A stretch of DNA of 64,000 bases from NCBI GenBank assembly GCA_016222805.1, contig JACRQG010000041.1, forward strand, positions 62,001 to 126,000, in the 5' to 3' direction. The position numbers and the translations under genes are program-made. The stretch comes from Verrucomicrobiota bacterium. GTDB taxonomy: Bacteria > Verrucomicrobiota > Verrucomicrobiia > Opitutales > Opitutaceae. Positions 1 through 64,000 of the stretch are shown here, piece by piece; positions within the stretch are counted from its first letter, which is position 1, and every line of letters starts with the position of its first letter. Below the pieces are notes generated by a model that was given only the letters and a program-made list of their open reading frames with translations, did not search any database and was not told where the DNA came from.

Positions 1-978
1 CTGCGCCTCCCGCCGAGCTATGCGACCTGGGTCGCCGGACGCCGGGCCACCGGCGACGCGCTCTGGAGCCGCCTGGTCGCCAGCATGAAGCCCGGACCGT
101 CCATGGTGATCATCGTGCTCTGCTTCGGTGCCGGTGCCTGGGCGTTCCTGAAATCATCCGAGATCCGGATCGGCGACACCCAGGCCGGCGTGCCCGAACT
201 GCGGCCCGACTCCCGCTACAACCGCGACACCCGCGTCATCACGTCCAAGTTCAGCATCGGCGTCGACATCCTCTCCGTCATCGTCGAGACCGTACCCGAC
301 GGCAGCGTCGATCACGAGGTGGTGTCGCTGATGGACGAGTTCGAAGGCCACATTCGCGAGGTGCCCGGGGTGCAGTCGGTGGTGTCGCTCGCGTCGATGG
401 CGAAGATTGTGAATTCGGGCTACGGCGAGGGTTCGCTGAAGTGGCGCATCCTCCCGCGCAACAAGGACACCCTGGCCCAGGCCGTCTCGCCCATTGAAAC
501 GGCCACCGGCCTGCTCAACGCCAACTCGAGCGTGATGCCCGTGATGATCTTTCTCGCCGATCACAAAGCCGAGACCCTCCGCGCCGTCACCAGCGCCGTG
601 AAGGCGTTTGCCGCCACCCATCCCTCCCCCAAGGCGAAGTTCCTCCTCGCGAGTGGAAACGCCGGCGTGATGGCCGCGACCAATGAGGTGGTGGCCGCCG
701 CGGAGGTGCCGATCCTGCTTTGGGTCTTCGGCGCCGTGATCGCCCTCTGCCTGATCGCGTTCCGTTCGCTCCGCGCCGCCCTCTGCATTGTCCTCCCCCT
801 CGAGATCGTCAGCTACCTTGCCTCCCGGCCATGGCGCGGTGGTTCTGGCGGCATCACACCGGCCGGACCGTGGCGCCGTTTCCGCTGGCCAAGGGTTGAG
901 CCGCACTGGCACCCTGTGGGCCTGCCGATTCCCACCGGTCCCTTCCGCCATGGCCCGCCTCATCTTGATCGAGGATGA
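1..978 (+). pseudogene. RND/MMPL-type exporter, 5' cut by window edge and 3' broken
   Basis: The frame is open from base 1, so the gene starts outside the window. One membrane helix (about residues 34-50) is followed by a roughly 190-residue periplasmic porter-like region, then two more helices (EVPILLWVFG..., LCIVLPLEIVSYLA). This order is typical of the second half of RND/MMPL exporters, which export lipids or hydrophobic compounds using the proton gradient. After SYLA (about base 822) similarity stops, where the family normally continues through three or more helices. The rest, to the stop at 976-978, is a basic Pro/Gly/Arg-rich stretch that looks like out-of-frame DNA. A short reading frame in another phase (831-899, MARWFWRHH...) could be the displaced C-terminal tail. 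I read this as an out-of-frame internal deletion or an assembly break. Confidence 0.6.
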
Positions 979-1351
979 TCACGCGCTGCGCGACTGCATC
1001 GCGTTGTCCCTGCGTGCAGCCGGTCATGAGGTGACCCTGGCCTCGGATGGCGCCACCGGGACCGAACTCGCACGGCTTTTCCCCGTCGACCTGCTGATCA
1101 CCGATCTGGTGATGCCGGGACAGGAGGCCATGGAGACCATCCGGATTCTCCGGAAGGAGCACCCGCAGCTTCCCATCGTCGCCATCTCCGGCGACTCCCC
1201 CCACTCGGAACTCTACCTCGACATCGCGCGGAAGATCGGCGCCGACGCCGCCCTGGCCAAACCCTTCACCCTGGAAGAACTCCACACCACGATCCGGCGC
1301 CTCCTCGAGGCTTCACCGCCGCGCCCACCCTCCCCGGCGCCGGCAGCGTGA
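950..1351 (+). CDS. Single-domain response regulator (CheY-like receiver)
   Basis: A 133-residue stand-alone receiver domain. The acidic pair follows ILIE at residues 9-10, the probable phospho-acceptor is D52 (LLITDLVMP), the conserved Ser/Thr is S80 (VAISGDS) and the conserved lysine is K104 (LAKPF). It has no output domain, so it presumably acts by protein interaction in a phosphorelay. No histidine kinase is adjacent; the nearest is the hybrid kinase at 25.4 kb. The ATG at 950 gives a compact receiver. The longer open frame upstream begins inside the broken exporter gene and adds only low-complexity residues. The last eight residues are Pro/Ala-rich. Confidence 0.85.
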   Translation: MARLILIEDDHALRDCIALSLRAAGHEVTLASDGATGTELARLFPVDLLITDLVMPGQEAMETIRILRKEHPQLPIVAISGDSPHSELYLDIARKIGADAALAKPFTLEELHTTIRRLLEASPPRPPSPAPAA

Positions 1352-1474
1352 TTTTCGGTGGACGGCGCGGCGCCCCCGCCCCGATCCCTTTGTTTCAAGT
1401 CCGCCTCGTGCGGGCCACGGTCGCCCCGCCGACAAATTCTTCCGGGCGAAGCAAAACGCCTCCACGTCGCACGG

Positions 1475-2242
1475 CTAGCCCTTGGGGGCCGCTGTGCGTT
1501 CCGGCGTCTCTCCGCTGCCATCGCCCATGCGGCGGCGGATGAAATCCACCTCCGGCCCATCCGCGCGCACCTTCACGGTGGTCTGCCGCGAGGCCTCCTG
1601 GCCCATGAAGTCCACCGTCGCCGAGGCGATGATCGGCAGGTACTTTCTCAGGTCCTTGCTCTCGTCCTCGGTGCTCGCGTGGATGCTCCAGAGTTCCGTC
1701 GGCGGACGACCCTCGGTCGCCGGCTTGTTCTCCCGCGCCGAAATCTTGAGGTACTTTTCGTACACGGTCACCCGCCGCTGCACCTCATCGTACCCGATGA
1801 CTTCGGAGCGGGGAGGTTCGTATACCGCCACCGTGCGATAGCTCGTGTTGCCGCGCGCATCCGTCACCGGCACCGATTCGTAACGCACGCCGCCGCCGAC
1901 CTGGGCGTAAACCGGCACGCTCACGCGCTCGATCTTGGAGCGGGGAGCCTCCATCCCGTAGTCCAGCTCGATCACCATGTCGGCGCGCTCCGGAGTCGGC
2001 GACTCGTACAGGCCCTTGCCCGACAGCGCGGTGCGGACGAAATCCGTCGCCTCCCGGTGGCGCAGGCTCTCTTCGCCGTAGCGCGAATTCCGGGTCGTGA
2101 TCACATACGACTGCGCCTCCTTTTCGGTCGGTCGCGCAATCGCATCGACCTTCACCTTGTAGGCGGGCGTGGAGCATCCCACCCCCAGGCCGGCCAGCAA
2201 CAGGGCAGCGGGCAACGCGCGCGGGAGCGGAGAGGACTTCAT
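1475..2242 (-). CDS. Putative lipoprotein of unknown function
   Basis: 255 residues. It begins with a hydrophobic signal (LPAALLLAGLGVGC) with a lipobox-like Cys near residue 23, so it is probably a lipoprotein. The mature part is hydrophilic with Tyr-rich beta-type segments (VPVYAQVGGGVRYESVPV, YRTVAVYEPP) and a conserved-looking ELWSIHASTEDESKDLRKYLP stretch. This resembles periplasmic DUF4136-like lipoproteins, but I cannot assign a family with confidence. It lies 56 bp downstream of the glycine-zipper lipoprotein on the same strand, so the two are probably co-transcribed and may work together in the envelope. Confidence 0.7.
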   Translation of the reverse strand: MKSSPLPRALPAALLLAGLGVGCSTPAYKVKVDAIARPTEKEAQSYVITTRNSRYGEESLRHREATDFVRTALSGKGLYESPTPERADMVIELDYGMEAPRSKIERVSVPVYAQVGGGVRYESVPVTDARGNTSYRTVAVYEPPRSEVIGYDEVQRRVTVYEKYLKISARENKPATEGRPPTELWSIHASTEDESKDLRKYLPIIASATVDFMGQEASRQTTVKVRADGPEVDFIRRRMGDGSGETPERTAAPKG

Positions 2243-2298
2243 CGCGGGTTGGGGTTGGCCGACGAAGACCGGAGGGGGTGAAACGCGCTCGCGCGCGG

Positions 2299-2922
2299 CT
2301 AGATTCCGGGTTTGGCGGCCGCCGGAGCCGGCGCCTCCGCCGCCTTGCGGGCCGGTGTCTCCTCACCCTTCAGCCGGGCGAGTTCCTCCTCGAGCCGGGC
2401 GATTTCCGCCTCGGTGGAAAGGGTCTTTTCGTGGGCCTCGTCGAGCTCCTTCTTCTTGGCCAGGGCCGCCGCCCGTTCATCGCGCAGCTTCTTCAGCCGA
2501 TCCGAAGCCATCTCCAGCTTCTTCTTGGCATCGGCAAGCTCGATGTCGGAGATCCGGAAGCCCTCGGCAATGGCGAGTTCCTCCTCCATTGCCGCCTTCA
2601 ACTTGGCCTCTTCGGCGCGTTTCTTCGCGAGTTCCTGCTGATACGCCCGTTCTTGCGCCAGCCGGTCCTGCTCCCGGCGATCCTTCGCATCCTGCACCAT
2701 GCCGACGATGCCGCCGATCAACGCGCCAGCCGCCGCACCACCCACGAGGCCGGTGCCAGTCCCCATGCTGCTGTTGCTGCCGACCACCGCGCCACCCGCG
2801 CCACCGATCAGGGCGCCGGTGCCGGCTCCGGTCGCCGTCTTCGACGGGGCCACTCCGGAGGAACACCCGGTCAGGCCCGCCAGGGCGACCACGGTACCGA
2901 TTCCGACAAATTGACGAATCAT
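2299..2922 (-). CDS. Glycine-zipper lipoprotein with coiled coil
   Basis: 207 residues from the ATG at 2922, which places the signal peptide and lipobox (LAGLTGC) immediately at the N-terminus; an earlier in-frame start would put 23 unrelated residues before it. After the lipidated Cys comes a Gly/Ala-rich glycine-zipper segment (GAGTGALIGGAGGAVVGS, then a second zipper AAGALIGGIVG). About 100 residues of charged heptad coiled coil (EELAIAEG... KKLEMASDRLKKLRDE) and an Ala/Pro tail follow. Glycine-zipper lipoproteins (YMGG/OmpA-like family) are anchored in the outer membrane. It is divergent from the channel operon starting at 3159 and shares a 236-bp intergenic region with it. Confidence 0.75.
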   Translation of the reverse strand: MIRQFVGIGTVVALAGLTGCSSGVAPSKTATGAGTGALIGGAGGAVVGSNSSMGTGTGLVGGAAAGALIGGIVGMVQDAKDRREQDRLAQERAYQQELAKKRAEEAKLKAAMEEELAIAEGFRISDIELADAKKKLEMASDRLKKLRDERAAALAKKKELDEAHEKTLSTEAEIARLEEELARLKGEETPARKAAEAPAPAAAKPGI

Positions 2923-3057
2923 GAAAGCGCGGGGTTGGGGAGAGTGGGAGTCCATGGCCGGACGCAAGGGAGAGCAAATAGTTTCAGGCACGCGACGAAA
3001 CCTTCCTCACCAGTAAAATTGTGTTCTTTTTTTGTTCAACCCCGGTATGCAGATTTC

Positions 3058-3084
3058 CGCCGCCACCCAAAAACTTCGGCGGCG
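3058..3084. promoter_or_regulatory. Inverted repeat in the divergent intergenic region
   Basis: A perfect 7-bp inverted repeat (CGCCGCC at 3058-3064 and GGCGGCG at 3078-3084) with a 13-base A-rich spacer lies between the lipoprotein pair and the channel/vWA operon. It is about 75 bp upstream of the channel start. It could be an operator or a 5'-leader hairpin. No clear sigma-70 promoter was recognised in the A/T-rich stretch beside it (about 3013-3040). Confidence 0.3.
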
Positions 3085-3158
3085 TGATTTGCGCTTTCGC
3101 CCATCCTGCGGCAACCATTCCGCGCTTCGCCTCCGCCCCCAGTCCTCCTTTCACCTCC

Positions 3159-4016
3159 ATGATCTCCCGCAAGAAGGGGATTCTGTCCTCCGAGTTTCTC
3201 GTTCCCGCCTTTGGCCTGCTCGTTTCCGTCCTGCTCGTCGAGCCCTACTACCGAATCGTGGTGGAACCGCGCGTCGAGCAGATCGAGCTGAAGCAGCGCG
3301 TGATGTCAGCCCAGGGCTCGACCGCCGGCGGCAACACGGAACTGCGGTCAATCTACGTCATCATCAAGGACACCGAGCAGAAGACGGAGATCATGTTCGC
3401 GATCTGGTCGTTCATCATTCTCGGCTATAAGCTGTATGCCCTGCGGCGGGAGCGGCGGGTGTTTGCCCATGACTTGCTGCGCCTCCAGCCGGGCGAACGC
3501 ATCATCCCCGAGGACTCCCTCGACCGGCACAAGGAACTGCGCGCCGCCATCGATCGGGAACCGCGCTGGCGGGATCTCCTGCTGCCGGAGTGCCTGCTCG
3601 CGGCCTTGCATCGCTTCCACGCGACCCACTCGATTCCGGATGCCGCCAATGCCGTCAAGGAACGGGCCGAACTGGCGGCCGACCAGCTCGACTCCTCCCT
3701 GTCCCTGGTCCGGTACATTGCCTGGGCGATCCCGGCCATCGGCTTCATCGGGACGGTGCGCGGCATCGGTCTGGCCCTCGCGTTCGCCGAGGACGCCCTC
3801 AAGGGCGACATCGCCCCCGTGATCGACGCGCTCGGCCTCGCGTTCAACTCCACCCTCGTCGCCCTGATCCTCTCGATGGGTCTGATGTACTTCATGCACG
3901 TCGTGCAATCCCAGCAGGAGGCGTTCATCATCGAAACCCAGACCTTCTGCCGCGACAAGCTGATCGACGTGATGAAGATCCCGGCCCGCGACGAGGCGGT
4001 CGGTTCGGTGAGCTGA
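3159..4016 (+). CDS. MotA/TolQ/ExbB-like proton channel protein
   Basis: 285 residues. Predicted membrane helices lie at about 13-28, 78-95, 187-209 and 226-247. The pair IGFIGTVRGIGLALAFA and LAFNSTLVALILS matches the conserved pore helices of the MotA/TolQ/ExbB family, which use proton flow to power partner proteins. The large cytoplasmic segment between helices 2 and 3 is family-typical. The ATG at 3159 was chosen because the longer upstream frame crosses the promoter region and encodes Pro-rich sequence. It heads a four-gene operon (15-bp gap to the next gene). Its likely partners are the two vWA proteins, whose single helix carries an Asp as in TolR, ExbD and MotB. Confidence 0.85.
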   Translation: MISRKKGILSSEFLVPAFGLLVSVLLVEPYYRIVVEPRVEQIELKQRVMSAQGSTAGGNTELRSIYVIIKDTEQKTEIMFAIWSFIILGYKLYALRRERRVFAHDLLRLQPGERIIPEDSLDRHKELRAAIDREPRWRDLLLPECLLAALHRFHATHSIPDAANAVKERAELAADQLDSSLSLVRYIAWAIPAIGFIGTVRGIGLALAFAEDALKGDIAPVIDALGLAFNSTLVALILSMGLMYFMHVVQSQQEAFIIETQTFCRDKLIDVMKIPARDEAVGSVS

Positions 4017-4030
4017 TCCTCCGCCGACCC

Positions 4031-5518
4031 ATGAGCACTTTCGGGCTGGAACTTTCCGACGTCTCGTTTCTGACCGCACGCTGCACCGGCGACGACTGCC
4101 ACCTGGTCGACGTGGCCGACCGCAACGGCTCCCCGGACTGGCCGGGGTACTGCCATGCCGACGGCGCCAATCTCTCGTTTGGACGGCTGGCCGAGGACCT
4201 CTGGTTTGTCCACCCGCGGCGCATCGTGCACAACTTCTGGGCGCGGCTTGGGCACGAGCCGTCAACCCTGGCGGTGTCCAGCAAGCCGCCATCGTCCTCG
4301 GAACTGGCGTTCTTCTTTCTGCGCGAATTCGTCGGCCGCCTTCACCATGCCGCCGGCAGCCCCGAAAAGGTGGTCCTCGCCATTCCGGGCGCCTACCTCA
4401 AGGATCCTGCGACGGAGGAGGAGAAGGTCGGCCTGCTGCTGGGCATGGCGGCGGAACTCAAGCTCCCGCTGGCCGGGCTCGTGGATCTGGCGTGTGCCGC
4501 CCTCTGCGACCCGCGCTCGCCCGGCTTCAATCCAAACCTCCCGGTGCTGGTGGTCGATTCCGGTCTCGAAGGCACCGATCTGACGCTCTTCTCCACGCGC
4601 GGTCGAGTCGCACGCCGGGATTTCCTCCACCTGCCGCAACATGGCGTCGCGCCCCTGCTGAAGCAGCTCACGAGTTCGTTCGGCAACCGCTTCCTGCGCC
4701 ACACGGCCTTCGACATCCTGGAGGACGGGCGCATCGAGCAGACCTTCTTCCGCCAGACCAAAGACTTTCTTTTCGGGGAGGCCGGGGAGTTCCGGTTTGT
4801 CATCAACACCGCCACCCGCACCTACGAGATGGTCGCCAAGCGCGAACAGCTCGCGGCCGACGCCGCTCCGTTTGTCGGCGCCATCGTCCAGAACCTCCAG
4901 TCATTCCAGCATGCGTCGCCGCACGCCGCGGATCCCTGCACCATCGCGCTGACGCACCGCGCCGCCTGCCTCCCTGGGCTGGAAGCCCGCCTCCGGGCCG
5001 CCGGCTGCACCCGCTTGCTCCGGCTTCCGCGCGGCGCACCGGCGGTCGGAGCCGCGCGGATCGGACACCTCCGCCTCCCGGTGTTGCGCGACCTTGCGGA
5101 TGCCGCCGTGGAAACCGCCGTCGAACTCGCAGAGGCCCGAACGCTGATCGCCGCCCCGTGGGAGGCCCGCCTGCAGAAGCACCGCGGCGGCACGACCCAC
5201 CAGCGCCCGACCCACGCCATCCTCGACGGCGTCGGTCAGCCGATCGACCGGAATGCACGGTTCGTGATCGGGCTGGCCGAAACCGCCCCGGACCTGGCGT
5301 TGCCCGCGGCCTTCGGCGCGGCCGATAACTGCACCATCACCCTCTCCCGGGACGATGGGCGCTGGTGGTTCGTCGACGACGCCGCCGCCCGCGAGGGCGC
5401 CACCCATCCGGGGCTCTCCCTCCGCAGCCCGGTGGAGGCCGGCGACCGGCTGGTGATTCGCTCCGGCGAACATACGGCGGAGATTCTCTTCGCCCACTGC
5501 CCTGCCCGGCGCGACTAA
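4031..5518 (+). CDS. Hsp70/actin-fold ATPase-like protein with FHA-like C-terminus
   Basis: 495 residues, no signal peptide or membrane helix, so cytoplasmic. KVVLAIPGAYLKDP (about 113-126) corresponds to the Hsp70 segment AVITVPAYFND, and the following ELKLPLAGLVDLACAAL matches the Hsp70 helix around INEPTAAAL. PVLVVDSGLEGTDLTLFS (about 171-188) is a phosphate-2-like motif with D176. A canonical N-terminal DLGTTNS motif is absent; the start reads FGLELSDVSFL. Residues about 405-490 form a compact beta-rich FHA-like region (CTITLSRDDGRWWFVDD, GDRLVIRSGEHTAEILF). It sits between the channel gene and the vWA genes and is presumably a nucleotide-dependent switch or scaffold for them. The function is inferred from fold only. 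Confidence 0.7.
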   Translation: MSTFGLELSDVSFLTARCTGDDCHLVDVADRNGSPDWPGYCHADGANLSFGRLAEDLWFVHPRRIVHNFWARLGHEPSTLAVSSKPPSSSELAFFFLREFVGRLHHAAGSPEKVVLAIPGAYLKDPATEEEKVGLLLGMAAELKLPLAGLVDLACAALCDPRSPGFNPNLPVLVVDSGLEGTDLTLFSTRGRVARRDFLHLPQHGVAPLLKQLTSSFGNRFLRHTAFDILEDGRIEQTFFRQTKDFLFGEAGEFRFVINTATRTYEMVAKREQLAADAAPFVGAIVQNLQSFQHASPHAADPCTIALTHRAACLPGLEARLRAAGCTRLLRLPRGAPAVGAARIGHLRLPVLRDLADAAVETAVELAEARTLIAAPWEARLQKHRGGTTHQRPTHAILDGVGQPIDRNARFVIGLAETAPDLALPAAFGAADNCTITLSRDDGRWWFVDDAAAREGATHPGLSLRSPVEAGDRLVIRSGEHTAEILFAHCPARRD

Positions 5519-5541
5519 GAGCCCGCCCGCACCGCCTCGCC

Positions 5542-6618
5542 ATGTCCCAGCTGGCCAAGAAGCGTCGCGAAACCGAGATCTACAGCCTCTCGTTCCTCGA
5601 CTGCATCTGCTGCGGTTTCGGGGCCGTCCTGCTCATCTTCATCCTCACCATCGCCCGCAAGACGGAGGTCGACAAGTCCGACGTCGATGCGGCGCGGGAC
5701 AAGCTCCGCAAGGTCGAGACCCAGCTCACCCTCAACAAGGAGGAACTCGACCGCCTCGCCGCCCTCCTCGCCGCCGCCCAGTTGGAACTCCAGGCGATCA
5801 ACTCGCGGACCGCCGAGGAGCAGGTCAAACTCAGCAACCGCCGGCGCGAACTCCTGCTCATGCTCCAGCAGATTGGCGCGCTCAAGGACGCCCTTCATGC
5901 CCTGCTCGGGGAGAAGAACGCGCTCCCCACCGAGGAAGCGCCGCCGCCGGTGCCCATCCCCAACATCGATCGGCGCCAGTATCTCACCGGGGTGAAGCTG
6001 CACGGCGAATTTGTCGTCTTCCTCCTCCGCACCTCGGGCTCGATGCTTGATGACACCATCGACGGCGCCGCCCAGCGGCTGCTCGATCCCGACGACAAGA
6101 AGCGGGAGGCGCCCAAGTGGCAGCGCGTGATCCAATCCTTGATCTGGATGCTCGCCAATCTCGGGCCCGACACGCGCTTCCAGATTCTGCTCTTCAACGA
6201 CGAAACCACGTCAATCCTCCCCACCCGCGGCGAGGAATGGTTCAGCACGAAGGACCAGAAGACGATGAGTGAAATCGTCGCACGCCTCCACGCCATCGTC
6301 CCCAAGGGTCCGGCCAACCTCGAACGAGCCTTCACCGCTGTTCGGTTCCTGCCCCGCCTGCCCGACAGCATCGTGCTGCTGACCGACGGCCTGCCCACCC
6401 AGAGCGACTCAATCCCGATGGAAGGCGACATCGACGAGGGCAGCCGCGTGCGCTTCTTCGAGATTGCCCGCAAACAACTGCCGCCGCGGATCCCGGTGAG
6501 CACCATCCTCTACCCGATGCTGACCGGCGACCCCGGTGCCCCCGGCCTCTACTGGGAACTCGCCAACGGCACCCGCGGAGCGCTCGTCAGCCCTTCGAAA
6601 TCCTGGCCCGACACATGA
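5542..6618 (+). CDS. TolR-like membrane-anchored von Willebrand A protein 1 (degenerate MIDAS)
   Basis: 358 residues. A short basic N-terminus leads to one membrane helix, SLSFLDCICCGFGA... (about 15-37), with an in-membrane Asp (D20) placed like the essential Asp of TolR/ExbD/MotB. A coiled coil (about 45-130) is followed by a vWA domain (about 150-345). The metal site is degenerate: the usual DxSxS reads LLRTSGSM, so the first Asp is Arg, and the usual Thr region reads GPANLERAF. The last motif LLTDGLP is kept. The ATG at 5542 gives the helix at the N-terminus as in the paralogue next door. It overlaps that gene by ATGA (6615-6618), indicating translational coupling. Confidence 0.8.
   Translation: MSQLAKKRRETEIYSLSFLDCICCGFGAVLLIFILTIARKTEVDKSDVDAARDKLRKVETQLTLNKEELDRLAALLAAAQLELQAINSRTAEEQVKLSNRRRELLLMLQQIGALKDALHALLGEKNALPTEEAPPPVPIPNIDRRQYLTGVKLHGEFVVFLLRTSGSMLDDTIDGAAQRLLDPDDKKREAPKWQRVIQSLIWMLANLGPDTRFQILLFNDETTSILPTRGEEWFSTKDQKTMSEIVARLHAIVPKGPANLERAFTAVRFLPRLPDSIVLLTDGLPTQSDSIPMEGDIDEGSRVRFFEIARKQLPPRIPVSTILYPMLTGDPGAPGLYWELANGTRGALVSPSKSWPDT
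5593..5624 (+). repeat. 32-bp direct repeat, copy 1 (vWA helix codons)
   Basis: This stretch is identical to 6654-6685. Both copies encode the central FLDCICCGFG helix of the two adjacent vWA genes. Identity over 32 bases between otherwise diverged paralogues points to strong constraint or recent gene conversion. Confidence 0.7.
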
Positions 6619-7637
6619 TTCGCCGCCGCCAGACCCAGGTCTTCAGCCTGTCCTTCCTCGACTGCATCTGCTGCGGTTTCGGGGCGATCATCCTGATCTT
6701 CGTCCTCAACATCGGGTCGCGCCACAAGGAAAAGCTCGAGTCCCTGCTCGAGGTCCAGCGGGCACTGGCCGAGAAGGCCGCCGCCCTCGCCAACATCCAG
6801 GCGGCCCGGGTCGAGGTACAGCGGAACAATCAGCGCATCACCCGGCAGGTGACGGAGGCGCGGCTGCGCAACGACGAGATCCAGGCGCTCGTCGCCGAGT
6901 TGGAGCGGAGCCTTCAGCACGAGAAACGCGGCCAGCAGGCGCTTCTCGTCGACCTTGACGAGCTCAAGAAGGAGATCGCGGCGCGCCAGAAGAAGCCCGA
7001 GCACGACATCGTGCTGCCCGACGTCAAACCCACGCCCCTCGGCCTGCCGATCGGCAACAACTACATCGCCATCATCGTCGACACCTCCGGCTCGATGCGC
7101 GACCCCAACCACGGCGGGCTCTGGCCCATCGTCATCCGCACGATCGACAGCGTCCTCGACTCCTATCCGACCATCGACGGCATCCAGCTCATCGATGGCG
7201 ATGGCCGCTTCATCCTCGGACGCCGCAACGCCTCCCGCACGGCCGCCTGGCTGCCCGACACGCCGCAGACCCGCGACGCGATCAAGCGCACGCTGCGCCG
7301 CTACGATCAGGATACCGTCTCCAACCCCGTGCCCGGGGTCTACAATGCGATGCGCTTCCTCTTCGACCCGGACAATCCCAAGATGCGAATGGGGATCTTC
7401 GTCTTCGGCGACGAGTTCAACTCGCCCGACAGCGCCGACTCCGTCATCCGCCGGCTCGACGAGCTCAATCCCGCAGACGACAACGGCGCCCGCAAAGTGA
7501 CGATCAACGCCGTCGGGTTCCCCACCACCATCCGGTACCAGTTTTCCATGGGCAACACCGGCCTGCGCTTCGCCAACCTGATGCGCACGGTGACCTACCT
7601 CCACGGCGGCGCGTTCATCGCGCTGCAGGATCTATAG
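6615..7637 (+). CDS. TolR-like membrane-anchored von Willebrand A protein 2 (intact MIDAS)
   Basis: 340 residues, same architecture as the preceding gene: basic start, membrane helix SLSFLDCICCGFGA... (about 11-33) with D16 in the helix, coiled coil (about 36-125), then a vWA domain from about 150. Here the metal-ion-dependent adhesion site is intact (IIVDTSGSM). The helix segment is almost identical to that of the paralogue at both protein and DNA level, so the two arose by duplication. It is the last gene of the operon. It overlaps the previous gene by 4 bp and converges on the GltS-like gene with only 21 bp between the stop codons. Confidence 0.8.
   Translation: MIRRRQTQVFSLSFLDCICCGFGAIILIFVLNIGSRHKEKLESLLEVQRALAEKAAALANIQAARVEVQRNNQRITRQVTEARLRNDEIQALVAELERSLQHEKRGQQALLVDLDELKKEIAARQKKPEHDIVLPDVKPTPLGLPIGNNYIAIIVDTSGSMRDPNHGGLWPIVIRTIDSVLDSYPTIDGIQLIDGDGRFILGRRNASRTAAWLPDTPQTRDAIKRTLRRYDQDTVSNPVPGVYNAMRFLFDPDNPKMRMGIFVFGDEFNSPDSADSVIRRLDELNPADDNGARKVTINAVGFPTTIRYQFSMGNTGLRFANLMRTVTYLHGGAFIALQDL
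6654..6685 (+). repeat. 32-bp direct repeat, copy 2 (vWA helix codons)
   Basis: Second copy of the repeat at 5593-5624, in the same reading frame relative to the encoded membrane helix. Confidence 0.7.
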
Positions 7638-7661
7638 CCGGCCATTCCCCGGCCGCGGCTA
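7635..7661. terminator. Hairpin spanning both convergent stop codons
   Basis: TAGCCG (7635-7640) pairs with CGGCTA (7656-7661), with further G/C pairing inside. The left arm contains the stop codon of vWA protein 2 and the right arm that of the GltS-like gene. There is no T-run, so if it terminates transcription it does so weakly or acts as an RNA end stabiliser for both transcripts. Confidence 0.35.
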
Positions 7662-8981
7662 GCGGAAGAGGTTCAGCGCCGTCGTCGTCACCAGCGCGTT
7701 GGCGAAATCCACCAGGAAGGCTCCGACGATCGGCACGATCAGGAACGCCCGCGGAGCGGCGCCGAACCGGCCGGCCAGCACCCGCATGGTCGCAAGGGCA
7801 TTCGACGTCGCCCCCAAGCCGAACCCGATCATCCCCGCGCTCATCACGGCGGCTTCGTAGTCCGCCCCCATGACCCGGAACACAACCCAGTAGGCCAGCG
7901 CCCCGAGCAGGAGGACCTGGATCGCCAGGATGACCAGCATCGGCACGGCCGCATGGGCCAGTTGGTTGAGCTGGAGGTCGATCATCACGACGGCAAGCAG
8001 CCACGCCAGCGCGACCGAACCAATCGCGTCGGTCTGGCCGGTGCGCAGCCAGCCGCCGCGGAAGGCATCGTGGGTGTTGCGGACCACCGCCGCGACCATC
8101 ATCGACCCCATGTAGACCGGAAAGGTGATGCCGGCCCGCTGCAGGTACAAACTGACAAAGGCCCCCAGCTTCATGCTGACCACCAGCACCGCCAGGTGCA
8201 CGAGGGTGCCGCGCCCCGACTTCACGAGCGCCGCCACCTCCGCGAGAAATCCTTCCCCCTCGTCGGGGGCGCCGGCCCCCTCCGTCGCCTCGCCTTCTTT
8301 CCGCTCCTTCCGCCCGAGTCGCCGCTCCACCAGCCGCCCGCCCACGATTCCCGCCACCATCCCGCCGGCGATCACCCCAAACGCCGCCGCCGCCACTCCC
8401 ACCGTCGCCGCACCTGTCAACCCGGCCTTGTCGAAGTCCGGGGCGAAGCCGGCCGCGGTGCCGAAGCCGCCCATCAGGGCCACGTTGCCGGCCATCAGGC
8501 CCATGAGGGGATTTTCACCGAGGGCGCGCGCGATGACCGCGCCGCTCACCGCCTGCATCACCGCGATCCCGGCGGCCAGCAGGAGATAGAGGACGAGCGG
8601 GCGGCCGCCCTGCCGCGCGACGCTCCAACTCGCGTTCAAACCGATGCAGGTGAAGAACAGGATCAGCAGCGGCCGCTCCACATCCGTCGGCCGCGGCACA
8701 CTCAGATCCCACTGGGGCAGCACCGGCCAGAGCCACCACGCCGCCGCGGAGTTGCCCTGCACCGCCACCCAGCCGGGACGCAGCTCCGACGCCGCCAGCA
8801 GGCCCACCGCAATCAGCAGTCCACCCACAATCGCCGGCGGCACATTGGAACGCCGCAACCAGCCGACCCGGCGGGTCAACACCTCGCCCAACAGGAGGAC
8901 CGGCACCGCCAGCGCGAGCAGCGTGAAGGGACCGACGGTCAGCGCCGGCACGGCGAGTTGGGCCGGGACGCCCGTGTTCAT
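7659..8981 (-). CDS. gltS: GltS-like sodium:glutamate symporter
   Basis: 440 residues, about ten to twelve hydrophobic helices. Family-typical Gly-rich segments include NPLMGLMAGNVALMGGFGTAAGF near the middle and SAGMIGFGLGATSNALATM near the C-terminus, which match the two pore loops of the GltS sodium/glutamate symporter family. A charged cytoplasmic loop (RKERKEGEATEG...) separates the two halves. The ATG at 8981 overlaps the stop of the upstream MFS gene as ATGA (8978-8981), so the two are translationally coupled. The substrate (glutamate or another anion) cannot be settled from sequence. The symbol is by family. Confidence 0.8.
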   Translation of the reverse strand: MNTGVPAQLAVPALTVGPFTLLALAVPVLLLGEVLTRRVGWLRRSNVPPAIVGGLLIAVGLLAASELRPGWVAVQGNSAAAWWLWPVLPQWDLSVPRPTDVERPLLILFFTCIGLNASWSVARQGGRPLVLYLLLAAGIAVMQAVSGAVIARALGENPLMGLMAGNVALMGGFGTAAGFAPDFDKAGLTGAATVGVAAAAFGVIAGGMVAGIVGGRLVERRLGRKERKEGEATEGAGAPDEGEGFLAEVAALVKSGRGTLVHLAVLVVSMKLGAFVSLYLQRAGITFPVYMGSMMVAAVVRNTHDAFRGGWLRTGQTDAIGSVALAWLLAVVMIDLQLNQLAHAAVPMLVILAIQVLLLGALAYWVVFRVMGADYEAAVMSAGMIGFGLGATSNALATMRVLAGRFGAAPRAFLIVPIVGAFLVDFANALVTTTALNLFR

Positions 8982-10360
8982 GTCGCCGCAGAACCTCCGG
9001 CAGCCGCCGGCTCCTCCTTGACCTCCACGGGTTCGAGCCGGGGCACGAGGAGGTGGATCACCAGCAGGGCCACGAGATAGGCCGAAGCGGCGATGACCCA
9101 GAGCAGATCGTACTTGCCGGTGCGCTGAAGGACTTCGCCGACGATCAACGCCAGCACCATGCCTCCGACCGCCCCCGACATGCCGCCAATCCCCACCACC
9201 GAGCCCACGGCGTGGCGCGGAAACATGTCCGAGGTGAGCGTGAAGAGATTGGCCGACCAGCCCTGGTGGGCCGCCGCCGCCAGGCCAACCAGGACCACCG
9301 CCACCCAGAGGTTCTGCGCATGCGTGGCCGCGAGGATCGGCACCACACACAGGGCGCAAACCAGCATGGCAGTTTTCCGCGCCTTGTTGGTCGTCAGCCC
9401 GTTCTTCAGCAGCCGGGACGACAGCCAGCCGCCACCGCTGCTGCCGACATCCGCGAGCAGGCAGATCACCACCAGCGGCAGCCCGATCGACTTCAAGTCG
9501 AGCCCATATTGCCGGTTGAGGAAGTCCGGTATCCAGAACAGGTAGAGCCACCAGATCGGATCGGTGAGGAACTTCCCCAGCGCAAACGCCCAGGTCTGGC
9601 GGTGGCCGACAAGGCGCCGCCATTTCACCGGCGTGATCGGATCGGGAGGATCACTGCGAATGTAGGCGAGCTCCGCCGGCTTCAGGCGCGGGTGTTCCTC
9701 AGGTGACCGATACGAGGCCCACCACCACAGAATCCAGGCGAAGCCGATCAAACCGGTCCCGAGGAAGGCCCATTCCCAGCCCCACTGCAGCGTCATCCAG
9801 GGTACGATGATCGGGGTCAACAACGCCCCGATGTTGGTGCCGGAGTTGAAGATCCCCGTCGCCAGCGCCCGCTCCTTCTTGGGAAACCACTCGGCCACGG
9901 TCTTGATCGCCGCCGGGAAATTGCCCGCCTCGCCCAGCCCGAGCAGGAAGCGCATCAGGGCGAACCCGGCGGCCGCGCCGGTAAGCGTGATGTAGGCCAC
10001 ACCGATCTTGTCGCTGATCACCAGCGCCGGCAGGCCAAAGTCCGGCAGCTTGTGCGCCAGCGCGTGTCCCGCCGCCGCCGCACTCCACACGCCGATGAAG
10101 ATCGCGAAGCCCAGGCGCAGCCCGATGCGATCGATGATCCGCCCGGCCACGAGCATCCCGATGGCGTAGGCGAGTTGGAAGCTGAAGACGATGCCCGCGT
10201 AGATCTGCTCGTCGCTCCAGCCGAACTGCTGGGTGAGCGTCGGCTTGAGGATCCCGATGATCTGGCGGTCGACGTAGTTGATCGTCGCGGCAAACAGCAG
10301 GAGCGTGCAGATGACCCAGCGGTAATATCCGCCGGACGAGGGAGAACTTGGGGCAGACAT
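8978..10360 (-). CDS. MFS transporter, ACS family (ExuT/GudP-like, hexuronate or glucarate)
   Basis: 460 residues with twelve predicted helices. NYVDRQIIGILKP in the first helix, LGLGEAGNFPAAIKTVAEWFPKKERALATGIFNSG (helices 4-5) and the large central loop are hallmarks of the anion:cation symporter family, including ExuT (hexuronates) and GudP (glucarate). The ATG at 10360 was preferred because 17 upstream codons encode no helix and lie in the promoter region. The gene is coupled to the GltS-like gene and divergent from the sodium:solute symporter. Glucarate is a plausible substrate because a glucarate-type operon lies at 57-63 kb, but that link is inference. Confidence 0.85.
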   Translation of the reverse strand: MSAPSSPSSGGYYRWVICTLLLFAATINYVDRQIIGILKPTLTQQFGWSDEQIYAGIVFSFQLAYAIGMLVAGRIIDRIGLRLGFAIFIGVWSAAAAGHALAHKLPDFGLPALVISDKIGVAYITLTGAAAGFALMRFLLGLGEAGNFPAAIKTVAEWFPKKERALATGIFNSGTNIGALLTPIIVPWMTLQWGWEWAFLGTGLIGFAWILWWWASYRSPEEHPRLKPAELAYIRSDPPDPITPVKWRRLVGHRQTWAFALGKFLTDPIWWLYLFWIPDFLNRQYGLDLKSIGLPLVVICLLADVGSSGGGWLSSRLLKNGLTTNKARKTAMLVCALCVVPILAATHAQNLWVAVVLVGLAAAAHQGWSANLFTLTSDMFPRHAVGSVVGIGGMSGAVGGMVLALIVGEVLQRTGKYDLLWVIAASAYLVALLVIHLLVPRLEPVEVKEEPAAAGGSAAT

Positions 10361-10532
10361 CGGAAGCAGAACGCCAGCCTCCCCGCCGCGAACCCCTCTG
10401 TCAACTGGCATGCCACGCGCCCCGCCTTGACATGCCTTTCCCCGGTGCCTGAGTCACTTGCATGCCCCTGTTGCCAGCCTGTCGCCCTGCCCCGCAACCG
10501 GCCCGCCCGCCCCGTCGCACTCCCGCCGCGTC

Positions 10533-12650
10533 ATGAAGATCCTCGGACTCCATCTCGTCGATGTCGCCGTGTTGCTGACGTACGTCGTCGCCGTCCTCTG
10601 GATCGGCAAGGCGTTCTCCCACGGGGTCAAGAACGACAAGGATTTCTTCCTCGGCGGCCGCTCGCTGGGCCGCTGGCTGCAGTTCTTCCTGAGCTTTGGG
10701 AATATGACCGATCCTAGCCAGGCCACGACCACGGCCAGTTCGGTGTACCGCCAGGGCGCCGGCGGAGCCTGGCTGGCGCTGATCACGCTCTTCCTGACGC
10801 CCTACTACTGGTTCATGAACGTCTGGTTCCGCCGCGCGCGGCTCACGACCATGGCGGACCTCTTCGAGGCTCGGTTTGGCAGCCGCTTTCTCGCCACCCT
10901 GTACGCGGTCACGATGCTGATGATCGCCATCATCGGGGTGATCGCCGGCGGCAATGTGATGGCCCTGAAGACCCTGCAGCCCCTCATGGTGAAGGAGCCC
11001 GCGGCCTACACGGTGGAGGAGCGCCAGATGGTCGCCGACTATCACGAGTTTGCCGAACTGCGCAAACAACGGCAAACCGGCGCGCTGCCCGCCGCCAAGG
11101 AGGCCCGCTACGACACCCTTCGCGATCACTACAACCGCGGGGCCCTCCAACCGTACGTCACCTACCTCAAGCCCATCACCTTCTACCTCGTCTCCACCAG
11201 CCTCGTGGCCGTGTTCATCATGCTCGGCGGTTTGAAGGCCTCCGCCGTGGTCGACGCGATCCAGGCGATGCTGGTCGTCCTGATTTCGGTGATCCTCATC
11301 CCCTTCGGCCTGGCGCGAATCGGAGGGGTCGGCGTGCTGCACGAGAAGGTGCCCGACGTGATGTTCAACCTCTTCGGCGGCGACATGGCCTCCGAATACA
11401 CGTGGTACTCGATTGCCGCTTTGCTGCTCGTCCAGCTGATCGGCATCGCCGGGACCCAGGCCAACATGACGATCTCCGGGTCGGCGAAGGACGAAATGGC
11501 AGCCCGCCTCGGTGCGGTGACCGGCGGGTTCAGCAAGCGATTCGTGACCATCGCGTGGGCCTACTGCGGCCTCCTCGCCATCGCGCTGTTTGGACCGAAT
11601 CTCTCGGACCCCGATCAGGCCTGGGGACTCATGACGCGCGAACTGCTTCCCGTCGGCCTGATCGGCATCATGATTACCGGCATCCTCGGCGGGAAGATTG
11701 CCCTCCTCGGGGCCCAATCGGTCGTCCTTTCCGGCCTGGTCGTGAAGAATCTCTACGAGCCCCTGTTTCCGGGCCGGAGTGAACGACACTACATCATCGT
11801 GGCCCGCGTCGCCGTCCCTTGCCTCCTCGCGACCGGCGTGCTCGTGGGCCTTTTCCTGAACAGCATCGTCGCCATCCTCAAGTTCGCGATCGTCCTGCTC
11901 CTGGTCTGGGGTACCCCGGTCACGCTGGTCTTCCTCTGGCGCCGCGTCACGCAGACGGCGGTGATGGTGCAGGTGGTCGCCACCGTGGTCTTCATCGCCG
12001 TCATCCCGGCGGTGGTTCCGGGCATCCCCTCCCTCGCCCGCTCCGATGCGCTCACCCTCATGACCCGCGAGCAGACCATCACGGTCACGACCGAGGCGAC
12101 CGCCGCCGATGTGGCGGCCGGGCGCGCCCGGACCGTCGGCGAGAAACTGCAAAAGACCCGGCAGCTGGAGCCGGTCTCGGTCTACTTCGAGGAAGGCGTG
12201 GTCCGGGTCGATCCCAACGACCCATCATCGCCCAAGACCGGCAAGGGTCTGTTCCGCACCGAGGTTTTCCTGCTCAAGTTGCTCGGCGTCGATGTCGCCG
12301 GTTTCAATCCGGCGCAACTGCTCACCACCCGCTACCTGGTGGACGCGTTCATTCCCATCGCCCTCTTGATCGCGGTCAGCCTGGTCACGAAGCCGACCGA
12401 TCCCCAACGCGTCGCGCGCTTCTACGCGCGGATGAAGACGCCGGTGGCCAAGACGCTCGAACTCGACGCCACCGAGGTTGCCGCCAGCTACGCCCAACCT
12501 GGTCGTTTCGACCACCTGAAGCTCTTCCCCCACTCGAACTGGGAGTTCACGAAGTGGGACAAGGTGGACGCGCTCGGCTTTGCCGCCTGCTGCGGCGTGG
12601 TCGGACTCGTCCTGCTGGTCTTCAAGGGCGTGCTGATGCTCGGCAGCTGA
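10533..12650 (+). CDS. Sodium:solute symporter (SSS family)
   Basis: 705 residues, longer than the usual 500-600. N-terminal KDFFLGGRSLGRWLQFF is the SSS-family motif after helix 1, and LFEARFGSR and the following helices match the family. Two large hydrophilic insertions break the helix pattern: about 165-215 (EPAAYTVEERQM...) and about 510-590 (MTREQTITVTTEATAADV...). These are probably periplasmic or cytoplasmic loops. The ATG at 10533 gives a short N-terminus before helix 1. The substrate cannot be named; sugars, myo-inositol, sialic acid and amino acids all occur in the family. It is divergent from the MFS gene, 172 bp away. Confidence 0.85.
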   Translation: MKILGLHLVDVAVLLTYVVAVLWIGKAFSHGVKNDKDFFLGGRSLGRWLQFFLSFGNMTDPSQATTTASSVYRQGAGGAWLALITLFLTPYYWFMNVWFRRARLTTMADLFEARFGSRFLATLYAVTMLMIAIIGVIAGGNVMALKTLQPLMVKEPAAYTVEERQMVADYHEFAELRKQRQTGALPAAKEARYDTLRDHYNRGALQPYVTYLKPITFYLVSTSLVAVFIMLGGLKASAVVDAIQAMLVVLISVILIPFGLARIGGVGVLHEKVPDVMFNLFGGDMASEYTWYSIAALLLVQLIGIAGTQANMTISGSAKDEMAARLGAVTGGFSKRFVTIAWAYCGLLAIALFGPNLSDPDQAWGLMTRELLPVGLIGIMITGILGGKIALLGAQSVVLSGLVVKNLYEPLFPGRSERHYIIVARVAVPCLLATGVLVGLFLNSIVAILKFAIVLLLVWGTPVTLVFLWRRVTQTAVMVQVVATVVFIAVIPAVVPGIPSLARSDALTLMTREQTITVTTEATAADVAAGRARTVGEKLQKTRQLEPVSVYFEEGVVRVDPNDPSSPKTGKGLFRTEVFLLKLLGVDVAGFNPAQLLTTRYLVDAFIPIALLIAVSLVTKPTDPQRVARFYARMKTPVAKTLELDATEVAASYAQPGRFDHLKLFPHSNWEFTKWDKVDALGFAACCGVVGLVLLVFKGVLMLGS

Positions 12651-12652
12651 CC

Positions 12653-12671
12653 CCAACCTGTCGGGGGTTGG
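12653..12671 (+). terminator. Weak hairpin after the sodium:solute symporter
   Basis: CCAACC (12653-12658) can pair with GGTTGG (12666-12671) across a 7-base loop, three bases after the symporter stop codon. No T-run follows, so intrinsic termination would be weak. The rest of the convergent gap to 12883 shows nothing recognisable. Confidence 0.25.
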
Positions 12672-12883
12672 CTCGCGACACTGTCTCCTCTTCGCCCTCG
12701 ATGAGGGCGGAAAGCGGATCCGTCGGTCGAAGACCGCACAGCCCGGCGTGTGAGTTCTCCTTCTTGCCGAACGAACTCGTCGCGGAAGACAGTGGCACCC
12801 GGTGTCACCGCCGTTCCGCCGATGGCGAAGCCTGCTCGGTTGATGGTCTCCGCCCGGGGGAGTGGCCGTCAGCCCTCCGCGGT

Positions 12884-14041
12884 TCAAAGACCCAGGATCG
12901 CCCGCAGGAGCGCCGCTACCAGAGTCAGGGGATTTCCGCCTCCCCCGCTTCCGCCCGTGGGAGGACCCGACTGACCTCCTGCCGAACTCGACTGGCCGCT
13001 GCTGGACGAACTGCTCTGCTGGCCTGAACTGGATTGTGAACCCTGCTGCCCCGACTGCCCGGACTGGGACTGCCGGCCGGTGTTCTGCCCGCGTTGCCCG
13101 GAGCGCTGGTTTGCGGCGATCTGTTTCTGGCCCTGTTGTCCGGAGCCAATCTCCTGCCCCTGCGCACCGCTTTCGTTCCCTTCGGCACCTGACTGCCCCT
13201 GCTGCCCTCCCTGCGAAGTGCCATTCTTGCCGGCCATGCGCGAGCCGCCAGCCCCATCCCCGCCTTTCGCAGGGTCAGTTCCATAGGGATAATCGTCCTG
13301 CCCATTGGGGATCCCGTCGCCATCGATATCGGGGTCCTGCGCGTTCGGGATGCCATCGCCGTCCATGTCGGAGTCCTTGGCATTGGAAGTGCCGTCCCCA
13401 TCCAAATCCCCCATGGGTCCGTCCCGGCCATTTCCCCCCGGAGAGTTGGGGTTCCTGCCATACATGTAGTCGTCCTGGGCGTTGGGGATTCCATCCCCAT
13501 CCATGTCGTCATCCTGGCCATTCGGGATGCCGTCCCCATCCATGTCGTCGTCCTTGGAGTTCGGAATGCCGTCTCCGTCGAGATCCCCATCCGGACCACT
13601 CTTGCCGTCGGCGGAAATCCGGGCCAGTTCCCCCAAGCCACCCGTGCCGTCTCCCGCCCGGCCAAAGACCCCGGAGAAGCTGAAACGCACAAAATCCACC
13701 TGGCTGCTCGCCAACGACGCCCGGTTGCGGATGGCGGCATCGCGTACCGCCTCCAGGTCCCACTTCTTCTTGCGGGCCTCTTCTCGATCGGCCAGCGGAC
13801 CGAAGAGGCACGTCAGGTTCTCGTGCCGGTAGCGAACATACCAACCTTCGTCGCTGGGCCCCAGGCCGGTGACGTTGATGCCGCCGTACTTCTGCCGAAA
13901 CTCCTCGGCCTGGAGGTTCCAGAAATCGTCGATCGCCCCCACCGGATAAACGACCGTCGTGGCGCGAAGGACCCCGGCCGAAAGCACAAGGGCGACAACG
14001 CCCGCCAGCCAAGCGCGGCACTTTAATGTCGGCGAAATCAT
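12884..14041 (-). CDS. Secreted thrombospondin type-3 repeat protein with Q/S/G-rich tail
   Basis: 385 residues. An N-terminal signal sequence (about 1-27) is followed by a conserved-looking globular part (about 30-140; DDFWNLQAEEFRQKYGGINV). Six calcium-binding TSP3-type units of the form DxDGDGIPN lie between about 153 and 247, in two groups separated by an unusual YMYGRNPNSPGGNGRDG linker. A strongly Gln/Ser/Gly-rich tail (about 275-365) ends in a hydrophobic stretch (PLTLVAALLRAILGL). TSP3 repeats bind calcium and occur in large surface or extracellular proteins. It is the last gene of the TPR/Gly-rich/TSP3 operon, 12 bp after the previous gene. Confidence 0.75.
   Translation of the reverse strand: MISPTLKCRAWLAGVVALVLSAGVLRATTVVYPVGAIDDFWNLQAEEFRQKYGGINVTGLGPSDEGWYVRYRHENLTCLFGPLADREEARKKKWDLEAVRDAAIRNRASLASSQVDFVRFSFSGVFGRAGDGTGGLGELARISADGKSGPDGDLDGDGIPNSKDDDMDGDGIPNGQDDDMDGDGIPNAQDDYMYGRNPNSPGGNGRDGPMGDLDGDGTSNAKDSDMDGDGIPNAQDPDIDGDGIPNGQDDYPYGTDPAKGGDGAGGSRMAGKNGTSQGGQQGQSGAEGNESGAQGQEIGSGQQGQKQIAANQRSGQRGQNTGRQSQSGQSGQQGSQSSSGQQSSSSSSGQSSSAGGQSGPPTGGSGGGGNPLTLVAALLRAILGL
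13274..13591 (-). repeat. Tandem DNA repeats encoding TSP3 calcium-binding units
   Basis: Six near-repeated units of about 36 bases (two blocks of three) encode DxDGDGIPN plus an acidic spacer. Bases around GATGGCGATGGCATCCC-like cores recur on the minus strand, a substrate for slippage that could change repeat number. Confidence 0.6.
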
Positions 14042-14053
14042 GGCGGTGAAAAG

Positions 14054-14803
14054 TTAGAGCCCGGGCGGAATGGTCCGGCCCTTTTCCGTGCGATTGGGAC
14101 CCTGCGTACCCGTTGGAGCCTTGCCCCCGGTGCCGGTCGCCTTCTCATAGACTTGGGTGTTCTGGTTGGCGACTTGCTGGGCCCCGACTACCCCGGCCGT
14201 CGACGGAGTCGATTGAGGAATGCGCATGGCCTTGTCACCAATGGCGACGGGGCTGGGCTTTTTCGACGGGTCGTCTCCCGCGCCCCCTGAGGGATCACCA
14301 CCGAGTTCGGCCACTTTGATCCCTTCGGCCTTTGCTCCCGGCTCCCCACCGCCTCCTCCTGGCTTGTCCGGCGCGTTCTGGTCCTGACCGCCCGCCGCCT
14401 TCGCCTGCGACCCGGCCGAGCCGCCCCCCGCCCCTTGTTTCGCCGCGCCTGGCAAACCGCCTCCTCCGCCCTGGGCATCATTCTGTTGCGACTCATCGCT
14501 TCCGGACTTCCCCCCTCCGACCTTGCCCGACTTGGCATTCTCATCCCCGGGGAGCTCGAAATCACCAATCATTCCGTACTCGGACTTCTTCTCCGTGGCG
14601 TGAGTGGAACCATCCAACAACACCGGATCCGGCAAGACGCCCCGCCCACCGGTTCCCGACCGGACAGTCACCGGTGTCCGCTGTCCGGTCGCAGCCGCCG
14701 GTCGTGCGGCCTCGGCACCGAAGGACACCTGGACGAGTGCCGCCAAGGGCAGCACGGTACAAAGGCAAAGACGGGGAGTCACCACATGCATGGACGGTTT
14801 CAT
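14054..14803 (-). CDS. Secreted Gly-rich low-complexity protein
   Basis: 249 residues from the ATG at 14803. That start overlaps the stop of the upstream TPR gene as ATGA (14800-14803) and puts a signal peptide (to about ASFGAEA) at the N-terminus. The mature protein is low complexity: Gly/Ala/Gln-rich with lysines and acidic residues (GGGGGLPGAAKQGAGGGS and similar), with short ordered islands (EKKSEYGMIGDFELPGDE; SPVAIGDKAMRIPQ). No family was recognised. Composition and operon position suggest an extracellular, structural or linker role with the TSP3 protein. That is inference. Confidence 0.65.
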   Translation of the reverse strand: MKPSMHVVTPRLCLCTVLPLAALVQVSFGAEAARPAAATGQRTPVTVRSGTGGRGVLPDPVLLDGSTHATEKKSEYGMIGDFELPGDENAKSGKVGGGKSGSDESQQNDAQGGGGGLPGAAKQGAGGGSAGSQAKAAGGQDQNAPDKPGGGGGEPGAKAEGIKVAELGGDPSGGAGDDPSKKPSPVAIGDKAMRIPQSTPSTAGVVGAQQVANQNTQVYEKATGTGGKAPTGTQGPNRTEKGRTIPPGL

Positions 14804-16509
14804 CGGTCTGACTTCACGCTGCAAATCACCGTGACCGGGGGCGGCGGCGATCCGGCCCGCACCTGCAGCAGCATGGTCACATCCCGGTACCCCCGGCGGC
14901 GCCCGATGACCTCGTAGTCTCCCGGCAGGATCTTCACCACGGTCGTGTCATCGATCTTCTGGGGAGCGCGGAAATTCGTGATTTGCACCCAGGTATTGCC
15001 GTCGGACTTGAACGTCACCTCCACCGGTTTGTTCTGGGCCATCAGGAGGACGTGGAGCTGCTGCACGCGGTCACTGTTGACCAAGTAGGAAGGCTTCACC
15101 GCCATGGCCGAGTTGAAGGCGCGAATCGCTCCCTGGAAATCGGCCTTGTTGGCCAGTTGCTCCGCCGCCTCGATGTACTTTTCGTACTGGAGCAAGGCGC
15201 GGATCACCGTTCCGACTCGCGTATAGCCGTCCTTCGCCTCGCCGTGATCGGGGTCGAGTTGCAGGGTCTCGTTGTAGGCGTCGCGCGCCTCCCGCCACTG
15301 GTACGCCTTCTCATACTCAAAGGCCCGGGCCAGCGCCTTCTGCACCGCCTCCTTATGGGCGCTCTCGCGCGCGGCCTTCAGCTGAGCCTGCACCTCGGCC
15401 TTTTGCGGGTAGACCTTCAGTGCCTTCTGCAACTCGGCAATCGCCTTGTTCCAGTCCTTGGCCTTCAGGGCCTCATCCGCCGCTGCCTTGGCGGCGGTAA
15501 ACTTGGTCTCCTGCTCCAGGCGGGCCGCGCGCGACTGGCCCTCCTGCGCCGCGGCGGAGAATGAATCCAGCGCAAAGGCCTTCTTGTAGGATTCCGCCGC
15601 CTCCGCGAATTGCCCGGCCTTTTCCTGTTTTTCGCCCTGCTGCAACAGGGCGTAGACGCGATCGATGTTCTCCGCGCGCTTCAGCCCCTGTACCGCCGCC
15701 TCATTGCCCGGCGCCTTTTCGAGCGCCGCCTGGAACGCCTTCTTCGCCTCGGCCTTCTCTCCCTTGGTCAGCGCCCGCTGCCCCTCCAGGAGGCTCTCCT
15801 TGACGTGGGCGGTCAGCGCCTGCTCCGCCTTCTTCAGCTCGGCGAAACCTTCGTCGAAGATCTTCTTGGCTCCGGTAAAATTCCCATCGTTCAGCAACTG
15901 CCGGCCGGCCCCGGCCGCCTCAAACGCGGCCTCGAGCCGCCCCGGGGCGAGGGAACGCGCCAGCTCCAGGTCCTTGATCTTGAGGAGAATCGCGTCGTAG
16001 GACTGCCTCGCCTCTCCCTTGATCTTCACATTCTTGGTGAAGGCATCGACGTCCTGATTGAGGGATTCGAAAACAGCGAACGCCCGTCCCCACTCGTGGG
16101 CCTTCAACAGGGCCTCTCCCTGGCTGAAAGCCTTCTCCATCACAATCAGATGCTCCAGCTGGGCGGGATGGTCCGCCGGGACGCGGCGCAGCTCCCGCAG
16201 CGCCTTGGAAGTAAGTTCGAATGCCTGCTCTGCCTTGGCCTGGCTGATGAAGGCCGTGTTGGCATCCGTAACCGTGGGCTCGCCGGGCGCAGCCACGACG
16301 CGCGGTCTAAACACGTCCGGACCCATCACCAGCTTGATGCCGCGGATCACGAGCCCGGCGGCAAACAGCAGGCCGAAGAACCCGCCCACACTCCAGACCA
16401 CGATGCGCTTCCACGTCCAACGACGCCGCACCTCCTCCCGACCGGCATCGGGATTCCAGTGGATGACGCGACGCTTTTTGCTGGGGTTCGCTTCGTTTTC
16501 CTCGGCCAT
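14800..16509 (-). CDS. Membrane-anchored TPR protein with PEGA-like C-terminus
   Basis: 569 residues. A cytoplasmic basic N-terminus is followed by a single helix (about 35-56; RIVVWSVGGFFGLLFAAGLV). A long Lys/Glu/Ala-rich helical region has repeated TPR units (for example FAEAAESYKKAFALDS, WNKAIAELQKALKVYP, WREARDAYNETLQLDP, FQGAIRAFNSAMAVKP). The last 70 residues (KPVEVTFKSDGNTWVQI... LPGDYEVIGRRRGYRDV) resemble a PEGA domain, a beta-sandwich found in surface-associated proteins. The protein probably displays TPRs in the periplasm. It is the first gene of a three-gene operon with a candidate sigma-54 promoter upstream (16608-16623). Confidence 0.75.
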   Translation of the reverse strand: MAEENEANPSKKRRVIHWNPDAGREEVRRRWTWKRIVVWSVGGFFGLLFAAGLVIRGIKLVMGPDVFRPRVVAAPGEPTVTDANTAFISQAKAEQAFELTSKALRELRRVPADHPAQLEHLIVMEKAFSQGEALLKAHEWGRAFAVFESLNQDVDAFTKNVKIKGEARQSYDAILLKIKDLELARSLAPGRLEAAFEAAGAGRQLLNDGNFTGAKKIFDEGFAELKKAEQALTAHVKESLLEGQRALTKGEKAEAKKAFQAALEKAPGNEAAVQGLKRAENIDRVYALLQQGEKQEKAGQFAEAAESYKKAFALDSFSAAAQEGQSRAARLEQETKFTAAKAAADEALKAKDWNKAIAELQKALKVYPQKAEVQAQLKAARESAHKEAVQKALARAFEYEKAYQWREARDAYNETLQLDPDHGEAKDGYTRVGTVIRALLQYEKYIEAAEQLANKADFQGAIRAFNSAMAVKPSYLVNSDRVQQLHVLLMAQNKPVEVTFKSDGNTWVQITNFRAPQKIDDTTVVKILPGDYEVIGRRRGYRDVTMLLQVRAGSPPPPVTVICSVKSDR

Positions 16510-16562
16510 GGCGATAACGGGGGAATAAAGACGTTCGAAACGGGAAACAGTTAGACGTGGGT

Positions 16563-16585
16563 CTCTTTCCGTTGTTCAGAAAGAG
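16563..16585. promoter_or_regulatory. Perfect 7-bp inverted repeat, candidate operator
   Basis: CTCTTTC (16563-16569) and GAAAGAG (16579-16585) flank a 9-base spacer. The repeat lies in the predicted 5' leader of the TPR operon, just downstream of the candidate sigma-54 site. It could be an operator or an mRNA hairpin. Confidence 0.3.
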
Positions 16586-16607
16586 GGGTCTCTGCCTGGG
16601 CAGACCA

Positions 16608-16623
16608 TGCCACTATCGTGCCA
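16608..16623 (-). promoter_or_regulatory. Candidate sigma-54 (-24/-12) promoter for the TPR operon
   Basis: Read on the minus strand this is TGGCACGATAGTGGCA, which matches the sigma-54 consensus TGGCACG-N4-TTGCA at every fixed position except one T. The invariant GG and GC are correctly spaced and a T precedes the element (YTGGCAC). The site lies about 100 bp upstream of the ATG at 16509, giving a leader of roughly 85-90 bases. Sigma-54 promoters need an AAA+ activator; none is encoded in the window. Confidence 0.6.
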
Positions 16624-16755
16624 AATTGCAAAGGGGTTTCCCTTGGGCACCGGGGTTTTTCGTAACGATTCAGTCGCAACTGCGTCGGTCCGCCCCGCCG
16701 CGGCACTTGCCAATCCGGCGAGTCGGCCTATCGATTCCCGAACCTCCCCTCCCAG

Positions 16756-17568
16756 ATGACTGCGTTCGCCCGCTTTCTCCTGCCGCTCCTGAGCCTGCTC
16801 TTCGTCGCCGGCTGCTACGAGGTGCCCGTCACCGGCCGCCGCGCCATGAACCTGGTCGACGACAAGGAGGTGACGAAGATGAGCATCGCGATGTTCGACG
16901 ACATGAAGCGCCGTTACCGGGTGTCGCGTGACCGCGACAAGGTCGAGCAGCTCCAGCGTGTCGGAAACCGCATCGCCAAGGTCGTCTTCTGGGACATGCC
17001 GGATGCGGACTGGGAGTTTGTCGTCTTCGATGTCCCGCAGGTCAACGCCTTCGCGATGGCCGGCGGCAAGGTGGGGGTGTTCGCCGGGCTCTACAAGATC
17101 GCCAAGACGGACGACCAGCTCGCCTCCGTCATCGCCCACGAAATCGCCCACGTCACCGCCAAGCACGTACACGAGAAGCTCTCCCGCGAACTCGCCGTCG
17201 GCACGGTCGGCGCCGTGGGCATGATCGGCGGCATGGCCGCCGGTGCGCCGGTGCTGACCGTCGATGCGCTGAGCCAGGTGTACGGGCTGACCACCGGGAT
17301 CTCCGGCTTCGCCTTCGACCGGGCCAAGGAGAAGGAGGCCGACTACATCGGGCTGATGTACATGGCCCGGGCCGGCTACGATCCACAGCAGGCCGTGAAG
17401 GTGCTCGAGAACCTGGAGATGGAATCCGCCCGGGAACCCACGCCCCCGGCCCTGCTTTCCACGCACCCTTCCCACCCCGAACGCATCCTCCAGCTCATGG
17501 ACGCGATGCCCAAGGCCCAGGCGGAGTTCGAGAAGAGCCCGGTGCGCACCGGCGCCGTGCGTCCTTGA
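16756..17568 (+). CDS. M48 family metallopeptidase, lipoprotein
   Basis: 270 residues. The signal peptide ends in lipobox FVAGC (C20), so it is lipid-anchored. The zinc motif HEIAH is at 128-132 and the third ligand is in EADYIG (E194). The N-terminal EVPVTGRRAMNLV segment is typical of LoiP/YcaL-type periplasmic M48 peptidases, and STHPSHPERI near the C-terminus is the family's conserved late motif. These enzymes degrade misfolded envelope proteins. It is divergent from the TPR operon and convergent with the following lipoprotein gene (3 bp apart). Confidence 0.9.
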   Translation: MTAFARFLLPLLSLLFVAGCYEVPVTGRRAMNLVDDKEVTKMSIAMFDDMKRRYRVSRDRDKVEQLQRVGNRIAKVVFWDMPDADWEFVVFDVPQVNAFAMAGGKVGVFAGLYKIAKTDDQLASVIAHEIAHVTAKHVHEKLSRELAVGTVGAVGMIGGMAAGAPVLTVDALSQVYGLTTGISGFAFDRAKEKEADYIGLMYMARAGYDPQQAVKVLENLEMESAREPTPPALLSTHPSHPERILQLMDAMPKAQAEFEKSPVRTGAVRP

Positions 17569-17571
17569 TCG

Positions 17572-18165
17572 CTACCGTCGCGCAGCCCCGTCGTCGCCGG
17601 TTTTCCGGGGCGGGATGAAGCGCCGCCCGGTCTTCTGCACCAGGGGCGCCAACGCCCGCTCGGCGGCGGCAATCTCCCCGCGCACCCGCTCCAACCGGGT
17701 CACGTGCGCCACGTGGGTGTCGCGCAGATGACGGGCGGACAGCGTGTCGCCCGGTCGCGTTTCCAGCGCGGCATTGACCGCAATGACGCGTTCGAGCTCG
17801 GCATACTCCGGGTACAGCCGCCAAAGCCGGGATTCCCAGCCGAGTTGCAGCACCTCCCGCACGGGCCGCCCGTCGATCTTTTCCCGCAACGCCCGATCGA
17901 CGGGCTCACTGCCCGATGCCTCGCGATCGGCCATGATCTTCAGGCGAATCTCCTGGCAGGCGAAATCGAAATCCTTTCGCAGCGGTGCCCTCCCCTCGGA
18001 GAACTGCCGCGATTGCCACATCGCAAACGCAACCGGCGTTGCGGCTGACACCCGGACCTCCAGCGGATCCGACGGCTGGCAGGCCGTCAGCCCCACGATC
18101 ACCGCCACCCCGATCCACCGGAGCAGGCTGGCGGAGAATCCGCGCGCCAAACCGTGCGGCTGCAT
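17572..18165 (-). CDS. Putative lipoprotein of unknown function
   Basis: 197 residues from the ATG at 18165; the upstream extension overlaps the sulfatase stop and is Arg/Glu-rich. The signal peptide has lipobox GLTAC (Cys about 29). The mature part is helical: DFACQEIRLKIMADRE, a central LQLGWESRLWRLYPEYAELERVI, then a coiled-coil-like end (HVTRLERVRGEIAAAERALAPL) and a basic tail. No family was recognised. It lies 11 bp downstream of the sulfatase on the same strand, so co-transcription is likely. Confidence 0.65.
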   Translation of the reverse strand: MQPHGLARGFSASLLRWIGVAVIVGLTACQPSDPLEVRVSAATPVAFAMWQSRQFSEGRAPLRKDFDFACQEIRLKIMADREASGSEPVDRALREKIDGRPVREVLQLGWESRLWRLYPEYAELERVIAVNAALETRPGDTLSARHLRDTHVAHVTRLERVRGEIAAAERALAPLVQKTGRRFIPPRKTGDDGAARR

Positions 18166-18176
18166 GCGACAGCAGT

Positions 18177-19736
18177 TCAGCCGTTGTCCTGCTTCTGTTT
18201 CGCCTTTTTCTTCCCGCCGGCGCCCTGGTTGCCCAGCCACTGTGGCGGGATCACCTCCGGCACCTTCAACTCCCTCCGCAGGCGCGCCAGTTCCTTCTCC
18301 AAGTCCGCCTTAGTGGCCGCGTAGGCCGGATCGCGGAGCACATCGCGCAGCTCATGCGGATCCTTCTCGCGATCGTAGAGCTCCCAATAGTCGTCCGCAG
18401 TGCCGAAGAAGTGCACCAGCTTGTACCGGTCCGTCACCACGCCGTAGTGCGGACGCACCCGGTGCGGGGCCGGCCATTCGAAGTACTGGTAGTAGAACGC
18501 GGTCCGCCAGTCCGCCGGGCGCCGCCCCTGGAGGATCGGGCGGAGGCTGCGCCCTTGCATCTCGGCCGGCACCGGCACCCCTGCGGCATCCAGGAAGGTC
18601 TCGGCGAAGTCGAGCGTCGAGACCAGGTCCCGGCTCACCGCCCCGGCCCTGGCCACGCCGGGCCAGCGGATGAGCAGCGGCGTGCGCAGCGATTCCTCGA
18701 AGATCCAGCGTTTGTCGAACCAGCCGTGCTCCCCGAGATAGAAGCCCTGATCGCTCGAGTAGATCACCACGGTGTTGTCCGCCAGTCCTTCCTTGGCGAG
18801 GTAATCGAGGATCCGGCCGACGCTTTCGTCGACCGAGCGCAAGGTCGCGGTGTAGTCGTGCATGTACCGCTGGTAGCGCCAGCGCACGAGGTCCTTCCCG
18901 CTGAGGTTGGCCGCCCGGAACTTGGCATTGCGCGGCTCGTAGTAGGCATCCCAGACCTTGCGCTGCTCGGGGGTCAGCGAGCCCGGGGCCACCAGCTTCG
19001 CATCCCGCTCGGTGAAGGTCTTCTCGATCGACATGTCCTGATCGCGTACCGCAATCCCCCGGCCCGCGTAGTCGTCGAACAGCGTGGGAGGCTCCGCATA
19101 GACCCGATCGCCATCCGCGCCGAGGTGTCGCAACGCCGGCGCCCACTCGCGGTGCGGGGCCTTGTGCTGGCACATCAGCAGGAAGGGCTTCGACTTGTCC
19201 CGCTTCTGCAGCCACTCGAGCGACACATCGGTGATGATGTCGGTGGTGTAGCCGTCGACCCTGATCGTCTGGCCGAGCCGGTTCATCGGCGGGTTGTAGT
19301 AGATGCCCTGCCCGGGGAGGACCTGCCAGAAGTCGAATCCCGTCGGATCGGAGATGAGGTGCCACTTTCCCACCACCGCCGTCTGGTAGCCGGCCTTTTG
19401 CAGCAGCTTCGGGAAGGTCACCTGCGAGCCGTCGAACCGCGAGTTCGCGTTGTTCACGAATCCGTTCAGGTGATTGTACTTTCCGGTCAGCACGACGGCG
19501 CGCGACGGGCCGCAGATCGAATTCGGCACCAGACACCGGTCGAACCGCACGCCTTCGCGGCCGATCCGGTCGATGTTCGGGGTCTCGAGCAGTTTTCGCG
19601 GATCACCGTAGGCGCTGATCGCCTGGTAGGCGTGATCGTCGGAAAAGATCAGGACGATGTTGGGCCGCTGGTTGGCGGCCGCCAGCACCTGACCCGCCGC
19701 CAGGGCGGCGAGGAAACACACGAGCAGGGTTTTCAT
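18177..19736 (-). CDS. Secreted type I sulfatase
   Basis: 519 residues. A signal peptide (about 1-20) is followed at once by the sulfatase core: RPNIVLIFSDDHAY (calcium-binding Asp pair at 33-34) and CGPSRAVVLTGKY, where C75 is the Cys that is converted to formylglycine. Later motifs GKWHL, APHREW, YSSDQGFYLGEHG and RTPLLIRWPG are all present. Such enzymes desulfate polysaccharides or glycans in the periplasm or outside. The formylglycine step needs an anaerobic or FGE-type maturase, which is not in the window. The last 20 residues are Lys/Gln-rich. It is followed by a lipoprotein gene on the same strand. Confidence 0.92.
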   Translation of the reverse strand: MKTLLVCFLAALAAGQVLAAANQRPNIVLIFSDDHAYQAISAYGDPRKLLETPNIDRIGREGVRFDRCLVPNSICGPSRAVVLTGKYNHLNGFVNNANSRFDGSQVTFPKLLQKAGYQTAVVGKWHLISDPTGFDFWQVLPGQGIYYNPPMNRLGQTIRVDGYTTDIITDVSLEWLQKRDKSKPFLLMCQHKAPHREWAPALRHLGADGDRVYAEPPTLFDDYAGRGIAVRDQDMSIEKTFTERDAKLVAPGSLTPEQRKVWDAYYEPRNAKFRAANLSGKDLVRWRYQRYMHDYTATLRSVDESVGRILDYLAKEGLADNTVVIYSSDQGFYLGEHGWFDKRWIFEESLRTPLLIRWPGVARAGAVSRDLVSTLDFAETFLDAAGVPVPAEMQGRSLRPILQGRRPADWRTAFYYQYFEWPAPHRVRPHYGVVTDRYKLVHFFGTADDYWELYDREKDPHELRDVLRDPAYAATKADLEKELARLRRELKVPEVIPPQWLGNQGAGGKKKAKQKQDNG

Positions 19737-19835
19737 AGGGGAGCAAAAGCGGATTGGTCTCGAGGCTACCGGCCGGCCCCGGCCGGTGGCGCGGCGCCCT
19801 CCTGCCCGGCGCGCCGCCCCCGGCGGGGCACCCGG

Positions 19836-20672
19836 CTATTTCTTCGCCACCATCTGGGTGAAATAGGTCTTCGCTTCCGCGACGAGCCGATTGGGATCCT
19901 CGGCGAACGCCTTGGAGTCGGTCTCGATCGCGAGCACGCCCGACCATTTGCTCTTCTTGATCTCCGCAAACAGGCCGGCGTAGTTCGACTGCCCTTTCCC
20001 AATCTCGGTGTCGACCGGCACCTTCTTCCCATCCGCGGAGGTCTGCACGACCTTGTCCTTGAAGTGCATGTCGTAGACCCGGTCGCCATAGCCGCGGAAG
20101 ACCTCGGCGGCGTCGAAGCCCGCACCGGTCACCCAGCCGACATCCAGGCAGACGCCGATCCGGCGGTCGCGCGCGGCGAGGACCTTTTTCACCGTCGCCG
20201 GATCCCCGTAAACAGTCCCCGTGCCGTGATTGTGGATCGCGAGCTTGATGTCATACTCCTTCACCAGTTCCTCGAGATTGTCCCATTCCGCCATGTTCTT
20301 GGGCTCGACGATGATCACCTGGATGCCCAGCAGCTTGGCGAACTCGAAGAGCTTCCGGTTCTCCTCCTTGTTCATCGAGGTGCCGTTCACCCCAAAGGTG
20401 TACACCTTGAGTCCCTTGGCATCGAGAATCGCCTTCTTGCGCAGCGTCTCCTCCTTCGGGGCCTTGGGGTCCATGTGCTTCGCGATGAACTGGAGCTGGG
20501 TGATCCCATGCTTGACCGCAAAGGCCACGACTTGATCGAAGTCCATGTTGCGGCAGGTCCAGGTCTGGAGCCCGAGTTGCGGTCCGGTCGCGGCCGGCGC
20601 CGCCGGCAGCACGGGAGTGAGGAGCAGAAAACCGGCCAGGCAGGCCGGACGGAGGAACTTGGCTAGGGTCAT
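19836..20672 (-). CDS. Secreted sugar phosphate isomerase/epimerase-like TIM barrel
   Basis: 278 residues from the ATG at 20672, which gives a standard signal peptide (PACLAGFLLLTPVLPAAPAA). The rest is a xylose isomerase-like TIM barrel: LGLQTWTCRNMDFDQVVAFAVKHG, KLAIHNHGTGT (metal-binding region), IGVCLDVGW and YDMHFKD. Exported members of this family are common in polysaccharide-degrading Verrucomicrobiota and Planctomycetota. The natural substrate is unknown. It lies 99 bp upstream of the sulfatase on the same strand. Confidence 0.8.
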   Translation of the reverse strand: MTLAKFLRPACLAGFLLLTPVLPAAPAATGPQLGLQTWTCRNMDFDQVVAFAVKHGITQLQFIAKHMDPKAPKEETLRKKAILDAKGLKVYTFGVNGTSMNKEENRKLFEFAKLLGIQVIIVEPKNMAEWDNLEELVKEYDIKLAIHNHGTGTVYGDPATVKKVLAARDRRIGVCLDVGWVTGAGFDAAEVFRGYGDRVYDMHFKDKVVQTSADGKKVPVDTEIGKGQSNYAGLFAEIKKSKWSGVLAIETDSKAFAEDPNRLVAEAKTYFTQMVAKK

Positions 20673-20779
20673 AGGGGGCCGCCACCGTAGATTCGCCCAA
20701 CCCCGAAGCAAGCCCGCGCGGAGATTCCTCCCACCCGGGTCCCTCCACGCCGGCGGGCGAAGCGCTCCCCCGGGTCAAA

Positions 20780-21388
20780 TCAGCCCGCCCGGTGCTTCCA
20801 ATCCCGGCGCCGACCGGCGGCCAGCCAGGTGATCGCCGTCGCCAGCCTCCGCTGCCGGGTCTCCGGACGCTTCGCTTCCGTCACCCACTCGATGTAGTCC
20901 CGCCTGCAGCTCGGAGACAGGGCGCGGAAGGTCCGGGCTGCCCGCAGAGAACCACGCAACGCCGCCGCCAGGTCCCGCGGAACGCGCGGTACCGGCCGGG
21001 GCCTCGCAGCTTTGTCGCGGGCCGGCACTCCCTGCTCAATCAACTTCGCTGCATGCCGCAGGTACCGGCGCATCGTGGCGTCCGAAGGAAGATCCGCGAG
21101 CCGCGTGATCCGGCCGAAGTTCCCCATCGCCGGACCGGCTCCGGCGGAAGGCGCCGCCACGACCTTCGTCATCTGCTGATGCCAGAAATAGAAGGCGGCA
21201 TGCACCTGGAAGGCCGCCATCCCGCCAAGATTCACGCCGCGAAACGTGAAGTGGGGCATGCCCCACTTCATCGTTTCCACCACCTCCGGCAGAGTCCGGC
21301 GCACCAGGGCGCGCAGGTGCCGGAGAATCGGCCGGGCGAACGGTGCGGCGGCGGCCACATACGCGTCGACTCGCCGATCGGAAACCAT
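20780..21388 (-). CDS. YdeI/OmpD-associated family protein (DUF1801-like N-terminus)
   Basis: 202 residues from the ATG at 21388. It shows the DUF1801 pattern (DAYVAAAAPFARPILRHLRALVRRTLPEVVETMKWGMPHF, then MAAFQVHAAFYFW) and the YdeI-type C-terminus (PRVPRDLAAALRGSLRAARTFRALSPSCRRDYIEWVTEAKRPETRQRRL). YdeI-like proteins are small cytoplasmic proteins linked to stress or bacteriocin resistance in a few hosts. The biochemical role is not established. It lies 20 bp downstream of the autotransporter gene on the same strand. Confidence 0.85.
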   Translation of the reverse strand: MVSDRRVDAYVAAAAPFARPILRHLRALVRRTLPEVVETMKWGMPHFTFRGVNLGGMAAFQVHAAFYFWHQQMTKVVAAPSAGAGPAMGNFGRITRLADLPSDATMRRYLRHAAKLIEQGVPARDKAARPRPVPRVPRDLAAALRGSLRAARTFRALSPSCRRDYIEWVTEAKRPETRQRRLATAITWLAAGRRRDWKHRAG

Positions 21389-21408
21389 GTGCGCCCCCTG
21401 GCTGAACC

Positions 21409-23259
21409 TCAGAAGCCGGTCTGCACCGACAGCGAGGCGCGCGTGGCGACCTTGTCGCCCGACCGCACGTCCGCCCGGCAACCGAGCGAGGCGCTCCAGG
21501 TCTTGCCGAGGAAGAGCGTCGCCGCCCCGCCGAGTTCAAAACCGTCGCCATCCCCGTCCTCAAGGCTCACGAGCGTCGGACGCGTGAAGTTGTTGGCCAG
21601 CCGCCCGGACACCGTGCGGTTGCGCGAGCCAATCTCGCCGTGCCACGCGCCACGCAGGTCAAAGCGCAGCTGCCGCCCGCCCAGCTTGGTCTGGCAGGTC
21701 GCATCGACGCCGAGGGCGCCGCTGGAGGATTTCGCGTCCTGCGACGCAAACTCCATCGTCAGCGTGGCGATGTCCCGCTCCGTGTAGCCGTCGAGGCTGA
21801 CCCGGTGCGTCCGCAATCCCAGCCACGGGCGCACGGCCATCGCCCCCGCTTCGACCGCCCAGGCCGCCTTCAAGCCGGCGCCCCAGCGGTCACCCGCGGT
21901 CTTGCCGCTCGTGGCCAGGCCGCCAAACGCCGTCGCGCGGTGGATCCCCTTCACGTCCACCGTGCCGTAGTCGCCGTCGATCGTCAGCGAGACCGGTCCG
22001 CCGCGCCAGACGCCGTACACGCGCACCCCCGCGTCCTCGACCTTGAAGTCCCCTCCCCCGCCCGCCACCGTGGCGCTGAGCCGGCCCGCATTCAGGGCCG
22101 CCCCGACCAGCACCCCGTCGCTCAAGCGCAGGTCGGCGCCGGCGGTGACCACCTGGGCGGTGTGCTTGAACTTCGGCCGCCAGCCCTCGCGCCCGCGGTC
22201 GCCGTCTCCGTAGTTGAAGCTCGCATACGCATCCGCGCGCCCGGTGCCCCGCGGCGTCACCGCCAGCTGGCTGGTGCGGTCGTCGAGCGCGGCCGCCCCC
22301 AGGCCCTGGAGGGCGAGCGCCGCGCTGCCGAGCGTACCCGCAAAGCCGACCACCGGCTCGGGGTTCAACGCCTCCAGCACGACATTCGCCAGCAGCGTGT
22401 GCGTGCGCGCGGAGGGATGGATGCCGTCGAAAAAGACGTAGCCGTTGGGATCACCCGCCCGGCCCGCGGCGAGGTCCTGGGCCAAGCCCGACGAGGCGTT
22501 GGCATACCCAAGTTTGACGTAATCCCGCTGGATCTGCGCGATGAGGGCCGCCGCGTCGATCCGGGTGATTGTCACGTCGGTCGCCGCCGCGGCGACCGGC
22601 GCGAGCCGGGCATCGAACTCCGCATTGTAGGCGAGCGAGCCGCGCGTGAGCAGGGCCCCGGCGCCGGTGCTGAGTCCGCGCGGAGTGAGACCGATGTCCG
22701 GCAGATTCACTACCAGCAGGTTCTTGGCCCCTAGGCCAATCAGGGTCTGGATACCGGCAATCGCCGCCTGCGCCCCGGCCGCCCCTGCGCGATCCATCAA
22801 GGACGGATTGGCGGGCGCCTGCGGCGCAGTGTTCAGGACATCGTTGTTGCCGACCCACACCGTGAAGAGATCCGTCCGCTGGATGGAGACCCCGTGCGAC
22901 TGGAACATCTGAATCTGCGCCGCAAAGGTGGGCACCGGGTCGACTGCCGCGGCGGGGGCGGCGGCGGCACCGCCGAACGCAAACCCCATGCTCGTCTTGA
23001 CCGAGGCTGGCGCGGTGGCCCCGACTGCGAGAGTGTTGCCGAGCTGCTCCGCGAAGGTTCGGCCGTTGGAGAATCGCCCGCCAAAATACGGCGGCGACGC
23101 ATTCGTCGTGCCCCCCGTCGCAGCAAAGACGTTGCCGTTGTCACTGAGGCTGTCGCCAAAGGTGTACTGGTTGGTGAAGGTGCGGGTCTGGGCCAGGGCA
23201 GCCGGGATCATGGCACCGGCGAACAGGGCAGCGAGGGCGAGACGGGTGTGCGGTTTCAT
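21409..23259 (-). CDS. GDSL lipase/esterase autotransporter
   Basis: 616 residues. The ATG at 23259 places a clear signal peptide (LALAALFAGAMIPAALA) first. The passenger has the GDSL block FGDSLSDNGN (about 34-43), the GND block (WVGNNDVLN) and the DGIHPS block with the catalytic Asp/His. From about 360 to the end is an autotransporter beta-barrel with alternating strands (DAYASFNYGDGD... VYGVWRGGPVSLTIDGDYG... SLDGYTERDIATLTMEF) ending in Phe. This is the EstA-type architecture: an esterase held on the cell surface. An 8-bp inverted repeat (23308-23315/23353-23360) lies upstream. Confidence 0.9.
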   Translation of the reverse strand: MKPHTRLALAALFAGAMIPAALAQTRTFTNQYTFGDSLSDNGNVFAATGGTTNASPPYFGGRFSNGRTFAEQLGNTLAVGATAPASVKTSMGFAFGGAAAAPAAAVDPVPTFAAQIQMFQSHGVSIQRTDLFTVWVGNNDVLNTAPQAPANPSLMDRAGAAGAQAAIAGIQTLIGLGAKNLLVVNLPDIGLTPRGLSTGAGALLTRGSLAYNAEFDARLAPVAAAATDVTITRIDAAALIAQIQRDYVKLGYANASSGLAQDLAAGRAGDPNGYVFFDGIHPSARTHTLLANVVLEALNPEPVVGFAGTLGSAALALQGLGAAALDDRTSQLAVTPRGTGRADAYASFNYGDGDRGREGWRPKFKHTAQVVTAGADLRLSDGVLVGAALNAGRLSATVAGGGGDFKVEDAGVRVYGVWRGGPVSLTIDGDYGTVDVKGIHRATAFGGLATSGKTAGDRWGAGLKAAWAVEAGAMAVRPWLGLRTHRVSLDGYTERDIATLTMEFASQDAKSSSGALGVDATCQTKLGGRQLRFDLRGAWHGEIGSRNRTVSGRLANNFTRPTLVSLEDGDGDGFELGGAATLFLGKTWSASLGCRADVRSGDKVATRASLSVQTGF

Positions 23260-23415
23260 CGAAAGGGGTTGGGTGGAGCCGAGATAGAGACCATCCCTGC
23301 CCGCAGGGCAAGCCCCGGGTCGCCACCTGCGCGAATTGCGATTTCCTCCGCAGGGCTTGCGGCCGGCAGCGCCAGACTTGCCCCGCGCCCCCGCCACACC
23401 CTAGCTTGGCCATCG

Positions 23416-24282
23416 ATGTTCCCCGTGCTCACCGACCGCACCTGGCTCTGGGCCGCCGCCGCCCTTTACGCGGCGGGCTTCCTCCAGGGCACGGTCGCGC
23501 TCATGCGCCACGGTCGACCCTCCGGCGGGGCGACCTCGGTGCTGATTCTGCTCGGCTACCTCGTGCAATGGATTGGGCTCGGGGTCCGCGGCCGGGCGGT
23601 GGGCGGCTGCCCGCTGGGTAATCCGTTCGAGGTGTATCAGTTCACCGCGTGGTCCGCCGTCACCCTCTACCTGGTCGTCGGCGCGACCTTCCGCCTCAGC
23701 ATGCTCGGTTATTTCTCCGCGTGCCTCGCCTCGACGCTGACGCTCACCTCGCTGGTCATCCCCGCCTGGGACGCGACGCAGCGCACACGCATCTTCGGCA
23801 ACAACCCCTGGATCGAGTTCCATGCCGCCCTGGCCGTCTTCAGCTACGGCGTCTTCGCGCTGCTCGCCCTCACCTCGATCATGTTCCTGCTGCGGAACTA
23901 CTCGCTGAAATCGAAGCAACTCGGCGGCTGGTTCTCGTTCCTCCCGTCGATCCGCGACCTCGACCACATGGGGGTGCGGCTCCTCGGCACCGGCACCACG
24001 ATCCTCGCCGTCGCTCTCCTCGTCGGATCCATCCACTGGCTGCGGGACACGTCGATGGTCCAAAGCACCAAGATTCTCGTCACGGTCGCGGTCTGGGCGG
24101 CCGCCGCCATCGCCCTGACCCTCCGGCTGCGCGGTCTCCTTTTGTCCAAGCGCTTCGCCTGGACCTGCCTCATCCTTTTCTTCGCGGCGATGCTTTCCCT
24201 CGTCGCCGTCGAACGCAGCCGTCACGCGGTGGCGCACGCGGCCTTCCTGCGCCCGGCTTCCGGCGCCGTCTCCGCCCCATGA
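23416..24282 (+). CDS. HemX/CcsA-like cytochrome c assembly membrane protein
   Basis: 288 residues, about eight helices. The pattern GGCPLGNPFEVYQF, NPWIEFHAALAVFSYGVFALLALTSIMFLL and IHWLRDTSM... TVAVWAAAAIAL matches the CcsA/HemX part of the cytochrome c assembly family. The Trp-rich WWD signature of heme handlers is not evident, which favours HemX-like over CcsA-like. Its overlap with hemA (ATGA at 24279-24282) also favours HemX, which tunes HemA levels in other bacteria. The ATG at 23416 gives the first helix immediately. Confidence 0.8.
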   Translation: MFPVLTDRTWLWAAAALYAAGFLQGTVALMRHGRPSGGATSVLILLGYLVQWIGLGVRGRAVGGCPLGNPFEVYQFTAWSAVTLYLVVGATFRLSMLGYFSACLASTLTLTSLVIPAWDATQRTRIFGNNPWIEFHAALAVFSYGVFALLALTSIMFLLRNYSLKSKQLGGWFSFLPSIRDLDHMGVRLLGTGTTILAVALLVGSIHWLRDTSMVQSTKILVTVAVWAAAAIALTLRLRGLLLSKRFAWTCLILFFAAMLSLVAVERSRHAVAHAAFLRPASGAVSAP

Positions 24283-25379
24283 GCCAGCCCGGCCTTTTTG
24301 TCATCGGTGCCACTCACCACCGCGTGCCCCTCGCGGTGCGGGAGCGGCTGTCACTGAACAAGGAGGGCGCGACGGCCCTGAAGGCGGAGTTTGCCGCCCT
24401 GCCCGGACTCCGCGAGTTCGCCGTGCTCAACACCTGCAATCGCGTGGAGTTCTACGGCGTCGCCGCCGATGCCGAGACCGCCGATCAGGTGAGCCGCGCC
24501 TTCTGCGCGCGCCAGAACTTCGATCCGGGGGAGTTCGAGAAGCTCCGGATCGACCTGCGCGGGCGCGAGGCGGTCCGGCACCTGCTCGAGGTGTCGGCCG
24601 GGCTCGACTCGCAGATGCTGGGAGAGACGGAAATCTTCGGCCAGGTGAAGGAAGCCTACGCGGCCGCCCAGGCCGGCGGCTCGACCGGCGCCATCCTGAA
24701 CCGGGTCTTTCAAAAGGGGTTTCAGGCGGCCAAGCACGTGCGCACGCACACCGCCATCACGGAGGGCCAGGTGAGCGTGGCCAACGTCGCCGTGGATCTC
24801 GCGGTCAACATCTTCGGCGGACTCGCGGATGCCCGGATCCTGCTCCTCGGGGCCGGCGAGATTGGCGAGAAGACCGCCAAGGCGTTCCAGAGTCGCGGCG
24901 CCGCCGCGCTCACCGTGGCCAGCCGGCGACTGGAGCGCGCGATGGAGCTCGCCACGGCGCTGGGCGCGAGCGCGATGCCGTTCGACCAGCGGGAGAGCCG
25001 GCTGGGGGAATTCGACATCGTCGTCTGCGCGACCTCGGCCCCCGACCTGGTCGTGACCCTCGCCGCCACCCGGGCGGCGATGCACCGTCGTCCCGCCCGC
25101 CCCCTCTTCTTCATCGACCAGGCGCTGCCCCGCGATGTCGACCCGCAGGTCGCGGACCTCGAAAATGTCTTCCTCTACAACCTCGATGATCTCGCCAAGA
25201 TCGCAGAGGAGAACCGCGCGGCCCGCGAGGCCGAGATTGCGAAGTGCCGCGCCATCGTGAACGAGAAGGCGGAGGCGCTCTGGCGCCAGGTGGCCTCCCA
25301 AGTGGAATCCCTGGCCACCCAGCCGCGGACGGCGGCGGTCAAATCCGCCGCGGCCGTCACGGCCAACGAGACGGCCTGA
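24279..25379 (+). CDS. hemA: Glutamyl-tRNA reductase
   Basis: 366 residues. It reduces glutamyl-tRNA to glutamate-1-semialdehyde, the first step of the C5 tetrapyrrole pathway. The N-terminal catalytic domain is clear: GATHHRVPLAVRER, nucleophile C53 in VLNTCNRVE, SAGLDSQMLGETEIFGQVK. The NADPH domain has LLGAGEIGEKTAKAF and VCATSAPD, with FFIDQALPRDVDP after it. The C-terminal dimerisation region stops early: family members are usually 410-460 residues and here the spinal helix (NRAAREAEIAKCRAIVNEKAEALW) is followed by only about 30 Ala/Thr-rich residues. It is translationally coupled to the HemX-like gene. Confidence 0.93.
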   Translation: MSQPGLFVIGATHHRVPLAVRERLSLNKEGATALKAEFAALPGLREFAVLNTCNRVEFYGVAADAETADQVSRAFCARQNFDPGEFEKLRIDLRGREAVRHLLEVSAGLDSQMLGETEIFGQVKEAYAAAQAGGSTGAILNRVFQKGFQAAKHVRTHTAITEGQVSVANVAVDLAVNIFGGLADARILLLGAGEIGEKTAKAFQSRGAAALTVASRRLERAMELATALGASAMPFDQRESRLGEFDIVVCATSAPDLVVTLAATRAAMHRRPARPLFFIDQALPRDVDPQVADLENVFLYNLDDLAKIAEENRAAREAEIAKCRAIVNEKAEALWRQVASQVESLATQPRTAAVKSAAAVTANETA

Positions 25380-25400
25380 TCCCCCGCCGCCCCGCGGAGC

Positions 25401-28400
25401 TCAGGTCGGACCCGGACCCGGCTTCGATCGGCCGGCCACCGCCGCCCGGCCGCGCTCGATGGCCACCGCGAGTTCCTCCGTCTTGATCGGCTTGCTGATG
25501 TAGTCGTCCATCCCGGCGGCCATGCACGCCTCGCGATCCCCCTGCATCGCGTTGGCGGTGATCGCGATGATCCAGGGGCGTTCCTCGCGAACCGGCCACG
25601 TCGTCACCAACTGCCGCGCCGCCTCCAACCCGTCCATCTCCGGCATTTGCACATCCATCAGCACGATGTCGTACCGCTGCCGCCGGACGGCGTCGATTGC
25701 CTCCAGGCCGTTGGCCGCCACGTCCGCGCGGTATCCGAGCCGGCTCAGCATCAGGAGCGCCACCTTCTGGTTGACCACGTTGTCCTCCGCCAGCAGCAGT
25801 CGCTCGTGCCGCGTGGGGGCCGCCGCAAAGGGAGGAGCCGAAACCGGCGCCTCCCCGCTCGGCACGACGCGGAAGAAACCCGCGAGCGTCTCCAACAGCT
25901 GTCCCGGCTTGGCCGGCTTGGTCAGGTGCGCGTCGAAGAGCCCCGCCTCCGCCACCCCTTCCCGGCCCCCGAGCGACGACAACAACACCAAGGGCATCGC
26001 GTCCCGCGTCCGCAGCCGGCGGATTTCCCGGGCCAGCATCGCCCCATCCATCTCCGGCATTTCCATGTCGAGCACCCCGATGTCAAAGCGCTCCCCAGCG
26101 CGCAGGGCCGCGAGCGCGGCCTCGCCGGAGACAAAGTCGCGCACCGTCATCCCCCAGCGGCGGACGATCTCCGAGAGAATCCGGCGGTTCGTGGCGTTGT
26201 CGTCGACGAGCAGGAGCGAGCGTCCGGTGAGGGCCGCCGGGTTCGGCGGCAGCCACGACTTCGGCCGGGCCACCGCCCCCTCCAGCTGCACCGTGAACGC
26301 AAAGGTGGAACCGACTCCGACCTCGCTTTCCACGGTCATGCGTCCGCCCATCAGCTCCACCAGGCGCCGGCTGATCGCAAGCCCGAGTCCGGTCCCCCCG
26401 AATCGCCGCGTCGTAGAGGCATCCACCTGCGTGAAGGAGCGGAACAGGCGCGCCATCGCCTCCGGCGGAATGCCGATCCCGGAGTCGCGCACGCCAAAGG
26501 CCAGCTCCGCCTTCCCTCCCGCCGTGGTGCCCGCCGCGCGGACCGACACCAGCACCTCGCCCCGAACCGTGAACTTGATCGCGTTGGCGATGAGGTTCAC
26601 CAGCACCTGCCGCAACCGCGTGGGGTCGCCGCGCACCAGGCCCGGCACTCCGTCGCCGAGATCGTACAGCAGATCGATGCCCTTTTCCGCACACTTGGGC
26701 CCCAGGAGATCCAGCGCCCCCTCCACACAATCGCGCACGCTGAACTCCACCTGCTCCAGCTCCAGCCGCCCCGACTCGATCTTCGAGAAGTCCAGGATGT
26801 CGTTGATGATCGTCAGGAGGTTGTCGCCGCTGGTGCGAATCGTCTCCACGCATTCCCGCTGCTCCGGGGTCAGCCGCGAGTCGAGCAGGAGCGAGGTCAT
26901 GCCGATCACGCCGTTCATCGGCGTCCGGATCTCGTGGCTCATCATGGCGAGGAACTGTCCCTTGGCCACGTTGGCCGCTTCGGCCGCCTCCTTCGCCGAC
27001 CGCAGTTCGTCCGACTGGCGCCGCTGTTCCGTCAGGTCCACCACCGTGGAGATTTCCTCGTAGCCGCCGTCGGCGGTCGGCCGCCGCTGCAGGGTGAGGA
27101 GCACCCACACCGCCGAGCCGTCGGGCCGCAGGTAGCGCTTTTCGAGGGAATAGGTGTCGATCTTCCCCGCCTCGATTTCCGCATACAGCTCGCGCTGCCG
27201 GGCGAGGTCCTCCGGATGGGTGATCCGCGCGAACGCCTCGGGCTGATCCACCTGATTGCGGGTGAGACCGCAGATCCGGAGGTGAGCCTCGTTGATGAAA
27301 CGGCTGAAACTGCCGTCCGACCGCACCCGCCGCCACGAGATGCCGATGGGCACCGCCTCCAGCATGAAGCGCAGCTGCTGCTCCTTCCGCTCGGCCTCCT
27401 CCTGCGCGAGCTTGAGCGCCGTGATGTCGGTGTGAATCGAGATGAACCCGGTGACCTGGCCGGCCGCGTCGGTCAACGGCTGCACATCGAGCTGCACCCA
27501 CCGCGGCTCCCCCGACTTTGCATAGTTCAGGAACTCATCCCGGAAGGCCTCGCCGCGCCGGCAGGCGAGGTCCAGCCGTGCGAGCACCGCGGCGTCCGAA
27601 CCGACCCCGGAGAGGAAGGTCCCGGGTTTCCGCCCCAACACCTCCTCCGGCGCGTAGCCGTAGACCCGGGAGAAACTGTCGTTGACCCATTCGATGTTCC
27701 ACGCGGCGTCCGCGATGATGGCCACGTTGGACGTGCGCCGTGAGATGGTCGCCAGCCGCCGTGCTTCGGCCTCGGTCCGCCGCAGTTCTTCCGTCGTCCG
27801 ACCGGCGAGCCGCAGCGCGCTGCGCCGGGCATGCACCAGCTGCCATGTGAATCCCGCGGAAAACAGGCTCAGCAGCGCCCCGCCCCCGAGGACGGCCCAG
27901 GCGACGACCCGCGCCTCCTTCTGCTCGAAGGCTGGCGTGGTTCGGAGGCGCAGGAGCCACGTCCGTCCGTACACCGGCCGGCGGATCTGGTCCGCCAGGA
28001 TCTCGCTGCGGTCTCGCGGCGACCGGGCATCCGCCGCTTCCCCCTGGCGCTGGCTCGGGTCGGAGTCGAAGAGCAGCGTCTCCGGCGCATCCTCGTCGGC
28101 CTCGTACACCTCAATGTCGACCTGGTGGTCGGTGTCCAGGGCGACGCTGCTCCACAGGCGATCCAGCCGCAACGAGGCGTACACCCAGCCGAGCAGCGAC
28201 TGTTCCCGCGCGGCGAGCGACTCGGTGGGAACCCCCGGCGCATAGACCGGCACCAGCAGCAGGCTGCCGGGCACCGTCGTCGTCCCCTCTACCAGGCCGA
28301 TCCGTCTTGTCAGGACGGGCACTCCGCTCCGCATCGCCTGTTCGGCCGCGGTTCGACGCGTCGTGCCCGATCCGATATCCTTGCCGACCGCGCCCGCGTT

Positions 28401-28865
28401 GCGCGCCCGGGGCTCGAGGTGCGTCACCAAGTAGACCATCGGGTTGTCGCCCGCCCGCTCCGCCGTGAACTCGGGTCGTCCGCTCCCGCGCAGGTGAGCC
28501 TCGTAGGCGTCCAGTTCTGTCCGCGGGAGTCGTTTCGTGTACCCCAGGCCCACGACCCCGCGGTCAAGGAACCGCTCGACCGATTCGACGTAGCGGGACC
28601 AGTCGGAATCCGGCAGTTCACCGGTGGCCTCGACGAGGGTGCGTCCGCCGTGGAGCGCCTGTTCGACGGCCGCCAGGCGCATGTTGAAACCATCCAGCAC
28701 CCGTTCCTTCAACCGACCAAAGCGCACCTCCTGCTGTGCCCTTCGCTCGTTCCGCACGGAGAGCCAGACCAACTGCGTCAGCAGCAGGCCGGCCACCAGC
28801 ACCAGCCAAGGCAGGAACCGGCTGCGCTGGCGCAACGGGGGAATGCGGTTCGGGGTGCCAACCAT
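25401..28865 (-). CDS. CHASE-PAS-PAS hybrid histidine kinase with two receivers
   Basis: 1154 residues. Order: helix 1 (about 18-36), CHASE-type periplasmic sensor (about 75-250), helix 2 (about 319-342), PAS (about 375-485), PAS/PAC (about 500-615), HisKA with H644 (MMSHEIRTPMNGV), HATPase with N-box NLIANAIKF, DSGIGIP and GGTGLGLAIS, receiver 1 (about 883-1000, D933 in VLDMEMPEMDG) and receiver 2 (about 1022-1140, D1071 in LMDVQMPEMDG). There is no Hpt domain, so the phosphoryl group must leave through a separate Hpt protein or stay within the protein. CHASE domains sense small extracellular ligands. It is convergent with hemA (21 bp) and appears monocistronic. Confidence 0.93.
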   Translation of the reverse strand: MVGTPNRIPPLRQRSRFLPWLVLVAGLLLTQLVWLSVRNERRAQQEVRFGRLKERVLDGFNMRLAAVEQALHGGRTLVEATGELPDSDWSRYVESVERFLDRGVVGLGYTKRLPRTELDAYEAHLRGSGRPEFTAERAGDNPMVYLVTHLEPRARNAGAVGKDIGSGTTRRTAAEQAMRSGVPVLTRRIGLVEGTTTVPGSLLLVPVYAPGVPTESLAAREQSLLGWVYASLRLDRLWSSVALDTDHQVDIEVYEADEDAPETLLFDSDPSQRQGEAADARSPRDRSEILADQIRRPVYGRTWLLRLRTTPAFEQKEARVVAWAVLGGGALLSLFSAGFTWQLVHARRSALRLAGRTTEELRRTEAEARRLATISRRTSNVAIIADAAWNIEWVNDSFSRVYGYAPEEVLGRKPGTFLSGVGSDAAVLARLDLACRRGEAFRDEFLNYAKSGEPRWVQLDVQPLTDAAGQVTGFISIHTDITALKLAQEEAERKEQQLRFMLEAVPIGISWRRVRSDGSFSRFINEAHLRICGLTRNQVDQPEAFARITHPEDLARQRELYAEIEAGKIDTYSLEKRYLRPDGSAVWVLLTLQRRPTADGGYEEISTVVDLTEQRRQSDELRSAKEAAEAANVAKGQFLAMMSHEIRTPMNGVIGMTSLLLDSRLTPEQRECVETIRTSGDNLLTIINDILDFSKIESGRLELEQVEFSVRDCVEGALDLLGPKCAEKGIDLLYDLGDGVPGLVRGDPTRLRQVLVNLIANAIKFTVRGEVLVSVRAAGTTAGGKAELAFGVRDSGIGIPPEAMARLFRSFTQVDASTTRRFGGTGLGLAISRRLVELMGGRMTVESEVGVGSTFAFTVQLEGAVARPKSWLPPNPAALTGRSLLLVDDNATNRRILSEIVRRWGMTVRDFVSGEAALAALRAGERFDIGVLDMEMPEMDGAMLAREIRRLRTRDAMPLVLLSSLGGREGVAEAGLFDAHLTKPAKPGQLLETLAGFFRVVPSGEAPVSAPPFAAAPTRHERLLLAEDNVVNQKVALLMLSRLGYRADVAANGLEAIDAVRRQRYDIVLMDVQMPEMDGLEAARQLVTTWPVREERPWIIAITANAMQGDREACMAAGMDDYISKPIKTEELAVAIERGRAAVAGRSKPGPGPT

Positions 28866-28936
28866 GCTCGCGACGAAAGAAGCCTAACCCGCCCCGGAGG
28901 CGAGCCCTTTGGCGGCCGCGGGCCGGGCGCGGGCGG

Positions 28937-30106
28937 TCACGCCACCCACTGCCGCTCAAGCCAATCCGCGGCGGTTCCGGACGCCGGCACGCTGAGCATC
29001 GCCCGCAGGCGCCGCGCCCGCGTCGCCGTGCGCTCCCGTCGCTCCGGGTCCTGCCGCGCCGCCCGAAGCTCGGCCGCGAGGGCCGACGCGGTCGCCGCCT
29101 CCTGCAGGTATTCCGGGTACATCGGCTCGCCCAGCAGCAGGTTCGCGATGCCGAGATATTCCACTTTCACCAGCATCCGGCCGAGCCAGTAGGTCAGCGG
29201 GTTGGCGCGGTAGGCAATCGCCCCGGGAATGCCCGCGAGGGCGCAATGCATCGACATCGTGCCACTCGAGGTCAGCACCGCCGAGGCCTGGAGCGGACCG
29301 CCGCCCTCCCCTCCTCCCGCCACGGGCCTGAGCTGCACGTTGGCCGGCAGGGCGTGACTGGCCAGCAGTTCTCGGATGGATTCGCTCGGGTAAAGCACCA
29401 CCGCCTCGCCCTCCCCATGGGCGACAAACCCCGCCAGCAATCTCGGGAAGATCCTCCCCACTGCCTGCCGCCGGCTGCCGGGCAACAGCAACACCGGCCC
29501 CTCCGCCGCATAACCGACCGGGGAAACGTGGTCCGGCGCCACGAAGGGATGGCCGACAAACTCCACCGGCAGCGTCGTGTCGGCATAACACTTCGGCTCG
29601 AACGGGAAGATCGCCGCCAACGCATCGAGATCCCGGGCCATGGCGAACCGCCGGCCCGCCTTCCACGCCCAGATCTGGGGCGAGATGTAATACACGACAC
29701 GGGTCGCGCCCCCGCCCTGCCGCGACAAACCGCGCTCCCGCAGCGCGGCCGCCAGCCGGAGGTTGAAGCCAGGATAGTCCACCAGGCACAGGAGCCGCGG
29801 GCGGTGCTCCTCGATCCAGCCCAGCGTGGCGGCAAAGAGCGCCCGGAAGAACGAGTAGTTCTTCAGGACCTCCACCAAGCCGACCACCGAGGAGGCCGTG
29901 AGGTCGTGCAACACCTGCGCCCCCGCCGCCGCCAGTTCCGGGCCGCCGAGCGCGGCCACCGCCACCCCGGGCCGACGGGCCCGCCAGTCACGCACGAGGC
30001 GCGCCGCGTGCTCATCGCCGGAGTGCTCGCCCGCGATCACCAGGAGGTCCACCCTTCCACCCGTGGGCGGGGGTAGCCCGAAAGGAAGCAGCGCCGGTTC
30101 AGCCAT
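28937..30106 (-). CDS. lpxB: Lipid-A-disaccharide synthase
   Basis: 389 residues from the ATG at 30106. It condenses UDP-2,3-diacylglucosamine with lipid X at the inner membrane. Typical motifs: LVIAGEHSGDEHAARL at the N-terminus, GLVEVLKNY, LVDYPGFNLRLA, YYISPQIWAWK, FPFEPKCYAD, FVGHPF, LLPGSRRQAVGRIFP and TSSGTMSMHCALAGIP near the C-terminus. It follows the Gfo/Idh oxidoreductase gene on the same strand (144 bp), an arrangement that points to a lipid A gene pair. Longer in-frame starts exist upstream but add Arg-rich sequence. Confidence 0.95.
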   Translation of the reverse strand: MAEPALLPFGLPPPTGGRVDLLVIAGEHSGDEHAARLVRDWRARRPGVAVAALGGPELAAAGAQVLHDLTASSVVGLVEVLKNYSFFRALFAATLGWIEEHRPRLLCLVDYPGFNLRLAAALRERGLSRQGGGATRVVYYISPQIWAWKAGRRFAMARDLDALAAIFPFEPKCYADTTLPVEFVGHPFVAPDHVSPVGYAAEGPVLLLPGSRRQAVGRIFPRLLAGFVAHGEGEAVVLYPSESIRELLASHALPANVQLRPVAGGGEGGGPLQASAVLTSSGTMSMHCALAGIPGAIAYRANPLTYWLGRMLVKVEYLGIANLLLGEPMYPEYLQEAATASALAAELRAARQDPERRERTATRARRLRAMLSVPASGTAADWLERQWVA

Positions 30107-30250
30107 GGGAGGTGCCGCACGCCCGCAATCCTGCCGCGATCGCACGTCGAACCCGGACGTCGCCGCGCGACGGCGCGGCCACGCGAAACCCATCGTTGTC
30201 ACGACCCGGGCCTGGACGCCGGCCCTCGAGCCTCCGCGCGCCGGATCGCC

Positions 30251-31237
30251 TCATCGGCCCTCCCCGGCGCGGATTTGCTCGGTGATGGCGATCGCCACCT
30301 CCAGGGCGCTCTTGCCCAGCGCCGCCCCGACCTTCGGCTGCTTGGCCTTGGCCACGCTCTCGACGAAGTGCGCCAGTTCCAGGGCGAGGGGCTCGCCCTT
30401 CTCGATTGGAATCTCCCGGACCGGAAGCGCGCTCAAGTCCCCCGGCTTCACCAGGCCGATCTTCATCTTCAGGCCGTAGGCCACGATGTCGCTCTTCTTC
30501 ACCAGGTGACCGGCCTGGTTCATGAAGTCGAGCGACAGGTAGGAATCCCCCTGGAAGATGCGAATTTCCCGCGCCTTCTTCGTGCTCATGCGGCTGGCGC
30601 TCAGGTTGGCCACGCAGCCGTTCTGGAACTGGATCCGGGCGTTGGCGATGTCCTCGCTCTTCGACAACACGGTCACCCCGACGCTGTCGATCTTCGCGAT
30701 CGGCGACTTTACCAGCGCCAGCACGATGCCGATGTCGTGGATCATCAGGTCGAGGACCACGCCGACCTCGGTGCCCCGGGGTTGATAGGGAGCGAGCCGC
30801 TCCGCCGTGAGGTAGCGGGGCTCCGCCACCTCCTTCTCCAGGAAACTCATCACCGGGTTGAAGTGCTCGATGTGCCCGACCTGCACGATGCGTCCCGCCG
30901 CCTGCGCGGCCGCCAGCACCCGCTCCGCCTCCTCCAGCGAGGCACAGAGCGGTTTCTCGATCAACACGTGCGCCCCCCGCGCCAGCAACGGCAGCGCCAC
31001 CTCGGCGTGCTTGTCTGTCGGCACCACGACCGAGACGGCATCACACGACGCTCCCAACTCCTCCACGCTCGCGAACCGCCGGCACCCGTGCTTCGCGCAA
31101 ATCTCCGCCGCCCGCGCGTCGTTGGTCTCGAAAACCCCCACCAGTTCCGCACCGGGCAGGGACGCGTAAATCCGCGCATGATGTTGCCCCAGCGAGCCCA
31201 CGCCCGCCACTCCGCATCGAATCTTCGAGGATGCCAT
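30251..31237 (-). CDS. Gfo/Idh/MocA oxidoreductase, possibly a lipid A sugar 3-dehydrogenase (GnnA-like)
   Basis: 328 residues from the ATG at 31237. The N-terminal Rossmann motif GVAGVGSLGQHHARIYA and the catalytic motif EKPLC (E94-K95-P96) define the Gfo/Idh/MocA family. GHIEHFNPV and DLMIHDIGIVLALV are in the C-terminal substrate domain. The family is broad. The position next to lpxB suggests an UDP-GlcNAc 3-dehydrogenase like GnnA, which with the GnnB transaminase prepares diamino sugar for amide-linked lipid A. No GnnB-type aminotransferase lies in the window. The family call is firm, the specific reaction is inference. Confidence 0.8.
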   Translation of the reverse strand: MASSKIRCGVAGVGSLGQHHARIYASLPGAELVGVFETNDARAAEICAKHGCRRFASVEELGASCDAVSVVVPTDKHAEVALPLLARGAHVLIEKPLCASLEEAERVLAAAQAAGRIVQVGHIEHFNPVMSFLEKEVAEPRYLTAERLAPYQPRGTEVGVVLDLMIHDIGIVLALVKSPIAKIDSVGVTVLSKSEDIANARIQFQNGCVANLSASRMSTKKAREIRIFQGDSYLSLDFMNQAGHLVKKSDIVAYGLKMKIGLVKPGDLSALPVREIPIEKGEPLALELAHFVESVAKAKQPKVGAALGKSALEVAIAITEQIRAGEGR

Positions 31238-31377
31238 GTCGGGCACCGTAGCGTCGCCGCACCTGACCGCCATCCGAAATCGCAATCGCATCCGTCCGCG
31301 GAGGCAGGGGCGCGCCCGGCCCGAATCCTGGCTCCACCCTGCCCCGCCGCGTTCGATTCACGCGTCGCACCATCCCT

Positions 31378-31450
31378 GTAGGCGGGGCGACCACGCCCCG
31401 CGCCAAGCGGCGCGGAAGCGCGATCTTGCGGGGCGGGGCCGCCCGCCCAC
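31378..31450. repeat. GC-rich palindromic element upstream of the Gfo/Idh gene
   Basis: The left arm (31378-31401, GTAGGCGGGGCGACC...) is an imperfect inverted copy of the right arm (31429-31450, ending ...GCCGCCCGCCCAC). Between them are smaller inverted pairs (CGCC-AAGC-GGCG; CGCGGAAGCGCG). The design resembles REP or MITE-type palindromes dispersed in GC-rich genomes. It lies in the 233-bp gap between lolD and the Gfo/Idh gene. Confidence 0.5.
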
Positions 31451-31470
31451 ACCCAGGCACCCGGGCGCTG

Positions 31471-32124
31471 CTACCGCAGCACGCCGTCGTGCAGGAAAAG
31501 GCTCCGGTTCGCCTTCGCCGCGTGCGCGGCGTTGTGCGTGACCAGCACCAACGCCGTCCCGGTCTCGCGGCCGAGGGTGAGCAGCAGTTCCACCACCGCG
31601 TCGCCCGTGTGCTCGTCGAGATTGCCCGTCGGTTCATCCGCCAACAGCAGGCGCGGGGAATTCATCAACGCGCGCGCCACCGCCACGCGCTGGCGCTCCC
31701 CGCCCGAAAGCTGCGCCGGCAGGTGACCCGACCGCTCGCCGAGTCCGACCCGAGCCAGCAGGTCCCGCGCCCGCGCCCGTTCGCCCCCACCCGGGGGCCG
31801 GATCATCCGCGCCGCCATGAGGACGTTCTGCAGCGCGTCGAGCTCGGGGATGAGGTAGAACGACTGGAAGACCATCCCGAGGTAGGCCGCCCGGCGCGCC
31901 GCCGCCGGCGGTTCCGCTCCCCACTGGATCGCGCCGCTGTCCGGCGCATCCAGGCCGGAAAACAGGTTTAGCAGCGTCGACTTGCCGGAACCGGACTCGC
32001 CGCGAATCGCCACGCTCTCCCCGGGAGCCACGACGAGATCCACCCCGCGCAGGACCGCAATCCGCCGGTCCCCGCTGACATAGGTCTTGGTCAGCCCCGT
32101 GGCCGTCAGGACGGCGTCATTCAC
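31471..32124 (-). CDS. lolD: Lipoprotein-releasing ABC transporter ATPase LolD-like
   Basis: 217 residues. Walker A GESGSGKS, Q-loop VFQSFYLIPELDALQNV, signature LSGGERQR, Walker B LLLADEPTGNLDE and switch His (LVTHN) are all intact. LolD powers release of outer-membrane lipoproteins from the inner membrane with LolC/LolE. The start is GTG at 32124 (the nearby ATG is out of frame), overlapping the end of the permease gene by 8 bp, so the pair is coupled. The MacB/LolD/FtsE group is broad; the assignment rests on the adjacent LolC/E-type permease. Confidence 0.88.
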   Translation of the reverse strand: MNDAVLTATGLTKTYVSGDRRIAVLRGVDLVVAPGESVAIRGESGSGKSTLLNLFSGLDAPDSGAIQWGAEPPAAARRAAYLGMVFQSFYLIPELDALQNVLMAARMIRPPGGGERARARDLLARVGLGERSGHLPAQLSGGERQRVAVARALMNSPRLLLADEPTGNLDEHTGDAVVELLLTLGRETGTALVLVTHNAAHAAKANRSLFLHDGVLR

Positions 32125-33346
32125 TGCGCAAGGCCTCCACCGGCTTGAGCCGCGCCGCCCGCCACGCCGGCAGGAGTCCGGCGAGCGTCGAAATCACAAT
32201 CGCCATCACCACCGTCAGGATCAGGTCCGACATCAGGGTGTGCGAGGGCAGTTCCGTAAACTGGTAGAACTGCCGCAGCGTATCCTGGCGCTGGAGAGCG
32301 CTGGCGATGCCGCGCACGATTTCCTTGCGGAAGGCCAGGGCGGTAAAGCCGAGGCCCAGCCCGACCGCCGTCCCGGCCGTGCCGATGATGAACGCCTGCG
32401 CACAGAAGCAGAGCGCGACATCGCGCCGGCTCGCGCCCAGCGCCCCGAGGAGGCCGATCTCGCGGGTCTTCCGCACCACCGAGATGAGCAGCGAACTCAT
32501 CACCGAGAACGCCGCGATGATCACGATGAACAGCAGCAGGAAGAAGTTGATCGTCTTCTCGAGGTTTAGCACCCACAGGAAACTCTCCCACTTTTGCGTC
32601 CACGGAAGCGCCGCCACGCCGTTCGGCAGCACCTGGTTCAGGCGCGTGGCCCCGGTGATTTCGTCGACCCCCGGCTGCAGGCGCACGTTGAGGCCATGCA
32701 CGCTCTGCCCGAGCCCGTAGAGATCCTGGGCCGTTCGCAGCGTGCAAAACACGAGGCTATTGTCCAGGTGCTGGTGCCCAATCTCGAACCAGCCCGCGAC
32801 CCGAAACTGCCGCGGCAGGAACACCTCGTCCTGGTTCAGCTTTTCAAAGAGGAGCGGCGAATAGATCGCGATGCGGGAGCCCACGGAAGCGCCCAGCTGC
32901 TGCGCCGTCTCCCAACTCAGGATCACGGAGTCGTCATCCAGATCGTCCAGCGAGCCGCGCCGGACGAACCGGCTCAGATTCGCCACCGTACCGACCGAGG
33001 AGACATCGATGCCCTTCATGAGCGGGAACGCAGGCCGGTTGGCCGCCAGGATCCCCACCGGTCCTTCGACATAGGGAGTCGCCCCCGCCACCCCCGGCGT
33101 TCCGCGCACGGTGGCGAGCAACCCACCGACGTCCTCAATCAAACCCCGTCCCTTCACCTGCACCTCGCCCTCGGTCTGCACAATCATCCGGCGAATCTCG
33201 TAGCCGAAGCCCCCCATCACGCTCGTCACGATCACCAGCACCGCCACCCCGAGCGCCACCCCGAGCATGGAAATCGCGGTGAAGAACGGAAACTTCCTTC
33301 CGGTTGGAAAGAGCTGCTTCAGCGCGAGGTAGAGGAACCAGGGCAT
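32117..33346 (-). CDS. lolC: LolC/LolE-family lipoprotein-releasing permease
   Basis: 409 residues. One N-terminal helix (FFTAISMLGVALGVAVLVIVTSVMGGF) is followed by a periplasmic domain of about 230 residues and three C-terminal helices (FFLLLFIVIIAAFSVMSSLLISVVRKTREIGLLGALGASRRDV; AFIIGTAGTAVGLGLGF; LILTVVMAIVISTLAGLLPAWRAARLKPVEALR). This is the FtsX/LolE architecture with the conserved coupling motif REIGLLGALGAS. Only one such permease gene is present, so it may act as a LolC2/LolF-type homodimer. That is inference. It is followed directly by lolD. Confidence 0.88.
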   Translation of the reverse strand: MPWFLYLALKQLFPTGRKFPFFTAISMLGVALGVAVLVIVTSVMGGFGYEIRRMIVQTEGEVQVKGRGLIEDVGGLLATVRGTPGVAGATPYVEGPVGILAANRPAFPLMKGIDVSSVGTVANLSRFVRRGSLDDLDDDSVILSWETAQQLGASVGSRIAIYSPLLFEKLNQDEVFLPRQFRVAGWFEIGHQHLDNSLVFCTLRTAQDLYGLGQSVHGLNVRLQPGVDEITGATRLNQVLPNGVAALPWTQKWESFLWVLNLEKTINFFLLLFIVIIAAFSVMSSLLISVVRKTREIGLLGALGASRRDVALCFCAQAFIIGTAGTAVGLGLGFTALAFRKEIVRGIASALQRQDTLRQFYQFTELPSHTLMSDLILTVVMAIVISTLAGLLPAWRAARLKPVEALRSE

Positions 33347-33448
33347 GACACAGGAGAAATGAACGACAGAACCGACCGCAAAAAGAAGAAACGCCTTTCG
33401 CCTGGTGGTGTTTCTTCCTTTGGCCGGTTCCCCGTTCGCACGATTGGC

Positions 33449-34930
33449 TCAGCTGCCCGGCCGGAGCTGCGGGAAGAGGATGACGTCGCGGATACTTTCC
33501 GCCCCGGTCAGCAGGATGCACAGCCGGTCGATGCCGACCCCCATGCCGCCGGCGGGCGGCATCCCATGCTCGAGTGCGAGCAGGAAGTCGTGGTCGATGT
33601 TCTGCTTCTCCTCGCCGGCCTGCTGCTCGAACATCATCCGCTGCACGTCCGGGTCATTCTGCTCGGAGTACGCCGGTGCGACCTCCATGCCGCCGATCGT
33701 CAGTTCGAACACGTCGATCGTGGTCGGATCGTCGGCCGTAATCTTGGCCAGCGGGCAGAGTTCCTTCGGCAGGTGCGTCACGAAGGTCGGCTGGATCAGC
33801 GTCGGCTCGATCTTTTTCGAAAAGATCTCGTTGGTGATTTCGAACTCCTCCCAGGCGGGGTTCACTCCCAGGCCCAGCTTTTCCGCGCCGGCGATCTTCT
33901 CCGCCTTGCTCCGGGCGAACCAGTCCGGATCGCCCGTGACCTCGCGGACGAGATCCTTGTACCGCACCTCCCGCCACGTGCCCCCGAAGTCGATTTCCTG
34001 CCCGCTCGCCGCGTGCTTGATCTTGAGCGAACCATCGGCCGGACGCACGACCTCGCGCACCAGCGAGGTCAGCAGGTCGCGTATCAGGTTCATCATGCCG
34101 CGATAGTCGGAGTACGCCTGGTACACCTCCATCATCGTGAACTCCGGGTTGTGCTTCCGCGACACGCCTTCGTTGCGGAAAATCCGGCCGATCTCGAATA
34201 CCCGGTCGAACCCACCCACCAGCATCCGCTTCAGCCGCAGCTCCGTCGCGATGCGCAGGTAGAAATCCACCCCGAGGGCGTTGTGATGGGTCTTGAACGG
34301 CCGCGCCGCCGCCCCGCCCGCGGTCGACTCCAGCACCGGCGTCTCAATCTCGAGAAACTGCCGCTCCTCCAGGAACCGGCGGATGTGCGACACGACCCGC
34401 GACCGCAGCAGGAGCCGCGCGCGCGACTCGGGATTGACGATCACATCGAGGTAGCGCTGCCGGTAAACCTGCTCCGGATCGCTCAACCCGTGCCATTTCT
34501 CCGGCAGGGGACGCAGCGCCTTGGCCACCAGGGTGTAGCGGTCGGCCCGGATCGTGACTTCCCCGGTCTTGGTGAGGAACAGGGTGCCCTCCACGCCAAT
34601 GATGTCGCCAAGGTCGAGCTTCTTGAACGCGACGTACGCCGCCTCGCCGATCACGTCCTTCTTTACGTAGATCTGAATCTGCCCCTGCTGGTCGAGGATC
34701 TTCACGAACTGGCTCTTGCCCATGTCGCGAATCGTCACCAGCCGACCGGCCACCGCGACCGCGACCACGTTTTCCTGGCCCGGCACGTAGGCTTTCAGCG
34801 CATCCCCCGAGAAATGGGTGGTGGCGAAGTTCGCCCTGAAGGGATCGAAGCCGCCCGCACGCAGGTCGGCGAGCTTCTGCCGGCGCACGGCGTGCTGGTC
34901 GTGGGAGATGTCGGGGGGAGTGTCGCTCAT
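33449..34930 (-). CDS. lysS: Lysyl-tRNA synthetase, class II
   Basis: 493 residues from the ATG at 34930. The N-terminal OB fold (VAVAGRLVTIRDMGKSQFVKI...) is followed by the class II core: motif 1 around FLEIETPVLESTAGGAAARPF, motif 2 FEIGRIFRNEGVSRKHNPEFTMMEVY and motif 3 GMGVGIDRLCILLTGAESIRDVILFPQLRP. Length and motifs match bacterial LysS. It lies upstream of the lolC/lolD pair (102 bp gap). A much longer in-frame extension through the preceding gene is not coding. Confidence 0.95.
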   Translation of the reverse strand: MSDTPPDISHDQHAVRRQKLADLRAGGFDPFRANFATTHFSGDALKAYVPGQENVVAVAVAGRLVTIRDMGKSQFVKILDQQGQIQIYVKKDVIGEAAYVAFKKLDLGDIIGVEGTLFLTKTGEVTIRADRYTLVAKALRPLPEKWHGLSDPEQVYRQRYLDVIVNPESRARLLLRSRVVSHIRRFLEERQFLEIETPVLESTAGGAAARPFKTHHNALGVDFYLRIATELRLKRMLVGGFDRVFEIGRIFRNEGVSRKHNPEFTMMEVYQAYSDYRGMMNLIRDLLTSLVREVVRPADGSLKIKHAASGQEIDFGGTWREVRYKDLVREVTGDPDWFARSKAEKIAGAEKLGLGVNPAWEEFEITNEIFSKKIEPTLIQPTFVTHLPKELCPLAKITADDPTTIDVFELTIGGMEVAPAYSEQNDPDVQRMMFEQQAGEEKQNIDHDFLLALEHGMPPAGGMGVGIDRLCILLTGAESIRDVILFPQLRPGS

Positions 34931-35010
34931 GGGACAGGATCGGCCACCGTGGCGGCCCCCTGCCCCCGGGGCAAACGGAAAGTCTCCCCGGCGCGGCAGC
35001 TGGGCTGCCG

Positions 35011-35646
35011 TCAGGCGTCGGGGCCGCCCTTCTCCCGTCCGCCCGACCGCAAGGGCGACTGAAACCGGTGCAGGAGATACCCGAGCCCGGCGCCGAACCC
35101 CAGTCCATGACCCAGGCCCCAGAGCAGCCGTCCCGTCACCCCGCGCAGCAGCCCGTGCGCCTCCTCCCCCAAGGTGTAACCAAGGGTATGGCAGGTGAAC
35201 AGCACCGCCCAAGCCGTCCCGCCACCCTCGCTCGCGCCCAAGGCCCGTCGCAGGAGCCAGGTCATCGCTGCCAGGCCGGCCGCCGCCCCCCACAAATCCG
35301 CATGGTGCTTGCCGCGCAGTCCGAACCACGCCGCACACCAGAGGGCGGCGTAGGCGCCAAACGCCACAACAAACAGCAGGGCGAACCTGCCCGCCGAGCC
35401 AGGTCCCGGGAGCAACCGACCCAGCACCACCCCTCCCAGCCCAAGGTACACCAGCGCGATGACCGCGTACATGGCGCCCTCGCCGGGGATCAGGCGGTAC
35501 GCCCAGATCGAATACGCCAGCACGCTGACGCCGCCAAAGCCGAGCGCCGCCTGCCCCATCGCGGCCCCGAGCGTCCGCTCCACGGGCCGCTCGCCCGGCC
35601 GTGCGCGGGCCTGGATCGCTTCCGGGGTGAGTCCGAAAAACCGCAT
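35011..35646 (-). CDS. Small integral membrane protein of unknown function
   Basis: 211 residues, about five or six hydrophobic helices from residue 35 on (GFGGVSVLAYSIWAYRLI; AMYAVIALVYLGLGGVVLG; FALLFVVAFGAYAALWCAAWFGL; DLWGAAAGLAAMTWLLRRAL; AWAVLFTCHTLGYTLGEE; LLWGLGHGLGFGAGLGYLLH). The C-terminal GHGLGFGAGLGYLLH stretch has a rhomboid-like flavour but there is no catalytic Ser/His pair, so protease activity is not supported. It lies 80 bp upstream of lysS on the same strand. No family was recognised. Confidence 0.7.
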   Translation of the reverse strand: MRFFGLTPEAIQARARPGERPVERTLGAAMGQAALGFGGVSVLAYSIWAYRLIPGEGAMYAVIALVYLGLGGVVLGRLLPGPGSAGRFALLFVVAFGAYAALWCAAWFGLRGKHHADLWGAAAGLAAMTWLLRRALGASEGGGTAWAVLFTCHTLGYTLGEEAHGLLRGVTGRLLWGLGHGLGFGAGLGYLLHRFQSPLRSGGREKGGPDA

Positions 35647-35736
35647 GCCGCACCTTCGCGGCCTTCCCCGGCCACGACAACGCGAATTCCTCCGCTCCAC
35701 CGTTGCCCCCGCCCCAGGTCTGGCCAAACCTGCCCC

Positions 35737-36732
35737 ATGCCTTCGTCGTTCCTCCGTCCCTGGCTGCTGTTCCTGACCCTGTCCGCCGGTGTATCGGCGA
35801 CGCCTCCGGCGACCCCGGCACTCCCCGACATGCGCTGGGCTGACACCTCCCGGGGCCGGCCCTTCAGCAAGGACCCCTCGGTGATCCGGTTCCGCGACCG
35901 CTACCTGCTGTATTACTCGATCCCCCCGTTCGGCGACAAACGCGCCGGCGACGGCTGGGCCATCGGTGTGGCCGAAAGCCGCGATCTGACCACGTGGCGT
36001 AAGGTGGGCGAACTGCCCCCCGAACAGGACTGCGAGCGCAAGGGCCTCTGCGCGCCGGGTGCGTGGGTGCACGCGGGCCGCGTCCACCTTTTCTACCAGA
36101 CCTATGGCAACGGACCCAAGGATGCCATCTGCCATGCGTGGTCCGACGATGGCGTGACCTTTACGCGAGATCCCACCAACCCCATCTTCTCGCCGCATGG
36201 GGCCTGGACCGCCGGCCGCGCCATCGACGCCGAGGTTTTTCCCGTGGGAGATCGCCTCCTGCTCTACTTTGCCACCCGCGATCCCGCGATGAAGGTTCAG
36301 ATGGTAGGCGTCGCCGCCGCTCCGCTCGCGTCGGACTTCAGCCGGTCACACTGGCGGCAGCTGGTTGATGGCCCAATCCTCCGCCCGGAACTGCCCTGGG
36401 AAAAGCAGTGCATCGAAGCACCCACCGTCCTGCGCCGCGGCGATACGCTCTGGATGTTCTACGCCGGCGGCTACAACAACGAACCCCAGCAGGTCGGCGT
36501 CGCCCGTTCGCGCGATGGCATCACCTGGCAGCGCCTGGCCGACGAACCTCTCCTCCCAAATGGCAAGCCAGGGGAATGGAACGCCTCCGAATCCGGCCAC
36601 CCCGGCGTCTTCGTCGACACTGACGGGCGGACCCACCTCTTCTTTCAAGGCAACCGCGACAAGGGAAAGACCTGGTATCTGTCCCGTGTCGAAATCGCCT
36701 GGCGCGGCAACCTCCCCACCCCGGTGCGTTGA
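35737..36732 (+). CDS. Secreted GH43/GH117-like beta-propeller glycosidase
   Basis: 331 residues. A signal peptide (about 1-21) precedes repeated propeller blades: SKDPSVIRFRDRYLLYYS, WAIGVAESRDLTTWRKVG, GAWVHAGRVHLFYQTYG, AEVFPVGDRLLLYFATRD, IEAPTVLRRGDTLWMFYAGGYN and QQVGVARSRDGITWQRL. An acidic residue follows the first blade (KDPS) and a Glu starts another (IEAP), as in the five-bladed GH43, GH117 and GH130-like folds. Specificity cannot be predicted. It fits with the sulfatase and secreted isomerase as part of a polysaccharide-use repertoire. Confidence 0.75.
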   Translation: MPSSFLRPWLLFLTLSAGVSATPPATPALPDMRWADTSRGRPFSKDPSVIRFRDRYLLYYSIPPFGDKRAGDGWAIGVAESRDLTTWRKVGELPPEQDCERKGLCAPGAWVHAGRVHLFYQTYGNGPKDAICHAWSDDGVTFTRDPTNPIFSPHGAWTAGRAIDAEVFPVGDRLLLYFATRDPAMKVQMVGVAAAPLASDFSRSHWRQLVDGPILRPELPWEKQCIEAPTVLRRGDTLWMFYAGGYNNEPQQVGVARSRDGITWQRLADEPLLPNGKPGEWNASESGHPGVFVDTDGRTHLFFQGNRDKGKTWYLSRVEIAWRGNLPTPVR

Positions 36733-36741
36733 TCCTCTCCC

Positions 36742-36789
36742 GCCACCTGCGGGAATGCCGTCCTGACCAGGTGGCGTCCTTCTTTGCCC
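36742..36789. terminator. Possible weak bidirectional terminator
   Basis: GCCACCT (36742-36748) pairs with AGGTGGC (36769-36775), with a T/C-rich tract after it. A smaller CCCGC/GCGGG hairpin overlaps the left arm. The site lies between convergent genes, the GH43-like protein and the TonB-dependent receptor. Confidence 0.3.
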
Positions 36790-36846
36790 GACCGGCGACG
36801 GTGCCAGAGCAGGCGGAACCTGGTTGTGTCCGTAATCCGGGCTCAG

Positions 36847-39800
36847 TCAGAAACGTCCCCGCACTCCGAGCATGAGGTAGGACGGCATCACGTAGCGCTG
36901 CGCCCGCTGTGCGTAGCTCGGTGTATCGGGCGCCCGGCGGGAGACCCGCAGATCCTCCGCGAAGATATTGTTCCAATTCAGGTACAGGGAGAGCCGCTTC
37001 GCCAGGGCGTACTCGGCGCTCACGCCGTACTGCGTCGCGGCGGCCTGATATTCGTACGTCCGCGGCGGAATGAAGCCCTCGTTCGAGGTGCCCGGCACCA
37101 CCTCGATGTACGATCGCCGCGTCTCGGCCTGGTACGCCCCCGTGAGGCGGAGGGAGAACCGGGAGCGGATGAAGTTCAGGCCAAAGGAGAGGATGTCCGG
37201 CGTGAAGCCGACGAAGTCCTCCTCGTTCTTGCCGCTCACCTGCAGGTGCGTGTAGTTCACCCAGACCTGCATCACCTTCAGCCAGGAGGGCACGAACCAA
37301 AGATCCTGCCGGTAGCTCGCCTCCACGCCCGCCATCCGCGCGTCCCCCACGTTCTCCCAGCGTTTCAGCAGGTAGCTGTCGTTCAGCATGTACTCGATGT
37401 CGTTATCGGCGATGTGGTAGCCCTGCAGCAGTGCCTTCGTCGCCGGGGTGCTGCGTTGTGCGAAGAAGTCCTTCACGTCCTTCCGATAGACCCCGATGGA
37501 ACCAAACCCTCCCTTGAGGTGGTAGGAGTCGAGCGAGAGGTGAAAGCTGTCGGCCGTCCACGGTTCCAGACCGGGATTGCCCACCACGATGGTGCGGGCG
37601 GTGGTTTCGTTGGTGTCGGTCGGCACCGGCAGCGTGATGCCGGCCAGGACGTAGCGCACATCGGGTCGGCCGAGGGTGCGCGCGTAGGCCGCCCGCGCGA
37701 CCAGATTGTCGCTGAAGGCGTAGTTGAAGTTGGCACTCGGATACAACCCATCGTAGGCGCGCGACTCGTGGCTCCCGCGCTCGATGAACTGCAGTTTGAT
37801 CAGCTCGGTGGCGTCCGTGGTCTTGCGCAGGAACCCGCCGCGGCCATCGCTGATGAGGTTGCCCCGGGCATCGCGCTGATAGATCCCGAAGGAATCCTTC
37901 AGCATGCTCCAGCCATCCAGCGAGGTCTTCTCGTAGCGCAGGCCACCGGTCAGGTTAGCCCGATTCTGCAGCAGTTTGAGATCAAACCGCACATAGGCCG
38001 CCGCGATGTCCTCCAGCACCCGCTTGGAGTTGGTCACGGCGTTCTGATACGCGCTCGAGTTCAGCGTGAACCAATCCGGATGATCGACAAACAGCTGGTA
38101 GGCCTTCACCGGACTGATCCAGCGGACCGGAGTGCCGTTCATCTTCACCGCGATGGACTCGTCGATCAGATCGTAGGCCGCGACGGAGGTATTCCGGTTC
38201 TGGCCGACAAAGGTGTACGCCCGGTTGGGCCGGATGTCGTCCTTGTCCATGCGGTTGTAGGCCAGGCCCGACTTGACCGAGAACCGGCTGCCCAAGGCGC
38301 GGGTCACATCCACCCGGCCAGAAACGAGGTCAGTCTGGTAAACCGCGTACTCCTCCGTGGTGTTCAGCAGGGCATAGTTGGCGCCATCGTAGGGGTTGAT
38401 GCTCCTGCCGGCCGTATCCTGTAGCGTGTAGGTGCGCGGCAAGATGCTGTCCCCCTGGTTGAGGCCGTCGGCCCGCATGTTGAGGTTGAGAATATTGCCC
38501 AGCGTGCCCGCAAAGTAGCCCTTGCCAAAGCTGCTGCGCTCACGCCTGGAGGCGGAATAGGCCGCCTGGGCATCGATGCGCCAGTCGCTGCCGCGGCGGC
38601 GGTATTGCACACTCGCCTGATCGTTGACCGTGGTGGACTCGTAGTTGAGCGGATTGTTGCTGCCCATCTCGATTCGGCCGGTGCTGCCGCGGGACTGGGA
38701 GTAGTTGGCGTCCCCGATCGCGTCGTAATTGATGTTGATCCGCGCGGTGAAGAAACTGGTGGCCTTCTCGCTTGTGACGACCCGGCGCTGCAGCCCGACG
38801 CTGAGTGTGTCGTTAGGGGCGATCCGCCAGTCCACGTTGGCCGAGAAATTCTCCGTCCGGGTGATGTCCGCCTCCTGCTTCCACTGGCCGATGGCGAAGG
38901 CGAGGTCCTTCGGCTGGCCGGTGAGATAGGTCGTGCGCAGATTCCAGAACGCGATCTCGGACGGGGTGTCATCCGTCGGGCGCTGTTTCCACGTGCGCGA
39001 CGCGCCGAGGTTGATTGCCAGGTTCCTCCCCACGGGAAAGGCCGCGCTGGCATTCACCGAGGGTTCGGTCCACCGCGGCGACAGCTGGGCCGTGGGCTGC
39101 CGCGGTCCGCCGTTGAGCGCGAGGCCATCGCGATGGTTGAAGTTCAGGTAGGCCTGGTAGCTCACGCTCGGCCGCTTGAGGCCCAGCAGGCTCTTGGTCA
39201 CCAGGTTCAACGAACCTCCCAAGCCGGCCGCCGGCAGGTCCGGCGTCGGCACCTTGGAAACTTCGACGCGCTCGATGTTCATCATCGGAACCTCCTGCAA
39301 GGCCATCGCCCGGCTGCTCTGGGGTCCGATTCCCGTGGCGGCGAGGTTGGCGCCGTCGAGCTGCAGGCTGGACATCTCGGCCGGAAAACCGCCCAGGGCA
39401 ATCTTGCCCGGGTTTTCGCCGTCCTCGATGATGACCACGCCCGGCAGGTAGCGCACATAATTGCCGATGTTCTCGTACCCGCGGTCGCCGAGTTCGTCGA
39501 AAGCGACGACATTCTTGATGTTGGCGGCGTGTCGCTGCTCGTTCATCGCCAGCGCCTGCGCGCTCATCGCCTGGTCGGCAATCACCTCGAACTTTTCCAG
39601 GACCACCGTTTCTCCCTCGGTGCCGGAGGGTGTCGCTCCCTCGCGAACGAGGCGCACCTCGCGGGCCACGACTCCGTTGGGGGGAACCGCCACGGTCAAG
39701 GTCTGCGCCACGAAGCCGAGGTAGGAAACGTCCAGGCGCAGCAATTTCGCCGGCGCACCGCGAATGGCGAAGCGGCCCTCATCGTCGGTCAGGACTTCCT

Positions 39801-40083
39801 GGGCAGTTTCCGCCAGCACCACTTTCGCACGACTGAGGGGCGTCCCGCTGGCCCGGTTGTAAACCGTTCCCTCCACGGTACCCTGGGCCTCCGGACCGGA
39901 CTGCGCGGGCAGGGCCACCGCGAATCCGCCTGCCGCGAACACCGCCAGCGTCAGGCTCCGTCCCCGCGAGCTTGCGGCTCGGACAAGGCTCCACAGGAAA
40001 CGCACCCTCCCCACGGCCACACGGCGAAGGGACGAACCAGGTCGCGCACGATCCAGAGACGGGGCAGGGCTGACGGCTTTCAT
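36847..40083 (-). CDS. TonB-dependent receptor with CarboxypepD_reg-like N-terminal domain
   Basis: 1078 residues. A long signal region (about 1-61) is followed by a carboxypeptidase-regulatory-like beta-sandwich (GTVEGTVYNRASGTPLSRAKVVLAE... ; about 66-145). A TonB box-like VVLEKFEV lies at about 158, then the plug (NVVAFDELGDRGYENIGNYVRYLPGVVI, about 190-300) and a beta-barrel ending ...MLGVRGRF. It imports large ligands, probably glycans or iron chelates, using TonB energy. There is no SusD-like partner nearby and no riboswitch is seen upstream, so the substrate is unknown. The ATG at 40083 gives an unusually long signal region; a start inside it is possible. Confidence 0.9.
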   Translation of the reverse strand: MKAVSPAPSLDRARPGSSLRRVAVGRVRFLWSLVRAASSRGRSLTLAVFAAGGFAVALPAQSGPEAQGTVEGTVYNRASGTPLSRAKVVLAETAQEVLTDDEGRFAIRGAPAKLLRLDVSYLGFVAQTLTVAVPPNGVVAREVRLVREGATPSGTEGETVVLEKFEVIADQAMSAQALAMNEQRHAANIKNVVAFDELGDRGYENIGNYVRYLPGVVIIEDGENPGKIALGGFPAEMSSLQLDGANLAATGIGPQSSRAMALQEVPMMNIERVEVSKVPTPDLPAAGLGGSLNLVTKSLLGLKRPSVSYQAYLNFNHRDGLALNGGPRQPTAQLSPRWTEPSVNASAAFPVGRNLAINLGASRTWKQRPTDDTPSEIAFWNLRTTYLTGQPKDLAFAIGQWKQEADITRTENFSANVDWRIAPNDTLSVGLQRRVVTSEKATSFFTARININYDAIGDANYSQSRGSTGRIEMGSNNPLNYESTTVNDQASVQYRRRGSDWRIDAQAAYSASRRERSSFGKGYFAGTLGNILNLNMRADGLNQGDSILPRTYTLQDTAGRSINPYDGANYALLNTTEEYAVYQTDLVSGRVDVTRALGSRFSVKSGLAYNRMDKDDIRPNRAYTFVGQNRNTSVAAYDLIDESIAVKMNGTPVRWISPVKAYQLFVDHPDWFTLNSSAYQNAVTNSKRVLEDIAAAYVRFDLKLLQNRANLTGGLRYEKTSLDGWSMLKDSFGIYQRDARGNLISDGRGGFLRKTTDATELIKLQFIERGSHESRAYDGLYPSANFNYAFSDNLVARAAYARTLGRPDVRYVLAGITLPVPTDTNETTARTIVVGNPGLEPWTADSFHLSLDSYHLKGGFGSIGVYRKDVKDFFAQRSTPATKALLQGYHIADNDIEYMLNDSYLLKRWENVGDARMAGVEASYRQDLWFVPSWLKVMQVWVNYTHLQVSGKNEEDFVGFTPDILSFGLNFIRSRFSLRLTGAYQAETRRSYIEVVPGTSNEGFIPPRTYEYQAAATQYGVSAEYALAKRLSLYLNWNNIFAEDLRVSRRAPDTPSYAQRAQRYVMPSYLMLGVRGRF

Positions 40084-40393
40084 GGAGTTTGCAGTGGCGG
40101 AGGGAGGCCGGAGGCGAGGGGTTCCAGGCGGAAACGCCCCGACGGTTCATGAGACCTGCCGCCCTCCGAGGGAAGGCCGCCGGTCCGGCATGAGTTCTCG
40201 CCCCAAGCTCGCGCAGGCGAGGTCGGACTTGCTCGACAGTTGACCCGCGGAACGAGCGCGCGCCCTCCCGGGTTCTCCGCAGTCAGAAATGGGACGACCG
40301 GTTCGATCGCCGCGGCGCCGCGCGCCGTGAGCTTCACCGCTCTGGGCGGAGTACACCCCACTGACCACCACCCGACAACCGTCCGGCCGTCGA
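40084..40393. other. 310-base gap between the TonB receptor and gatB
   Basis: No open reading frame with coding character, no tRNA and no riboswitch-like structure was recognised. It must hold the receptor's promoter and the gatB 3' end, but no clear promoter or terminator stands out. Confidence 0.5.
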
Positions 40394-41845
40394 TCAGATC
40401 GCGGCAAGCAGGCGCCGCAAGGTCTCGTCAACCAGCTTCGGGTTGGCCTTGCCCTTCGCCGCCTTCATCACCGGGCCCTTGAAGGCATTGATCGCGCTCT
40501 CCTTGCCGCCCTTGAATTCGGCCAGCGCCTTCGGATTCGCGGCAATCGCGTCGCGGCACCAGCCCTCGAGCTCGCCGCTGTCGGTCGGCGCCGCCTTCAA
40601 GCCGCGCCGATCGGCGATGGCGCCCGGCGCCTCTCCGGTCGCAAACATCTCGACGAAGATCTCCTTGGCCGCATTGGCCAGCACCGTCCCGGCATCGACC
40701 AACTGGACCAGTTCCGCCACCTGCGCCGGCCGCACCTTGCTCGCCGTCAGGGCGATCCGGGCGTGGCCCACCTCGCGCAACAGGTCGTTCACGATCCAGT
40801 TGCCCACCGCCTGCGGCTTGCCGGAAAGCCGCGCCGCCTCCTCGAAATAGTCCGCCAGGGCGCGATCCCACACGAGCACCGAGGTCAGCGTGTACGGCAG
40901 CTGGTACTGCTCGAGGAACCGACGCTGCTTGGCGAACGGCAGTTCCGGACATTCCGCCTGCAGGCGTTGTTTCCAGGCGTCGTCGACGACGACCGGCATC
41001 AGATCCGGATCGGGGAAGTAGCGGTAATCGTGCGCCTCCTCCTTCGAGCGCAGCGATTGCGACGTGCCGGTCATGCCATCGAAGTCGCGCGTCTCCTGCA
41101 CGATGGTGCCCCCCCGTTCAATCACTCCGATCTGGCGCTTGATTTCGTGGGCGATGCCGTCGCGCACGAAGGAGATCGAGTTGAGGTTCTTCAGCTCCAC
41201 CTTGGTGCCGAGTTTGGTCTCCCCGACCGGGCGCACCGAGATGTTGGCATCGCAGCGCAGCTGCCCTTTCTCCATGTCGCAGTCCGAGATGCCGCCGTAG
41301 ATCATCGTGGCCCGCAGCGAGGTGAGGTAGGCGTAGGCTTCCTCCGCCGAATGCAACGCCGGTTCGGAGACAATCTCCATCAGCGGCGTGCCCGCTCGGT
41401 TGTAGTCGACGAGCGAGTCGGCGGCGCCGTGGTTAAGCTTGCCCACGTCCTCCTCGAGGTGAATCCGCGTGAGCGGAATGCACTTGTGCTCGCCCATGAG
41501 ATTGCGGGCGGGGCCGGGCAACTCGATCTCCACGCTGCCCCCGCGGCAGATCGGCAAATCGTACTGGGAAATCTGGTAGTTCTTCGGCGAATCCGGATAG
41601 AAGTAGTTCTTCCGATCCCACTTGCAGACCGGGGCGATTTCGCAGCCCAGCAGGAGCCCGGCCTTGATGATGGCGTCGAGGGCCGCCTTGTTCATCACCG
41701 GCAACGCGCCAGGAAGGGCGAGGACCACGGGGTCGGTGAGCGTGTTGGGCTCGTGTCCGTAGCCGGCGGCCACCCGGGTGAAGACCTTGGAGGCGGTCTT
41801 GATCTGGACGTGAACCTCAAGCCCGATGACGGCTTCGTATTGCAT
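40394..41845 (-). CDS. gatB: Asp/Glu-tRNA amidotransferase subunit B
   Basis: 483 residues. N-terminal YEAVIGLEVHVQIKTASKVF, CKWDRKNYFYPDSPKNYQISQYD, LEEDVGKLNH, DYNRAGTPLMEIVSEP, LRCDANISVRPVG and KNLNSISFVRDGIAHEI are diagnostic GatB motifs. The C-terminal YqeY-like helical tail (about 330-483) binds tRNA. It phosphorylates the Asp or Glu on misacylated tRNA before amidation. The start at 41845 matches the conserved N-terminus. It is separated from gatA by a palindromic repeat element. Confidence 0.96.
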   Translation of the reverse strand: MQYEAVIGLEVHVQIKTASKVFTRVAAGYGHEPNTLTDPVVLALPGALPVMNKAALDAIIKAGLLLGCEIAPVCKWDRKNYFYPDSPKNYQISQYDLPICRGGSVEIELPGPARNLMGEHKCIPLTRIHLEEDVGKLNHGAADSLVDYNRAGTPLMEIVSEPALHSAEEAYAYLTSLRATMIYGGISDCDMEKGQLRCDANISVRPVGETKLGTKVELKNLNSISFVRDGIAHEIKRQIGVIERGGTIVQETRDFDGMTGTSQSLRSKEEAHDYRYFPDPDLMPVVVDDAWKQRLQAECPELPFAKQRRFLEQYQLPYTLTSVLVWDRALADYFEEAARLSGKPQAVGNWIVNDLLREVGHARIALTASKVRPAQVAELVQLVDAGTVLANAAKEIFVEMFATGEAPGAIADRRGLKAAPTDSGELEGWCRDAIAANPKALAEFKGGKESAINAFKGPVMKAAKGKANPKLVDETLRRLLAAI

Positions 41846-41856
41846 GCGGAAGGATT

Positions 41857-41925
41857 AGCCCACGGAACACTCGGAAGCCACGGAAGTGCCCCGGGCTTTC
41901 CGGATGTTCCGTGTCTTCTGTGGGC
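41857..41925. repeat. Palindromic CACGGAA-type dispersed repeat between gatA and gatB
   Basis: The left arm (41857-41888) carries repeated CACGGAA/TCGGAAG units. The right arm (41897-41925) carries the inverse (CTTTCCGG, GTTCCGTG, CTTCTGTGG). The arms form a long imperfect hairpin around CCCGGGC. Such heptad-like elements recur in many environmental genomes. Reading through it in one frame gives a spurious peptide with FRGFRVFRG, which is not a gene. Confidence 0.6.
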
Positions 41926-41931
41926 AAAAGG

Positions 41932-43416
41932 TCATGGATTTGGCCTCCGCTGATTCCAGTCGTGGGCACGGTCGTAGGCGTGGGCGGTGGCGAGCAGGTC
42001 GGCCTCCCGGAATGGCTGGCCAATCAGCTGGAGTCCGATTGGCAGGCCGCCGCGCGTGAAGCCGCAGGGCACGTTGATCGCCGGCAGTCCCGCCAGATTC
42101 ACCCCGATGGTGTAGATGTCGCAGAGGTACAGGGCGAGCGGATCGGATTTCTCGCCAATCTTGAAGGCCGGCACCGGCGACGTCGGCGTGAGCAGGGCAT
42201 CGACCTCGCGGTACGCCTCGAGAAAATCCCGCCGGATCAGGGTCCGCACCTTCTGCGCCCGCAGGTAATAGGCGTCATAGTAGCCGCTCGAAAGCACGTA
42301 GGTGCCGAGGATGATCCGGCGCTTCACCTCCGCCCCGAAACCCTCGGCCCGGGACTGGAAGTACAGATCGACGATGTCCTTCGCGTTCTGCGACCGGTGG
42401 CCGTAGCGGATGCCGTCGTAGCGCGCCAGGTTCGACGACGCCTCGGCCGTCGCGATGATGTAGTAGGTGTCGAGGCAGTACGGCGTGTGCGGCAGCGACA
42501 CCTCCCGCACCTCGCAGCCGAGCGAACGATAATAGGCCACCGCCTGGTCGACGGCGGCGCCGATCTCCGGATCCAATCCCTCACCAAAGTACTCCTTCGG
42601 GATCCCGATCTTCCACGGGCCGCGCCGCGCCGCCAGTTCCGCTCGGTAGTCGGGGATCTCCGTCCGGAAGGAGGTCGAGTCGCGCTCGTCGTGACCCGCG
42701 ATCGCCTGGAGGACGAGGGCGACATCCTCGACCGTGCGACCGAAAGGTCCGATTTGATCCAACGACGACGCATAGGCGATCAGCCCATAGCGGGAGACCA
42801 GGCCGTAGGTCGGTTTCAGCCCGACGACTCCGCAGAGGGCAGCAGGCTGGCGAATCGATCCTCCGGTGTCGGACCCAAGCGCCGCCAGCACCTCGCCGGC
42901 GGCGACGGCGGCCGCACTGCCGCCGGAGGAACCTCCCGGCACGCGCGTGACATCACAGGGATTGGCGGCGGGGCCAAACGCCGAATTCTCGTTGGAGGAC
43001 CCCATCGCGAACTCGTCGCAGTTCAAACGCCCGTACAACACCGCTCCCGCCGCCCGGAGCCGGGTGGTCACCGTGGCATCGTAGGGCGAGATGAAGTTCG
43101 CCAGCATGCGGCTCGAGGCGGTGAGCGGTTGGTCCTTCACCGCGATCACATCCTTGAGCCCAATCGGCACGCCGTCGAGTGGTCCCCGCCCCTGCCCCGC
43201 CGCGCGGCGCGCATCCGCGGCGGCGGCCTGCGCCAGGGCATCGGACTCGTCAAAGGAGTTGAAGGCCCGCAACCGCGGCTCGACGGCCTTGGTACGCGCG
43301 ATCACCGCCCGGGTCAGCTCGACCGCGGAGAGCTGCCCCGCCGCCAGCTGTGCGGCGGTCGCGGCCAGGGTGGAAGGAAGGACGGGGGAAGCCATCGCGG
43401 AAGCCGTGGGCCTCAT
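41932..43416 (-). CDS. gatA: Asp/Glu-tRNA amidotransferase subunit A
   Basis: 494 residues, amidase-signature enzyme that releases ammonia from glutamine. The catalytic triad is in place: K88 ([10 protein letters not shown]), cis-Ser S164 ([10 protein letters not shown]) and nucleophile S188 ([13 protein letters not shown]). [21 protein letters not shown] matches the family. The start at 43416 overlaps the gatC stop as ATGA (43413-43416), so coupling supports it; a later in-frame ATG at 43395 is possible. Confidence 0.96.
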
Positions 43417-43703
43417 TCCACCACCTTGGGCACGACCACCATGTGGTCACGTTGGGCGGGGGCGTTGCGCAAGGCCGCCTCGACCGGCAGCCCCGGCCGC
43501 GCCACGTCATCCTGCCAGACGTTGTTCACGGCAAAGGCATGCGCCGAGGGTTCCACCCCGCTCACGTCCACGCGCGCAAGCTGCTCGATATGGTGCAGCA
43601 CGCTGCCGAGCTGCGCGGCAAACGTGGCCTTCTCTTCCGGCGTGAGCGCCAGCCGGGCCAGGCGGGCCACGTGATCGATGTCGAGTTGCGGAGCGGAGGA
43701 CAT
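43413..43703 (-). CDS. gatC: Asp/Glu-tRNA amidotransferase subunit C
   Basis: 96 residues, the small GatC belt subunit that stabilises GatA-Gat[45 protein letters not shown] is the family signature and [19 protein letters not shown] the typical end. It lies 2 bp downstream of pheT and overlaps gatA by 4 bp, so pheT-gatC-gatA are one transcription unit. Confidence 0.96.
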
Positions 43704-43705
43704 GG

Positions 43706-46171
43706 TTACTTGCGGATCTGCCAGCCCGTGGTCTTGACGAGTTCGTCCTGCAGTCGCTGGAAGGCCGCATTGACCTCATCGTCGGTCAACGTCCGCGCCG
43801 GCGAACGATAGACCAGGCTGAAGGCCAGGCTCTTGCTCCCCTCCGGCACACCGGCTCCGCGGTAGACATCGAACAGCGCCACGTTCTCGACCGCAAAGGC
43901 ACCGGCCGTGGCCGTCCGGGCCGTCTGCGCCACGCGCCGCTGGACTTCGAGAGCCGGTCGATCCTCCGCCACCACGACCGCGAGGTCTCGCAGCGCCGCC
44001 GGAAACAGGCTGAAGTCCTTGAAGCGCGGCGGCACGGCCGCGGCGGGCAACTTCTCCGGCAGGATGGCGAAGATCCCGCCGAGCACCCGTCCCTCAATGC
44101 CGAGCGCCCGCACCATCGCGAGGTTGAGCAGCCCGAAGCGGGCCACCCACCCGCCCTCGATGCCGCCCACCGCGATCGCATGGCCCTCCTGCCAGCCAAA
44201 GTACGCACCGGAAGCCGGGGCCGCCGCCGCATTTGCCACCTCCACCCCCGCCAGCGCGGCCAGGGCGCACACGTGGTGCTTGGCGGTGTAGAAGTCCGGC
44301 GCCTCGCGGCGCCGCCACACCCGCTCCCCCACCGGCTCGGCAAGGAGAAAGGCCACGGCCGCACACTCCAGGATCTGCCCGTTGTGCTCCATGAACACCC
44401 GGCCGGACTCGCAGAGGCGCGCCGCTGCGACCCCGCGGCTCTGATTCAGCTTCAGCGTTTCCAGTAGCCCGGTGATCAACGTCGGCCGCAGGTGGGTCTG
44501 GTCCTCGACGAACGGGTTCGCCAGCGCCAACTCCTGCGCGGCGGCCTGCGACACCCAAGTCGCCACCTCTCGCGCCGGCCGCAGCGTGTAGGTCACGCAC
44601 TCGTGGAAATCGTGCCCCACCAGGTACTCGGTCACCCGGCGGTTGAAATTCACGACGGGATCGTCATCCGCCACCAACCCCGGGGCCTGCACGACGGCGG
44701 GAGGAATCCGCTCCGTGCCGTAAAGCCGCAAGACCTCCTCGACCAGGTCGATCGGCCGATCGAGGTCATCGCGCCAGCTCGGGATGCCGACCGTCCAGGC
44801 CGGGCCACGGGCGGGGTGTACGGTCGGTTCCTCGCGCGTAATCGTGAACTCGAGGGCCTCGAACGCCGCCCGCATCTCGGCCGCCGGGATGTCGAAGCCC
44901 AGCCGCTCGGTGATGTAATCGTGCGTGACCACGATTTCCCGCTGCCACGGCACGTCGCCGCCAAGGCGATACGCAGGCCCGGCCACGCGGCCACCGGCCG
45001 TCTCGAGGATGAGATCGATCGCCCGGTAGGCCGCCTCGAGGGTGCCATGCGGATCAACCCCGCGTTCGTAACGATACGAGGAGTCCGAACCGAGGCCGAG
45101 CTGGCGCGAGGTGCCGCGGATCGACTGCCGCCGGAAGATCGCGCACTCAAGCACGAGGTCGGTGGTGTCGTCCGCCACCCCGGAGTTCTCGCCACCCATG
45201 ATCCCGGCAATGACCACCGGGCGCTGGGCATCGGCGATCACGAGCATGCGGCCGTTCAGGGTGCGCTCCTTGCCGTCGAGGGTCGTGATCTTCTCCCCGT
45301 CCGCCGCCCGACGCACAATGATCTGGTTTCCCCCGAGCCGGCGGGCGTCGAAGGCGTGCAGGGGCTGGCCGGTCTCCAGCATCACGTAGTTGCCGACATC
45401 GACCACGTTGTTGATCGGGCGCAACCCGACGGCCTTCAGCCGCTCCTGCATCCAGGACGGGCTCGGTCCAATCTTCACGCCCGTGATGAGATGCGCCGTG
45501 TACAGGGGACAATCCTCGGGGCTGTCGACGCGGACGCCGGCCAACAATCCCGGCAACGCCGGCGCTTCGCTCAGGTCGCCCCGGAACTTCTCCTGCGGGT
45601 AAACCAGCGGCAGCTTGAACCAGGCCGCGAGTTCACGCGCGATCCCGAGGTGGCAGAGGCAGTCCGGACGGTTCGGCGTGATCTCCAGGTCAAAGACCGT
45701 GTCGCCAGGCGGCAGGGCCTCGTGGATCGGCGTGCCCAGCGCGGGCCGGCCCTCGAGCAGCAGCAGGCCGCTGTGCTCGCCCCCCATGCCGATTTCGTCC
45801 GGTGAGCACATCATGCCCTGGGACTCCTGCCCACGGATCTTCGAGAGCTTGATCGCGAAATTGCCGGGCAGCACCGCTCCCGGGAGCGCCACCAGCACGC
45901 GGTTGCCGGCGTCGCAGTTCGTCGCCCCGCAGACGATCGTCTTCACTCCGCCGGCGGGCCCGACATCGACCGTGCAGACCGAGAGCTTGTCGGCGTTGGG
46001 ATGGCGGGCGCGGGTGAGGATTTCGCCGACCACGACGTGCTCGAGCCGCGGGGCCGCCGTGCTCACCACCGCCTCGACCTCGAAGCCGAGGAACGTGATC
46101 GCGCGCGCGATCTCGTCGACGGAGGCGTCGAGCTGCACATAGTCGCGGAGCCAATTGAGAGAGATTTTCAC
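43706..46171 (-). CDS. pheT: Phenylalanyl-tRNA synthetase beta subunit
   Basis: 821 residues, starting with GTG at 46171. It opens with MKISLNWLRDYVQLD. The tRNA-binding EMAP domain (about 40-150) is followed by the B3/B4 editing region (MLETGQPLHAFDARRLGG), the B5 domain (ITERLGFDIPAAEMRAAFEAL), the inactive synthetase core and the C-terminal anticodon-binding FDX-ACB domain (RFKDFSLFPAALRDLAVVV... LTDDEVNAAFQRLQDEL). With pheS it forms the alpha2-beta2 enzyme. Confidence 0.96.
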   Translation of the reverse strand: MKISLNWLRDYVQLDASVDEIARAITFLGFEVEAVVSTAAPRLEHVVVGEILTRARHPNADKLSVCTVDVGPAGGVKTIVCGATNCDAGNRVLVALPGAVLPGNFAIKLSKIRGQESQGMMCSPDEIGMGGEHSGLLLLEGRPALGTPIHEALPPGDTVFDLEITPNRPDCLCHLGIARELAAWFKLPLVYPQEKFRGDLSEAPALPGLLAGVRVDSPEDCPLYTAHLITGVKIGPSPSWMQERLKAVGLRPINNVVDVGNYVMLETGQPLHAFDARRLGGNQIIVRRAADGEKITTLDGKERTLNGRMLVIADAQRPVVIAGIMGGENSGVADDTTDLVLECAIFRRQSIRGTSRQLGLGSDSSYRYERGVDPHGTLEAAYRAIDLILETAGGRVAGPAYRLGGDVPWQREIVVTHDYITERLGFDIPAAEMRAAFEALEFTITREEPTVHPARGPAWTVGIPSWRDDLDRPIDLVEEVLRLYGTERIPPAVVQAPGLVADDDPVVNFNRRVTEYLVGHDFHECVTYTLRPAREVATWVSQAAAQELALANPFVEDQTHLRPTLITGLLETLKLNQSRGVAAARLCESGRVFMEHNGQILECAAVAFLLAEPVGERVWRRREAPDFYTAKHHVCALAALAGVEVANAAAAPASGAYFGWQEGHAIAVGGIEGGWVARFGLLNLAMVRALGIEGRVLGGIFAILPEKLPAAAVPPRFKDFSLFPAALRDLAVVVAEDRPALEVQRRVAQTARTATAGAFAVENVALFDVYRGAGVPEGSKSLAFSLVYRSPARTLTDDEVNAAFQRLQDELVKTTGWQIRK

Positions 46172-46238
46172 GGGATTGGGTTCTTCGTTCCCTTGGTGGT
46201 CTTCTGTTGCTTCAGTTGCGCCCGATGCGTTGCGCCGG

Positions 46239-47282
46239 TCAGGCGAACTGCTTCAGGAAGCGCAGGTCGTTCTGGTAGAAGTAACGGATGTCATCGATCC
46301 CGTAGAGGAGCATCGCCAGGCGCTCGAGGCCCATGCCGAAGGCATAGCCCGTCCAGATCTCCGGATCGTACCCGACAGCCTCGAAGACCGAGGGATCCAC
46401 CATGCCGCAGCCGCCAATTTCGATCCAGGGCTTGTTCACCTTCGGCAGGTGGGACGCCGTCAGGTCCACCTCGAAACTCGGCTCGGTGTAGCCGAAGTAG
46501 TGCGGCCGGAAGCGCGTCTTGGTCTCGGGGCCGAGCAGCGAGGCGAAAATGTAGTCGAGCAGTGCCTTCAGGTCGCGGACCGTGACGTTGCGGTCGACAT
46601 AGAGGCATTCCAGCTGGTGGAAGTTCGCGCTGTGCGTGGCGTCGGTGGTGTCGCGGCGGTAGACGCGGCCCGGCGACACGATGCGAATCGGCGGCGGCCC
46701 CTTGAGCATCGTGCGAATCTGCACCGACGAAGTGTGGGTCCGCAGGAGGTACTTCTCCCCGGCGACCTTCTTCGAGATGTTGCCGAAGCGGGCGGTCGTC
46801 GGGAAATAGAATGTATCCTTTTCGTCGCGCGCCGGGTGGTCGATGGGGGTGTTGAGGGCGTCGAAGCAGTAATACTCGCTCTCCACCTCCGGGCCGTCGG
46901 CCACGGCGAACCCGACCTTGCGCAGGATCCGGCACATTTCCTCCCGGACCTGCGTGAGCGGGTGCCGCGTGCCGGGGCCGGCGTCAGTGGCGGGGAGGGA
47001 GGCGTCGACCGGGGGACCGAGCTGGGCCGCGAGCTCCGCATCGGCGATGCGCGCCAGGGCGGCGTCGAGCTGCGCCTGCAGCCGGCCCTTGGCCTCGTTG
47101 ATCAGCTTGCCCACGGCGGGCCGCTGTTCCTTCGGCACGGTGCCCATCTGTTTCATCAGCGCGGTCAGTTCGCCGTTCGGGCCGACGTAGCGGGCCTTGG
47201 CCGACTCGAAATCGGGACGGCTGGCAATCGCCGGCAATTCCGCGGCGGCCTTGGCCAGGAGGGCGGTGAGTTGGTCTTGCAT
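46239..47282 (-). CDS. pheS: Phenylalanyl-tRNA synthetase alpha subunit
   Basis: 347 residues from the ATG at 47282. The N-terminal coiled coil (to about 85) binds tRNA. The class II core follows, with HPLTQVREEMCRILRKVGFAVADGPEVESEYYCFDALN, THTSSVQIRTM, SPGRVYRRDTTDATHSANFHQLE (motif 2), FFGYTEPSFEVDL-type sequence and GYAFGMGLERLAMLLYGIDDIRYFYQNDLRFLKQF (motif 3). The longer frame upstream runs across a terminator and is not coding. It is 67 bp upstream of pheT. Confidence 0.96.
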   Translation of the reverse strand: MQDQLTALLAKAAAELPAIASRPDFESAKARYVGPNGELTALMKQMGTVPKEQRPAVGKLINEAKGRLQAQLDAALARIADAELAAQLGPPVDASLPATDAGPGTRHPLTQVREEMCRILRKVGFAVADGPEVESEYYCFDALNTPIDHPARDEKDTFYFPTTARFGNISKKVAGEKYLLRTHTSSVQIRTMLKGPPPIRIVSPGRVYRRDTTDATHSANFHQLECLYVDRNVTVRDLKALLDYIFASLLGPETKTRFRPHYFGYTEPSFEVDLTASHLPKVNKPWIEIGGCGMVDPSVFEAVGYDPEIWTGYAFGMGLERLAMLLYGIDDIRYFYQNDLRFLKQFA

Positions 47283-47382
47283 GGGAACCTGCGACAACTG
47301 GAAGGATGAGGGACGGGGGGACAGCCGGAAACTTCCTGCGGCGCGCGCCCCTGGTACGCTACACTCTTTTTGCGTCTCCGCC

Positions 47383-47422
47383 AAAAAAGAAGGACGGCAC
47401 CTCGGATTGCGAGGCCCGTCCT
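47383..47422 (-). terminator. Rho-independent terminator, possibly an attenuator of pheST
   Basis: On the minus strand a stem AGGACGG/CCGTCCT (47416-47422 with 47391-47397), extended by CCTCG/CGAGG inside, is followed by a T-run (complement of 47383-47390). It ends the rpmI-rplT transcript. Because it lies about 100 bp before pheS on the same strand it may instead regulate pheST, as in enteric bacteria. Confidence 0.75.
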
Positions 47423-47442
47423 CCTGAAACGGAAACAGGGAG

Positions 47443-47461
47443 GCGAGCCGACCCGGCTCGC
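47443..47461 (-). promoter_or_regulatory. 8-bp hairpin upstream of the terminator
   Basis: GCGAGCCG (47443-47450) and CGGCTCGC (47454-47461) form a perfect stem with a 3-base loop between the rplT stop and the terminator. It may be an RNA processing or stability structure, or one state of an attenuator. Confidence 0.4.
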
Positions 47462-47473
47462 GTTGGCACTGAC

Positions 47474-47857
47474 TCAGGCCTTGGGGGCGGCGGCCGCCTT
47501 GGCCTTCAACGCGTCCTGGGCTTGCTTGACCAGGGCGTTGAACGCCACCTCGTCGCGGATGGCGAGATCGCTCAGAACCTTGCGGTCGAGCGCGATGTTG
47601 GCGGCCTTGAGGCCCTCGATGAACCGGCTGTAGCTGATGCCGGCGTTGCGGCAGGCGGCGCTGACGCGGACGATCCAAAGGGCGCGGAAGTCACCCTTCT
47701 TCTTGCGACGATCACGGTAGGCGTACTGCCACGCGTGCTGGACGGCTTCCTTCGCGTAGCGAAAGAGCTTCGATTTGCTGCCGAAGTAGCCCTTGGCGTA
47801 CTTCAGCACTTTCTTGCGGCGCTTGCGCGACGCGGGACCATTGGTTGCACGAGCCAT
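47474..47857 (-). CDS. rplT: Ribosomal protein L20
   Basis: 127 residues. The basic N-terminus ARATNGPASRKRRKKVLKYAKGYFGSKSKLFRYAKEAVQHAWQYAYRDRR and the RNA-binding C-terminus (RNAGISYSRFIEGLKAANIALDRKVLSDLA) are diagnostic. It binds 23S rRNA early in 50S assembly. It carries an Ala/Lys tail of about 12 residues beyond the usual end. It follows rpmI by 95 bp. Confidence 0.97.
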   Translation of the reverse strand: MARATNGPASRKRRKKVLKYAKGYFGSKSKLFRYAKEAVQHAWQYAYRDRRKKKGDFRALWIVRVSAACRNAGISYSRFIEGLKAANIALDRKVLSDLAIRDEVAFNALVKQAQDALKAKAAAAPKA

Positions 47858-47952
47858 GTTTGGTTGTTCCTTTTTCGGTTGGTCGTCCGCAGGTCGGCTG
47901 GGAAATCACCCGCGGTCGAGTTTTCGGTGGATGCGCGTTGGCGACTAACGGG

Positions 47953-48147
47953 TTAGAGGCCGAACGGCAGGGCGCGCTTCAGCGCCTCGGCGTGGCCGTC
48001 TGCCACCAGCTTGTCCCGCGTCGCACGGCGCTTCTGCTTCGTGCTCTTCGAGCCAAGCAAGTGACGGAAGCCAGGCGTGCGGCGCACGAGCTTGCCCTTC
48101 GCGGTCAACTTGAACCGCTTGGCAATGGACTTCTTGGTCTTTTGCAT
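47953..48147 (-). CDS. rpmI: Ribosomal protein L35
   Basis: 64 residues, starting at the ATG at 48147 ([23 protein letters not shown]...). The [16 protein letters not shown] motif is typical of L35. It heads the rpmI-rplT unit. Unlike the common infC-rpmI-rplT order, infC is not next to it: the gene upstream is the divergent dnaE. Confidence 0.96.
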
Positions 48148-48198
48148 GGAGAGCGGTCGAACACAGAGAACCGCCCCACCCTTGGCAAGGATTTTGTC

Positions 48199-48213
48199 CG
48201 GGAAAACTTCCCG
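48199..48213. promoter_or_regulatory. CGGGAA-AAC-TTCCCG inverted repeat between rpmI and dnaE
   Basis: A perfect 6-bp inverted repeat with a 3-base loop lies in the 106-bp divergent gap, about 40 bp before the dnaE start. It could be an operator or leader hairpin. No protein is known to bind it. Confidence 0.25.
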
Positions 48214-48253
48214 TCTTGCTCCACCGCGGCCAGCGGCTTCCCTGAATCCTCCC

Positions 48254-51200
48254 GTGGCCACTGCCGACCCGAATTTCGTCCATCTCCACGTCCATAGCGA
48301 CTACAGCCTCCTCGATGGCTGCTGCCGGATCGACCGCCTGATGGAGCGCGCCGCCGAGCTGGGGATGAGCGCGATGGCCCTGACCGACCACGGCAACCTC
48401 TACGGGGCGATCGAGTTCTACAACCAGGCCAAGGCCAAGGGCATCAAGCCCCTCATCGGCTGCGAACTCTACCTCGTCGAATCGTCCCGGCTCGAGAAAC
48501 ACGGCCGCTCCGACGACGAGGGCAAGTCGATCTTCCACCTCGGCCTGCTCGCCCGCAACCTCACCGGCTACCAAAACCTCCTGAAGCTCGTCTCCGACGC
48601 GCACCTCAAGGGCTTCTATTACAAGCCGCGCACCGACTTCGAGACCCTGGCCCGGTATTCCGGCGGCCTGATCGGCTTCACCGGCTGCCTCGCCTCCCTC
48701 GTCCCGCAGCGCCTGCTCAACGGCAGTTACGAGGAGGCCCGCGAGGCCTGCGCCCGCTTCCTCGAGATCTTCGGCAAGGAAAACTATTTCGTCGAAATCC
48801 AGGATCACGGCATCCCGGAGCAGCGCCAGATCATCCCCGGCCTCCTCAAGCTCGCCGAGGAGTTCGGCCTGAAGGTGATCTGCACAAACGATGTCCACTA
48901 CGTGCGCGGCACCGACGCCGGCCCGCACGACGCGATGCTCTGCATCCAGACCGGCTCCAAGATCGAGGACGAGAAGCGAATGCGGTTCTCCGGGCAGGAG
49001 TTCTACCTCAAGTCGCGGGCCGAGATGGAGCGTCTCTTCGCCGAGGTGCCCGAGTCGGTGCTCAACACCCAGCTCGTCGCCGAAATGTGCGACCTCGCCA
49101 TCCCGTTCCCCAAGGGCAGCGAGCGCTACCCCAAGTATCCCCTGCCCCCGGAGGTGAAGACCGACCGTCCCGGCTACCTGCGGGAACTCTGCGTCACCGG
49201 CCTCCAGCGGCGCTACGGCTTTGATCCCGCCGGCATCGCCGCGCACCCCGCCGTCGCCGAACGCGTCGCGAAGATCACCCAGCTGCCCCCCGGCCAGAAA
49301 CCGCAGGCGCCCGACTATGGCGGCCTCACCCGCGAGGAGGAACTCGTCGTCCGGATGGAGTTCGAGCTGGCGATCATCAACGTCACGGGGTTCGTCGACT
49401 ACTTTCTCGTCGTCTGGGACTTCATCGCCTGGGCCAAGCAGCAGGGCGTGCCGGTCGGCCCCGGCCGCGGCTCCGGCGCCGGCTGCCTCGTGGCCTACCT
49501 GCTCGGCATCACCAACCTCGACCCGATCCGCTTCAAGCTCCTCTTCGAGCGCTTCCTCAACCCCGAGCGCGTCTCCCCGCCCGACTTCGACATCGACTTC
49601 TGCATGCGCCGGCGCGGCGAGGTGATCGACTACGTGCGCAAGGAATACGGCGAGCAGTGCGTGGCCAACATCATCACCTACGGCACGCTCGGCGCCAAGA
49701 TGGTCATCCGCGACGTCTCGCGCGTCCACAACCTGCCCTTCGCCGAGGCCGACCGCCTGGCCAAGATGATCCCCGACGAGCTCAACATCACGCTCGAGGA
49801 CTCGATCACGAAGAGCGCCGAGTTGCGCGACGAGGTGAACCGCAATCCGGTCGCCAAGCGGATCTTTGACCAGGCGCGGGTGCTCGAGGGCATGGTGCGC
49901 AACACCGGCAAGCACGCCGCCGGCATCATCATCACCGACCGGCCGCTCGACGAGTTTGTCCCCCTCACCCTGCAGGAGGGCGACGTCACCGTGCAGTTCG
50001 ACATGAACGCGGTGGGCAAGCTCGGCCTGCTGAAGATGGACTTCCTCGGCCTCAAGACCCTCACGGTGATCTCCGACGCCGTCGCCAACGTCCGCCGCAC
50101 GGTGCGGCCGGATTTCGACATCGAGGGCATTCCGTTCGACGATCCACGGACCTACTCGATCCTCAACGCGGGCAAGACGGTCGGCGTGTTCCAGCTGGAA
50201 TCCCCCGGCATGCAGAGCGCCTGCAAGCAGGTGGGCGTCTCCAACATCGACGACATCAACGCCATCTGCGCCCTCTACCGCCCGGGGCCGATGGCGTTCA
50301 TCCCCGACTACGCCCGCGGCAAGCGCAACCCCGCGAGCGTCGAGTATCCCCATCCCCTGCTCGAGCAGTCGCTGCAGGAGACCTACGGCATCATCGTCTA
50401 CCAGGAGCAGGTGATGGAATGCGCCAAGATTATCGCCGGCTACACCCTGGGCGGCGCCGACATGCTCCGCCGCGCCATGGGCAAGAAGGACGCGGAGGCG
50501 ATGGCCAAGGAGCGGATCAAGTTCGTCGAGGGCGCCAAGCGGGTGAACAACCTCGACGAGAAGAAGGCCAACGAGATCTTCGACCTGCTGAAGAAGTTCG
50601 CCGCCTACGGCTTCAACAAGTCCCACTCCGCGGCCTACGCGCTCGTCAGCTACCAGACGGCGTATCTGAAGGCCAACTACCCGGTGCAGTTCATGGCCGC
50701 CGTGCTCACCGCCGAGCTGGGCAACGCCGAGAAGGTGTCGCACTTCATCGCCGAGAGCGAGGCGATGGGCATCACCGTGCTCGGTCCCGACATCAACGAG
50801 TCGCGCGAGACCTTCACGCCGGTGGGTGACAAGATCCGCTTCGGCCTCGCCGGCATCAAGGGCGTCGGCGAGCTCGCCGCCCAGCAGATCATCGCGGAGC
50901 GCGAAAAGAACGGCCCCTTCGCCGATTTCGCCGACTTCGCGCGGCGGATCGACGGCCGCGCCATCAACAAGCGCGTGCTGGAGCACCTGGTGAAGACCGG
51001 GGCCTTCGACTTCAGCCACGCGCCGCGCAAGACGCTTTTCGACGGCATCGATGCCGCCCTCGCCGGCGCCGCCGCCCAGGCGCGCGACCGCGCCGCGGGC
51101 CAGCACAGTTTTCTCGACCTCCTCGCCGAGCCCGCCGCGCCTGCCCCCTCCCCGGCCCCACGGCTCGCCGGCGCCCCCGCCCCCGCGGCCGGGGCAGGCA

Positions 51201-51898
51201 CCGACTTCACCCCGGCGGAGCGGCTCGGGTTCGAGAAGGAACTGCTCGGGTTCTACGTCTCCGGCCACCCGCTCAACGCCTACGAGGGCCTCACCGAGGC
51301 CATCGACACGTTTTCCGTCGACGAACTCCTGTCCCAGTCCGACCGCACCGAGTTCCGGCTCTGCGGCATCAGCAGCAACCTGACCAAGAAGCTCTCGAAA
51401 AAGGACAACCGCCCGTGGGTGGCCTTCACCCTGGCCACGCGTCGCGCGTCGATCGGATTGAACATGTTCGCCGATGCCTACGCCGCCTACGGCACGGCCC
51501 TCGCCGAGAACGCCCTCGTCCTCGTGCAGGGCAACATCCTCGTCGGCCCGGAAGGCGCCCGCATCAACGTCAAGGAGTGTTACCCGCTCGATGCCCAGAC
51601 CGCCGGCCTCGTGCGCAAGGTGGTCTGGCTGCTGCATCCCGCGCATCCCGAGCTGCCCGCCTTTCTCCAGCAACTGCGCGACACCCTGAACCGCCAGGTT
51701 GGCGACACCCGGGTCGAGTTTGCCTTCCTCTTCGAAGACCGCGTCGCCCCGCTCGCCGAGGCCAGCACCGCGCTCACCTGGAAGATCAACGCCGCCTCCT
51801 TCCAGGCCCTTCGCTCCCACCCCGCCGTCGCCGGCGTCCAGGTCGAGACGCGGCGTCTCGAGCTCAAGGAAGACCGGCGCTGGAAAAAACGCTCGTGA
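48254..51898 (+). CDS. dnaE: DNA polymerase III alpha subunit
   Basis: 1214 residues. The replicative polymerase. The PHP domain opens the protein ([16 protein letters not shown]). The catalytic region contains [18 protein letters not shown] and PDFDIDFC (near residue 445), and YRPGPM and [23 protein letters not shown] lie in the finger and helix regions. A helix-hairpin-helix segment ([16 protein letters not shown]), beta-binding region and OB fold ([12 protein letters not shown]...) follow. Start: GTG at 48254 gives [13 protein letters not shown] directly before PHP; further upstream the frame overlaps rpmI antisense. No RBS is obvious. The stop overlaps the next gene (GTGA). Confidence 0.95.
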
Positions 51899-53007
51899 AT
51901 CCCGAACCCTCCATTCTCCACCACGCCGCGCGCGTCCTCGCCACTCTCACCCCGGAACTGCCGGCCGACGCCGCCCTGCGCCGGTACCTGGCCGGGGCGC
52001 GGCGCCTCCGCGCCGGCGAGAAGCGGGCCATCAGCCGCGTCGTCTTCATGTTCTTCCGCTGGCGCGAGTGGCTCGAGGCGAAGCAGCCCATCGCCCGGCA
52101 ACTCGAACAGGCCGCCGCGCTCCAGACGCGTTTCGAGACGGGCCCCGCCGCGGTGAAGCCCGAGGCCCTCGCCGCCCGGGCGGTGCCGGCGTGGCTGCGC
52201 GAGGAAATGGAACTCCCGCCCGACTATCTCCGGCAGCTGCAGCAGGAGCCGCCGCTCTGGATCCGGGCCCGGCCCGGCACCGCCGAGAAGCTGGCCCGCG
52301 AACTCGGACACTGCACCACGACGCCCCGCGCCCCCGACGCCCTGCTCTACCGCGGAACCCAGGACTTGTTTCTCACGCCGGCCTTTCACGGGGGCGCGTT
52401 TGAAATCCAGGATCTCTCCTCCCAACTCGTGGCCCTGGCCTGCGCTCCCCGCGCCGGCGAAGTCTGGTGGGACGCCTGCGCCGGCGAGGGCGGCAAGTTG
52501 CTCCACCTCGGTGACCTCATGGGTAACAAGGGCCTGATCTGGGGCACCGACCGGAGCGAGCGCCGCCTGCTGGTGCTGCGCCGTCGCGCCGCGCGCGCCC
52601 AGCTCTTCAACTTCCGTACCGCCTCCTGGGACGGCGGCGCCCGGCTGCCCACCAAGACAAAGTTCGACGGCGTCCTGCTCGACGCCCCCTGCAGCGGCGT
52701 CGGCACGTGGCAGCGCAATCCGCATGCCCGCTGGACCACCACTCCGGCCGACGTGGCCGAACTCGCGACGCTCCAGCGCTCCCTGCTCGAACACGTCGCC
52801 GCCGCGGTCAAGCCCGGCGGCCGCCTCGTCTACGCCGTCTGCACGCTCACGCGCTCCGAGACGACCGCGGTCGCCGACGCCTTCCAGGCCGCCCATCCGG
52901 AGTATGCCCCGCTGGCCCTGTTTGGCACCGAACCGCGGGTCACCCTCTGGCCGCAGGAGCTCAACGCCAACGGCATGTTCCTCGCCGCGTGGACCCGGGC
53001 AAGATAA
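51895..53007 (+). CDS. RsmB/NOP family rRNA cytosine-C5 methyltransferase
   Basis: 370 residues. GTG start at 51895 overlaps the dnaE stop as GTGA. A helical N-terminal part (about 1-130) is followed by an AdoMet fold: [16 protein letters not shown] (motif I), [38 protein letters not shown] with catalytic Cys and [11 protein letters not shown] with the second Cys of RCMT enzymes. Substrate is most likely 16S or 23S rRNA, but the exact base is unknown. It is fused to the dnaE transcript by overlap, an unusual partner for a replicative polymerase. Confidence 0.88.
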
Positions 53008-53837
53008 CCGCCGCCACCGTCCGGGCCGACTTCAACGACCTCGCGGCGGTTCTTCACTACACGCGCGCCGCACATGACCTCGGCCTCTGGGCCTCGGAAC
53101 GCGCGCTGATCGAGCGTTTCTTTCCCGATCACCACGCGCCGCTGCTGGAAGCGGGTTGTGGCGCGGGCCGCGTGACCCTCGGGCTCTGGGCCCTCGGGTA
53201 CCGCCACCTGACCGCCTTCGATTTCGCCGAGGAACTCGTCGACCAGGCGCGCAGCCTCGCGCTCGAACGCCGGGCCGGGGCGATCCGCTTCTTTCACGCC
53301 GACGCCACCGACCTCCGCCACGCCCGCCTCGTCGATCCGCCTCTTCCCGCGCAGGGCGAACCGGACGCTTTTCATGTGTTTCGCGAAGAGGCCTTTGGCG
53401 GCGCCCTGTTCATGTTCAACGGGCTGATGCAGATTCCGGGCCGGGGCAACCGCCGCGCCGCGCTGGGTGAACTGCACCGGATGTGCCGTCCTGGCGCTCC
53501 GTTGCTCTTTACCACCCACGACCGGGATTCCTCGCCGACGGAGCGCGCCCTGTGGCGACTCGAGACCCGGCGCTGGATCCGCGGGGAACAGGATCCCCGC
53601 CTCGTGGAATTCGGCGACCGCTATTTTACCGACGAGGCGGGCCGCACCTTCATGCACCTGCCCGATCGGCGCGAAGTGCTCGAGGACCTCGTCGCAACGG
53701 GCTGGAACCACGCCTTCGACGCCATGCGCGCCGAGGTCGCCCGCGAACACCACGCCGTGCGGGAGTTTTCCGACGAATGTCGCTTCTGGGCCGCGACGCG
53801 CGGCCTCACCGTCGCTCCCGAAAATGTAACCCCATAG
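52989..53837 (+). CDS. Class I SAM-dependent methyltransferase of unknown substrate
   Basis: 282 residues from GTG at 52989, overlapping the preceding gene by 19 bp. AdoMet motif I is LLEAGCGAGRVTLGLW (about 52-67), with acidic loop FDFAEELVDQA and motif around IRFFHADATDL. LHRMCRPGAPLLFTTHDRDS is the post-motif strand. The C-terminal part (RRWIRGEQDPRLVEFGDRYFTDEAGRTFMHL) is not recognisable. It acts on an unknown small molecule or protein. The gene ends inside a 9-bp inverted repeat. Confidence 0.75.
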   Translation: MDPGKITAATVRADFNDLAAVLHYTRAAHDLGLWASERALIERFFPDHHAPLLEAGCGAGRVTLGLWALGYRHLTAFDFAEELVDQARSLALERRAGAIRFFHADATDLRHARLVDPPLPAQGEPDAFHVFREEAFGGALFMFNGLMQIPGRGNRRAALGELHRMCRPGAPLLFTTHDRDSSPTERALWRLETRRWIRGEQDPRLVEFGDRYFTDEAGRTFMHLPDRREVLEDLVATGWNHAFDAMRAEVAREHHAVREFSDECRFWAATRGLTVAPENVTP

Positions 53838-53845
53838 GTTACATT
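53823..53845. repeat. Perfect 9-bp inverted repeat overlapping a stop codon
   Basis: AATGTAACC (53823-53831) and GGTTACATT (53837-53845) flank CCATA. The methyltransferase stop codon (53835-53837) lies at the loop edge. It is A/T-rich against a GC-rich background. There is no T-run, so it is either a weak terminator for the convergent genes or a short binding/mobile-element site. Confidence 0.5.
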
Positions 53846-53894
53846 CCCGGACGGCGACCTCTGGTGGATACAGCCGCGCTGCGAGGCCGCGGGG

Positions 53895-54503
53895 CTATTC
53901 CGGCCGCTTCAGATCGAAGCGCTCCCGGGTACGCACGTAGGATTCGCCACCGAGGCGGCCGATGAGATCGAGCTTCGCGGGGTCCACCTTGCCGTCCGCG
54001 CCGAGCACCTCGTCGCGCACGTGGGCGCACTGGATGCGCCCGAAGATCACGTTGGCCGCCAGGGGACCCTCACCAAGGTGCACAATGCGATCGAGCGTGC
54101 ATTCGAACGCCACCGGCGCGGCCGCCACGCGCGGCGGGCGCACTCGCTCGCTGGGGGCGGCCGGCACCCCGAAGCGCTCAAACTCGCTCTCGCCGTACGG
54201 GAGCATCGCGGCGCTGGCGTTCATCTGCTCCGCCAGCTCAAAGGAGACCAGGTTCACCACGAACTCCGGCACAGCCTCGATGTTGCGCACGGTGTCCTTC
54301 TTCGAGCCATCGCGGGTGTTGACCGGCACGAACATCAGGGTCGGCGGATTCGAGGTCACGCCCTGGAAGAAGGAGAACGGCGCGAGGTTGGTCCGGCCGT
54401 CGCCGGAAACGGTCGACACCCAGGCGATGGGTCGGGGTGTGATGGTCGAGGCCATCCAACCATAGGCATCGCGCGGGCGCAGGCGGGTGAAATCGAGGAT
54501 CAT
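53895..54503 (-). CDS. Flavin reductase-like protein (FMN-binding split barrel)
   Basis: 202 residues from the ATG at 54503. ITPRPIAWVSTVSGDGRTNLAPFSFFQGVTSNPPTLMFV is the flavin-reductase-like FMN-binding signature, and DTVRNIEAVPEFVVNLVSFELAEQMNASAA and AFECTLDRIVHLGEGPLAANVIFGRI complete the split barrel. These bind FMN in the cytoplasm and reduce flavin with NAD(P)H for partner enzymes. No monooxygenase is adjacent. It is divergent from the cytochrome gene. Confidence 0.88.
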   Translation of the reverse strand: MILDFTRLRPRDAYGWMASTITPRPIAWVSTVSGDGRTNLAPFSFFQGVTSNPPTLMFVPVNTRDGSKKDTVRNIEAVPEFVVNLVSFELAEQMNASAAMLPYGESEFERFGVPAAPSERVRPPRVAAAPVAFECTLDRIVHLGEGPLAANVIFGRIQCAHVRDEVLGADGKVDPAKLDLIGRLGGESYVRTRERFDLKRPE

Positions 54504-54616
54504 GACAGGAGCAAAGGGGAGTTCCGCCGCCGCGTCATTGCCAAAGTCAGCACGCGGGCTTGCCCTCCGCCACCGGCGCGGCACACCCTCGCGCCCCACG
54601 ATTCCCGGCTTCCGTG

Positions 54617-56854
54617 ATGCACCCTCGCCTGCCCCCGTTTCTCCCGCCTGCCGCCACCACCGGCCGCCTGGTTGCCGGGGCGATCCTGGGCGCCGCCCTG
54701 CTCCTGGGTGGAGGCTGCGGCCGCGGGACCGGGCCGGCCGCCGTCGCGGCGCCGCTGGTTCCTGCCAAGTCCGGCGAGTGCCGTTCCTGCCACGAGGACA
54801 TCTACAAGGCCTGGGCCAACTCCCACCATGCCCACGCGCACCGTCCGGTCGACGCCCGCGCCGAGGAAGACGCCCTCGCGGTGCCGCGCCAGTTTGGATT
54901 GCACGGCGTGGATTACCGCACGGAGTGGAAGGACGGTCGGCCCCTGTTCACCGAGAAGCGCGGCACGGCCCCGGCCGAAACCTACACCGCCGAGTTCGTC
55001 CTCGGCTACACGCCGCTGCGGCAGTTCATCGTGCCGGTCGGCGGCGGACGCTACCAGGCGGCTGAGCTCGCCTACGATCCCCACCAGAAGGACTGGTTCA
55101 ACGTCTTCGGCGACGAACGCCGCCAGCCGGGGGAATGGGGCCATTGGCGCGGGCGCGGGATGACCTGGAACTCCATGTGCGCCCACTGCCACATGACGGA
55201 ATTCCGGAAGAACTACGATTCCGTCACCGACACCTACAGCACCACGTGGCGGGAACACGGCGTCGCCTGCCACCAATGCCATGGGGACTTTCCCGCCGCG
55301 CACCTCGTCCCGGGCCGACCGGCGGATCCCGCCAAGCAGACCGGCCTCACCGCCGCCGGCATGAAGCGCGCGATGGAGACTTGCGCTCCCTGTCACGCCC
55401 GCAACGAGCTCCTCACCGGCCGGCTGCATCCCGGCGCCGACTACAACGACCACTACCGCCTGACCCTGCCCACGGAGGCGAACGTGTTCTACCCCGACGG
55501 TCAGGTGCGCGACGAGGATTTCAACTACACGTCGCTGCTGACGAGCCGCATGGGCGGCAAGGCCGGCGTCACCTGCCTCGACTGCCACGACTCGCACAGC
55601 GGCAAGACCCGCCTGCCGACCAAGGACAATTCGATCTGCCTGCAGTGCCACGGCCCGTCGCCGCGCAACAACGCGCCAATCATCGATCCCGTGAAGCACT
55701 CGTTTCACAAGGCGGACAGCCCGGGCAACCTCTGCGTGGAGTGCCACATGCCGCGCACCACCTACATGCAGCGCGACCCGCGGCACGACCACGGCTTCCT
55801 CAAGCCCGACCCCCTGCTGACGAAGGAACTTGGCATTCCCAACGCCTGCAACCGCTGTCACAGCGACAAGACCGTCGACTGGGCCATCGAGAGCGCCGAC
55901 AAGTGGTACGGGGCCAAGCTGGAATCGCGCCAGCGGCAGCGCACGCGTGTGGTCGCCGCCGCCCAGGCCGGCGCGCCCGACGCCGCCGGCAAGCTCGTGT
56001 CGCTCATCGCGAGCGAGGAAGTGCCCGCCTGGCGGGCCACGCTGCTGCTGCTCGGCCGACCCTTCGCCGGTCGCGAGGCCGCCGTGGTCGCCGCCGCCCG
56101 GGACAACCTGAAGCATGCGGATCCGCTGGTGCGCTCCGCCGCCGTGCAGGTATTGGCCACCCTGCCTGGGGAAGCCGCGACGCTTCGACCGATGCTGGAG
56201 GACCCTTCCCGCCTCGTGCGCCTCGATGCGGCGTGGCCGCTCTCGGGGGAGCTCGCGGCGGATTCCCGGGTCCGGCAGGAACTCGACGACTACCTTGCCG
56301 CCAGTGCCGACCAACCCGCCGGCCGGATGCGCCTGGGCCAGGATCTCTTCAACCGCGGCCGTCACGCCGAGGCCGTCGCCGCAGTCCGCCAGGCGGTCGA
56401 ATGGGATCCCTTCTCGCCCGGACTGCACGACACTCTTGGCCTGATGCTGAACGAACTCGGCCGTCCCGGCGAGGCAGCCGCCTCGCTCTGGCGCGCGGCG
56501 CAGCTGAATCCGACGGATGCCGGGGCGGCGTTCAATGCGGCCCTCGCCTTCGCCGGCGCGCGGCAGCTCCGCGACGCCGAACTCGCCCTGCGCGAGACGG
56601 TGCGCCGCAATCCGCGTTTCGATCGCGCCTGGTACAACCTCGGCCTCCTGCTGGCCCAGACCAACCGGGCCGACGAGGCCCGCCAGGCGCTGGAAACCGC
56701 CGAGCAGATTGCGCCCCAGGTCGCCGATTACCCGTACGCCCTCGCGACCATCCTCTGGCAACGCGGCGATCGCGCTGGGGCACAGGCGGCCGCCCGCCGC
56801 GTCCTCGCGATCGATCCCAATCACGCCCAGGCGCGCAGCCTGCTCGCGCCGTAG
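54617..56854 (+). CDS. Octaheme c-type cytochrome fused to HEAT-like and TPR repeats
   Basis: 745 residues from the ATG at 54617. The signal sequence ends in GGGC (C34), possibly a lipobox. Eight CxxCH heme sites lie at C55, C188, C218, C256, C320, C341, C373 and C411, in a cytochrome c554-like region. HEAT-like helices (about 445-560) and TPRs (about 575-740, for example PGLHDTLGLMLNELGRPGEAAASLWRAAQLNP) follow. The protein is periplasmic and probably carries electrons or reduces an N- or S-oxide while docking partners through the TPRs. The redox partner is unknown. Confidence 0.82.
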   Translation: MHPRLPPFLPPAATTGRLVAGAILGAALLLGGGCGRGTGPAAVAAPLVPAKSGECRSCHEDIYKAWANSHHAHAHRPVDARAEEDALAVPRQFGLHGVDYRTEWKDGRPLFTEKRGTAPAETYTAEFVLGYTPLRQFIVPVGGGRYQAAELAYDPHQKDWFNVFGDERRQPGEWGHWRGRGMTWNSMCAHCHMTEFRKNYDSVTDTYSTTWREHGVACHQCHGDFPAAHLVPGRPADPAKQTGLTAAGMKRAMETCAPCHARNELLTGRLHPGADYNDHYRLTLPTEANVFYPDGQVRDEDFNYTSLLTSRMGGKAGVTCLDCHDSHSGKTRLPTKDNSICLQCHGPSPRNNAPIIDPVKHSFHKADSPGNLCVECHMPRTTYMQRDPRHDHGFLKPDPLLTKELGIPNACNRCHSDKTVDWAIESADKWYGAKLESRQRQRTRVVAAAQAGAPDAAGKLVSLIASEEVPAWRATLLLLGRPFAGREAAVVAAARDNLKHADPLVRSAAVQVLATLPGEAATLRPMLEDPSRLVRLDAAWPLSGELAADSRVRQELDDYLAASADQPAGRMRLGQDLFNRGRHAEAVAAVRQAVEWDPFSPGLHDTLGLMLNELGRPGEAAASLWRAAQLNPTDAGAAFNAALAFAGARQLRDAELALRETVRRNPRFDRAWYNLGLLLAQTNRADEARQALETAEQIAPQVADYPYALATILWQRGDRAGAQAAARRVLAIDPNHAQARSLLAP

Positions 56855-56880
56855 CGTCCCGGCGGAGCGGGACCGGCTGC

Positions 56881-57654
56881 TTAGCGCAGCAGTGTCGTGC
56901 CGCCGTCGATGTCGTAGGCCGAACCCGTGATAAACGCCGCCTCGTCCGAGCACAGGAACGCCACCAGTGCCGCCACTTCGTCCGGCGTGCCCATGCGCCC
57001 GATCGGCTGCGCCGCCGCGAGCTTGGCAAACATCGCCGGCTCCTGCCCCGGGTAGTTCTTCGCAATGAACCCGTCGACGAAGGGCGTGTGGACGCGAGCC
57101 GGGCACACGCAGTTGCAGCGGATGCCCTGCGTCACAAAATCGCGGGCAGTGGAAAGGGTCATGCTGAGCACGGCCCCCTTGCTCATCCCATAGGCGAAGC
57201 GATCCGCCACGGCGATCTTCGAGACGATCGACGCGAGGTTCACGATCGCCCCGCCCCCGGCGGCGAGCAGCTTCGGCACGCCGAAGTGCAGGCCGTGGTA
57301 CACGCCGCGAACGTTGACCCGATAGATCCGATCCAGGTCGTCCGGCGTGGTGGTCAGCACGTTCCCGACGTGCGCAATGCCGGCGTTGTTCACCAGCACC
57401 CGCAGCGGTCCGACCCGGTCGAAGGCCGCCCGCATCGACTCCGTGTCGCCAACGTCCGCCACGACGACTTCGGCCCGCCCGCCGGCGCCGCGAATCTCGG
57501 CCGCGACCGCCTCGCCCGCGTCGTCGCGGGACTCGACGATGAAGACGGCGGCCCCCTCTGCCGCCAAGCGACAGGCGATGGCGCGACCGATGCCGGAGCC
57601 GGCCCCCGTCACCAGCGCGGTGCGATCCTCAAAGCGACGCGGCAGTTTGTTCAT
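56881..57654 (-). CDS. Short-chain dehydrogenase/reductase
   Basis: 257 residues from the ATG at 57654. NAD(P) motif TGAGSGIGRAIA and structural motif NNAG are present. The catalytic tetrad is completed by S in NLASIVS and YGMSK. It ends DIDGGTTLLR, as in FabG-like and sugar-alcohol SDRs. It is the last gene of the glucarate-type operon, 70 bp after the dehydratase. A role in a sugar-acid step (for example oxidation of a sugar to its lactone) is a guess from position. Confidence 0.88.
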   Translation of the reverse strand: MNKLPRRFEDRTALVTGAGSGIGRAIACRLAAEGAAVFIVESRDDAGEAVAAEIRGAGGRAEVVVADVGDTESMRAAFDRVGPLRVLVNNAGIAHVGNVLTTTPDDLDRIYRVNVRGVYHGLHFGVPKLLAAGGGAIVNLASIVSKIAVADRFAYGMSKGAVLSMTLSTARDFVTQGIRCNCVCPARVHTPFVDGFIAKNYPGQEPAMFAKLAAAQPIGRMGTPDEVAALVAFLCSDEAAFITGSAYDIDGGTTLLR

Positions 57655-57724
57655 GGGGAAAGGTTGGCGCCGGACCGCCGCGGGGACCACCGCAAACTGC
57701 CCTTCCCGTCACTGCCCACAAGGT

Positions 57725-59011
57725 TCACCAACGGGTCGCGGCGAACTTCCAGCCGGGGACCTTCTTCTGCATCTCGATTTCGTCGTTGCGCTCGGTGAGT
57801 CCGGCCCGGAGGTAGGCGGCATGGGCGCGGGCCAGGGCGGACCGGTCCAGTTCCACGCCGAGCCCGGGACCCGCCGGCAAGACCACGGCGCCTTCCTCGA
57901 AGCGGATCCGCCCACCCACGATGATCTCCTCCCACTGCCAGGGATAGTGGGTGTCGAGCGCGTAGGAGAGGTTGGGCATGGCCGCACCAAGATGCGTCAT
58001 CGCCGCCAGAGAGATCCCGGCGTGGTTGTTGGAGTGCATCGAGACGCCACGAGCAAAGGTCCGGCAGTGGGCGGCGAGTTCCATCGAAGCCCGCAGGCCG
58101 CCCCAGAAATGGTGGTCGGTAAGGATGATGTCCTCCGAGCCCAGTCGCACGCTGCCCGGCAGGTCGTCGAAGGACGTCGTGCACATGTTGGTCGCCAGCG
58201 GCGTTTTCAGCATCCGGCGCACCTCGGCCATGCCGGCCTGCGTGCGGCACGGATCCTCGAGGTACTCCAGCACGCCCTCCATGTCGCGTCCCCACCGAAT
58301 CGAAGTCTCGACCGTCCACAGGGCGTTGGGATCCAGCCGCAAGGGAACGCCCGGCCCGAAGCGCCGCCGCAGGGCGTGAATCGCCGCCACTTCTTGGGCC
58401 GGCTCGAAGCAGCCTCCCTTGAGCTTGATCGACTGGAAGCCGAACTCGGCCACCATCGCCTCGGCCTGCGCCACGATGCCGTCGGGATCGAGCGCCGCGC
58501 GCTGCCGTGCCGCCGCCCAGCCCGTGGCCCGCGGGTCGGTGCCGAACCCGAGTTCGCCGCCGGCGCCCTCGTACTTGTAAAAGAGGTACGCCGAATACGG
58601 CACGCGTTCCCGCACCACGCCGCCCAGGAGATCCGCCACCCGCACGCCGTAGGCCTTGCCCTGGAGATCGAGACAGGCGACGTCGAGGGCGCTGTAGACC
58701 TGGACCCGGGTGCGGCCGTCCCAGGGCTTGTCGCCCCGCGCCACCGAGGTCTCCGGTGCGCACCGCTCCGCCAGCCGCGCCCGCAACGCGTGCCAGTTGC
58801 GCGGATCGGCCCCGATCACCACCTCGCGCACGGCGGCCAGCGCCTGGTCCACGGCGACGCTTCCCGGGACTTCCGCCAGGCCGCTCAAGCCGTCGGAGGT
58901 GCGCAATTCCACCACCGTGCGCAGACAGTACGGCGCGTGCAGGCCGGCGGCGTTCAGGAGCGGCGGATCGCCCAGGGCGATCGGCGTGATGTGCATTTCG
59001 GTGATCCGCAT
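57725..59011 (-). CDS. gudD: Glucarate dehydratase-like enolase-superfamily enzyme
   Basis: 428 residues, mandelate racemase/enolase superfamily. The KxK pair is K196/K198 (SIKLKGG), metal ligands include D227 (RLDPNA) and E252 (LEDP), and TDHHFWGG (D299) with MHSNNHAGIS (H326) forms the Asp-His dyad characteristic of the glucarate dehydratase subgroup. It would dehydrate D-glucarate to 5-keto-4-deoxyglucarate. The operon also encodes an HpaI-type aldolase and a GarR-like reductase, which supports the assignment. Altronate, galactarate or a related diacid is possible. It lies 12 bp downstream of the TMTC-like gene. Confidence 0.85.
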   Translation of the reverse strand: MRITEMHITPIALGDPPLLNAAGLHAPYCLRTVVELRTSDGLSGLAEVPGSVAVDQALAAVREVVIGADPRNWHALRARLAERCAPETSVARGDKPWDGRTRVQVYSALDVACLDLQGKAYGVRVADLLGGVVRERVPYSAYLFYKYEGAGGELGFGTDPRATGWAAARQRAALDPDGIVAQAEAMVAEFGFQSIKLKGGCFEPAQEVAAIHALRRRFGPGVPLRLDPNALWTVETSIRWGRDMEGVLEYLEDPCRTQAGMAEVRRMLKTPLATNMCTTSFDDLPGSVRLGSEDIILTDHHFWGGLRASMELAAHCRTFARGVSMHSNNHAGISLAAMTHLGAAMPNLSYALDTHYPWQWEEIIVGGRIRFEEGAVVLPAGPGLGVELDRSALARAHAAYLRAGLTERNDEIEMQKKVPGWKFAATRW

Positions 59012-59023
59012 GGCGTGAGAAAA

Positions 59024-61126
59024 TCAGGGGGGGGACGGCTGGCCGGTTTCCGCCCGCAGGCGAACAGCCACCGGATGATCCGGGCGAGCCCGCAACACAA
59101 GTTCGCATTCCGCTTGTGCCTCGGACAGCCGCCCGAGCCGGGCATACGTCACGGCAAGGTTGGCCCGGGCATCGAGGAAACCCGGCTGGCGCCGGAGGGC
59201 TTCCTGAAAATGCGGCACGGCTTCGGCCGGCCGGCCAATTTGAACCAGGGCGCTGCCCAGGTTGTTGTGTGCCTCCGGGGAATCCGGGCGACTCGCCACC
59301 ACCTGCGAGAATTGCCTGGCGGCTTCCGCCCAGTCTCCGCTCTGGAAACAAGCAAGCGCCAGCATCTCCCGAAGTTCGACCTGATCCGGTTTCAGCTGCA
59401 GGGCTCCGGCCAGGGCGGCGGCGGCTTCCGCCGGGCGCCCGAGCCCCAGCAACACCTCTCCCAGCTGCCGTTGCGCGGCGAAACGGCTGTTGGGATCGCG
59501 AGCCCAACGCAGGGCCTGCTCCAGCAGGGGGCGCGCCTCGTCCGCCCGCCCTTCCTGCTGAAACACCGCCGCAAGGTTGTACAGGGCCGGAACAAAGTCC
59601 GGCTTGAGCGCCAGGGCCGCCTCGTAGGCGCGGCGGCCGTCCGCGCGCCGTCCGGTCCCGATCAACGCCAGGCCCAGGGCGTTCTGCGCCTCGTGCATCC
59701 GTGGATTTCCGCGCACCGCTGCCTCCAGCACCGGCACAGCCTCCGCCGCGCGGCCCAGTTGCAGCAGCGCGCCGCCGAGATTGGTGAGAATTTCCGGGGC
59801 GCCGGGCCGAAGTTCGAGGGCGGCGCGGTAGTGGACGATCGCGTCCTCGAAACGACCGACGGTGGTCAGCTGGAAGCCCAGGTTGACCCGGGAAATCCAG
59901 GCTCGCGGGTTCTGGTGGGTGGTCTCGCGCCAGAGTGTCATCGAATCGCGGTAGAGCGCCGTCTGCTGCCATGACAGCAGGGCCAGACCTCCGAGCGGCA
60001 CCAGGGCGGGCAGGAGTTCGACCGCTCCCGAGGCGTTCGTCAGCCGTCGCCCTAGCAAAGCCAGCCCGCTCCCCGCCAACGCGAGTGGACCGATGCTGGC
60101 GAGATGCTGGAAGTGGTCCGCCACATAGGAATAGCGGAAGAAGAAAACGTCGAAGAAGCCCAGGACCGGAAACAACGAGATGACGAAATAAGCCCCGGCG
60201 AAGAACCACGCGCGCAGAGGTCCGCCACGCCGCCAGGTCAACCAGCCCGCCGCCGCGACCAGCGCCACCGCGGGCAGCCACCACGACCAGTGCCCGGCGT
60301 CGATCTCCCAGCGTGGGTAGATGAAGACCAGCGGCTCGGGCCAGGCGAGTTTTCCGAGGTAGAACCACACCACCCGGCCGGCGAGCACCGCGCGCTGCGC
60401 CAATGACAGATGCCAGTCGGGGCCGCTGGCCATCGAGTTCACCTTCTGCTCCCAAATCGTCCAGCCGCTCGCTGCGATCGAAACCAACAGGAAGGGCAGC
60501 AACCACCGCACCTGCCGGAGGCCCCATCCTCCGCGCCACCACCAGGCGAGCCCGAGCACCACCGGCAGCATCACGGCCGAAGCCTTGCTCAGGACCGCCA
60601 GCACGGCACACGTCCAGGCGAGCCCGTAGTCCGGCCACCGGGGTTCCGCAGCGGTCCGTTCGAGCCAACGGAGAAAGAACCAGACACTGAGCAGGAGAAA
60701 GAAACTCGCCTGGGTGTTCTTGAGCTCCGAGATCCACGCCACGGACTCGACTTGGACCGGATGCAGCGCCCACAGCGCCGCACCGATGGCCGCCCCCGGA
60801 ATCCGCAACCGGCGCAACACCAGCAGGAGCAGGACCGCGCTGCCGGCCTGGAACGCCACGACCACCCCGTGAAACAGCGCCGGATTGAGCCCCCAGAGCG
60901 CGTGCTGCACCCAGAAGCTCGTCATCGTGAGGGGGAAGTAGTTCGCCTTGGCGCTCGTCCAAATTTCCTTCAGTCCCAGCGGTCCGATGATGACCGGGTT
61001 GGCGGTGACATGGGCGTCATCGTCCCAGATGAAACCCGCATTCCACACGCGGGCGTAGGTGGCGAAAACGGCGAGGACGAGCAGCGCCGCGCCACCCCAG
61101 AGGTGCCACCCCTTCGAATCCTTCAT
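59024..61126 (-). CDS. TMTC-like polytopic membrane protein with C-terminal TPRs
   Basis: 700 residues. The N-terminal half (about 10-390) holds some ten helices. It begins WHLWGGAALLVLAVFATYARVWNAGFIWDDDAH, the GT-C type entry with an acidic pair in the first loop, and continues with LHPVQVESVAWISELKNTQASFFLLLSVWFF. At least seven TPRs fill the C-terminal half (for example PEILTNLGGALLQLGRAAEAVPVLEAAVRGNP, PEAHNNLGSALVQIGRPAEAVPHFQEALRRQP). This is the architecture of TMTC O-mannosyltransferase-like proteins. It is embedded in a sugar-diacid operon: ATGA overlap with the aldolase gene, 12 bp to gudD. The reason is unknown. Confidence 0.78.
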   Translation of the reverse strand: MKDSKGWHLWGGAALLVLAVFATYARVWNAGFIWDDDAHVTANPVIIGPLGLKEIWTSAKANYFPLTMTSFWVQHALWGLNPALFHGVVVAFQAGSAVLLLLVLRRLRIPGAAIGAALWALHPVQVESVAWISELKNTQASFFLLLSVWFFLRWLERTAAEPRWPDYGLAWTCAVLAVLSKASAVMLPVVLGLAWWWRGGWGLRQVRWLLPFLLVSIAASGWTIWEQKVNSMASGPDWHLSLAQRAVLAGRVVWFYLGKLAWPEPLVFIYPRWEIDAGHWSWWLPAVALVAAAGWLTWRRGGPLRAWFFAGAYFVISLFPVLGFFDVFFFRYSYVADHFQHLASIGPLALAGSGLALLGRRLTNASGAVELLPALVPLGGLALLSWQQTALYRDSMTLWRETTHQNPRAWISRVNLGFQLTTVGRFEDAIVHYRAALELRPGAPEILTNLGGALLQLGRAAEAVPVLEAAVRGNPRMHEAQNALGLALIGTGRRADGRRAYEAALALKPDFVPALYNLAAVFQQEGRADEARPLLEQALRWARDPNSRFAAQRQLGEVLLGLGRPAEAAAALAGALQLKPDQVELREMLALACFQSGDWAEAARQFSQVVASRPDSPEAHNNLGSALVQIGRPAEAVPHFQEALRRQPGFLDARANLAVTYARLGRLSEAQAECELVLRARPDHPVAVRLRAETGQPSPP

Positions 61127-61890
61127 TTGCCCCGCAGGGCGGCCGCGAAACCGAGCAACCCGGCCCGCACGGCGCCGCCATCACTGCCGAGCGCGGTGAA
61201 GGTGTAGCCAAGCTCCCGCACCTTGGGCACGAGCGTCGGGTTGTGCACGAGGATGCCGGCCGCCTTGCCGGCGCGCTGCGCCGCCTCGCTCACCTGGCGG
61301 AGCACCGCCACGAACGCCGGGCTCTCCAGTTGATCGCGGATCCCCATGTTGTAGGAAAGATCGGTCGGGCCGACGAAAAGCACGTCCGCCCCGTCCACGG
61401 CCGCGATCGCCTCGATGTTCCGGACCGCCTCCGGGGTCTCGATTTGGATCACCGTCAACAGGCGCTCGTGGGCGTGGGCGTAATACTCCTCGAAGTCGCC
61501 GCCGAAGCCCGCCCCGCGGTTGAACTTCGCCACCCCGCGAATTCCGTGCGGGGGATACCGCATCGCCTGGACCGCGGCCCGGGCCTCGGCCGCCGTGCTC
61601 ACGTAGGGCACCATCACCCCCATGGCCCCCATGTCGAGGACGCGCTTGAAGCGCGGAGTCTCGTTCTGGGCAATGCGCACGACCGCAAACGCCGGCGTGG
61701 CGGCCGCGGCGTGCAGCTGATGCAGCAAAGTGTCCTGTCCGCCGGGCCCGTGTTCGTGATCGATCAGCAGCCAGTCGAAGCCCGCGAGTCCGGCGATTTC
61801 AACGGTCATCGGCGAACCGAGGTTGAGGAACGTTCCAGTCAGCCACTCGCGCGCGAGCACCCGCTTTCGAAAGTCAGGAGGGATTTTCAT
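61123..61890 (-). CDS. HpcH/HpaI-family aldolase (2-keto-3-deoxyglucarate type)
   Basis: 255 residues from the ATG at 61890. FDWLLIDHEHGP (H45, H47), VVRIAQNETPRFKRVLDMGAMGVMVPYVSTAAEA, IQIETPEAVRNIEAIAAVDGADVLFVGPTDLSYNMG and the metal-binding Glu/Asp in these segments are diagnostic of class II HpaI-type aldolases. It would split 5-keto-4-deoxyglucarate into pyruvate and tartronate semialdehyde, as GarL does. It lies 20 bp downstream of the reductase gene and overlaps the TMTC-like gene. Confidence 0.9.
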   Translation of the reverse strand: MKIPPDFRKRVLAREWLTGTFLNLGSPMTVEIAGLAGFDWLLIDHEHGPGGQDTLLHQLHAAAATPAFAVVRIAQNETPRFKRVLDMGAMGVMVPYVSTAAEARAAVQAMRYPPHGIRGVAKFNRGAGFGGDFEEYYAHAHERLLTVIQIETPEAVRNIEAIAAVDGADVLFVGPTDLSYNMGIRDQLESPAFVAVLRQVSEAAQRAGKAAGILVHNPTLVPKVRELGYTFTALGSDGGAVRAGLLGFAAALRGK

Positions 61891-61910
61891 GGGGTCGAGG
61901 AGTCTCGGTG

Positions 61911-62786
61911 TTACAAGGCGAGATAAAGCCGGTACAGTGCCTGCGTCCCGCACTCGTCCCAACCCCGGCTCGCCACCTGCTCATAGAGCCGCTTGGCCAC
62001 CGCCAGGCCCGGGAGGTCGAGCTTCAGCTCGCTGGCGCTCTCGAGGGCGATCTTCATGTCCTTGATGATGTGCTTCACATAGAATCCGGGGGCGAAGTTC
62101 TCGGCCAGGGCGCGCGGCGCGAGGTTGGTCATGGCCCAGCTGCCCGCCGCGCCACCGCTGATGCTCCCGTGCACGGCCGCCGGATCCAGGCCGGCCCGCT
62201 TGGCGTACGCCAGCGCCTCCACCCAGGCGACCATGCCCACGGCCACGGCGATCTGGTTGGCCATCTTGCAATATTGGCCGGCACCCGGACCACCGTGCCG
62301 CGCGATGTTCTTTCCCATGATCTCGAACAGCGGTTTCGCGCGGGCGAATCCGGCTTCGTCACCCCCCACCATGATCACCAATCGCGCCTCCCGCGCCCCG
62401 AGATCGCCCCCGGACACCGGGGCATCCAACGCCGTCACGCCGCGCCGGGCCGCCGCCTCGGCGATGCGCCGCGCCAAAACCGGACTGGAAGTCGTCATGT
62501 CGATCAACAACGCCCCCGGTCGCACGCGTTCCACGATGCCTCCCGCTCCCAGGTAGCTCTGTTCCACGTCGGTGGGAAATCCCAGCATCGTGATCACCAC
62601 GTCTGCCTGGGCCGCGGCCGCCCCGGCGGACTCGTGCCAGGTCGCCCCTGCTTCCAGCAGAGCCGTGGCTTTCTCGCGGGTGCGGTTGTACACGTGCAGC
62701 GTATGGCCGGCCTTCTGAAGGTGCCCGGCCATGCTGCGGCCCATCACGCCGGTGCCAATGAATGCAATTGCGAGCGGTGCGGTCAT
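61911..62786 (-). CDS. garR: 2-hydroxy-3-oxopropionate (tartronate semialdehyde) reductase
   Basis: 291 residues from the ATG at 62786. Beta-hydroxyacid dehydrogenase family: Rossmann motif FIGTGVMGRSMAGHL, DAPVSGGDLGAREARLVIMVGG, catalytic K174 in GQYCKMANQIAVA, and FYVKHIIKDMKIALESA. It reduces tartronate semialdehyde to glycerate, the third step of glucarate breakdown. It is the first gene of the operon, divergent from the cytochrome c gene (120 bp between starts). The exact substrate within the family (for example 3-hydroxyisobutyrate) is inferred from the operon. Confidence 0.88.
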   Translation of the reverse strand: MTAPLAIAFIGTGVMGRSMAGHLQKAGHTLHVYNRTREKATALLEAGATWHESAGAAAAQADVVITMLGFPTDVEQSYLGAGGIVERVRPGALLIDMTTSSPVLARRIAEAAARRGVTALDAPVSGGDLGAREARLVIMVGGDEAGFARAKPLFEIMGKNIARHGGPGAGQYCKMANQIAVAVGMVAWVEALAYAKRAGLDPAAVHGSISGGAAGSWAMTNLAPRALAENFAPGFYVKHIIKDMKIALESASELKLDLPGLAVAKRLYEQVASRGWDECGTQALYRLYLAL

Positions 62787-62906
62787 GCGAGGGAGGAGCG
62801 AAACCCGATGCAAGATGCTCGCGCCGGCTGGCGCGAACCATTTCTCCGACCGTCACCGCGAGCTCCGGAGTTGCCAAGCCTGCGGTTCTTGGTCGTCTCT
62901 AGGTTC

Positions 62907-63227
62907 GTGCGTTTTTCCCGCATTCCGCTGCTCCTCCTTGCCGGCCTGCCCCTCGCCGCCGCTGAGCCCGTGGACGGGCGCCAGATTTTTGGCGACCATT
63001 GCGCCTCCTGCCACGGCACCGACGGTCGTGCCCGCACGCCCGCCGGGCGCAAGGTCGGGGCCAAGGATCTCGCGCAAAGCACCGCCAGCGAGGCGGAAGT
63101 CCGCGAGCGGATCCTCGCGGGGCTCAAGGATCCGGGCGGGGCGATCCGCATGCCCTCCTTTGCCGACCGCCTGTCGCCGGAGGCGGTGTCCGCCGTCGCC
63201 GCGTACGTGAAGACTTTTCGCCGTTAA
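62907..63227 (+). CDS. Small secreted cytochrome c
   Basis: 106 residues with a GTG start at 62907; no ATG lies in frame at the signal peptide. A short hydrophobic signal (RIPLLLLAGLPLAAA) is followed by one heme motif CASCHG (FGDHCASCHGTDGR) and an axial Met candidate in IRMPSFADRLSPEAVSAVAAYVKTF. A monoheme class I cytochrome for periplasmic electron transfer. It is 18 bp upstream of the NIPSNAP gene, so co-transcription is likely. A TTG a few codons upstream is an alternative start. Confidence 0.82.
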   Translation: MRFSRIPLLLLAGLPLAAAEPVDGRQIFGDHCASCHGTDGRARTPAGRKVGAKDLAQSTASEAEVRERILAGLKDPGGAIRMPSFADRLSPEAVSAVAAYVKTFRR

Positions 63228-63245
63228 CCTCGAAACCCAACCGTC

Positions 63246-64000
63246 ATGCACACCAATCGACGCCAGTTCATCACCACCTCGCTCGCCGCGACTGCCACGC
63301 TCGCCACGGGAGCGCGGGCCGCCGGTACCGCCGGCGCGGGGTCCCGGGAGTATTACGAACTCCGCTCCTATGGCCTGAAACCGGACGTCCGCCTGAAGGC
63401 GCCGGCCGCGCGCGCCCCGGTCGAGGCTTACCTGGAAAAGGCCCTGCTGCCGGCACTGGCGAAGCGGGGCGTGAAGAACGTCGGCGTCTTCACCGAGCTC
63501 AAGGTCGACAAGAAGCAACGCACCTCCGAACCCCTGGCGGACTCCCCGCTTTGGGTCCTGATTCCCTACGCGTCCCTGGAGACCTTTGCCGGAATCAGTG
63601 CCGAGTTGAACCAGGATCCCGCCGTCCAGAAGGCGGGGGCGGCGTACCTTCAGGTGCCGAAGGCCTCGCCGGCCTTTGAGCGCATCGACGTCTGGCTGTA
63701 CCGGGCGTTCCAGAGCATGCCGAAGATGGAGATTCCGGCCTTCGCCAAGAGCCGGACGCCGGGACGGGTCTACGAGATGCGCGACTACGAGAGCCACAGC
63801 GAGGAACGCGCCCTCAACAAGATGGCGATGTTCGACGCCGGCGAGACGCAGTTGATGCGCGACCTCGGAATGTCGCCGATGTTCTTCGGCCAGGCGATTG
63901 CCGGCCCGAACCTCCCGCATCTGCGCTACATCACCGGCGCCAAGGACCTCAACACGCACCTCGACAACTGGGGCAAGTTCGGACCCGACCCGCGCTGGAA
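63246..64000 (+). CDS. NIPSNAP family protein with Tat signal (3' cut by window edge)
   Basis: At least 251 residues; the gene continues past base 64000. The N-terminus NRRQFITTSLAATATLATGARA is a twin-arginine signal, so it is exported folded. Two NIPSNAP-type ferredoxin-like repeats are visible: EYYELRSYGLKPD... and GRVYEMRDYESHSEERALNKMAMFDAGETQLM. The biochemical role of exported NIPSNAP proteins is not established. It sits downstream of a cytochrome c, which suggests a periplasmic redox or catabolic context. Confidence 0.85.
   Translation, partial: MHTNRRQFITTSLAATATLATGARAAGTAGAGSREYYELRSYGLKPDVRLKAPAARAPVEAYLEKALLPALAKRGVKNVGVFTELKVDKKQRTSEPLADSPLWVLIPYASLETFAGISAELNQDPAVQKAGAAYLQVPKASPAFERIDVWLYRAFQSMPKMEIPAFAKSRTPGRVYEMRDYESHSEERALNKMAMFDAGETQLMRDLGMSPMFFGQAIAGPNLPHLRYITGAKDLNTHLDNWGKFGPDPRW

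Follow-up and report, generated by a model that had tools for sequence, protein, structure and literature searches.

In this study, we lean towards reading four adjacent genes of a Verrucomicrobiota bacterium as a motor of the TolQ/ExbB/MotA class with 5:2 stoichiometry, driven by the proton motive force, in which a heterodimer of two vWA proteins would form the axle and an Hsp70-like protein a regulatory cap. The genes lie in a stretch of 64,000 nucleotides of contig JACRQG010000041.1, hereafter the window (Table 1). The first-pass annotation knew of no described system with this set of parts, which is wrong for the core, because the design of a channel with paired Asp-helix vWA proteins was proposed in 2025, as the text of PMC12204202 states. 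An Hsp70-like partner at the inner face, with a tail that would read phosphate, appears not to have been described previously.

Table 1. Features of the four-gene locus and of the divergent lipoprotein genes (window positions)
Feature	Position	Strand	Details
DUF4136-like lipoprotein	1475..2242	-	Adjoins glycine-zipper gene; weak link to the system
Glycine-zipper lipoprotein	2299..2922	-	Divergent; Gly-zipper_YMGG 3.7e-4, below cut-off
TolQ/ExbB-type channel gene P0001	3159..4016	+	285 aa; Pfam, AF2, structural match
Channel Thr199 codon	3753..3755	+	Pore-side Thr, invariant (74/74)
Channel Thr232 codon	3852..3854	+	Second invariant Thr (74/74)
Hsp70-NBD-like gene P0002	4031..5518	+	495 aa; profile, AF2 model, structural match
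FHA-like C-terminal tail of P0002	5198..5515	+	About residues 390-495; alignment; PF00498 in relatives
vWA1 gene P0003	5542..6618	+	358 aa; N-terminal membrane helix, coiled coil, vWA domain with Arg163 at the MIDAS Asp position
Asp20 codon of vWA1	5599..5601	+	Asp in 84/84; 22/22 in profile-found set
vWA2 gene P0004	6615..7637	+	340 aa; layout as vWA1, intact MIDAS
Asp16 codon of vWA2	6660..6662	+	Asp in 85/85 (pattern-biased); 23/23 in profile-found set
vWA2 MIDAS DTSGSM, from Asp156	7080-7097	+	MIDAS Asp in 85/85

The coordinates and frames of all four genes, forming one operon on the plus strand, were confirmed. The junctions measured 14 bp (P0001/P0002), 23 bp (P0002/P0003) and a 4-bp overlap (P0003/P0004), so that only the first of the earlier values, 15 bp, had to be corrected. 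A promoter scan of positions 2850-7800 found no sigma-70-like site, and terminators in this interval were not in excess over shuffled sequences.

P0001 had been taken for a member of the proton-channel family, and both its Pfam match (MotA_ExbB, 4.4e-10) and its predicted structure agree with this. Four membrane helices were predicted (residues 11-51, 72-103, 159-208 and 219-267), and the AF2 model (pLDDT 88.1) matched TolQ (8odt) with Z 14.1 over 207 aa, spanning model residues 60-280; the scores against ExbB and ZorA were Z 12.9 and Z 10.3. For a helical protein the TolQ score of Z 14 is less telling, as a designed pore reached Z 10.4 against the same model, above ZorA and MotA. As modelled, P0001 is a channel of TolQ type that carries an additional N-terminal helix. 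Its two invariant threonines recall the Thr ring, whose role in TolQ, ExbB and MotA is stated in the text of PMC12204202.

Searched alone, P0003 and P0004 each remained below the Pfam cut-off. Among their relatives, VWA_3 matched 21 of 33 for vWA1 (best 5.5e-10) and VWA_2 just 9 of 30 for vWA2 (best 4.7e-4), and the vWA1 profile compared with solved structures gave no clear vWA chain, its matches being mostly coiled coils. The two families are homologous over their full length (hhalign E 8.1e-42), and 18 of 23 residues of the N-terminal helices of P0003 and P0004 are identical, which bears out the first-pass description of two vWA proteins sharing a nearly identical Asp-bearing helix. The helix Asp was found in every copy scored (84 of vWA1 and 85 of vWA2), although 80 of the scored loci came from a search pattern that itself includes Asp. 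Its conservation was therefore rechecked on 23 profile-found genomes, with vWA1 present in 22 loci and vWA2 in 23; Asp occurred in all of them, and a mere effect of the search pattern was rejected. An invariant Asp in the partner helix and an invariant channel Thr are hallmarks of ion-driven 5:2 motors. The proposal that the vWA proteins stand in the place of TolR, ExbD or MotB is thus supported by their tandem position with a TolQ-type channel, the helix Asp and the pore-side Thr (74/74).

The two vWA heads differ in their metal sites. The MIDAS motif DxSxS is present in vWA2 at 85 of 85 loci, whereas at the corresponding position of vWA1 (n = 84) Asp occurs in 12 copies, Arg in 46 and Glu in 26, Asp thus being absent from 72; the 12 carriers are exactly the 12 non-Opitutae loci. 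The linker lengths of vWA1 and vWA2 are correlated (rho 0.65) but unequal (156 versus 141-144 in Gammaproteobacteria), and so a side-by-side arrangement of the heads does not follow from length matching.

P0002 alone matched no family above cut-off in Pfam, NCBIfam or PADLOC. Its family profile matched DnaK (2v7y) at 5.7e-7 over profile positions 3-365, and its AF2 model (pLDDT 90.9, pTM 0.81) aligned with Hsp70 nucleotide-binding domains (NBDs) at Z 33.4 over 336 residues (rmsd 2.6), the fold occupying residues 1-350. The FHA family (PF00498) was matched by 3 of 42 P0002 relatives (best 4.8e-13), so that the earlier view of an Hsp70/actin-fold protein with an FHA-like tail was upheld. The phosphate-1, phosphate-2 and adenosine motifs, located in part by the DnaK alignment, were absent from the NBD of P0002 and its aligned relatives (n = 42), and a GTT or GGGT motif was found in none of the 42. 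Judged by its residues, P0002 is an Hsp70 NBD fold that looks catalytically dead. Decay of the gene was considered and rejected, since dN/dS was 0.26-0.38 in five comparisons, indicating purifying selection. The suggestion that this protein acts as a switch survived in part: the protein is a constant companion of the motor genes and has an Hsp70 NBD fold, yet the ATP motifs are lacking, and 6 of the 85 loci as well as 4 of the 23 genomes do without it.

The gene order was examined in 85 loci, a set that includes near-duplicates; one weak, unrelated match (L017, genome G093) was left out. All four genes stood in order in 68 loci, the Hsp70-like gene alone was missing in 6, contig ends cut 10, and 1 was unclassified. 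At locus L082 the channel was not found, and the stretch is partly masked. Shared by 68 of the 85 loci and extending to Gammaproteobacteria and one acidobacterium, the order is not due to chance. Among 387 Verrucomicrobiota genomes, vWA2 was found in 23 (E < 1e-100) and vWA1 in the same 23; the other 22 of the 45 genomes matched by vWA2 (E 4.4e-7 to 9.1e-4) were excluded, their query ranges being mostly coiled-coil or partial. The Hsp70-like gene was present in 19 of these 23, a count that includes five weak matches (E 6e-9 to 1e-5) admitted on account of their position next to the channel or vWA1; 16 of the 35 genomes matched in this search were excluded (13 on the FHA side only, 3 on a short NBD stretch). 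A hypergeometric value calculated once this selection had been made takes no account of relatedness and is not relied upon. No clear member of the Hsp70-like family occurred without the vWA pair among the 387 genomes, and the four vWA-pair genomes without it all belong to one family. In genomes G375 and G249 the gene run is split and both pieces are still retained. The expectation that the four genes travel together was thereby supported.

In Gammaproteobacteria, genes for a Ser/Thr kinase and a PEGA-FGE protein lie beside the Hsp70-like gene. There the conserved FHA residues SRxH and GTxxNG are present in the P0002 relatives, whereas both are absent from P0002 in the window; as far as the residues tell, the tail is canonical in Gammaproteobacteria and degenerate in the window. 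All four canonical-FHA loci with at least 4.5 kb of upstream sequence carry an intact kinase. Among the degenerate-FHA loci a kinase motif was seen in 1 of 47 (L066), which phmmer did not recover as a kinase, and at loci L092 and L130 kinase-like proteins devoid of HRD/DFG accompany an Hsp70-like protein that has no FHA. A dead or absent kinase goes with an FHA domain that is degenerate or gone, a correlation that comes from small counts and is phylogenetically confounded. TagR, a component of type VI secretion control, is an FGE-fold protein. The gammaproteobacterial loci resemble the threonine phosphorylation pathway of type VI secretion (PpkA, Fha), in which a kinase and an FHA protein switch an envelope machine and TagR acts upstream, according to PMC3953482 and PMC4348357; they differ in the fusion of FHA to an Hsp70-like fold and in the machine, which would be a motor, and the likeness is one of analogy only.

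Of the known systems, the closest comparison is offered by PMC12204202 (Mol Biol Evol 2025), whose text describes, in Proteobacteria and Verrucomicrobia, TolQ homologues with heterologous pairs of vWA proteins bearing an Asp in a transpore helix (TPH-vWA), without TolR/ExbD, and contains AF3 models of the channel and vWA core at 5:2. The window shares with this family the adjacent TolQ-like channel, the heterologous Asp-helix vWA pair and the Thr ring, and Pfam and NCBIfam likewise gave no TolR/ExbD match among the four proteins. In contrast, the text of that paper, figures and supplements apart, names no Hsp70-like or FHA partner, kinase, PEGA or MIDAS, its sole 'FHA' being FhaC; nor was any description of the Hsp70-like/FHA partner, the adjoining gammaproteobacterial kinase and PEGA-FGE genes or the lost vWA1 MIDAS Asp found there or in literature searches covering few subscription papers. 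TolQR and ExbBD have the same channel fold, a short cytoplasmic part and an Asp helix partner; the window differs from them in an extra N-terminal channel helix (residues 1-60 of the model, not covered by the TolQ match), in periplasmic vWA domains that replace the TolR/ExbD domain and in an added cytoplasmic Hsp70-like partner. P0002 shares the NBD fold with DnaK (2v7y, Z 32.9) and with pseudo-active Ssz1 (4gni, Z 33.0), whereas it has an FHA-like tail in place of a substrate-binding domain. MoxR-vWA and GTPase-Hsp70 conflict systems were rejected as a different set, passages of PMC7159879 containing no MotA or proton-channel term.

Considering the above results, we propose a model for the motor. 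Five P0001 subunits would form the channel ring, and one P0003 and one P0004 helix, as modelled by others, would fill its lumen as the axle, each possibly supplying a proton-accepting Asp, as the invariant Asp and Thr suggest. The two vWA heads may reach the periplasm on their coiled coils and would act there, by turning or pulling, on an outer-membrane or wall ligand. As the metal site of vWA1 is lost in Opitutae and that of vWA2 is kept, the heads may have separate jobs. At the cytoplasmic face P0002 would dock and serve as a regulatory cap or clutch, its FHA domain perhaps having first received its input from the Ser/Thr kinase of the same gene run in Gammaproteobacteria; the window lineage would have retained the cap and uncoupled it from the kinase. 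More tentatively, and with considerable doubt, the system might represent a class of phospho-controlled rotary motors, with a dead Hsp70 fold as the clutch first thrown by a kinase-FHA signal, an obligate vWA heterodimer as the axle and one metal site retired so that a single head grips the ligand per turn.

vWA domains are typically ligand-binding, and the heads might instead sense an envelope ligand or tension and move the helices of a gated channel, proton flow being the signal that the Hsp70-like/FHA protein reports inward, with no work done. The gammaproteobacterial neighbourhood of kinase, FHA and PEGA-FGE does resemble a signalling set; however, no examined copy lacks the axle Asp or the pore Thr, which are the power-stroke residues of motors of this class, and we regard such a sensor as unlikely. 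ZorAB of Zorya belongs to the 5:2 motor class. Its cytoplasmic regulation (PMC11890865) would be a trait in common with the window, and an anti-phage role of this type would fit the match of P0001 to the PADLOC ZorA model (1.3e-5), the lower structural match to ZorA and the patchy distribution (23/387 genomes). Yet the window lacks the long ZorA tail, none of the four proteins matched a nuclease or ZorB/C/D/E in PADLOC, neither Pfam nor PADLOC gave a peptidoglycan-binding ZorB partner, and the periplasmic part is vWA. Moreover, neighbouring genes are conserved between loci, no P0004 relative occurred in phage records or viral contigs, and the plasmid search gave one partial P0001 match (42% of the query, on a Rhizobium plasmid), all of which makes this reading very improbable.

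A machine for envelope maintenance or the cell surface (Tol-Pal-like tethering, gliding or secretion), with vWA heads pulling the glycine-zipper lipoprotein, is a possibility we take seriously but think doubtful. Of 62 Opitutae-type loci that have the channel and no less than 1 kb of upstream sequence, 59 carry the gene for this lipoprotein in divergent orientation within 1 kb, and an OmpA plus glycine-zipper gene lies downstream in Gammaproteobacteria (by Pfam for L089 and L091, by phmmer for others). Homologues of the DUF4136-like lipoprotein, which has no Pfam match in the window, adjoin the system in 51 loci. Against this, the lipoprotein pair occurs without the system in G132, G440 and G443 and apart from it in G113 and G250; the two lipoproteins were thus rejected as obligate parts, and the glycine-zipper lipoprotein is probably a non-obligate associate.

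Regulation of TolQ/ExbB/MotA-class motors usually works through plugs, periplasmic partners or effectors. If true, the constant presence of an Hsp70-like partner at the inner face would be a new means of controlling a motor of this kind and would put the Hsp70 fold to a new use, and the series of kinase, FHA and pseudokinase loci can be seen as a natural experiment in which a phospho-switch was lost and the machine kept. The Pelagicoccus isolates (L074-L076) are cultured carriers and make the system testable.

The channel (P0001), Hsp70-like (P0002), vWA1 (P0003) and vWA2 (P0004) genes of the window, which belongs to a 7.9 Mb genome (G000), follow one another in that order: 14 bp lie between the first two and 23 bp between the second and third, and the two vWA genes overlap by 4 bp. 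The first-pass annotation had treated the four genes as one system, and a search for their order across loci and genomes bore this out: the complete run was found in 68 of 85 loci, the channel, vWA1 and vWA2 without the Hsp70-like gene in 6/85, and runs interrupted by contig ends in 10/85, with locus L082 counted apart. Among 387 Verrucomicrobiota genomes, vWA2 was strongly matched in 23 and vWA1 was present in those same 23, 19 of which also held the Hsp70-like gene; all four vWA-pair genomes without it come from one family (f2). The broken runs of two genomes still retain all four genes, with the channel and Hsp70-like genes on one contig and the vWA pair on another in G375 (L132, L134), and with vWA2 separate and the run split over two contigs in G249 (L133, L135); misbinning may account for either arrangement. 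The nearest relatives of vWA2 in named records were from Opitutaceae, with L018 at 84% identity. The three-gene variant was seen at L015, L016, L083, L087, L088 and L093, and both of its vWA linkers are shortened jointly (132 and 134 residues).

Coordinates of the four-gene run, of neighboring features in the window and of upstream kinase and PEGA-FGE genes at related loci
Feature	Sequence	Position	Strand	Remark
Channel (P0001)	Window	3159-4016	+	
Hsp70-like gene (P0002)	Window	4031-5518	+	
vWA1 (P0003)	Window	5542-6618	+	
vWA2 (P0004)	Window	6615-7637	+	
Membrane helix of vWA1	Window	5587-5655		Contains D+4 Cys
Membrane helix of vWA2	Window	6648-6716		Contains D+4 Cys
MMPL-like ORF	Window	85-978		
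Response-regulator-like ORF	Window	788-1351		
Ser/Thr kinase with TPR and PEGA-FGE protein	L091	1591-6392		Upstream of candidate motor genes, Gammaproteobacteria
Ser/Thr kinase with TPR and PEGA-FGE protein	L085	1149-6235		Upstream of candidate motor genes, Gammaproteobacteria
Ser/Thr kinase with TPR and PEGA-FGE protein	L096, L097			Upstream of channel, Gammaproteobacteria

P0001 matched MotA_ExbB in Pfam at 4.4e-10, and a profile built from 34 channel relatives found TolQ in the PDB at 8.7e-4. The best structural match of its AF2 model (pLDDT 88.1) was also TolQ (Z 14.1, 207 residues, rmsd 4.2), followed by ExbB (Z 12.9), ZorA (10.3) and MotA (9.2 or less); because one designed pore reached Z 10.4 against the same model, the ranks below are weak evidence. 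In contrast to TolQ, P0001 has an extra first helix (residues 11-51), and the TolQ alignment starts at residue 60. Two pore-side Thr residues of the channel were invariant (74/74).

The homology of vWA1 and vWA2 spans their whole length, and the pair probably stems from a duplication. Both have a basic start followed by the Asp-bearing helix. Relative to the helix Asp (Asp20 in vWA1, Asp16 in vWA2), Cys at D+4 and Gly at D+5 and D+7 did not vary in 84 vWA1 and 85 vWA2 copies; for vWA2 this invariance was partly built in by the search pattern, and the profile-found set agreed with it. The D+4 Cys sits within the membrane helix of both proteins and is constant in all copies examined. The Asp of the metal site (MIDAS) was present in 85/85 vWA2 copies. 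At the equivalent position of vWA1, Asp occurred in precisely the 12 non-Opitutae loci and was replaced elsewhere by Arg (46) or Glu (26); in the profile-found set, Asp was present in 6/22 and Arg or Glu in 16/22. The loss of the metal site from this one member of the pair is thus a derived condition in Opitutae.

The family profile of P0002 matched DnaK at 5.7e-7 and its model matched a mortalin NBD with Z 33.4, the two agreeing on a predicted Hsp70 nucleotide-binding fold for residues 1-350. The nucleotide-contacting motifs of DnaK are altered in this family: the phosphate-1 loop GIDLGTT reads GIELxDA, the phosphate-2 motif DLGGGT reads D-L-H-L-H/E and the adenosine motif GGSTR reads xSxRA, with GTT and GGGT in none of the 42 Hsp70-like relatives aligned. 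Three genes of the run, the Hsp70-like gene among them, are under purifying selection. The FHA-like tail of the Hsp70-like protein is canonical in Gammaproteobacteria and degenerate in Opitutae, and was not visible in the C-termini, judged by eye, of Kiritimatiellia-type L092, L130 and the f57 genomes.

This variation of the tail was accompanied by variation in the upstream genes. An intact Ser/Thr kinase lay ahead of the PEGA-FGE gene in 4/4 canonical-FHA loci with enough upstream DNA, the kinase-like proteins of L092 and L130, whose Hsp70-like proteins have no FHA, are pseudokinase versions without HRD and DFG, and a kinase-like motif was found in 1/47 degenerate-FHA loci, judged on the motif alone. 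Taken together, this distribution suggests that the FHA of the Hsp70-like protein originally read the upstream kinase. A PEGA-FGE gene, identified by Pfam for several loci and by phmmer for the remainder, was immediately upstream on the same strand in 8/8 non-Opitutae loci with the channel and at least 1.4 kb of upstream sequence.

The motor core, in which TolQ homologues are combined with two vWA proteins that each carry a transpore helix, has already been proposed, with AF3 models (PMC12204202). The core was thus not new, as the first-pass annotation had believed the whole system to be; novelty is limited to the Hsp70-like/FHA part together with its kinase and PEGA-FGE setting, of which no description was found in the literature searched. 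Beyond the homology, fold, invariant residues and gene linkage observed here, we propose as most likely a model in which the channel and vWA proteins would assemble 5:2, with a vWA1/vWA2 heterodimer as the axle and the Hsp70-like protein as a putative cap, and in which the motor may apply force to a ligand in the envelope.

The gene for a glycine-zipper lipoprotein was divergent from the channel in 59/62 testable Opitutae loci, with an overlap in a 60th; this lipoprotein also occurs in the absence of the system. The window itself further carries an MMPL-like ORF (PF03176 at 3.9e-3, below the cut-off), whose frame is apparently lost close to its end, and directly after it a response-regulator-like ORF.
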